From a virus: 24,047 nucleotides of DNA. The stretch covers positions 1 through 24,047 of the IMG/VR virus record IMGVR_UViG_3300009104_000123, one strand, 5' to 3'. Shown piece by piece: positions 1-24,047 of the stretch; position 1 is the stretch's first letter; every line of letters begins with the position of its first letter. The notes below the pieces were generated by a model, which saw only the letters and a program-made list of their open reading frames with translations, made no database searches and was not told the origin of the DNA. Both the position numbers and the translations under genes were made by a program.

Positions 1-707
1 CCGTCTTCTAATAAAGTATTAGTAGCATTTTGGCTGTTGTTCCAATCGTAACTTGTACAAGTACTTGAATTAGTACTTCCTGTATTACATTCATCAAAAA
101 ATATGTAAGTATAAATATCTGAATTAGTAGGACCCTGCTCTCCAATTAGTACATCATGATTATCTATATCTAAACCACCATATCTAAATTCAAAAGTATC
201 ATTAGGATATAACCATACTTCAATACTATTATCAGTATTATTTTGATTATATTCTCTTAAGTTGTACCAACCAAATATAGTATAAAGATCGTTATTATTA
301 CTATCTAAAATATTTTTTGCTAACATCTTGGAGCCATTGTCTCTAATTAGGTCTGTCCAAAATGGAAATAGAGTGTTGGAATATTGGGGGAGGGGGTCAG
401 GGTGATAATCAGCACAATAGTTTGCACCATTAGTAGATGTTAAACCTAAATGTAAACAACCATTAGTTGCCATTCTTGCAAATGTAAAAGTATTTCCGTA
501 ATATTCAAAATCAAAACCAAAATTAAACTTAGCAGATACTTGATCATCTCCTACCCCTAAATTAGTAGTACCTGAATGGCTTGTTAAATCATACAAATCT
601 TGATCCGCTTCATAAATATATTGAGCCTGAACGGGGCTAGCGAAGAAGGCTCCCATAAGAGCCATCGTCGCAAACCCGAACATATATAAAATTTGTTTAA
701 TTTTCAT
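1..707 (-). CDS. Secreted NIDO-like protein, C-terminus cut by window edge
   Basis: The readable N-terminal 235 residues begin with a lysine-containing n-region, a hydrophobic core and ASPVQAQ, a convincing signal peptide cleaved after about residue 28. The mature part is rich in Asn, Thr, Tyr and Phe. It carries a pattern typical of nidogen-like (NIDO) beta domains: FNFGFDFEYYGNTF, then ATNGCLHLG, then a FPFWTDLI block and a FGWYNL strand. Several cysteines could form disulfides outside the cytoplasm. I chose the ATG at 707; the 3' end of the upstream gene overlaps it by 11 bp, so the two are probably co-translated. A cell-surface or virion-decorating role is inferred. The domain name rests on motif shape only. 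The gene continues beyond position 1. Confidence 0.7.
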   Translation of the reverse strand, partial: MKIKQILYMFGFATMALMGAFFASPVQAQYIYEADQDLYDLTSHSGTTNLGVGDDQVSAKFNFGFDFEYYGNTFTFARMATNGCLHLGLTSTNGANYCADYHPDPLPQYSNTLFPFWTDLIRDNGSKMLAKNILDSNNNDLYTIFGWYNLREYNQNNTDNSIEVWLYPNDTFEFRYGGLDIDNHDVLIGEQGPTNSDIYTYIFFDECNTGSTNSSTCTSYDWNNSQNATNTLLED

Positions 708-1011
708 TGTTCATACATTCAAACCACCAGTCTGTGCCTATCCATGCACGGCACCTCTCTTTAGCGGTGATTTTTCTTTGTTCTATTACTTCTTTATGTT
801 CTTCTGAGTCCATACATATATAAGTACCTGTCTTATCTGTATAGCATAAACCTGGAATAGGTTCGAATGGGGCACAACTAGGTAACCCAAACATAACTAA
901 AATCATTAGTGGTACTCCTATTGCATAGACTAATCCAGAGACTAGCCATTCAGGTAGATCATAAATAATTCTTTCAAAGATTGATTTTTTTGTTTTTATA
1001 AGTTTCTCCAT
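697..1011 (-). CDS. Small membrane or lipoprotein-like protein
   Basis: This 104-aa protein has a basic N-terminal stretch of about 20 residues, one hydrophobic segment (about residues 22-44) ending in LPSC, and a soluble, charged, cysteine-containing C-terminal half. LPSC could be a lipobox, although the region before it is longer than usual for a lipoprotein signal, so a single-pass membrane protein is equally possible. The gene overlaps its neighbours at both ends (16 bp with the Asn/Thr-repeat gene, 11 bp with the NIDO-like gene), which places it in one minus-strand operon of exported proteins. An outer spanin was considered but no partner is visible. Function unknown. Confidence 0.65.
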   Translation of the reverse strand: MEKLIKTKKSIFERIIYDLPEWLVSGLVYAIGVPLMILVMFGLPSCAPFEPIPGLCYTDKTGTYICMDSEEHKEVIEQRKITAKERCRAWIGTDWWFECMNNEN

Positions 1012-2213
1012 TCTTTCTTACATGTTCCTCTTGATTTTCTTACACCTTCTTCATTTCTTTCGTTAGTGCAAATTTTTAAAAATTCTGATTTCTTATCTTT
1101 TGAATCTGGTCTTTCTTGTGGGTTTTCTCCCCATGATGCAGTAGCTTTCTTGCCAGTATCACCCATGTAAGGACACGGTGTTCCAGCCATTTCCATAGCT
1201 TGGAAAACTCGTACATCTTGACAAAGTAGTGCAACTGAAGCCACCTTCATACCCATATCATAAAGATACTTGGAAAGTTTTAATCTTTCACAATTCATAT
1301 CTCTGACAGTTCTTCCACCTGATATACCAAAAACCTGTCCCTGAAAGGCACCACTTCGTCCAGTAGTACAAAGATCCTGTGAATAGGACATTATACTTGG
1401 AGCTATTGCTGATGCTGGGGGAGCTTTTTGTGTAATTTCTTGTTTGATAGTTTGTGTACTGTTAGATTCGTTAATGTTTCTATTAGTGTTATCTGATACA
1501 GAATTATTGTTATTGGTATTAGTATTATCAGTAGTGACATTTGAATCTGACTCCGATTTATTAACATTAGTATTAGTATTAGTGTTATTGCTTGTACTAG
1601 TATTAGTGTTATTATTAGTATTAGTGTTACTTGAAGTGCTATTGCTAGTACTTGTATTAACATTAGTATTAGTGTTATTGTTAGTATTATTATTTGTATT
1701 TGAACTAGTTACATTACTAGTACTTGTATTGTTTGAAGTGCTATTTACTGTTGATGTGTTTACATTAGTATTAGTACTTGTACTATTATTAGTATTATTG
1801 TTGGTACTAGTATTAGTATTTGTGTTAGTATTAGTATTAGTTCCTGTTGTAGTAGTAGTGTTTGTATTGGTGTTGGTATTAGTATTTGTCAAACCACCTG
1901 AACTAACATTATTATTTGTATTAGTCGAAGTGCTTGTAGTAGTTGTAGTATTAGTGTTATTATTTGTGTTGTTATTTGTGTTGGTATTAGTATTGGTATT
2001 CGTATTAGTATTTGTGTTAGTGTTTGTATTCGTGTTGGTGTTAGTATTCGTATTGGTATTCGTATTTGTATTAGTGGTAGTAGTAGTATTAGTAGTTTCT
2101 AATGAATTCTGCTCACAATACTGCTCTCCCGCTGTACAGTCTCCTGTCTGGTCCGCTAAGATACCGTACGACATAAATGCGAATAGGCCAGCAACAACCG
2201 CCATTCGTTTCAT
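996..2213 (-). CDS. Exported protein with long Asn/Thr repeat and cysteine-containing C-terminal domain
   Basis: The 405-aa product has three parts. The first is a signal peptide (residues 1-20, MKRMAVVAGLFAFMSYG followed by ILA). The second is an extreme low-complexity tract of about 220 residues (roughly 41-260) made of alternating Asn and Thr with some Ser and Val. The third is a C-terminal domain of about 140 residues that looks folded, with several cysteines and the segments TTGRSGAFQGQVFGISGG and DMNCERLKLSKYLYDMGMK. The repeat is encoded by degenerate TNT/TAN codons, so the protein pattern is kept while the DNA varies. This gives a spurious Leu/Val-rich frame on the other strand. It probably works as an extracellular stalk or spacer carrying the C-terminal domain. 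That role is inferred; I do not recognise the family. Confidence 0.8.
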   Translation of the reverse strand: MKRMAVVAGLFAFMSYGILADQTGDCTAGEQYCEQNSLETTNTTTTTNTNTNTNTNTNTNTNTNTNTNTNTNTNTNTNTNNNTNNNTNTTTTTSTSTNTNNNVSSGGLTNTNTNTNTNTTTTTGTNTNTNTNTNTSTNNNTNNSTSTNTNVNTSTVNSTSNNTSTSNVTSSNTNNNTNNNTNTNVNTSTSNSTSSNTNTNNNTNTSTSNNTNTNTNVNKSESDSNVTTDNTNTNNNNSVSDNTNRNINESNSTQTIKQEITQKAPPASAIAPSIMSYSQDLCTTGRSGAFQGQVFGISGGRTVRDMNCERLKLSKYLYDMGMKVASVALLCQDVRVFQAMEMAGTPCPYMGDTGKKATASWGENPQERPDSKDKKSEFLKICTNERNEEGVRKSRGTCKKEWRNL

Positions 2214-2255
2214 TGGTTTTTCTCCCGATAATTTAGACTTTCGTCCCTTGATAAA

Positions 2256-2720
2256 TTATTTATCTTCTTTTATGAGTTTTTGTAGTAATTTTCCGTAATT
2301 ACCCTGACCAAAAGGAAGGCCTGAATTGTCTTGAATATTGACTTGGGTTTTTACTGTTTGAGCTTTAGCTTTTTCCATTTCTGTTTGAGCTTTAAGCTCT
2401 TCTATTCTCATTTTATGAGCCATAGCTAATAAATCAGCCATGTCTTTATTACTGTAAATTTGAGTCTCTTCCGCTTCTTCTAGTTTCTTTTCTATCAATA
2501 AATCTAGTGTTTCTGATAATTTGAATCTATTCCTGTATCCTGTGTCTAAAAATACAGTATCAATGTACTGTTTAATTTCTCTTTTATTTAATGCTTCTGT
2601 CACTTGGTTTTCTGTTACCCCCAAGTTATCGCATACCGCTGGGATACTTCCGTGTTCGAGATAACTGTTTGCTATCTCTAGTCCTTCAGGACTCATTTTG
2701 GTTACTATATTTGTACTCAT
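2256..2720 (-). CDS. Terminase small subunit-like DNA-binding protein
   Basis: The 154-aa protein has an N-terminal helix-turn-helix (about residues 17-45, with GSIPAVCDNLGVTENQVTEAL), a helical middle (about 60-115) with many Glu, Lys and Leu, and a short C-terminal tail. This order of HTH, coiled-coil oligomerisation segment and tail is typical of phage terminase small subunits, which recognise DNA and recruit the large subunit for packaging. No large subunit lies in the window, so the call is tentative; a transcription regulator is the alternative. The ATG at 2720 lies only 6 nt after the -10 box of its own minus-strand promoter, so this is a leaderless first gene of the minus operon. Confidence 0.6.
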   Translation of the reverse strand: MSTNIVTKMSPEGLEIANSYLEHGSIPAVCDNLGVTENQVTEALNKREIKQYIDTVFLDTGYRNRFKLSETLDLLIEKKLEEAEETQIYSNKDMADLLAMAHKMRIEELKAQTEMEKAKAQTVKTQVNIQDNSGLPFGQGNYGKLLQKLIKEDK

Positions 2721-2726
2721 GCATAT

Positions 2727-2755
2727 ATTATACTAAAAAATGAGCAAGATGTCAA
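2727..2755 (-). promoter_or_regulatory. Sigma-70 promoter for the minus operon (leaderless)
   Basis: On the minus strand TTGACA (2755-2750) is followed by a 17-bp spacer and TATAAT (2732-2727). The start ATG at 2720 begins 6 nt after the -10 box, so transcription should start at the A of the start codon or very near it. Confidence 0.85.
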
Positions 2756-2886
2756 GATATATTTTCTAGTGGTATCATTATGATAAGATGATCGGCTTCT
2801 TTTTTATTCCTCAAAAAAACCAAAGTTGCGCGTGAAGGGGTGCGGAGAGCCACACAGGTAAACAGGTCAACAAACCGCCCCACCCC

Positions 2887-2934
2887 ATAGGTATTAAAAC
2901 TCAGGTATGAAAATTATAGGTATTAAAATTATAA
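2887..2934. repeat. Three AGGTAT(T/G)AAAA direct repeats
   Basis: ATAGGTATTAAAA, CAGGTATGAAAA and ATAGGTATTAAAA follow each other with spacing of about 14-15 bp. The arrangement resembles short protein-binding iterons in the divergent regulatory region. Confidence 0.6.
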
Positions 2935-2937
2935 AGA

Positions 2938-3013
2938 GCCGGTGTGTTACTTCACTAACACACCCGCACACCCGAAGGGCCGGTGTGTTACTATACTAAC
3001 ACACCACCGCACT
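2938..3013. repeat. Two tandem 41-bp hairpin repeats
   Basis: The unit starting GCCGGTGTGTTACT occurs twice, 41 bp apart. Each copy contains a perfect 9-bp inverted repeat, GGTGTGTTA (2941-2949 and 2982-2990) with TAACACACC (2956-2964 and 2997-3005). The loops differ between copies while the arms are identical, so the arms appear to be kept by selection or recent duplication. No T-run follows, so they are not ordinary terminators. Confidence 0.75.
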
Positions 3014-3046
3014 GGTTAAAAATTGTACAGCACCCGAAGGGGCCCC

Positions 3047-3067
3047 AAATGAGAATGATTATCATTT
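3047..3067. promoter_or_regulatory. Fur-box-like palindrome 1
   Basis: TGAGAATGATTATCA (3050-3064) fits the 7-1-7 Fur consensus TGATAATNATTATCA with one mismatch and is flanked by AAA and TTT. It lies about 54 bp upstream of the -35 box of the next promoter, not on it. Two more copies occur at 4187 and 5644. Binding by Fur is inferred from consensus only. Confidence 0.5.
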
Positions 3068-3117
3068 AGACCTGCGACACATATTGACGCATACAGAAAT
3101 TAATTTCATTTTAGGGG

Positions 3118-3145
3118 TTGTAATCCTCGCCCCTTCTGGTATAAT
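3118..3145 (+). promoter_or_regulatory. Promoter of the 40-aa membrane protein, copy 1
   Basis: TTGTAA, a 16-bp spacer and TATAAT (3140-3145) precede the ATG at 3153 by 7 nt. The -35 box is weaker than at the other promoters here. Confidence 0.65.
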
Positions 3146-3152
3146 CGGAGAT

Positions 3153-3275
3153 ATGAAAAACAAAGAACTACAAAAATTACTCGGATATTTATTCAAGGCT
3201 TATATTGTTTATTCAATATCAGCTGATGTGTTGGTGGTAGGTGGTATCATCTACTTAATTATTAATGGACTTTAA
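3153..3275 (+). CDS. 40-aa single-pass membrane protein, copy 1
   Basis: The product starts MKNKELQKLLGYLFKAY and continues with a long hydrophobic segment (about residues 16-38). It is a close paralogue of the gene at 4328: the first 21 residues differ at only a few positions and both end in a GGIIYL membrane segment. I chose the ATG at 3153 because the promoter lies just 7 nt upstream; a longer reading from 3084 would run through the promoter. The transcript is probably leaderless. Function unknown. The charged amphipathic N-terminus plus one transmembrane helix would suit a small membrane effector. Confidence 0.75.
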   Translation: MKNKELQKLLGYLFKAYIVYSISADVLVVGGIIYLIINGL

Positions 3276-3288
3276 AAAGGAGGAAAAA

Positions 3289-3441
3289 ATGGTTAATGAA
3301 AAAACTGTTAGACCTTCCAAGAAAATCCTTATCAGAGAGATTGCAGAAAATTCTGACCTCTTTGATTTTGGTTCTCTGGAAAGAACTAACATTCATAACC
3401 TCGTTGTCATTCGTGACATGGTTGTAAAAGCCAGAGGTTAA
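3289..3441 (+). CDS. 50-aa RPSKK-family small protein, copy 1
   Basis: This short gene has a strong ribosome binding site (AAAAAGGAGG) and follows the membrane-protein gene by 13 bp. The product contains RPSKKILIREIAENSDLFDF and ends in VIRDMVVKARG. It is clearly paralogous to the genes at 5883 (plus) and 6747 (minus), all sharing RPSKK near the N-terminus, a helix of the type LI(R)EIAE and a second helix after an SL.R.NI motif. It looks like a small, helical, soluble protein. Function unknown. A hairpin terminator follows the stop codon. Confidence 0.8.
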   Translation: MVNEKTVRPSKKILIREIAENSDLFDFGSLERTNIHNLVVIRDMVVKARG

Positions 3442-3448
3442 ATGGTTA

Positions 3449-3478
3449 GGGGGGTGCCATTACTCACCCCCCATTTTT
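3449..3478 (+). terminator. Rho-independent terminator
   Basis: GGGGGGTG (3449-3456) pairs perfectly with CACCCCCC (3465-3472) around an 8-nt loop and is followed by ATTTTT. It ends the two-gene unit that starts at 3153. Confidence 0.85.
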
Positions 3479-3492
3479 AAAAAGGAAAACAA

Positions 3493-3711
3493 ATGTTAAA
3501 CAAAATAATACTAACAATCGGCTCGGCTCTAACCATTGCTCTTACATCATTCGGCATATGGTCAGCAAGACAACTGGTAGAGAAAACACCTTATTGCTAT
3601 GACGATGTTGCTTTCAACGCATTTAATTATGCTGATACTTATATGCTTCTTGTTGTAGGGGTAGGGGTAGGCATAGGGGTAGCCACAATCATAAGGACAT
3701 TAACAGACTAA
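3493..3711 (+). CDS. Two-helix membrane protein
   Basis: The 72-aa product has two predicted membrane segments, about residues 4-24 and 48-68, the second with an alternating Val/Gly run (VVGVGVGIGVA). A good RBS (AAAGGAAAAC) precedes the ATG. The stop codon overlaps the start of the GIY-YIG gene (TAATG). It lies just after a terminator with no clear promoter of its own, so it may rely on read-through. Function unknown; a holin-like role is conceivable but there is a better candidate at 17485. Confidence 0.65.
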   Translation: MLNKIILTIGSALTIALTSFGIWSARQLVEKTPYCYDDVAFNAFNYADTYMLLVVGVGVGIGVATIIRTLTD

Positions 3712-4151
3712 TGACTACACTATACATAATGAAATGCAATAAGAAACCTTATCATAAGATAGGGGTAGCCAATAACATACACCATAGACGATATGATATA
3801 GAGACATCTATACGCAAGGAATTTGGAGATGACCATAGGCTACAGGTATTGCATACGATAGAGATACCAAATAGGCATGACGCTTATACTATCGAATGGC
3901 AAATACAACACTATCTAATGAAAGCGGGTTATCAAAAGAGGTGGCAAGGTATGGGTAAATTTAAATCTAATGGTGGCTCGGAATGGTTCTATTCCCCCAA
4001 AGGAATTAAACACCTAAAGAAATATATTGCTCTCGGATTTAAATACTTTAAATCTAATCCTGCCCCAATGCCAGAGCAATGGGAAAGGAAAAGAGACGGC
4101 TCAATATATAAAATGCCCGCCTTCCTAAAAGGAAAGAAAGCCTATCACTAA
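3711..4151 (+). CDS. GIY-YIG-type nuclease domain protein (T5orf172/MUG113-like)
   Basis: The 146-aa protein begins TLYIMKCNKKPYHKIGVANN, the usual first half of the T5orf172/MUG113 branch of the GIY-YIG superfamily (YI...KIG), with an arginine in the following helix (RRYDIE). Further on are a glutamate in TIEWQIQHYL and the GGSEWF motif near residue 93, all in family order. Such proteins cut or nick DNA, and free-standing ones are often mobile in phages. The coupled start (TAATG) ties it to the preceding membrane protein gene. A second, divergent GIY-YIG-like gene lies inside the split ligase at 22620. The superfamily is fairly sure; activity and target are not known. Confidence 0.75.
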   Translation: MTTLYIMKCNKKPYHKIGVANNIHHRRYDIETSIRKEFGDDHRLQVLHTIEIPNRHDAYTIEWQIQHYLMKAGYQKRWQGMGKFKSNGGSEWFYSPKGIKHLKKYIALGFKYFKSNPAPMPEQWERKRDGSIYKMPAFLKGKKAYH

Positions 4152-4186
4152 AATTTATGGCTCAATATAAATTTTGTGAATGCCCC

Positions 4187-4211
4187 CCAAATGAGAATGG
4201 TTCTCATTTGG
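4187..4211. promoter_or_regulatory. Fur-box-like palindrome 2
   Basis: CCAAATGAGAA (4187-4197) and TTCTCATTTGG (4201-4211) form a perfect 11-bp inverted repeat with a 3-nt centre. The core matches the palindromes at 3047 and 5644. It begins 36 nt after the stop of the GIY-YIG gene and about 80 bp before the next -35 box. It could be an operator or the end hairpin of the upstream transcript. Confidence 0.5.
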
Positions 4212-4291
4212 GGCGCCGATTTTACCACACCCGCCCCCGCCTTGTCAAGCTTTTTCGAAAAAATAAATATCAATTATTTTCGCTTGGTCTA

Positions 4292-4320
4292 TTGACAGAC
4301 ACCCCAAAATTTAGTAAAAT
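4292..4320 (+). promoter_or_regulatory. Sigma-70 promoter (leaderless)
   Basis: TTGACA (4292-4297), a 17-bp spacer and TAAAAT (4315-4320) lie 7 nt before the ATG at 4328. It drives the operon 4328-5610. Confidence 0.85.
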
Positions 4321-4327
4321 TGGACAC

Positions 4328-4450
4328 ATGAAAAACAAAGAACTACAAAAAATACTAGGATTGCTTTTTAAAGCATATGTTATCTACTCAATCTCCGCTG
4401 ACATTCTTGTTATTGGCGGAATTATTTACCTTGTAATAAGGGGTTTTTAA
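4328..4450 (+). CDS. 40-aa single-pass membrane protein, copy 2
   Basis: The product starts MKNKELQKILGLLFKAY and has one membrane segment in its second half, ending in a Gly-Phe. It is a paralogue of the gene at 3153 with the same length and the same leaderless promoter geometry. The upstream reading frame from 4157 crosses the promoter and is rejected as coding. The gene is the first of an operon with the HAD-like and PPK2 genes. Function unknown. Confidence 0.75.
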   Translation: MKNKELQKILGLLFKAYVIYSISADILVIGGIIYLVIRGF

Positions 4451-4451
4451 A

Positions 4452-4904
4452 ATGATTTATATTTTTGATTTAGACGCAACAACGATAGACTCAAGCCACA
4501 GATTTTCTGGAAATGCTGAAGGAAAAATAGACCTTGAAAAATGGATTAAAAATTCAACTAGAGAAAACATTTTTAAAGATGAACTTTTACCCCTTGCTAA
4601 ATTTATGAAAGCATTAATTAAAGCAAATAAAAATGTTTGGATTTGCACAGCTAGAAACATGAAAAAAGCGGATTTTGATTTTTTGGCTCATCATGGCTTA
4701 AACGCAAAAATTATTCTTTCTAGGAAAGAGGGCGATTTCAGAAATGACGCAGAATTAAAAACCGCAAAATTAAAAAGACTTTTCAACCTCAAACAATTTC
4801 AAGGCATGGAAAAAATCATGTTTGACGATAACAAAATCATTAGAAAAGAATTGCAAAAACTAGGAATTAAAACTTTACATAACAACGCACTTAGATTAAA
4901 ATAG
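4452..4904 (+). CDS. HAD-superfamily phosphatase-like protein
   Basis: The 150-aa protein carries the ordered HAD motifs. Motif I is IFDLDAT (Asp6 and Asp8), motif II is WICTARN with Thr66, a lysine follows around residues 103-106 (ELKTAK), and FDDN at 124-127 supplies the acidic motif IV. This fits the compact phosphatase domain seen in phage polynucleotide 3'-phosphatases and 5'-nucleotidases, which remove phosphate from nucleic acid ends or nucleotides. No kinase domain is attached, so the substrate stays open. It starts 1 bp after the membrane-protein stop and is followed by a 34-aa ORF and PPK2, suggesting a nucleotide- or phosphate-related operon. Confidence 0.75.
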   Translation: MIYIFDLDATTIDSSHRFSGNAEGKIDLEKWIKNSTRENIFKDELLPLAKFMKALIKANKNVWICTARNMKKADFDFLAHHGLNAKIILSRKEGDFRNDAELKTAKLKRLFNLKQFQGMEKIMFDDNKIIRKELQKLGIKTLHNNALRLK

Positions 4905-4909
4905 GAACT

Positions 4910-5014
4910 ATGAAAAACGAAAAAAGAAAAAACCCAATCCCAACAATGCACGATATTAAAAATTCAATGTGGGGAAAGGGCAAACACTCAACAAAAAAAC
5001 TTTATATAAAATAA
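4910..5014 (+). CDS. 34-aa basic peptide upstream of PPK2
   Basis: A short frame begins at an ATG 5 bp after the HAD gene and ends in a TAATG overlap with the PPK2 start. The product is Lys-rich and soluble (NPIPTMHDIKNSMWGKGK in the middle). The clean junctions at both ends suggest a real gene that couples translation to PPK2. No RBS stands out except AGGA just before the ATG. Function unknown. Confidence 0.5.
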   Translation: MKNEKRKNPIPTMHDIKNSMWGKGKHSTKKLYIK

Positions 5015-5610
5015 TGCAAAAATTAATAAATCAACTTCACAAAAAACTAGCAAATTTAAAAGGGCAAAAAATCGCTTTTGTTTTAGAGGGTAGAGACGCT
5101 TCAGGAAAAGGCGGTTTTGTCAAACTCTTAATTAATTATGATATTCCTTTTACATATCGCCATCAAGGAATGCCCACACAAACAAGAATGAAAAAATGGC
5201 TTTCAGATTATGAAAGAATTATGCCAAGAAAAAATGAGCTTGTTATTTTTGATAGGTCTTGGCACACTCGTTCATGGGTACACCCTGTTTATAATTATTG
5301 CACAGCTAGACAATACATTAACCACATGAGAAAGGTTAAAGCATGGGAAACCAAACAAGAGGAAAACGGAATTACAATAATTAAAAATTGGATTTCTTTA
5401 GACAAAGACAGGCAAGAGCAAATTTTAAAATTGAGAAAAATAAACAAGCCTTACAAATACAGCAAGACTGACGCACTTGCTATAAAATACTTTAATGACA
5501 TTACAGACGCAAAAGAAAAAATGTTTCTAGCTTGTCCTTCTTGGAATGTTGTTAAAAAAGATACTAGCAAAGAGGAACTTTTAAAAATCTTGATAAATGG
5601 AATTGGTTAA
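5014..5610 (+). CDS. ppk2: Polyphosphate kinase 2 (PPK2 family), short form
   Basis: PPK2 enzymes move phosphate between polyphosphate and nucleotides, mostly making NTPs or NDPs. This 198-aa protein shows the family's Walker A loop EGRDASGKGG (about residues 25-34), the lid and Walker B region VIFDRSWHTRSWVHPVY (about 77-93), and the later family segment SLDKDRQEQILKLRK with the ALAIKYFNDITDAKEKMF helix. It is shorter than most bacterial PPK2 (about 230-300 aa), mainly at the ends. I chose the ATG at 5014, which overlaps the preceding stop, over an upstream in-frame codon at 4969 inside that ORF. In a phage it could regenerate nucleotides from host polyphosphate. Family sure; substrate class not determined. 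Confidence 0.88.
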   Translation: MQKLINQLHKKLANLKGQKIAFVLEGRDASGKGGFVKLLINYDIPFTYRHQGMPTQTRMKKWLSDYERIMPRKNELVIFDRSWHTRSWVHPVYNYCTARQYINHMRKVKAWETKQEENGITIIKNWISLDKDRQEQILKLRKINKPYKYSKTDALAIKYFNDITDAKEKMFLACPSWNVVKKDTSKEELLKILINGIG

Positions 5611-5846
5611 AATTTGTACTGGTTAATTTTTAACCAATCGGCTAAATGAGAATGATTCTCATTTGGCGCGCCGATTCGGCACTGGTCAAAAATTGACCAA
5701 TGGGATTTTTTGGTTTTTGGGAGGGGGGTCTTTCTGGGAGGGTTGTTTAAAATTACTACGTAATTTTAAACCACCCCCGCCCAAATGTCAAGCTTTTTTT
5801 CAACTTTTTTTCAACTTTTTTTTTCACTTTTTTCTTGACTTTTTTC
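5611..5846. other. Hairpin-rich intergenic region after PPK2
   Basis: Several inverted repeats follow the PPK2 stop: GGTTAA/TTAACC (5621-5635), the Fur-like palindrome (5644-5664) nested inside ATCGGC...GCCGAT, GGTCAA/TTGACC (5684-5698), and a long stem whose inner arms are GTTTAAAATTAC and GTAATTTTAAAC (5747-5773). A T-rich run with repeated CTTTTTT(C/G)A units leads into the next promoter. No gene is credible here. Confidence 0.7.
5644..5664. promoter_or_regulatory. Fur-box-like palindrome 3
   Basis: AATGAGAATGATTCTCATT is a perfect palindrome around a central G, with flanking A and T extending it by one more pair. TGAGAATGATTCTCA fits the 7-1-7 Fur consensus with two symmetric changes. 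It starts 33 nt after the PPK2 stop and lies about 183 bp before the next -35 box, so direct promoter blocking is unlikely. Confidence 0.5.
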
Positions 5847-5875
5847 TTGACTTGTGAACGCTTTTTTGCTATAAT
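5847..5875 (+). promoter_or_regulatory. Sigma-70 promoter (leaderless)
   Basis: TTGACT (5847-5852), a 17-bp spacer and TATAAT (5870-5875) precede the ATG at 5883 by 7 nt. A second TTGACT lies 14 bp upstream. Confidence 0.85.
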
Positions 5876-5882
5876 CCCTTTC

Positions 5883-6035
5883 ATGTTGAATTCGAATGAA
5901 AAAAGACCTTCCAAAAAGGCACTTATTCGTGAGATTGCGGAGAACACCGATTTGTTCGATTTTCCTTCTCTTGAGAGAACGAACATCACAAATTTGATTG
6001 TTATTCGTGATATGGCAATTAACGCCAGAAGCTAA
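5883..6035 (+). CDS. 50-aa RPSKK-family small protein, copy 2
   Basis: The product (RPSKKALIREIAENTDLFDF, then SLERTNITNLIVIRDMAI) is the closest paralogue of the gene at 3289; nearly all differences are conservative. Unlike copy 1, which sits second in its unit and has an RBS, this copy has its own promoter placed 7 nt before the ATG, so it is probably leaderless. Two short helices are predicted. Function unknown. The conservation between copies argues that both are functional genes. Confidence 0.8.
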   Translation: MLNSNEKRPSKKALIREIAENTDLFDFPSLERTNITNLIVIRDMAINARS

Positions 6036-6059
6036 AATTTAGCTTTCACGAAAAAGGGA

Positions 6060-6119
6060 CTGTCGCAGAAGCCCGAAGCGAAGAAAAAATTTTTTTGGCT
6101 CGGCTTCTGCCTGCGACAG
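6060..6119. repeat. Long imperfect hairpin
   Basis: CTGTCGCA (6060-6067) pairs with TGCGACAG (6112-6119), and GAAGCC (6068-6073) with GGCTTC (6102-6107), leaving a 4-nt bulge and an A/T-rich loop. It sits just after the gene at 5883 and could protect or end that transcript. Confidence 0.6.
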
Positions 6120-6147
6120 AATGTGTCGCATGGGTTTTCGAAAAGAC

Positions 6148-6195
6148 TTGACAAATTCGCCCGCATGGTTTAAAATACTTCCTGTATTTTAAACC
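6148..6195 (+). promoter_or_regulatory. Promoter overlapping a perfect 12-bp hairpin
   Basis: TTGACA (6148-6153), a 17-bp spacer and TAAAAT (6171-6176) make a near-consensus promoter. Its -10 box lies inside the inverted repeat GGTTTAAAATAC (6167-6178) and GTATTTTAAACC (6184-6195). Unlike the other promoters, no start codon follows at 6-7 nt. The expected transcript would run through the 13-bp repeats to the terminator at 6417, about 260 nt. Confidence 0.6.
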
Positions 6196-6308
6196 AAGCC
6201 TTGAAAAGAAAAACGAGGCAAGGATAAAGGCGATTTTTTGAAACGACCTAGAGAGAAAGAGGGAAGCTATGGCGGGGAGAAAAATAGACGCAGGCGTGCC
6301 CTGCGCCA

Positions 6309-6380
6309 AAGTGCTAAAACTAAGTGGTAAAACTAAAGGCCTCGAGCGTAAGTGGCTAAACTAAGTGCAAAAATGAAGTG
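6309..6380. repeat. 13-bp iteron-like repeats, cluster 1
   Basis: AAGTGCTAAAACT (6309-6321) is directly followed by AAGTGGTAAAACT (6322-6334). After 15 bp come AAGTGGCTAAACT (6350-6362), AAGTGCAAAAATG (6363-6375) and a partial AAGTG (6376-6380). Adjacent units have an exact 13-bp period. A GC-rich inverted repeat GCAGGC/GCCCTGC precedes the cluster. The same layout recurs at 6942-6999. Confidence 0.75.
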
Positions 6381-6416
6381 TTCCCGAAGGGAGGCGCGCA
6401 GCGCCGATTATAACAT

Positions 6417-6445
6417 AAAAACCCTCGCTTGTCAAGGGTTTTTTT
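6417..6445 (+). terminator. Rho-independent terminator (plus strand)
   Basis: AAAAACCCT and AGGGTTTTTTT form a stem with a 9-nt loop and a long T-run. It would end the transcript from the promoter at 6148. Confidence 0.8.
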
Positions 6446-6448
6446 AAA

Positions 6449-6476
6449 ATAAAAAAAAGCAACAAATGTTGCTTTT
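6449..6476 (-). terminator. Rho-independent terminator (minus strand)
   Basis: On the minus strand AAGCAAC (6474-6468) pairs with GTTGCTT (6463-6457) around a 4-nt loop and is followed by a run of eight T. It serves the minus-strand gene at 6598-6747. Confidence 0.75.
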
Positions 6477-6597
6477 CACCTTTTCCCACAGTTATTACAA
6501 CATCTGTCGCTTTTTTCGCTTATGCTTGGCTGTTTAACCTGTCAGCCCCGCAGGGGTCGCCACATTGAGGGATAAACCTGTGGCGGGGTTCATAAAA

Positions 6598-6747
6598 CTA
6601 CACTATTAATTCGTTCACGAAGGTGAGGGCATCAATGTTAGCTCTTGCTAAAGAGTCAACGATTTTTCTGTCAACACCTTTCTCAGCGATAGCTTGAAGA
6701 AGAACTTTCTTGCTAGGGCGTTTTTGGGTTGTTATTTTTTGTTCCAT
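6598..6747 (-). CDS. 49-aa RPSKK-family small protein, copy 3 (divergent)
   Basis: Read on the minus strand the product contains KRPSKKVLLQAIAEKGVD and SLARANIDALTFVNELIV. It shares the RPSKK block, the following helix and the SL.R.NI second helix with the genes at 3289 and 5883, but has changed more. A minus-strand TTGAAA, an 18-bp spacer and TATATA lie just upstream, ending 4 nt before the ATG, again a near-leaderless layout. It is flanked on both sides by the two iteron clusters and is followed by a strong terminator. A role linked to those repeats is possible but only inferred from position. Confidence 0.7.
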   Translation of the reverse strand: MEQKITTQKRPSKKVLLQAIAEKGVDRKIVDSLARANIDALTFVNELIV

Positions 6748-6830
6748 ATAATATATATGGGGTCGCTTTTTGAAATTTCAAGGGTGCCGCCTAAAATAAT
6801 TGAAAATATGGAAAAAACCGGGGCGGGGGG

Positions 6831-6920
6831 GGGAAAATTGATGCTTTTTTCAAAAAATAGGGAGAAAATTGAGGCGAAAGGGGGAAAATTGAAGCGAAAG
6901 GGGAGAATTAAAGGGAAACC
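6831..6920. repeat. About 20-bp purine-rich tandem repeat
   Basis: The unit GGGAAAATTGAAGCGAAAG or close variants occurs three times in a row (about 6860-6880, 6881-6900, 6901-6920) with a partial copy at 6831-6844. One strand is almost pure purine. Confidence 0.65.
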
Positions 6921-6941
6921 GAGGTAGAATGGGCATTACAA

Positions 6942-6999
6942 GCAGGCTTCGCCTGCGCCAGTGCGAAAACTATAAGTGCTAAAACTCAGTACAAATGTG
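6942..6999. repeat. 13-bp iteron-like repeats, cluster 2
   Basis: The hairpin GCAGGC-TTC-GCCTGC (6942-6956) is followed by CAGTGCGAAAACT (6959-6971), AAGTGCTAAAACT (6974-6986) and CAGTACAAATGTG (6987-6999). The middle unit is identical to the first unit of cluster 1 at 6309, and the preceding GC-rich hairpin is shared as well. Confidence 0.7.
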
Positions 7000-7254
7000 A
7001 AAGCGTTTCGCCACGCCGCTTTCGCCTAGTCTTTTCTAAAATAACCCCTCCCCACCCGTGGTATTATACCATAGCGGGGTAGGATTTGTCAAGAAAAAAC
7101 TTGGGCGGGGTTATGCGAAGATTTAGGGAGATTTCCACACACCCGCCAAGATTTTTGCGTTTTTTGCGAGATTTTCGAACGAAGTTCGACATTTCGCGTC
7201 CCGCCCCCGAGAATTCGTTTGCGTTATTTTTTTATGCTAAGTTTAAAATAGTTC

Positions 7255-7283
7255 TTGACTTTCTATTGCACGCCATATATAAT
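7255..7283 (+). promoter_or_regulatory. Sigma-70 promoter (leaderless)
   Basis: TTGACT (7255-7260), a 17-bp spacer and TATAAT (7278-7283) lie 6 nt before the ATG at 7290. Confidence 0.85.
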
Positions 7284-7289
7284 AAAAGA

Positions 7290-7472
7290 ATGACAAATTT
7301 ACAAAAATGCAAACTACGCGACCATTGGAAAAGGTGGAATGTCCTCTATTCAATGCTAGCGTTCTTAACTGTTTGCATCTTAGCTATAGGTTGGGAAGCA
7401 ACACAAGAGCTAAAAATAAAAGAGCTAGAAAAGTATTACACACCAACACAAGAATTAAAGGATATCGCATAA
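7290..7472 (+). CDS. 60-aa single-pass membrane protein
   Basis: The product has a charged N-terminus (MTNLQKCKLRDHWKRW), one hydrophobic helix at about residues 19-35 (VLYSMLAFLTVCILAIGW) and a charged, helical C-terminal tail. I chose the ATG at 7290, 6 nt after the -10 box; a longer frame that starts at 7086 crosses the promoter and repeat DNA. It is probably a leaderless single-gene unit, because the next promoter begins 9 bp after the stop. Function unknown. Confidence 0.7.
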   Translation: MTNLQKCKLRDHWKRWNVLYSMLAFLTVCILAIGWEATQELKIKELEKYYTPTQELKDIA

Positions 7473-7480
7473 GATTTTTC

Positions 7481-7509
7481 TTGACTTTTCCTTAATAGCG
7501 TGTCATAAT
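7481..7509 (+). promoter_or_regulatory. Promoter with a leader
   Basis: TTGACT (7481-7486), a 17-bp spacer and CATAAT (7504-7509). The start codon is 57 nt downstream, so this is one of the few units with a 5' leader. The leader has a GCGT-GAAA-ACGC tetraloop hairpin (7536-7547) and an ACGGAG ribosome binding site. Confidence 0.8.
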
Positions 7510-7566
7510 ATAAGAATAAGAAATTAAATTAACAAGCGTGAAAACGCATCTTTAACGGAGAAAATA

Positions 7567-7881
7567 ATGGTAGCAGAAAGAGCTAAAAATTACACAGACG
7601 AAATGGTCGAAGAAATGACCAAACTTTACACAGCTAATCCAAACAGAGAAACTGTTGACTTACTAGCTGGCAAATTCGGGAAATCCGTCAGAAGCATAAT
7701 TGCGAAGCTATCTAGAGAAGGAGTTTATGTCGCACAACCAAGAGTAACCAAATCAGGTGAGCCAGTTGTTCGCAAAGCAGAACTTGTTGCTCAGATTAAT
7801 GCTAAACTCGATGCAGAGTTCCCAACTTTGGTAAAGGCAAGCAAAGTAGATTTACAGAATTTAGTAAACCACCTAAGCTAA
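7567..7881 (+). CDS. Myb/SANT-like helix-turn-helix protein A
   Basis: This 104-aa protein has an N-terminal trihelical DNA-binding module of about 45 residues: YTDEMVEEMTKLY, then NRETVDLLAGKFGKSV, then RSIIAKLSREGVY as the likely recognition helix. A basic linker and a C-terminal helical part (KAELVAQINAKLDAEF) follow. It is a clear paralogue of the gene at 11392 (same length, same C-terminal design) and is related to those at 20581, 23800 and 14844. Its own promoter, structured leader and downstream terminator suggest high, separate expression. A DNA-coating or regulatory role is inferred. Confidence 0.75.
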   Translation: MVAERAKNYTDEMVEEMTKLYTANPNRETVDLLAGKFGKSVRSIIAKLSREGVYVAQPRVTKSGEPVVRKAELVAQINAKLDAEFPTLVKASKVDLQNLVNHLS

Positions 7882-7897
7882 AGTCCAAAAAAGTAAT

Positions 7898-7944
7898 CTC
7901 GCTAGGATAGAATATATCAGCACTAACTAGCGAGGAACTTTTTT
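7898..7944 (+). terminator. Terminator after protein A
   Basis: CTCGCTAG (7898-7905) pairs with CTAGCGAG (7927-7934) across a 21-nt loop, followed by GAACTTTTTT. The loop is long for a classical terminator. Confidence 0.6.
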
Positions 7945-7985
7945 AAGCAACGCAAAATAAATTATTTTAAGTGTTGCTTAAAAAA
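7939..7985. repeat. Near-perfect inverted repeat
   Basis: TTTTTTAAGCAAC (7939-7951) and GTTGCTTAAAAAA (7973-7985) are exact complements, with AAAATAA/TTATTTT pairing inside. The arms end 4 bp before the -35 box of the giant RNA promoter, so the element may stop transcription in both directions or insulate that promoter. Confidence 0.7.
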
Positions 7986-7989
7986 TTTC

Positions 7990-8018
7990 TTGACTTTTTA
8001 TTGATAGCGATATATAAT
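7990..8018 (+). promoter_or_regulatory. Sigma-70 promoter of the giant RNA
   Basis: TTGACT (7990-7995), a 17-bp spacer and TATAAT (8013-8018). No start codon with a usable frame follows; transcription should begin near 8025. Confidence 0.85.
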
Positions 8019-8024
8019 ATAATA

Positions 8025-8908
8025 ATAGAAATTACAAAAAGAAGCATGGAAAGCCGATTACTGTACAACATAAGACATCGGATTTCTGGAGGGCTCGAAA
8101 CAACTCATTCTTCGCAGTCCTCACGCTTCTAAGAGATGGCAAGTCAGGCGTTAGTAGTAAGCCTTACTAAGTAAGCAAACTAACTAGGGGCGGAGAAAAG
8201 CAACCAGCGATGGTACGATAATATCAGCTGCCCACTGCTCTTGTATTGTCCGAAAAGGCTCTTTTAAATTCAGCGGGCAAGAATAAATACTGAGTGAGCA
8301 CGCAATGAGTTGCGAAACAATATAGTGCAAAGTGTATGCAATTGCTTCAACCACCGCAACGGCACTTAAAATATAGATAAGAATGTTCAAGCACGCAGTG
8401 TCCTAGTTTGTCTGCGATACCAAAGAAACTAGGCGTGATTGACCCGTAGATGCAGCGAAAACATCTCGGAGTGCGGTGAAGCACCCCACTTAGTAGTTGC
8501 TTCAGCTCTCTCTAGTGCTAGAACTATAGACGCTTCCATGAGCGAGAGAATGGAAAGCCTACCCAATTTTAAGGGTAGCAGAATGTGGAGCAGCTCCGCG
8601 GTCGGTGGAATACCGAAAAGGAAGCAGGAGCCACCATGTATCTAGGCGACCTAATATGGTACTCTAGTAGTGGAGCGAAGGTAACGAGCCTTTGCAGAGA
8701 ACCTACTGGCACAAACCTGAGAGATAGGTTGGGGGGACATGGCATTGATGGGCTATACCTCATGCAGCAACGAAGGAGGGCTAATGGAAGTAGGTCGGCG
8801 GTTTAAAGGACATCGCTATAAACGGGCTCCTACGGCTCATTACTCTAGAAAAAGGCAAACAGCTTAGAAGTTATTTTTCAAACCCTGCCCAGCGGCAGGG
8901 TTTTTTTA
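8025..8908 (+). ncRNA. Giant structured non-coding RNA (about 885 nt)
   Basis: The unit has its own promoter and ends at a strong terminator, with no open frame longer than about 70 codons and none with an RBS. Many local helices are visible. A three-way junction closes with AGAAGC/GCTTCT (8040-8045 with 8125-8130), with arms CCGAT/ATCGG (8054-8081) and GAGGGCT/AGTCCTC (8089-8122). Further stems are CCTAGTTT/AAACTAGG (8402-8433), GTGC/GCAC (8471-8484), GCTTCCAT/ATGGAAAGC (8532-8558), CTACCC/GGGTAG (8559-8578), CGGT/ACCG (8603-8615) and AACCT/AGGTT (about 8714-8730). Base composition is more even than in the genes. Size, phage context and nearby tRNAs recall the GOLLD and ROOL classes, but I cannot confirm either from memory. 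tmRNA and RNase P features are absent. Confidence 0.8.
8880..8908 (+). terminator. Terminator of the giant RNA
   Basis: CCCTGCC (8883-8889) pairs with GGCAGGG (8894-8900) around a 4-nt loop and is followed by seven T; the preceding A residues can extend the stem. Confidence 0.9.
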
Positions 8909-8928
8909 TGCCTTGCATAAAATACTTC

Positions 8929-8957
8929 TTGACAATTTTGTTATGGCGTGATATAAT
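8929..8957 (+). promoter_or_regulatory. Sigma-70 promoter (leaderless) of the small-gene operon
   Basis: TTGACA (8929-8934), a 17-bp spacer and TATAAT (8952-8957) lie 7 nt before the ATG at 8965. It probably drives much of the run up to 13684. Confidence 0.85.
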
Positions 8958-8964
8958 ATAAACA

Positions 8965-9114
8965 ATGAAAAAATCAACAAAAAATGCGAAGAGAAAAAAT
9001 CGGAACATAGTAGCAAAATTTGCTTCAAGGTTCCAGCGTGGAAGAAGATTTCGCGACAGGAAAAAGTATTATCGCAAAAGAAAATTTATTAACAGAACAG
9101 ACGAACAGGAGTAG
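8965..9114 (+). CDS. 49-aa highly basic protein
   Basis: About 45 percent of the residues are Lys or Arg (for example RFQRGRRFRDRKKYYRKRKF), with an acidic end (DEQE). The composition and length resemble small ribosomal or nucleic-acid-binding proteins, and the arrangement of aromatic and basic residues faintly recalls bS21, but a true bS21 homologue lies at 14160 and this one lacks its motifs. The ATG is 7 nt after the -10 box, so it is the leaderless first gene of the operon. The next gene starts 4 bp after the stop and uses the AGGAG inside this gene's end as RBS. Confidence 0.7.
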   Translation: MKKSTKNAKRKNRNIVAKFASRFQRGRRFRDRKKYYRKRKFINRTDEQE

Positions 9115-9118
9115 CGGA

Positions 9119-9343
9119 ATGACAAAATTATTATTAATTGGCACAACAGACAAACAATTAGCTGTGCTTTCAGATAGGCAAGATAGTTGGGGAAAAGCTG
9201 CCAGAAAAGAAATCAAAAGAAGAAAAGACATAGGCTTTTGGGACGGAACAAACGCAGTAGTAATCGATAGCAAGGAAGTAATTGACGCTGCATTAGACAA
9301 AAAAGAGGAGTATGTTTATGCTCCTGGCGTAAGGAGAACATAG
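9119..9343 (+). CDS. Unknown 74-aa protein
   Basis: I chose the ATG at 9119, which has an AGGAG ribosome binding site 7 nt upstream, instead of an in-frame codon at 9020 inside the previous gene. The product starts with a beta-strand-like MTKLLLIGTT, followed by a basic helix (KAARKEIKRRKDIGFW) and a mixed C-terminal half (VVIDSKEVIDAALDKKEEY). It looks like a small alpha/beta protein. I do not recognise the family. Confidence 0.65.
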   Translation: MTKLLLIGTTDKQLAVLSDRQDSWGKAARKEIKRRKDIGFWDGTNAVVIDSKEVIDAALDKKEEYVYAPGVRRT

Positions 9344-9613
9344 TTGGCAAGAAGGAGAGGGAATAACCGAATGCGACAATGGCGAAGAAGAATGACTTGG
9401 TTTCACAGGGCAAGAAAAGGAGAACAGGCGGAGGAAAAACCCGAGCCTGTTCTTGCGTATTATGACCCGCATGTTAGCGATATTTTAAATGGCACATGGG
9501 AAGACGGAAGGCCAATACACTTTAACGCAAGGCAAAGCGAAACAACAAGCTATTTCGAAATAGACTTAGTAGATAAACTACAAGCGAAGAAGGATACGAA
9601 TGAAAGCAAGTAG
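9344..9613 (+). CDS. Unknown 89-aa protein with basic N-terminus
   Basis: The frame starts at a TTG directly after the previous stop, with AAGGAGA 7 nt upstream, matching the TAG-TGGCA junctions used by other genes here. An ATG at 9371, also with a GGAGAGGG motif upstream, is an alternative start. The product has an Arg-rich, Trp-containing N-terminus (about residues 1-25), then an acidic middle and a beta-like region (ILNGTWEDGRPIHF). Function unknown. Confidence 0.55.
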   Translation: MARRRGNNRMRQWRRRMTWFHRARKGEQAEEKPEPVLAYYDPHVSDILNGTWEDGRPIHFNARQSETTSYFEIDLVDKLQAKKDTNESK

Positions 9614-9788
9614 TAAAACTAAGTATAAAAACGAAGTAAAAAAATTATTTAATGAGCTATTATACATGATTATTGTTATAGTATGCTATTATAGTATAAG
9701 GAAAATAGATGGATTGGGAAGAAAACATAAGCTTAAGGGATTTAGTAGTAAAACTAAAGAACTCAGCAGAAGATACAGAGTATTTTAA
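9600..9788 (+). CDS. Possible 62-aa membrane protein (overlapping frame)
   Basis: An ATG with an AAGGA motif 6 nt upstream opens a frame with a basic N-terminus and one hydrophobic helix (LLYMIIVIVCYYSI, about residues 20-34). Its last 80 bp overlap the start of the better supported gene at 9709, and the C-terminal residues encoded there look like a by-product of that gene. The overlap is larger than elsewhere in this operon, so the gene is doubtful, or real only up to the membrane helix. Confidence 0.35.
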   Translation: MKASSKTKYKNEVKKLFNELLYMIIVIVCYYSIRKIDGLGRKHKLKGFSSKTKELSRRYRVF

Positions 9789-9915
9789 AAAGCTCATATC
9801 ACAGGTGGCAAATGATGAAGCATTTGCTAAATTATTAATATTTGCGCTCGAAAGTGAGTTGCAAGACAGACATTGGAGAAAAGCACATGGCAGAAATGTG
9901 GGAAAAAAGACATAA
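9709..9915 (+). CDS. Unknown 68-aa acidic-helical protein
   Basis: The ATG follows AAGGAAAATAG, a good RBS. The product is predicted to be all-helical with an amphipathic first half (LRDLVVKLKNSAEDTEYFKK) and a basic C-terminal end. A possible promoter (TTGTTA and TATAAG) lies just upstream at about 9673-9700. Function unknown. Its last 29 bp overlap the next gene. Confidence 0.55.
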   Translation: MDWEENISLRDLVVKLKNSAEDTEYFKKLISQVANDEAFAKLLIFALESELQDRHWRKAHGRNVGKKT

Positions 9916-10096
9916 AGTAGTTGAATCAGGCAGATGGGGTCAGTCAGCTAAAACTTATGAAAAATTTAGAACGATGGCTATGGTTTCAAAAGAGGAACTA
10001 ATAGCTTATTTAAACAAACATAATGCTAAGCCTAAAATGAGGGCTAAAGCATTAAAAGAACTCGCAAAGAGAGGAGTAAAACTAATATGGAAATAA
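9887..10096 (+). CDS. Unknown 69-aa basic helical protein
   Basis: I chose the ATG at 9887 with GGAG about 9 nt upstream. The product contains SGRWGQSAKTYEKFRTMAM, then a helix-turn-helix-like pair (SKEELIAYLNKHNAKPKMRAK with KALKELAKRGVKL). The second half could bind nucleic acid, but this is a guess from composition. It overlaps its neighbours on both sides (29 bp upstream, 10 bp downstream). Confidence 0.6.
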   Translation: MAEMWEKRHKVVESGRWGQSAKTYEKFRTMAMVSKEELIAYLNKHNAKPKMRAKALKELAKRGVKLIWK

Positions 10097-10182
10097 TTAT
10101 ATTACCAGCTATACTAGCAACATCGATTGTTAGTGCAATATTTGGCATAGTAATTTTAGTAATCTTAAAAGGAGTAAAGTAG
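10087..10182 (+). CDS. 31-aa micro membrane protein
   Basis: The frame encodes one nearly continuous hydrophobic helix (residues 3-27) ending in a basic LKGVK tail. It starts inside the end of the previous gene, 10 bp before its stop, with an RBS (AGAGGAG) upstream, and ends in a TAGTG overlap with the next start. Such clean junctions support a real gene despite the length. It belongs to a set of ten or so micro membrane proteins in the window. Confidence 0.6.
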   Translation: MEIIILPAILATSIVSAIFGIVILVILKGVK

Positions 10183-10529
10183 TGGCAGTAGAATATACAG
10201 AACAAACATTAACTATTCCAGCTGATGTTTGTGAGATTTTAGAAAGAGAAACTCTACTAGATTGCGGCTTTGATGATTTCGGTTTAAGTTTTGAAGTAGT
10301 AAACGGCGAGTTAAAAGTTCAAGATTTGCTAGAGTATATAACAAAGGGCTATGAACCTCTGGAGCCAGAAGACGCATGGATTTTAGTGCGAAAATGGTGG
10401 GAACAAGTGCATGAGTCTAAAAAATACGAAATAGCTATAAGTAAGAAACAGAAAGAAGTAGCTAACCTACAAGAAGAAATAGCTGTTCTCGAAAAAACAT
10501 CAGAAAAGAAAAAATGGAGGTTATGGTAG
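10182..10529 (+). CDS. Unknown 115-aa protein with C-terminal coiled coil
   Basis: A GTG start overlaps the previous stop (TAGTG), with AAGGAG 5 nt upstream. The first 70 residues are acidic and probably alpha/beta. Residues about 78-110 form a predicted coiled coil (ISKKQKEVANLQEEIAVLEK). A role in protein contact is likely. I do not recognise the family. Confidence 0.65.
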   Translation: MAVEYTEQTLTIPADVCEILERETLLDCGFDDFGLSFEVVNGELKVQDLLEYITKGYEPLEPEDAWILVRKWWEQVHESKKYEIAISKKQKEVANLQEEIAVLEKTSEKKKWRLW

Positions 10530-10792
10530 TGGCAAGAGAAAGAATAGAAATTAGCCAAAAGACAGGTGAAACATTAGTAGACGGGCTAACAGTAGGAAAA
10601 CGAAAGTGGGTTGGAGAAGCAGTAGCTGATTTCTCACTAAGTAAAGAAATTATACTAAACGCAGCGTCTAAAGAAGAATTTGAGGAGAGAGCATTTGAAG
10701 TGATGGCAGGTATAGCTAGAAAACAAGATTTAGAGCTAGGGCCTATGTATATTGAATGGAGTCTGCCTGTGGAGGAATATCATGGCAAATAA
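10529..10792 (+). CDS. Unknown 87-aa protein
   Basis: I chose the GTG at 10529, which shares the TAGTG junction used by other genes here and has GGAGG 8 nt upstream; an in-frame ATG at 10514 lies inside the RBS region. The product has a short N-terminal beta part (ERIEISQKTGETLVDGLTVG) and a helical middle (SKEEFEERAFEVMAGIARK). Function unknown. Confidence 0.6.
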   Translation: MARERIEISQKTGETLVDGLTVGKRKWVGEAVADFSLSKEIILNAASKEEFEERAFEVMAGIARKQDLELGPMYIEWSLPVEEYHGK

Positions 10793-11093
10793 TGTAGTAA
10801 AATTTCCAAAATCTCCAAATGTAGAACAGCGTATTGAAATGAAGCAAGCTAGGTTAAGAGAAGTAGAAATCGAGAATGATTATATTAAATCGGACATAGA
10901 CCTTTTAAATGTAACTCTAGCTAAAAATTTAGATGAATACGGAAAATTAGTAAAAGAACTAGCGGCTCTGTGGAAGCTAGTAGAACCAGAGAAGGAGGAA
11001 GTTGTAGATTTTGAGCCAGATTTTGAGTCTGACTTTGATTTCGACTTCGATTTTGATTTAGATTTTAACCCAGACGATAAAGGAGAAGATTAG
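10782..11093 (+). CDS. Coiled-coil protein with Asp/Phe repeat tail
   Basis: I chose the ATG at 10782, directly after GGAGG and overlapping the previous stop by 11 bp. The 103-aa product has a short N-terminal VVKFPK motif, a long helical coiled coil (about residues 15-72) and a striking acidic tail in which Asp/Glu and Phe alternate (about residues 77-97). The tail might mimic DNA or bind a basic partner; this is inference from charge. A similar KVIPFPK motif opens the unrelated gene at 14655. Confidence 0.6.
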   Translation: MANNVVKFPKSPNVEQRIEMKQARLREVEIENDYIKSDIDLLNVTLAKNLDEYGKLVKELAALWKLVEPEKEEVVDFEPDFESDFDFDFDFDLDFNPDDKGED

Positions 11094-11317
11094 TGGAAGA
11101 ATTTGAAAAAATAGGTAAAAACGAAAGCCTAGAATATTTCGTTGATGATGCAGGTATGCTAACAATTAAGATAGATACCAGCAAGGATATTGGGCCTAGC
11201 GCTAGTGGTAAAACTACCCTAATTGCTAGCTCAAGTGGTAACGCTAAAATAAATATAGGTAATGAAATAAGTGGCGATAGAGAAGCCTTTTTGGGATTAA
11301 ACCTATATTATAAGTAA
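11093..11317 (+). CDS. Small beta-rich protein with GPSASGKTTL loop
   Basis: The 74-aa product starts at a GTG in a TAGTG junction. It is predicted to be mainly beta, with an N-terminal part of about 20 residues, then TIKIDTSKDIG, then SGKTTLIASSSGN, then a final strand FLGLNLYYK. The GPSASGKT string matches the P-loop pattern by letter, but the protein is too small and has no Walker B or Rossmann core. A similar SGK..LIASS.GN..GLN.Y pattern is, to my knowledge, shared by several small microbial and viral beta proteins of unknown role. Confidence 0.65.
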   Translation: MEEFEKIGKNESLEYFVDDAGMLTIKIDTSKDIGPSASGKTTLIASSSGNAKINIGNEISGDREAFLGLNLYYK

Positions 11318-11392
11318 ATGTATGATAATGACCCGCGACTAATGCTAGTATTAGCGGCGATCTTTATTATTATAATGATAGGAGTATTATAG
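11318..11392 (+). CDS. 24-aa micro membrane protein
   Basis: The frame begins right after the previous stop and ends in a TAGTG overlap with the next gene. The product has a short polar start (MYDNDPR) and one hydrophobic helix to the end. Size and junctions resemble the micro membrane proteins at 10087, 13434 and 22546. Confidence 0.5.
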   Translation: MYDNDPRLMLVLAAIFIIIMIGVL

Positions 11393-11712
11393 TGGCAGCA
11401 AACTATACAGACGAGCAAGTTGAGTATATGGTTAATAAATATACTGCACAGCCAAATAGAGATACAGTAGATGAACTTGCTCAAACATTAAATAAGAGTA
11501 TAAAATCTATAATTGGCAAACTTTCGAGAGAAGGTGTGTATCAAAAAGCTATCTACAGAACTAAAACAGGCGAAATTCCAATGACTAAAGCAGAAATTAT
11601 ATTGGATATTGCTAAACTTTTAGATACAGAGTATAGTAGATTGGCAGGGTTAGAGAAATCCCCTAAACAAGACTTAAAACATCTACAGATGTGTGTGGGG
11701 GCTATAACATGA
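11392..11712 (+). CDS. Myb/SANT-like helix-turn-helix protein B
   Basis: This 106-aa protein is the closest paralogue of the one at 7567: YTDEQVEYMVNKYTAQPN, then DTVDELAQTLNKS, then IIGKLSREGVY, then a linker with a TKTGE motif and a C-terminal helical domain (KAEIILDIAKLLDTEYSRL). The shared two-part design shows a duplication followed by moderate divergence. Protein A has its own promoter, whereas this copy sits inside the operon and starts at a GTG in a TAGTG junction. It probably binds DNA as a regulator or nucleoid protein. Confidence 0.75.
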   Translation: MAANYTDEQVEYMVNKYTAQPNRDTVDELAQTLNKSIKSIIGKLSREGVYQKAIYRTKTGEIPMTKAEIILDIAKLLDTEYSRLAGLEKSPKQDLKHLQMCVGAIT

Positions 11713-12092
11713 CTATAGACCCTGAAGGCGAGTTCATGAAAGGAATGATTGAAAGAACTCTAAAAGAAGCGGAGAAAAAGATTGTGCCGACTTACTTCAG
11801 GGAAAGTAGTTTGTGTACAAAAAATAAAAAAACATTTCATGTTTTCGCTAAAGTGATTGACAAATTTGGAAAAATTCAGTATTTGTCAGCAAATAACGAA
11901 GATGAAATAGATAAGTATTGTGACGGAGGCGTATTAGGAGATGATTTAGCTGTATGTGATTATGCATACGAAATAAGTCCTTTTATGGTTTCTCGTCATT
12001 TTAAGTGGGTTGGAAAAGGGCATAACCCTTATCGCATATCATTACCACATGATTATGCAGACCCGAATAAAAAACCAATGGAGAAATGGTAG
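11709..12092 (+). CDS. Unknown 127-aa protein
   Basis: I chose the ATG at 11709, giving an ATGA overlap with the previous gene and a GTGGGGGC ribosome binding site. The product has a helical start, a central beta part with FHVFAKVIDKFGKIQYLS and a C-terminal region rich in His, Tyr and Pro. Three cysteines are spread through it. I do not recognise the family. Confidence 0.6.
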   Translation: MTIDPEGEFMKGMIERTLKEAEKKIVPTYFRESSLCTKNKKTFHVFAKVIDKFGKIQYLSANNEDEIDKYCDGGVLGDDLAVCDYAYEISPFMVSRHFKWVGKGHNPYRISLPHDYADPNKKPMEKW

Positions 12093-12094
12093 AC

Positions 12095-12304
12095 ATGAGT
12101 AGAAAATTTAATAGTAGAAAGAGAAGTTTTTTCAAAACAATGACTTGGAGAGTATTAGCAACAACAGATACATTTGTATTGAGCTTTTTTATAACAGGCA
12201 ATTTAGTATTTGCAGGCTCTATAGCTAGTGTAGAAGTTTTAACAAAACTTGTTTTATACTATTGGCATGAGAGATTATGGAATGGTAGAATGGTGAAAAG
12301 GTGA
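12095..12304 (+). CDS. DUF2061 membrane protein
   Basis: The 69-aa protein fits the DUF2061 pattern: a basic start (SRKRSFFKTMTWRVLAT), a first membrane segment with FITGN, a second segment (VFAGSIASVEVLTKLVLYY) and the closing WHERLWN motif. DUF2061 proteins are small two-helix membrane proteins of unknown function found in bacteria and phages. I prefer the ATG at 12095, with GGAG a workable distance upstream, over the one at 12086. Confidence 0.85.
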   Translation: MSRKFNSRKRSFFKTMTWRVLATTDTFVLSFFITGNLVFAGSIASVEVLTKLVLYYWHERLWNGRMVKR

Positions 12305-12495
12305 AGGAACAGCTAGTTTGGACAGTTGATTATACTAATGTTCTGATTGCCGATATTGTATTCGCTATACTAGTAGTTCTCTTTTGGTTTATATGGCTAA
12401 GAAGAGATTGGATATCTCTAGGCTTCATATTATTTTATATAAGTATGGTACCTATATGGCATTATTATAGTGGAACATTTGCGGGATTAGTATAA
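12301..12495 (+). CDS. 64-aa membrane protein whose 3' end overlaps a tRNA
   Basis: A GTG start overlaps the end of the DUF2061 gene by 4 bp. The product has two hydrophobic segments (about residues 15-33 and 40-57) split by a charged LRRDW turn. The last five codons (Gly, Leu, Val and stop included) lie inside the 5' half of the tRNA-Gly at 12481. It may work together with the DUF2061 protein. Function unknown. Confidence 0.65.
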   Translation: MKEQLVWTVDYTNVLIADIVFAILVVLFWFIWLRRDWISLGFILFYISMVPIWHYYSGTFAGLV

Positions 12496-12554
12496 TGGTA
12501 TTACCACAGCCTTCCAAGCTGAGAACAGGAGTTCGATTCTCCTATCCCGCTCCA
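12481..12554 (+). tRNA. tRNA-Gly (TCC)
   Basis: The acceptor stem GCGGGAT/ATCCCGC closes the cloverleaf, the anticodon loop CTTCCAA carries TCC, and the T arm has AGGAGTTCGATTCTCCT. The discriminator T is followed by an encoded CCA. The anticodon stem has four good pairs with a mismatch at its outer end. The tRNA's first 15 nt overlap the end of the preceding gene. Confidence 0.92.
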
Positions 12555-12560
12555 AAACAT

Positions 12561-12635
12561 GGTCTAATAGTGTAATGGTTAACACGCAAGCTTGTCACGC
12601 TTGAAGTCGGAGTTCAATTCTCCGTTAGACCGCCA
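12561..12635 (+). tRNA. tRNA-Asp (GTC)
   Basis: GGTCTAA/TTAGACC forms the acceptor stem and CAAGC/GCTTG the anticodon stem with loop TTGTCAC, giving anticodon GTC. The T arm is CGGAG/CTCCG. The discriminator G and CCA are encoded. It lies 6 nt after tRNA-Gly. Confidence 0.95.
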
Positions 12636-12654
12636 GATTTAAAAAAGGAGAGAC

Positions 12655-12858
12655 ATGGCAAGAAAAAAAGGAAAAAAGCAAAAGGTAAATCTTATACCTG
12701 AAGGAGAAAGCAGAAGTTGTTATACATATGCTTATCCAGCTGAGAAATCAGCTAAAATGATTTCTGAGCAGAGAAAATTAAGACTAAGGAAATACAACCC
12801 CGTGAAGCGGCAGCATGAGTGGTTTGTAGAAGTAAAATTGCCGCGACATACTAAGTAG
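12655..12858 (+). CDS. bL33-like ribosomal protein homologue
   Basis: The 67-aa basic protein ends in LRLRKYNPVKRQHEWFVEVK, which lines up with the conserved bL33 end (K-KYDPV-KKH--F-E-K). The middle has YTYAYPAEKSAKMISEQ where bL33 has its YTTKKN(K/R)RNTPDR-type region. bL33 sits in the large subunit near the E-site tRNA. The usual length is about 50-55 aa, so this form has an N-terminal basic extension of about 15. Zinc-binding cysteines are absent, as in C-minus bL33. Placement beside two tRNAs fits a translation role. The match is in the C-terminal half only, so the call is probable, not certain. Confidence 0.6.
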   Translation: MARKKGKKQKVNLIPEGESRSCYTYAYPAEKSAKMISEQRKLRLRKYNPVKRQHEWFVEVKLPRHTK

Positions 12859-12862
12859 GAAA

Positions 12863-13441
12863 ATGAAAGAAAGTAAAATTAAAAGAGACTTTAGTACAAA
12901 AGTTAGACAACCTTTTCAAGACGCTGTAGCGTTGATACTTCATATCATTGATTACCATAACTCGTTTGTAAATGACAAGTTTCATAGAAGACAAGCTAGA
13001 GTACTAAAATGGTATCTACTTGATTTAAAAGAATGGATTGTGAAAGAAGAAAGTAGAGAGAGCTTGAGAAAAGCAGTAGATGAACGAAGAAAAATTAGAG
13101 AACAGCCGCTGTGGGAAAGCACAGAGCATGATGAAAGTGATGATATTGAAGCAGCTAAGCAGCAGGAAGCTGATTATACAGATGGCTATTGGAAAAGAGA
13201 AGTGCCTAAGGAAGATGTAGAATGGAAAATATCTAAACTAGAGGGTGGAGGCTTTATTAGAAAGCCTGTAAATAAAACAACTGAGGAAGAAGTCGTAGAA
13301 ATAAAGATAGGACCTGGCCTATATCAATATAAAAGAAAACCAGTAACTAAAAAAGAAATTTTAGCAGGCCCAGATAGGTTGAGAGAAACAGCAGAGAAGT
13401 ATTTTAGACCTAATGAGAAGTGGGAAAAGAAATATGACTAA
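12863..13441 (+). CDS. Unknown 192-aa charged helical protein
   Basis: This is the largest product of the small-gene operon. The N-terminal third is helical with aromatic and basic residues (VALILHIIDYHNSFVNDKFH, then RRQARVLKWYLLDLKEW). A very acidic, flexible linker follows (about residues 85-118), then a basic C-terminal third with two similar GG.G..RKPV and GPGLYQYKRKPV segments. The middle is probably disordered. I see no catalytic motif and do not recognise the family. Confidence 0.65.
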   Translation: MKESKIKRDFSTKVRQPFQDAVALILHIIDYHNSFVNDKFHRRQARVLKWYLLDLKEWIVKEESRESLRKAVDERRKIREQPLWESTEHDESDDIEAAKQQEADYTDGYWKREVPKEDVEWKISKLEGGGFIRKPVNKTTEEEVVEIKIGPGLYQYKRKPVTKKEILAGPDRLRETAEKYFRPNEKWEKKYD

Positions 13442-13529
13442 AGAAAAATTTGAGAAATATTTTGTCCAGTTCTTTTTTGCTAGTATAGTAATACTGGCAT
13501 TAATCAATATATGGGTTATGGTAAGATGA
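13434..13529 (+). CDS. 31-aa micro membrane protein
   Basis: The frame starts inside the end of the previous gene (8 bp overlap) with GGGAAAAGA upstream and ends in an ATGA overlap with the next gene. The product has a charged start (MTKEKFEKY) and one hydrophobic helix (FVQFFFASIVILALINIWVM). Confidence 0.6.
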   Translation: MTKEKFEKYFVQFFFASIVILALINIWVMVR

Positions 13530-13684
13530 CTATTCTAGGCAGCATTTCAAGCCTGCCTTATAAAGGGCGTGCAGTAGTAAAACTAGATAATGGAAAAAGG
13601 ATATCGGCTACTGCATTTCAGCTCTATCTTATACTAAACCGCAACGGGGAAGTCAATCCAAATACCTTACAGTACTTAAACTAA
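13526..13684 (+). CDS. Unknown 52-aa protein, last gene of the operon
   Basis: The ATG overlaps the preceding stop (ATGA). The product has a beta-like N-terminal half (SISSLPYKGRAVVKLDNGKR) and a helical C-terminal half (ATAFQLYLILNRNGEVNP). It could be a small SH3-like or OB-like fold, by strand pattern only. The codons for the LNRNG segment form the first copy of a 17-bp direct repeat whose second copy lies at the stop codon. Confidence 0.55.
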   Translation: MTILGSISSLPYKGRAVVKLDNGKRISATAFQLYLILNRNGEVNPNTLQYLN

Positions 13685-13696
13685 ACCGCAACGGGG
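13633..13696. repeat. 17-bp direct repeat, 47 bp apart
   Basis: ACTAAACCGCAACGGGG occurs at 13633-13649 inside the end of the 52-aa gene and at 13680-13696, where its TAA is the stop codon. Only two copies exist, so it is not a CRISPR array; a local duplication or recombination site is more likely. Confidence 0.7.
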
Positions 13697-13776
13697 TTTA
13701 AATAATCTAGGGGAAATTTGTAAAAGTTGAATGCATACCAGCACCAAGTAGATAGGTTATAATGAGTAATTAGATA

Positions 13777-13847
13777 TTTTCGGTTGGCAGAAGTTATACA
13801 AAAAACTTAACCGAAAAAATTGACGCAAGTGTAGTAACTTGCTTTTT
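13777..13847 (+). terminator. Hairpin and terminator ending the small-gene operon
   Basis: TTTTCGGTT (13777-13785) pairs with AACCGAAAA (13809-13817), with AAGTT/AACTT inside. It is followed by GCAAGT-GTAGTA-ACTTGC (13825-13842) and TTTTT, a standard terminator. The 90 bp before it (13697-13776) hold nothing I can name. Confidence 0.75.
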
Positions 13848-13867
13848 GGCTTTAAATTGGATATAAT
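13839..13867 (+). promoter_or_regulatory. Promoter of the second structured RNA
   Basis: TTGCTT (13839-13844), a 17-bp spacer and TATAAT (13862-13867). The -35 box shares bases with the end of the preceding terminator stem. It is weaker than the TTGACA promoters. Confidence 0.55.
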
Positions 13868-13873
13868 TCGCTT

Positions 13874-14140
13874 AGCCGTTTTAATTCAAGTAGTAAAATT
13901 AGTTGCTTAGAATTGAATCAATAAAATAAACATAACCAGACATCAGCCTTCATGCCATCTCTCCTTCGGAGAGCTGTCATTCGGGTGATGCTGTTTGTTT
14001 GAGTTTTATTGGAGTTGATTAACAGCTGCTAGCCTTGTTTATTTCCAATTTATGTATATATTATACCATAATTTTAACAAAATCGCAACTAAAATTTTTG
14101 AGTAGGTCATCTTGTGAACGGTCTGTGGCCGTTTTATTTA
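13874..14140 (+). ncRNA. Structured RNA of about 265 nt
   Basis: Between a TATAAT promoter and a terminator there is no gene but a long hairpin. CAATAAAA (13919-13926) pairs with TTTTATTG near 14005-14012, AAAC pairs with GTTT, and CAGACATCA (about 13937-13945) pairs with TGATGCTG (about 13986-13993) with one bulged A. At the tip CTCTC/GAGAG encloses a small loop. Before the long hairpin, AATTC/GAATT pairs in the 5' part. The long rod with internal loops is reminiscent of 6S-type or antisense regulators, but I have no sequence match. It faces the minus-strand bS21 operon. Confidence 0.5.
14117..14140 (+). terminator. Terminator of the second RNA
   Basis: AACGGTC (14118-14124) pairs with GGCCGTT (14128-14134, one G-U pair) around a 3-nt loop, then TTTATTT. 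It lies 20 bp before the end of the convergent minus-strand gene. Confidence 0.7.
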
Positions 14141-14159
14141 ACATAAAAAAGTGTAATTA

Positions 14160-14405
14160 TTACTCTGGTGGTTGATAATTGCTGGATATTTTTGGGAGTT
14201 TTGGCTCAGGGCCAAGTTGATTTTTCTTTTCGAGAGCTACTGCTCTGCGCTTCGCAGCGTTCATTTTCTCTTGTCTGCGTGTTGATGGCTTTTTATAATA
14301 CTGCTTATTACGATAATCTTCTAGCTTACCGCTTCTTTGCATTTTTCTTTTAAATTGCCTAAGAAGGCGGTCAAAGTTGTAGTTATCATTTCTGCGTTTT
14401 CTCAT
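14160..14405 (-). CDS. rpsU: bS21 ribosomal protein homologue
   Basis: bS21 belongs to the small ribosomal subunit near the site that meets the Shine-Dalgarno sequence. The 81-aa product shows the family order: NFDRLLRQFKRKMQRSG, then YRNKQYYKKPSTRRQEK, then a basic helix AAKRRAVALEKK. It continues with a Pro-rich tail of about 18 residues not usual for short bS21. I chose the ATG at 14405; a TTG 18 bp upstream is in frame but gives residues unlike the family. Neither has a strong RBS. The gene overlaps the one before it by 20 bp. Phage-borne bS21 is known from aquatic phages and may tune host ribosomes to phage mRNA, which is notable next to the leaderless promoters. Confidence 0.85.
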   Translation of the reverse strand: MRKRRNDNYNFDRLLRQFKRKMQRSGKLEDYRNKQYYKKPSTRRQEKMNAAKRRAVALEKKNQLGPEPKLPKISSNYQPPE

Positions 14406-14655
14406 ATAAGTCCGTAGGCACAAATTGCCTGATGTGTTTAGAAAGGGGATTTGCTACCCCTAGCGAGTTGTCGACTGTTACCTCTAAAAATTTGACAACC
14501 CATGCCATATCAAAGACAAAATCTTTGTCGGCGGTGTTAATTCCATTTCTCTCTAGCAAATCTAATAAAATTAGAGAGATGTCGTTCACAATTATATCCG
14601 ACTTGTCTTTAGTCGTCATATAAGGTTTGGGAAAAGGTATAACCTTTCCGTTCAT
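14386..14655 (-). CDS. Unknown 89-aa protein with KVIPFPKP start
   Basis: A GGAG ribosome binding site lies 7 nt before the ATG. The product opens with a short KVIPFPKPYM motif, followed by a predicted helical core (DISLILLDLLERNGIN, then MAWVVKFLEVTVDNSLG). It is the middle gene of a three-gene minus-strand operon between the HTH gene and bS21. I do not recognise the family. Confidence 0.65.
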   Translation of the reverse strand: MNGKVIPFPKPYMTTKDKSDIIVNDISLILLDLLERNGINTADKDFVFDMAWVVKFLEVTVDNSLGVANPLSKHIRQFVPTDLYEKTQK

Positions 14656-14664
14656 GATATTCTC

Positions 14665-14844
14665 CTATCTGCGCGTGGTATCAAAAGCCCAACCGCGCTT
14701 CCTTAAGTAGTGGACTTTAGAACGAATTGCACTAGGAGTTTTACCTAGCATAATGCTCATTTCTTCTATACTAATATCGCCATACCATTGATTCAGTAGG
14801 CGAATTTCTTTATCGCTCCATCTACTTGATTGAGATTTTTTCAT
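14665..14844 (-). CDS. Small Myb/SANT-like helix-turn-helix protein E
   Basis: The 59-aa protein is a single trihelical domain: RWSDKEIRLLNQWYGD, then SIEEMSIMLGKTPS, then AIRSKVHYLRKRGW as the likely recognition helix. It follows the same plan as the N-terminal domain of the proteins at 7567, 11392, 20581 and 23800 (W/Y-(S/T)-D-(E/K) start and a K(L/V)...G end) but has no second domain. It is the first gene of the minus operon, with the -10 box 6 nt before the ATG, so its mRNA is probably leaderless. It likely acts as a DNA-binding regulator. Confidence 0.75.
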   Translation of the reverse strand: MKKSQSSRWSDKEIRLLNQWYGDISIEEMSIMLGKTPSAIRSKVHYLRKRGWAFDTTRR

Positions 14845-14850
14845 ACTTAT

Positions 14851-14879
14851 ATTATAACAAATTAACCTCTCAAAGTCAA
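14851..14879 (-). promoter_or_regulatory. Sigma-70 promoter (leaderless), minus strand
   Basis: On the minus strand TTGACT (14879-14874), a 17-bp spacer and TATAAT (14856-14851) lie 6 nt before the ATG at 14844. It is back to back with the plus-strand promoter at 14911. Confidence 0.85.
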
Positions 14880-14910
14880 GAACTATTTTTAGGTAAGTAG
14901 AAAATAAATC

Positions 14911-14939
14911 TTGACCTGGCGCTTCATTTTTGATATAAT
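14911..14939 (+). promoter_or_regulatory. Sigma-70 promoter, plus strand
   Basis: TTGACC (14911-14916), a 17-bp spacer and TATAAT (14934-14939). A TTG 7 nt downstream opens an 8-codon frame; the first clear gene starts at 15000. Confidence 0.8.
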
Positions 14940-14999
14940 GTATATATTGAAAAAATTCATAGGAAAGGGCTAACCAGATTGAGCAATGAAGGAGAGCTT

Positions 15000-15149
15000 A
15001 TGGACTTACAAACACAATGGAGTATTATTTATATCATGTTTTTGTTATTTTCGATAAATATGACTTGGATTCTAGCAAAAAGACATGGAATCTCGTCAAC
15101 GATAGATTATTTACAAAAAGAAGGATTGCTTGAACTAGATGAGGACTGA
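15000..15149 (+). CDS. 49-aa small membrane protein
   Basis: AAGGAGAGCTT precedes the ATG at good distance. The product has an N-terminal hydrophobic helix (IIYIMFLLFSINMTWIL, residues 9-25) followed by a conserved-looking soluble end, KRHGISSTIDYLQKEGLLEL. From memory, similar small proteins with an AKRHG...IDYL end occur in aquatic T4-like phages. The helix plus acidic tail suggests a membrane-tethered adaptor. Function unknown. A new promoter starts 10 bp after the stop. Confidence 0.7.
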   Translation: MDLQTQWSIIYIMFLLFSINMTWILAKRHGISSTIDYLQKEGLLELDED

Positions 15150-15159
15150 AAAATAGTTC

Positions 15160-15188
15160 TTGACATGCTGGTTTAAATTTGATATAAT
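15160..15188 (+). promoter_or_regulatory. Sigma-70 promoter of the Hsp20 unit
   Basis: TTGACA (15160-15165), a 17-bp spacer and TATAAT (15183-15188). The predicted start near 15195 is the first base of a GTGAAA/TTTCAC hairpin. Confidence 0.88.
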
Positions 15189-15194
15189 AATAGA

Positions 15195-15417
15195 GTGAAA
15201 TTTTAAAAGTTTCACATAAAGAATACGCAGAAGTGGGACTGCATAACCAAACCCACGCTTATGTCTGGCACGAGTAGGAAACAGAGCTTTCCGAGGGCGA
15301 GGTTAGGAGTACCACTTCCACCAGTGGTCGGGTTTTAGTGTACAGACTTTATTTAATAACCGAGTTGCCGAAAGGAACTCACATCAGCCGCCGTAAGGGG
15401 CTAACAGGAGAAACGAA
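15195..15417 (+). promoter_or_regulatory. Long structured 5' leader of the Hsp20 gene
   Basis: The 223-nt leader has no gene and many stems: GTGAAA/TTTCAC at its 5' end (15195-15215), AAG-TGGG/CCCA-CTT (15231-15260), ACCACT/AGTGGT (15311-15328), and two adjacent GNRA tetraloop hairpins. These are GAGTT-CC-GAAA-GG-AACTC (15362-15380) and GCC-CC-GTAA-GG-GGC (15387-15401), each with one bulged G. The RBS AGGAGAAA follows at 15407. It may be a thermosensor or other riboregulator. It differs from known short ROSE elements by its length. Confidence 0.6.
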
Positions 15418-15852
15418 ATGACAGGTTTACAAACTGCATTAAATTTTAATGATTTCGACAAATTATTTGTCGGTTTTGATCGCTTGCACAATCAGCTAGC
15501 GAATAGGGTGACAGATTTACCCATTACTAATTATCCTAGATATAATCTAGTTGCTATAGGAGAGGAGGCTTACCGAATTGAATTGGCATTGCCAGGTTGG
15601 AAGAAACAGGACATAGAAATTAAACAACACAAAAACGAGCTTACCATAGAAGGTAAGGAAAAGCAAGAGTTGGACTCAGAAGAAGAACGCTATATTTATA
15701 AAGGGCTTAGCGGAAAAGTATTTAAAAGAGTTTTCACTCTTGGCGATTGGGTTGAAGTTCAGGACGCTGGCTTCAAAGACGGACTATTAGTAATTAACTT
15801 AGAGGTAAACACCCCTGAGGCAGAAAAACCTAAAAATATACAAATAGGTTAG
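15418..15852 (+). CDS. Hsp20-family small heat shock protein
   Basis: The 144-aa protein has a 40-residue N-terminal arm (LNFNDFDKLFVGFDRLHNQL), as in IbpA-type chaperones, and an alpha-crystallin domain. In that domain are YRIELALPGWKKQDIEI, ELTIEGKEKQE, the FKRVFTLGDWVEV strand and GLLVINLEV. The C-terminus has a NIQIG end, the I-x-I type motif used for assembly. Such proteins hold unfolding proteins in an ATP-independent way, and Hsp20 genes are common in marine T4-like phages, where they are thought to help capsid assembly or host stress. The long leader implies control after transcription. Confidence 0.92.
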   Translation: MTGLQTALNFNDFDKLFVGFDRLHNQLANRVTDLPITNYPRYNLVAIGEEAYRIELALPGWKKQDIEIKQHKNELTIEGKEKQELDSEEERYIYKGLSGKVFKRVFTLGDWVEVQDAGFKDGLLVINLEVNTPEAEKPKNIQIG

Positions 15853-15864
15853 AGGAGAAAGACT

Positions 15865-16029
15865 ATGCAAACAGCATTGCGATTCTTGAATCGTTATGCA
15901 GGTTTGCGAGCGGTTCAAGAAATCTTTAAAACAAAAAAGACTGCCGAAGAGGCAGTTGAATGGAGCTTTTTTGCAGTATTAGTATTGGCAAATGTATTTA
16001 TACTTTTATATCCAATACTCTACTGGTAG
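15865..16029 (+). CDS. 54-aa membrane-anchored protein
   Basis: The RBS AGAGGAGAAAG precedes the ATG. The product has an amphipathic start (TALRFLNRYAGLRAVQEIF), a charged turn and a C-terminal membrane helix (EWSFFAVLVLANVFILLYPI). It lies 12 bp after Hsp20, in the same unit, and before the structured terminator at 16038. Function unknown. Confidence 0.7.
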   Translation: MQTALRFLNRYAGLRAVQEIFKTKKTAEEAVEWSFFAVLVLANVFILLYPILYW

Positions 16030-16037
16030 AAGTTTTT

Positions 16038-16131
16038 GAAATGACCCCGCAGCTCGATAAATTCTAAGTCTGTAGATTAAGTCTCAGTAATAAGAGAGCA
16101 ACTACAGCCGACTCGGGGCATTTCTCTTTTT
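16038..16131 (+). terminator. Extended structured terminator (possible small RNA)
   Basis: GAAATG-A-CCCCG (16038-16049) pairs with CGGGG-CATTTC (16114-16124). Inside, CTGTAG/CTACAG and TCTC/GAGA form a nested stem. A T-rich tail follows. The overall 90-nt fold is far larger than a usual terminator and could be a stable 3'-end RNA of the Hsp20 unit or an attenuator before the lysis genes. Confidence 0.7.
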
Positions 16132-16141
16132 AGGAGATGTC

Positions 16142-16630
16142 ATGAACAATGTTTTACAATGGGTAGCAATAATACTACTCGCAATAGGAATAGGAATTTT
16201 AATGAAATTAGGAGAAAAAGGGACAGAGATACTCAAATACTTTGAGGGTTGTAAACTTACAGCTTATCAAGATAGTGTAGGAGTATGGACTATAGGCTAT
16301 GGACACACAAAAGGTGTCTATGATGGCATGACTATAACTCAAGAACAAGCAGAGCAAATGTTACTGACAGAGCTTGAAGAGTATGAAGGCTACATAGAAA
16401 ACATGGTAACAGTACCACTTACACAAAATCAATTTGATGCCCTAGTAGTATGGGTATACAATCTCGGTCCAACCAATTTCAAAAACAGTACCTTACTGAA
16501 AGAACTAAACGCAGGCAACTACAACGCAGCAAGCACAGAAATAAAAAGATGGAACAAAGCAGGCGGAAAAGTACTCGCAGGTTTAGTAAAAAGAAGGGAA
16601 GCAGAGGCCAATTTATTTAATGAAACTTAA
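16142..16630 (+). CDS. SAR endolysin, T4 lysozyme (GH24) family
   Basis: Endolysins cleave peptidoglycan at the end of infection. After an N-terminal hydrophobic segment (VLQWVAIILLAIGIGILMKL, residues 4-23) the 162-aa protein has the T4-lysozyme triad in exact spacing: Glu35, then eight residues, Asp44, five residues, Thr50 (within FEGCKLTAYQDSVGVWT), followed by IGYGHTK. The family segment FDALVVWVYNLGPTNF and the end GLVKRREAEANLF complete it. The hydrophobic start is rich in small residues and lacks a cleavage site, which fits a signal-arrest-release endolysin exported by Sec and freed by membrane collapse. RBS: TAGGAGATGTC. Confidence 0.95.
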   Translation: MNNVLQWVAIILLAIGIGILMKLGEKGTEILKYFEGCKLTAYQDSVGVWTIGYGHTKGVYDGMTITQEQAEQMLLTELEEYEGYIENMVTVPLTQNQFDALVVWVYNLGPTNFKNSTLLKELNAGNYNAASTEIKRWNKAGGKVLAGLVKRREAEANLFNET

Positions 16631-16841
16631 ATACAAAGGCAAAATGATAGAAGTATCAAATAACTTTATAAATGATTGTGGTATGCACGCCGCTCAAAGA
16701 GGAATGACTTTAGAGGAGTACATAGCAGAAGCATTTTCAATGCTGGAAAACAAGCCAGTAACAATAATTAACGATAAAATGTTGTATCAAAGTACAGCAG
16801 GATTAAACGCAGAAGGAAAGAAAATTGGAAAAGACGATTAA
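16620..16841 (+). CDS. Unknown 73-aa protein
   Basis: The ATG overlaps the endolysin end by 11 bp. The product has a beta hairpin-like start (MKLKYKGKMIEVSNNF) and a helix (HAAQRGMTLEEYIAEAFSML) of the kind seen in small ribbon-helix-helix-like proteins. Nothing else identifies it. It is co-transcribed with the lysis genes. Confidence 0.65.
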   Translation: MKLKYKGKMIEVSNNFINDCGMHAAQRGMTLEEYIAEAFSMLENKPVTIINDKMLYQSTAGLNAEGKKIGKDD

Positions 16842-17109
16842 AGAGATAGTAGATAAATCACATAATGCTTATAAAGGAAAATTCTGGAATAGGCATATAA
16901 AAGATTTTCAAGGTTGGGAAGCCCTTTTAAAATGGGAAAAAGACTTTGAAAGCTTTTGTAGTCGTATGTGGCTAGACCATGAGGAAGAAAATCTTTCGCC
17001 TCATGCCGCAGGAAATAGACTATCTAAACAAGAATATATGACTAAGTATGAAAGCTGGTTAGTTAAACAATTTTTATTAAAACAAACAGTAGATATATCA
17101 ATCATATGA
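16825..17109 (+). CDS. Unknown 94-aa Trp-rich helical protein
   Basis: The TTG start at 16825, with AAGGAAAG upstream, overlaps the previous gene by 17 bp. The product is helical with several Trp (KFWNRHIKDFQGWEALLKW, then SFCSRMWLDHEEENLSP) and a basic, Lys/Tyr-rich C-terminal helix. Function unknown. Confidence 0.6.
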   Translation: MEKTIKEIVDKSHNAYKGKFWNRHIKDFQGWEALLKWEKDFESFCSRMWLDHEEENLSPHAAGNRLSKQEYMTKYESWLVKQFLLKQTVDISII

Positions 17110-17306
17110 AAACACAAGACTACAAAATAACAATAACAGCTAAAGCTGATGTTACCGATAAGGCGGTAAAAGATTGGTTACCACAAGCCTTACAAGAGGG
17201 GGATTTTGGATATAAATTAACAAAAATTTATAGTACAGAAATTGAGCCCATCGACAGAAGCGATTCTAGTAATAAATATATAAACGATATTGATGCTAGT
17301 GGCTAA
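17106..17306 (+). CDS. Unknown 66-aa acidic protein
   Basis: An ATGA overlap joins it to the previous gene. The N-terminal half could form two strands and a helix (YKITITAKADVTDKAVKDWL); the C-terminal half is acidic and probably flexible. I do not recognise it. Confidence 0.6.
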   Translation: MKTQDYKITITAKADVTDKAVKDWLPQALQEGDFGYKLTKIYSTEIEPIDRSDSSNKYINDIDASG

Positions 17307-17321
17307 GATAACAGGAGAAAG

Positions 17322-17525
17322 ATGGACGACGGCGAACCGAGTCAGTTATACAAAACTTTACTATTAGAACAAGAATACAATCCCTCACAAGCAGTAGCAG
17401 TTCTAATACAGTATTACAGAATGAGTGAGGAAGAGGCTAATTTGATATCAAGAGAATATCATTTTAGATTGGGAGAAAAAAGAAATGTCAATGCCACCAG
17501 GACAATTCAGCGGAGACATGGATAG
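17322..17525 (+). CDS. Unknown 67-aa helical protein
   Basis: The RBS AGGAGAAAG precedes the ATG. The core is helical (SQAVAVLIQYYRMSEEEANLI), compatible with a small helix-turn-helix. The last 41 bp overlap the start of the holin-like gene, so the basic C-terminal tail (RTIQRRHG) may be incidental. Confidence 0.55.
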   Translation: MDDGEPSQLYKTLLLEQEYNPSQAVAVLIQYYRMSEEEANLISREYHFRLGEKRNVNATRTIQRRHG

Positions 17526-17868
17526 AAATGAGGTTGAAATTGACCTTAATAAATTCATGGCTTTGTTACAAGAAAAGTCGGAATTAAAAGACAGAATACG
17601 AGAACTAGAGGATATTAGCAACGTAAATCCGTTTCAAAAATGGATATTCCTAGCACAAATGGTAGACAGTTGGAGAATATTCCCTCGAATATTTTTAAGT
17701 ATTTATATGTTTTTATTATATTTTGCAACATTTTGGTTTATGGACTTACCAACACCAAGTCTAGAGCAGTCAGGCTTAATTTCAGTATTAGTCGGAGCAG
17801 GCGCAGCTTGGTTTGGACTATATGCAGGAACACACAAAGCACCAACAGCAGGACAAGATAAGAAGTGA
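17485..17868 (+). CDS. Holin-like membrane protein
   Basis: The 127-aa protein has a soluble N-terminus with a short coiled coil (MALLQEKSELKDRIRELED), two membrane segments (IFPRIFLSIYMFLLYFATFW and SGLISVLVGAGAAWFGLYAG) and a short polar, basic tail. Two helices close to a GH24 endolysin in the same unit fit a holin or pinholin, which makes the membrane lesion that releases or activates the endolysin. The WFGLYAGTH end is, from memory, common among holin-like proteins of marine phages. RBS: GGGAGAAAA. Confidence 0.65.
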   Translation: MSMPPGQFSGDMDRNEVEIDLNKFMALLQEKSELKDRIRELEDISNVNPFQKWIFLAQMVDSWRIFPRIFLSIYMFLLYFATFWFMDLPTPSLEQSGLISVLVGAGAAWFGLYAGTHKAPTAGQDKK

Positions 17869-18002
17869 AAGAATGGTTAGGAGTTACAATAGTAATTATA
17901 ATAGCGGGAGCATTAATAGCTCTTCCGCTAATATATCCTAACCCTCACTTTCACCATTTTCATTCACCACCTCAACCATATAGCTATCCATTTAAACCAT
18001 AG
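17865..18002 (+). CDS. 45-aa membrane protein with His/Pro-rich tail
   Basis: A GTG start overlaps the holin-like stop. One membrane helix (VTIVIIIAGALIALPLIY) is followed by a tail PNPHFHHFHSPPQPYSYP with four His and many Pro and aromatic residues. The tail would lie outside the cytoplasm if the basic N-terminus stays inside. Metal binding or a spanin-like contact with the cell envelope is possible but speculative. Confidence 0.65.
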   Translation: MKEWLGVTIVIIIAGALIALPLIYPNPHFHHFHSPPQPYSYPFKP

Positions 18003-18015
18003 GTTAAAATAGTTC

Positions 18016-18044
18016 TTGACATAGCTTCCATATTTTAGTATAAT
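18016..18044 (+). promoter_or_regulatory. Sigma-70 promoter (leaderless)
   Basis: TTGACA (18016-18021), a 17-bp spacer and TATAAT (18039-18044) lie 6 nt before the ATG at 18051. Confidence 0.88.
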
Positions 18045-18050
18045 ATAATA

Positions 18051-18173
18051 ATGAAAAAAGTTAAATTTAGATTACGAGACGATTTAACAGTTTGTTTTCC
18101 ACCACATTGGTCGGAAGAAAAACAAAACATTTGGTTAGCCAAATGGCACAAATACAATAACACAACACATTAG
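18051..18173 (+). CDS. 40-aa soluble small protein
   Basis: The product is basic and aromatic (KKVKFRLRDDLTVCFPPHW, then NIWLAKWHKYNN). It is the leaderless first gene of the unit with MazG. Length and composition give no function. Confidence 0.65.
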   Translation: MKKVKFRLRDDLTVCFPPHWSEEKQNIWLAKWHKYNNTTH

Positions 18174-18181
18174 GAGATTTA

Positions 18182-18598
18182 GTGACTATAGACGAAAAAG
18201 CAAGATTAGACGAGTATGGTAAATTTGTAAAATTTACAACATCTGACGAAAGTCTGCATACAGAAACATTAGTTGATAGACTAATGGACTTACATGTACA
18301 TCATCAAGCAGAGTTCTCTCAACTCCTAACAGCATCTATCGGCATGCAAGCCGAATCTGGAGAATTTTCCGAGATTATCAAAAAGATAGTCTTTCAAGGA
18401 AAAGAATTTACCGAAGAAGAAAGATTTCATCTCATGCGAGAGCTTGGAGATGTGCTTTGGTATTGGGTACAAGGTTGTACAGCTCTAGGATATACACCAC
18501 AACAAGTTATGGAAGAAAATATCAGAAAACTAGAAGCTAGATACCCAGAGGGCTTTGAAGTAGTTAGAAGCGAGATTAGAGCAGAAGGAGATATATGA
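18182..18598 (+). CDS. mazG: MazG-like NTP pyrophosphohydrolase
   Basis: The 138-aa all-helical protein carries the MazG-type metal-binding pattern. MQAESGEFSEIIKK holds Glu58, Glu61 and Glu64; after a loop (FQGKEFTEEER) comes ELGDVLWYW with Glu87 and Asp90, and later NIRKLEARYPEGF. The family hydrolyses NTPs or dNTPs to monophosphates. In marine phages MazG has been linked to nucleotide-pool or alarmone control, although its substrate is debated. The start is a GTG with TAGGAGATT upstream. It overlaps the next gene by ATGA. Confidence 0.88.
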   Translation: MTIDEKARLDEYGKFVKFTTSDESLHTETLVDRLMDLHVHHQAEFSQLLTASIGMQAESGEFSEIIKKIVFQGKEFTEEERFHLMRELGDVLWYWVQGCTALGYTPQQVMEENIRKLEARYPEGFEVVRSEIRAEGDI

Positions 18599-18762
18599 AT
18601 TTTTTAGACATATTTTTATTTCCATTCACTATATTTGAGTATATATTCTCACTTATGGCATGGTTATTTCTAGTGTCTTGGGTAATGATGACAGACTGGT
18701 ACTTTGAAGTAAGCCAGACTATATCAGAAAGATACCGAGAATTAAGAAATAGAAAAAAATGA
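18595..18762 (+). CDS. 55-aa membrane protein
   Basis: Start and stop overlap the neighbours by 4 bp each (ATGA). The first two-thirds is hydrophobic (FLFPFTIFEYIFSLMAWLFL, then VSWVMM), possibly one long or two short helices; the end is basic and helical (ISERYRELRNRKK). Function unknown. Confidence 0.65.
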   Translation: MNFLDIFLFPFTIFEYIFSLMAWLFLVSWVMMTDWYFEVSQTISERYRELRNRKK

Positions 18763-19103
18763 ACTACGAATTTTTAAATTTAAAAACGAAAAAAATGATA
18801 TACGAATTTAAAGAGGACAAGGTAATAGAGTCCTTAAAAGAGTATATTGATGCAACTTATGAAAAGCATTATGGCTCAGGAAAAATTCAAGCAACTGAAG
18901 TTATTTTTGATGCACAACATGGAGAAGGTTTCTGTATAGGAAACATTATGAAATATGCACAGAGATACGGAAAGAAAAACGGATATGATGACAGAGACTT
19001 ATATAAGATAATGCATTATGCAATTATTTTAATAGGACAACGAATAAAAGCAAAAGAAGAAGATATAGAATACGATAGACAACTTAATTACGACGCAGAT
19101 TAA
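18759..19103 (+). CDS. DUF3310-like protein
   Basis: The 114-aa protein has a helical core with GNIMKYAQRYGKKNGYDDRD and LYKIMHYAIILIGQR. This follows the DUF3310 pattern, a family widespread in phages (sometimes named nucleotide kinase) whose role is not firmly known. The N-terminal 40 residues are more variable and charged. Neighbourhood with MazG would suit a nucleotide-related job. Confidence 0.7.
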   Translation: MNYEFLNLKTKKMIYEFKEDKVIESLKEYIDATYEKHYGSGKIQATEVIFDAQHGEGFCIGNIMKYAQRYGKKNGYDDRDLYKIMHYAIILIGQRIKAKEEDIEYDRQLNYDAD

Positions 19104-19115
19104 CAGGAGAGATTA

Positions 19116-19244
19116 ATGACAAAGAGAATTAAAAGGCTAGAAAAAGACATTAGCAGAATAAAATATTCACTAGAGTTAGTGAGGACTGTAGTACCAGTCA
19201 TAGTTTTATTTATGCAAGTAATAATTCTGGCACAGGTACTATAA
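19116..19244 (+). CDS. 42-aa coiled-coil plus membrane protein
   Basis: CAGGAGAG precedes the ATG. The product has an amphipathic, basic helix (RIKRLEKDISRIKYSLELVR) and one C-terminal membrane segment (TVVPVIVLFMQVIILAQVL). The stop overlaps the next start by 1 bp (TAATG). Confidence 0.6.
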   Translation: MTKRIKRLEKDISRIKYSLELVRTVVPVIVLFMQVIILAQVL

Positions 19245-19939
19245 TGGCAGTCAGAGGAATAAGAAAGAAAGCAGGAGAGAAACTAGACGAGGCAAACCTT
19301 ACTAGAGTATCAGCATTACTTAATCAAGATAATCCGATAACTAAAAAGGAAGCCTGTGAAATGTTAAATATAAGTTATAATACTACGAGATTGGGTAGAA
19401 TATTAAATGAATTTAATGAAACAGTATCTTTCCGAGAAGTACGAAAATCTCAAAATAGAGGCAAGAAAGCTACAACTTTAGAAATTAAAGATGCTATTGA
19501 GTCTTATTTGAATGGAGAAACAATATCGGATATATCAAAACGATTATTTAGAAGCACTACCTTTGTTAAGAATATATTAGACAGAGTAGGAGTACCAGAG
19601 AAACTACCTAAAACAAAACGAAAAGGCCCCGCCTACTTACCAGATGAGTGTGTAAGTGAAAATTTTGAAGAAGGAGAAAAAGTCTGGTCAGCAAGTTATC
19701 ACGCTCCAGCTGTAATTAAAAAGAAATATACTAAAGAGTACCAAAATGCAAATGCAGGTATTAAGTATGTAAACTATGAAGAAAAATATGGTTGTAGCTT
19801 ATATAGTATTTGGGTAATTGAGGGCGAAACTGAATGGAGTGACCACTTTGGTTATATGACAGGAGGATTCAACGCACATCAATTAGCCTACGACTTAGGA
19901 AGTTTAAAGCACTTAGAACAATACGGCGTTAAACTTTAA
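19244..19939 (+). CDS. Helix-turn-helix regulator-like protein, 231 aa
   Basis: The N-terminal half has two HTH-like units: ITKKEACEMLNISYNTTRLG (about residues 31-50) and, at about 88-112, GETISDISKRLFRSTTFVKN, typical of homeodomain-like or resolvase-type HTHs. The C-terminal half (about 130-231) is a distinct mixed domain with aromatic residues (GEKVWSASYHAPAVIKKKY, then a GCSLYSIWVIEGE strand). It could be a transcription regulator or a DNA-binding packaging or replication factor. No nuclease or recombinase residues are visible. Confidence 0.65.
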   Translation: MAVRGIRKKAGEKLDEANLTRVSALLNQDNPITKKEACEMLNISYNTTRLGRILNEFNETVSFREVRKSQNRGKKATTLEIKDAIESYLNGETISDISKRLFRSTTFVKNILDRVGVPEKLPKTKRKGPAYLPDECVSENFEEGEKVWSASYHAPAVIKKKYTKEYQNANAGIKYVNYEEKYGCSLYSIWVIEGETEWSDHFGYMTGGFNAHQLAYDLGSLKHLEQYGVKL

Positions 19940-19954
19940 GTAAAAGGAGAAGTT

Positions 19955-20212
19955 ATGGGACTATGGACAGTCATAGTTTCTGCATATGTTAGTACTTGGA
20001 TTATGATGATTTTTCGTACATGGTCTATTAGTATGTATATGATAGAAAACAAACAACCGAGTAATCTAATGATAAAACGAAGGGTTTTAGCTTTTATTAT
20101 CTATGCGTTTTGTATGATACCATTAGTACCATTCATACCGCATATAGCAGTAAGTAATAAGGCTAGAAAGAATTTTTGTATCGCATATGTAAATGCAGTA
20201 ACTAAGGAATAA
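19955..20212 (+). CDS. 85-aa two-helix membrane protein
   Basis: AAGGAGAAG gives a strong RBS. Two hydrophobic segments (about residues 3-26 and 46-68, the second with AFIIYAFCMIPLVPFIPHI) are joined by a basic loop. The end is short and soluble. Function unknown. Confidence 0.65.
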   Translation: MGLWTVIVSAYVSTWIMMIFRTWSISMYMIENKQPSNLMIKRRVLAFIIYAFCMIPLVPFIPHIAVSNKARKNFCIAYVNAVTKE

Positions 20213-20214
20213 AA

Positions 20215-20415
20215 ATGAGAGACCAAATTAAAGACGCCCTAATAATGGGCTATCAAGGTGAAATAGCTAGAGCTAACGCAAATATAGAAGTATATATGCG
20301 AAAGTCTGTAGGTATTGGAGAGCACCCCGATATAATGGCTGCAATAGATTCTGAAATAGAAAAAGCAGCACACGCTCAAGAAAAACTTGAGTATGTCGAA
20401 AATGACCTAGAATAA
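20215..20415 (+). CDS. 66-aa helical protein
   Basis: The product is predicted to be a helical hairpin (LIMGYQGEIARANANIEVY and DSEIEKAAHAQEKLEYVEN). It may be a small oligomeric coiled-coil protein. It starts 2 bp after the previous stop and overlaps the next gene by 1 bp (TAATG). Confidence 0.65.
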   Translation: MRDQIKDALIMGYQGEIARANANIEVYMRKSVGIGEHPDIMAAIDSEIEKAAHAQEKLEYVENDLE

Positions 20416-20594
20416 TGATACATTCGAAAGAACAAGTAAAACAAAAAATAAATGGGTTAAGAACCTATTTAAAAATGAATTTTGGGCAACCTTTAACTCA
20501 GGATAAAATTGACCAATGTAATCAACTTATTACTGAGATAGAGCGAGAATTTACAACAACAACAAATAAGGAGAAAAACGATGGCATGGACTGA
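20415..20594 (+). CDS. 59-aa helical protein
   Basis: The frame starts in a TAATG overlap and runs 14 bp into the next gene, whose RBS (AAGGAGAAA) lies in its end. Two helices are likely (KEQVKQKINGLRTYLKMNF and KIDQCNQLITEIEREF), similar in plan to the 66-aa product before it. Function unknown. Confidence 0.6.
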   Translation: MIHSKEQVKQKINGLRTYLKMNFGQPLTQDKIDQCNQLITEIEREFTTTTNKEKNDGMD

Positions 20595-20937
20595 CGAAAG
20601 TAAAGCCGAAGCCGTTAGCTTATACACAGCAGAAGAACCAACTCCAGAAACAAGTATGGAGATTGTTAAAGAAATAGCTGACACTTTAGGAGAAAGCCCT
20701 AATGGTGTTAGAATGATTTTAACTAAAGCTGGTGTATATGTTAAAAAAGCTCCTGCAACTAGTTCCGCTAAATCATCAAATGGTGGTGGCGCTAGAGTAA
20801 GTAAAGCAGACTCACAGCAATCTTTAAAAGATGCTTTAAGTGATGCTGGACAGAATATTGATGATGACATTATTGATAAACTGACTGGTAAAGCTGCTGT
20901 TTATTTTGCAGGTGTTATTAACGCATTAAATAACTAA
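20581..20937 (+). CDS. Myb/SANT-like helix-turn-helix protein C
   Basis: The 118-aa product has the same two-part plan as proteins A (7567) and B (11392). The N-terminal domain has WTDESKAEAVSLYTAEEP, SMEIVKEIADTLGESP and GVRMILTKAGVY. A Ser/Gly/Lys-rich linker (about 60-78) and a helical C-terminal part (SLKDALSDAGQN, then KAAVYFAGVINAL) follow. It is the most divergent of the three full-length copies. A hairpin lies right after its stop. Confidence 0.7.
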   Translation: MAWTDESKAEAVSLYTAEEPTPETSMEIVKEIADTLGESPNGVRMILTKAGVYVKKAPATSSAKSSNGGGARVSKADSQQSLKDALSDAGQNIDDDIIDKLTGKAAVYFAGVINALNN

Positions 20938-20984
20938 ATACTTCCATTACTAAAGAAAGAGTTTTCTTAATAGTAATGGAGTAT
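20938..20984 (+). promoter_or_regulatory. Long hairpin that covers the next ribosome binding site
   Basis: ATACTTCCATTACTA (20938-20952) pairs with TAGTAATGGAGTAT (20971-20984) with one bulge; AAGAAA/TTTCTT extends it inside. The GGAG at 20978-20981, 7 nt before the GTG start at 20989, lies in the right arm and would be paired. It can act as a translation block or as a processing site between the genes. Confidence 0.6.
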
Positions 20985-20988
20985 ATTA

Positions 20989-21252
20989 GTGAAAAAAGAC
21001 GAGTTTAAAGACTCAGTTAAAAACTGCGGTGACGCAGTAATAACATACAGAAGCACAAATTCTAGAAAAATCAAGTATAATGTCTGTACCCTAGACTTTG
21101 ATAATAAGTATATCCAAAATAAAAAGAATAGAGCGAGAGAAGCTAATGATACAGTTCTTTTATTTTGTTGGGATACTGATTCGTATAGGCTATTAAAGCC
21201 CTCTAATGTTACGAGTGTTGTACCTTTAAGTACAATACTTAAAAACAAATGA
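20989..21252 (+). CDS. Unknown 87-aa beta-rich protein
   Basis: A GTG start with GGAG 7 nt upstream, inside a hairpin. The product alternates strands and turns (IKYNVCTLDFDNKYIQNKK, then DTVLLFCWDTDSYRLLKP, then NVTSVVPLSTIL). The YRLLKPSNVTSVVPL end resembles WYL- or SH3-like small barrels that carry Arg/Lys for nucleic acid contact, but this is only a shape match. The stop overlaps the PC4-like gene (ATGA). Confidence 0.6.
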   Translation: MKKDEFKDSVKNCGDAVITYRSTNSRKIKYNVCTLDFDNKYIQNKKNRAREANDTVLLFCWDTDSYRLLKPSNVTSVVPLSTILKNK

Positions 21253-21551
21253 AAATATACGAAGCCCCAGAAGTTTATGAAAAGTTAATTTATGAAAATG
21301 CTGATGGTACAGAGCAGGTTAGATTAACTATAAATGAATTTCGAGATGTAGAGTACATACATCTTAGAAAATACTACTTAGATTTTGACGGAGATTTCAA
21401 GCCTACGAAGGACGGCGTAGCCATGCCTTTAGATTTTCAAAACTCTAAAGCATTGTTCGAAGGCTTAGTCGAGATTTTATCGCTAGCAGAAAGTAAGGGT
21501 ATCCTAGAAACACACTTCAAAGATATTTTAGATGAAATTTACCTCAGTTAA
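21249..21551 (+). CDS. PC4-like single-stranded DNA-binding protein
   Basis: PC4-fold proteins bind single-stranded or melted DNA as dimers. The 100-aa product matches the PC4 pattern: RLTINEFRDVEYIHLRKYY, then DGDFKPTKDGVAMPL, then a long C-terminal helix (ALFEGLVEILSLAESKG). In the known family these are the four strands and the dimer helix. It overlaps the preceding gene and ends just before the split ligase promoter, so a role in replication, repair or transcription is likely. Confidence 0.75.
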   Translation: MKIYEAPEVYEKLIYENADGTEQVRLTINEFRDVEYIHLRKYYLDFDGDFKPTKDGVAMPLDFQNSKALFEGLVEILSLAESKGILETHFKDILDEIYLS

Positions 21552-21560
21552 ATTTATTTC

Positions 21561-21589
21561 TTGACTTTACTTTACAAATTTGTTATAAT
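21561..21589 (+). promoter_or_regulatory. Sigma-70 promoter (leaderless) of ligase part 1
   Basis: TTGACT (21561-21566), a 17-bp spacer and TATAAT (21584-21589) lie 6 nt before the ATG at 21596. Confidence 0.9.
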
Positions 21590-21595
21590 ATATAA

Positions 21596-22549
21596 ATGGA
21601 AAATGTAAAAGCATTACTAAGGCGAGCAGCAATGGCATATTATAATGGTAAACCATTTATGTCAGATGAAGAATTTGATAGACTTGCAGAGTTGCATAAC
21701 TTTGAAGAAGTCGGAAGTGCTGATGGCAGATTTCCCCACACATTTCGTATGTATTCATTACAGAAAATCTTTGATAATGAATTAAACGAAAAAGACCCCT
21801 TTAAATTATATAAAAAACCCGTAATTGTTAGTCCTAAATTGGACGGCGCAGCGGTGGCTTTAACTTATTTAGAGGGAAACCTACATAAAGTTTTAACAAG
21901 AGGAGATGGAAAGAAGGGACTAGATGTTACGGATTTAGTAAAACATTTAGTACCGAATAGACACAGTTTTCATACACTTCCAAAAGTATTACAAATAACA
22001 GGGGAAATAGTCGCTCCAAAAACTATTAAGAACTCAAGAAACTATGCTGCTGGAGCACTTAATCTGAAAGATGTAGAAGAATTCCAAACTAGAGACCTTC
22101 ATTTTATTGCATACAATGCAGAACCCCATTTAACTCGGAGTCATTCAGAAGCTATGTCTGTGTTAAAAAATGCCTTAGGGCTTAGCACAGTATTAGATGC
22201 AGATTGGAATGAATACCCACAAGATGGGTTAGTATTCAGAGTAGATAACTATGAAGATTTTGAGAAAATGGGGTACACTTCACGACACCCTAAAGGAGCT
22301 TATGCTCTTAAACGAAGGCAAAAAGGAGTTATAACAACCTTAGTAGATGTTCTATGGAATGTAGGAAAGTCAGGAGTAGTCGCTCCAGTAGCTATTCTAG
22401 AACCTGTAGAGATTGATGATGCTATGGTAAGTAGAGCAACTCTACATAATATGGCACATATTGAAGGGTTAGGTCTAGAGATAGGTTGTCAAGTAGAAGT
22501 AATAAGAAGTGGAGAAATAATCCCAAGAATAGTAAGGAGAGCAGATTGA
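21596..22549 (+). CDS. ligA: NAD-dependent DNA ligase, catalytic part (split LigA)
   Basis: NAD-dependent ligases seal nicks through a ligase-AMP intermediate. This 317-aa part holds a short domain Ia with the NMN-binding pattern AYYNGKPFMSDEEFDRL (residues 14-30), the adenylation domain and the OB fold (about 245-315). The adenylation domain has the catalytic Lys81 in KLDG, TRGDGKKGLDVT at 101-112, GEIVAP at 136-141, DGLVFRV at 210-216 and YALKR at 236-240. The zinc finger, HhH and BRCT domains are missing here but are encoded at 23026. Domain Ia is shorter than in bacterial LigA. Phage T5 is known to have a two-gene NAD ligase, so a working split enzyme is plausible. The transcript is probably leaderless. 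Confidence 0.95.
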   Translation: MENVKALLRRAAMAYYNGKPFMSDEEFDRLAELHNFEEVGSADGRFPHTFRMYSLQKIFDNELNEKDPFKLYKKPVIVSPKLDGAAVALTYLEGNLHKVLTRGDGKKGLDVTDLVKHLVPNRHSFHTLPKVLQITGEIVAPKTIKNSRNYAAGALNLKDVEEFQTRDLHFIAYNAEPHLTRSHSEAMSVLKNALGLSTVLDADWNEYPQDGLVFRVDNYEDFEKMGYTSRHPKGAYALKRRQKGVITTLVDVLWNVGKSGVVAPVAILEPVEIDDAMVSRATLHNMAHIEGLGLEIGCQVEVIRSGEIIPRIVRRAD

Positions 22550-22620
22550 ACGCATATCAATTAATAGCATATACATTTTTAGTATTATTCATAGGATTCT
22601 TAATGGGATACTATGCATAG
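22546..22620 (+). CDS. 24-aa micro membrane protein inside the split ligase
   Basis: A TTG start overlaps the ligase stop by 4 bp, with AAGGAGA 7 nt upstream. The product is one hydrophobic helix (IAYTFLVLFIGFLMGYY). It ends in a TAGTG overlap with the GIY-YIG-like gene. Strong RBS and precise junctions support translation. Confidence 0.5.
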   Translation: MNAYQLIAYTFLVLFIGFLMGYYA

Positions 22621-22985
22621 TGGCAGGTGTATATAACGAAACATATTTTCGTAATCACCCCGAAGAAATGGAAAAAGAGGGTGTATTGTACGGAATTATC
22701 TTAGTAAATAGAAAAACATTTGAAAGAGAGTGTATTAAAGTAGGAATAGCTTCAGGGAAGGACTGGAGACACATTGTAAAGCGTAGCAGAGGTTTTAAAG
22801 GATACGATATCCGTATTCAAAGAACTTGGACTGATACCCTTTACCATGTGTGGATACAAGAACAGTATTTACACGAAATTTATACACATGACAAATATGA
22901 ACCAAAAATCAAGTTTGGAGGTCATACAGAGTGTTTCAAAATTGATTCGTTGATTCTCTCGGACTTCCCGAAAAATAATTCTTGA
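22620..22985 (+). CDS. GIY-YIG-like protein inserted in the split ligase
   Basis: The 121-aa product begins at a GTG in a TAGTG junction. It shows a GIY-YIG-like order: VLYGIILVNRKTF, then CIKVGIASGKDW, an Arg-rich helix (HIVKRSRGFKGY), a glutamate in WIQEQYLHEIY and GGHTECF near the end. The first motif is degenerate, so activity may be altered. Its place between two halves of one gene is typical of free-standing homing endonucleases. Its stop codon TGA lies within the TTGACA box of the next promoter. Confidence 0.65.
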   Translation: MAGVYNETYFRNHPEEMEKEGVLYGIILVNRKTFERECIKVGIASGKDWRHIVKRSRGFKGYDIRIQRTWTDTLYHVWIQEQYLHEIYTHDKYEPKIKFGGHTECFKIDSLILSDFPKNNS

Positions 22986-23010
22986 CATGGCATCTCAAAT
23001 TTGTTATAAT
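22982..23010 (+). promoter_or_regulatory. Sigma-70 promoter of ligase part 2
   Basis: TTGACA (22982-22987), a 17-bp spacer and TATAAT (23005-23010). The ATG at 23026 is 15 nt downstream, giving a very short leader without an RBS. Confidence 0.9.
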
Positions 23011-23025
23011 ATATATAGTGAAAAA

Positions 23026-23784
23026 ATGAGAGAAGAATTGCAAACGATAAAACCCCCAACACATTGTCCTACTTGTAGTACGACATTGATTTGGGAGAAA
23101 GACCAGCTTTTTTGTAATAATCCAGCTTGTTCTGGAAAGACATCAAAAAAGATTGAACACTTTGCAAAGACACTCAAAATTAAGGGACTCGGCCCTAGAA
23201 CTGTAGAGAAGTTAAAGATTACAACATTCTTTGATTTATACGAGCTGCCTCTTGAAATGATGATAGACGCACTTCAATCCGAGAAATTGGCAGTTAAACT
23301 GCACAGAGAAATTCAAGCTAGTAAGAGAGTGGACTTAGTAGACCTATTACCAGCTTTCTCGATAAAGTTAATTGGGACTACGGCTTCTCAAAAAGTATGT
23401 GAAAAGGTTAACTCGCTTTTAGAGTTGAACGAGCAAGTATGTAGTGAAGCAGGACTAGGCCCCAAAGCAACAGATAACTTACTAGATTGGTTTTACGAAG
23501 AATGGACAGACGGGTACGATAGATTACCTTTTAGTTGGAAAACTACAGTTCAAGAAAAAACAGAACAAACAAAAGGGATTGTCTGTATTACAGGAAAACT
23601 AAAAAGCTATAGAACAAAGGCAGCCGCAAAAGAAGTATTAGAAAAAATGGGCTACCTTGTCAAAAATAGTTTAACAAAAGATGTAACCATCTTAGTAAAC
23701 GAAAGCGGAATTGAATCCGCAAAAACACAAGCAGCCCGAGAACGGGGTGTTCAAATAATAACAAACCTAAAAACAATTTTATAA
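23026..23784 (+). CDS. ligB: NAD-dependent DNA ligase, Zn-HhH-BRCT part (split LigA)
   Basis: The 252-aa product contains the parts of LigA missing from the gene at 21596. A four-cysteine zinc finger (Cys14, Cys17, Cys30, Cys35) comes first. The helix-hairpin-helix region follows (LKIKGLGPRTVEKLKI, then LLPAFSIKLIGTTASQKVC, then EAGLGPKATDNLLDW), and a BRCT domain starts at about 183 (GIVCITGKLKSYRTKAAAKE). These parts clamp DNA. I chose the ATG at 23026; the in-frame ATG at 22987 lies in the promoter and would add residues encoded by the -10 region. Separate expression from the catalytic part implies that the two products assemble in trans. Confidence 0.93.
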   Translation: MREELQTIKPPTHCPTCSTTLIWEKDQLFCNNPACSGKTSKKIEHFAKTLKIKGLGPRTVEKLKITTFFDLYELPLEMMIDALQSEKLAVKLHREIQASKRVDLVDLLPAFSIKLIGTTASQKVCEKVNSLLELNEQVCSEAGLGPKATDNLLDWFYEEWTDGYDRLPFSWKTTVQEKTEQTKGIVCITGKLKSYRTKAAAKEVLEKMGYLVKNSLTKDVTILVNESGIESAKTQAARERGVQIITNLKTIL

Positions 23785-23799
23785 ATTACGGAGAAAAAC

Positions 23800-24047
23800 A
23801 TGGCATTACCTAAATGGACAGATGACAGAACTCAAAGTCTCACAGACTTCGTGGGTTCAGAAAGCCCAATCTCTCAAGCAACAGTTGCCGCTGCAGCTGA
23901 GCACCTAGAAACTTCTACAAGAAGTGTATCTAGCAAATTGAGAAAAATGGGATTTGATGTAGAGCTAGCATCTTCAGTATCTCACAGAACTTTTTCTGAT
24001 GAGCAAGAAGCTACTCTATCACAATTCGTTACTGACAACAGCGGTCA
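23800..24047 (+). CDS. Tandem Myb/SANT-like protein D, cut by window end
   Basis: ACGGAGAAA precedes the ATG. The readable 82 residues show a first trihelical repeat (KWTDDRTQSLTDFVGSESP, then ATVAAAAEHLETSTRSVS, then SKLRKMGF) and the start of a second (RTFSDEQEATLSQFVTDN). The repeat follows the same plan as proteins A, B, C and E, but here at least two are in tandem, as in true Myb proteins. It continues past the window. Confidence 0.7.
   Translation, partial: MALPKWTDDRTQSLTDFVGSESPISQATVAAAAEHLETSTRSVSSKLRKMGFDVELASSVSHRTFSDEQEATLSQFVTDNSG

Follow-up and report, generated by a model that had tools for sequence, protein, structure and literature searches.

A giant structured non-coding RNA encoded beside a D5-like gene in uncultivated T5-like viruses

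The window, i.e., the whole stretch of DNA that was analysed, is a virus record of 24,047 bases. The carriers of the RNA described here are uncultivated T5-like viruses of bacteria, probably marine to judge from some IMG sample numbers. The small terminase subunit (2256-2720, minus strand) resembles its counterparts in T5-like phages, with identities of about 43% or lower, and an NAD-dependent DNA ligase encoded in two ORFs, together with D5-like proteins, is consistent with this assignment; in T5, a ligase split over two genes is normal. The ligase ORFs span 21596-23784 (plus strand), and the 121-aa ORF between them (22620-22985), which had no Pfam match, may encode a homing endonuclease. Several small D5-like or phrog_1725-like DNA-binding paralogues occur in the window (at 7567, 11392, 20581, and 23800, all plus strand, the last recognised by eye); the 104-aa gene at 7567, immediately upstream of the RNA, has no relative among named phages, and the phage group is thus considered uncultivated. 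Elsewhere, the phage encodes a polyphosphate kinase 2 (4969-5607, plus strand; PF03976, E = 7e-31), adjoined by a polynucleotide-kinase-like phosphatase at 4452-4901; no relatives were found with the kinase as protein query, and an ORF of similar appearance lies at 4094-4714 of the related locus L018. A protein with a very long Asn-Thr repeat is encoded near the terminase gene (996-2213, minus strand), and the matching region of the relative L032 holds a curlin-like ORF.

Downstream of the 104-aa gene, positions 7990-8908 form an isolated unit consisting of a promoter, ~880 nt devoid of genes, and a strong terminator. The unit and its surroundings comprise the following features:

7567-7881, plus strand: D5-like / phrog_1725 DNA-binding protein, 104 aa, upstream of the RNA; present in every core-bearing contig reaching far enough
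7898-7944, plus strand: hairpin CTCGCTAG...CTAGCGAG ahead of a T run, read directly from the sequence; likely terminator of the upstream gene
7990-8018, plus strand: sigma-70-type promoter TTGACT-17-TATAAT, 11 of 12 consensus positions; arrangement recurs in relatives
8025-8907, plus strand: predicted transcript of the giant non-coding RNA, its start placed from the promoter
8402-8409 with 8426-8433, plus strand: helix P0, abutting the pseudoknot strand
8434-8436 (CGU) with 8455-8457 (GCG), plus strand: pseudoknot helix, with AUUGA (8438-8442) conserved in the first loop
8444-8446 with 8467-8469 and 8449-8452 with 8462-8465, plus strand: helix P1 of the conserved core
8471-8474 with 8481-8484, plus strand: hairpin P2, strong in many but not observed in every clade
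8880-8907, plus strand: intrinsic terminator, 10 bp (8880-8903) plus a T run
8929-8957, plus strand: promoter for the gene block that follows, matching 12 of 12 consensus positions
9887-10096, plus strand: first widely conserved downstream gene, 70 aa; 82 of 84 loci have a member of its family downstream of the RNA

The original prediction had described a promoter and a strong terminator enclosing about 885 nt without a credible gene, and both signals were recovered. The likely terminator at 7898-7944 isolates the RNA unit on its 5′ side, and the perfect consensus promoter at 8929 sets it apart from the next block. Promoter modules of ~80% identity are repeated at 7245-7307, 7477-7544, and 7980-8052.

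The unit has no conserved reading frame on either strand. Within the window unit no ORF exceeds 73 aa, and across homologues the longest plus-strand ORF is just as long as in shuffled sequence (56 vs. 56 aa). In four clade alignments, only 17-25% of the indels have lengths divisible by three; the close relative L004, 91% identical to the window, shows indels of 1, 3, 3, and 1 nt and one 35-nt block. Minus-strand ORFs are longer than those in shuffles (84 vs. 66 aa), but minus-strand coding was rejected because no single frame is kept and the frame is broken by indels. As the relatives retain no reading frame, the earlier claim that the unit lacks a credible gene holds, and with it the reading of the unit as RNA.

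Relatives of the upstream gene were retrieved from IMG/VR, at first as 43 loci and later as 218, of which 80 were kept. The unit was found downstream of the D5-like gene in 124 of the 133 fetched loci, between two promoters and with a length of about 0.6-1.6 kb. These represent 84 distinct units with a median of about 1 kb, 82 of which are linked by nucleotide similarity. Most of the nine loci without the unit are cut by the contig end, and two of them (L126 and L137) still have the core described below; no core was seen in L044 and L046. Searches starting from core patterns led back to the same arrangement, in that every contig with a complete core and a sufficiently long 5′ flank had the D5-like gene and the promoter, with the exception of L160, which has one core copy and the upstream gene and no promoter matching the search pattern. 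Of the first 11 pattern hits, two (L047 and L055) were discarded as chance, with only 18 nt matched and neither promoter nor gene. Among 84,980 prokaryote species genomes, the sole relative of the upstream gene lies on L137, a 4.4-kb contig that was binned as Flavobacteriaceae, is likely a phage contig, and contains the core.

The fixed position of the RNA upstream of conserved small genes would be expected of a cis-acting element, specifically a long leader, riboswitch, or attenuator controlling those genes, and some riboswitches also use compact H-type pseudoknots. However, 81 of the 84 units end in a terminator that is followed by a new consensus promoter, so that the downstream genes are transcribed on their own, and the size of the RNA and the number of its peripheral helices are greater than in known leaders; we therefore consider cis action improbable.

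Evidence for structure was sought over the whole length of the unit. Full-length clade alignments analysed with RNAalifold against column shuffles gave z = -12.6, -15.4, -6.2, -7.3, and -6.8 in five clades and -2.4 in a sixth, small and divergent clade of four members, all of which are approximate values because only 12 shuffles were made per clade. Each clade has 18-56 pairs with two-sided compensatory changes and about 18-35 predicted helices of three or more pairs, and there is a strong excess of UUCG tetraloops (CCTTCGGG occurs 25 times, against 0.1 expected). The folding energy of single sequences was not accepted as evidence (z = -2.5 in one run and -0.8 in another), and the case for structure consequently rests on covariation. 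The compensatory changes are numerous along the whole unit, as a genuine RNA structure demands; the exception is the stem at 8532-8558, one of two 8-bp stems singled out beforehand, which has two uncompensated mismatches in L004 and is unsupported. The other, at 8402-8433, is real and corresponds to helix P0 of the core.

This core, at 8402-8484 in the window, is found in nearly all clades and consists of P0, an H-type pseudoknot formed around AUUGA with P1, and then P2. Its consensus reads NGY-R-AUUGA followed by P1, the loop of which (RCN) is complementary to NGY, giving a short stem, a loop of 7-9 nt containing AUUGA, a long stem, and an A-rich loop that crosses the short one. The core starts about 160-570 nt from the 5′ end of the unit, and the 3′ part varies between clades. 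A core model, R1, was built with the base pairs of P1 alone, leaving the pseudoknot out; over 697 kb it gives a single match per locus, on the expected strand, and these matches extend to four loci unused in building it (L006, L009, L126, and L137). In the resulting alignment, 95.1% of the pseudoknot cells pair vs. 73% when shuffled, and 49 have two-sided changes vs. 20 by shuffling, while sliding the partner strand by one column reduces pairing to 20-24%. The outer pseudoknot pair is never broken (C-G 30, G-C 23, A-U 14, and G-U 1), and in a covariation scan of 36 units that assumed no structure it ranks second in the whole RNA. Two units missed by R1 (L022 and L028) nonetheless have CUC/GAG and CUU/AAG at the pseudoknot position. 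The strands of P0, directly 5′ of the pseudoknot, pair better with their own partners than when swapped (p = 6e-5), and P2 lies directly 3′ of P1 in many clades. The core was not identified in the units of L122, L135, and L040. The 1.6-kb unit of L051 has two pseudoknotted cores (7095-7128 and 7266-7311, minus strand).

A non-coding unit in a fixed position could in principle be a DNA-level element, such as an origin or a packaging or recombination site, whose inverted repeats mimic RNA structure. Against this, a promoter and a terminator bracket the unit on one strand, and a pseudoknot that covaries, together with G-U pairs and UUCG loops, is a signature of RNA, making this explanation extremely unlikely. 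The window unit is almost certainly a structured non-coding RNA, and descriptively it is a giant stand-alone structured phage RNA, with its own promoter and terminator, no coding capacity, and covarying structure over its length.

Comparison with known RNA classes yielded no relative. Rfam scans (cmscan) of the window and its relatives, at strict and loose thresholds, returned chance hits only. The GOLLD covariance model (RF02032) matched none of 11 records, i.e., the window and ten relatives, at E ≤ 10, and neither did the ROOL model (RF03087), the latter being the weaker negative for want of a ROOL-positive control genome. With the unit as blastn query, 50,697 phage records gave no real match, and eight cultured T5-like phage genomes searched with R1 gave nothing convincing, the unit being absent from them. 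The best R1 match in cultured phages, in Serratia phage Kamaji (L148, ON287373.1 112109-112151; E = 0.003), is probably due to chance, as it falls in a ~190-nt gap between tRNA-Gln and tRNA-Glu genes and not in a kilobase unit. No earlier description of the RNA was found in the open-licence literature. The lack of an Rfam match and the absence from cultured T5-like phages point to a new class of giant phage RNA. The original prediction had proposed a new class should no family match; with homologues and covariation now added to the negative Rfam searches, that proposal is borne out, and the RNA very probably belongs to neither GOLLD nor ROOL.

The same prediction had suggested the GOLLD/ROOL type, which is appropriate as to size and phage setting but not as to membership by covariance model. 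GOLLD often adjoins tRNA genes and assembles as a 14-mer cage, and ROOL forms an octameric cage via kissing loops. Both are phage RNAs of comparable size that form cages (PMC12286853), and GOLLD specifically is giant (many over 800 nt), ornate, and encoded by phages and prophages, with a universally conserved 3′ region and a variable 5′ region (PMC12286853). The new RNA is likewise giant, many-helixed, phage-encoded, and stand-alone, whereas its universal region is internal and a tRNA neighbourhood does not seem general. With ROOL it shares large size, phage origin, and pseudoknots, but it has another core and, in T5-like phages, a fixed place beside the D5-like gene. The large bacterial RNAs in Rfam, OLE among them, are similarly sizeable and structured; the RNA described here matches none of them and is phage-encoded. 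A distant GOLLD or ROOL whose sequence has drifted past the covariance models would explain the similar size, phage encoding, stand-alone arrangement, and many helices (PMC12286853); given the lack of any model match even at the permissive threshold, and an internal core with a variable 3′ part in place of the universal 3′ region of GOLLD, such descent is very unlikely. No relative of the RNA family is known, and in kind the RNA ranks alongside GOLLD and ROOL.

The placement of the unit next to a translation-related cluster, also proposed originally, is weak: two tRNAs do lie 3.6 kb from the unit in the window, but an association with tRNAs does not seem to be general. Only the window, L004, L006, L009, and L017 have tRNAs within range; of 31 loci scanned, 27 have none, and the same holds for most relatives represented by 7-20 kb of sequence.

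With regard to function, we think it fairly likely that the segment encodes a large structured RNA, transcribed independently, which acts as RNA in trans during infection by uncultivated T5-like phages. Host RNA polymerase would transcribe it early and strongly, as suggested by a near-consensus promoter of the host sigma-70 type, set among small genes with similar promoters. T5 early promoters are very strong, which makes early and abundant synthesis of the RNA likely. Our best guess is that the folded RNA, which is about 0.9-1.2 kb long, serves as an early, abundant, trans-acting scaffold or decoy. That a small core stays invariant among arms specific to each clade suggests a single conserved contact, with a partner or in self-assembly, and a variable scaffold: the universal core may bind a single conserved partner or make an assembly contact, the variable arms may scaffold or sequester molecules, and the whole may act as RNA or as a ribonucleoprotein particle, as is thought for GOLLD and ROOL. 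We propose the scaffold or particle mechanism only tentatively. A host-directed decoy, titrating away an RNase, a ribosomal factor, or a defence protein of the host, with arms diversified by an arms race, would fit the strong host-type promoter and the conserved core with clade-specific arms; it is at present a prediction, scaffolding fits these features equally well, and we regard the decoy as somewhat unlikely. For the trans-acting RNA that we favour, the most specific formulation is a third giant phage RNA class, independent of the other two and forming an early RNA-only or RNA-protein particle around a small universal H-type pseudoknot that binds one conserved partner, which is possible, with our confidence falling short of even.

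To our knowledge, only a few natural RNA classes are this large and complex. An unrelated class that is tied to one locus and has over 80 distinct members with strong covariation provides an independent case for what giant phage RNAs do, and it also bears on how common RNA-only particles are. The alignments and the core model supply ready constructs for cryo-EM and probing. If the particle reading is true, phages would have invented large RNA machines repeatedly.
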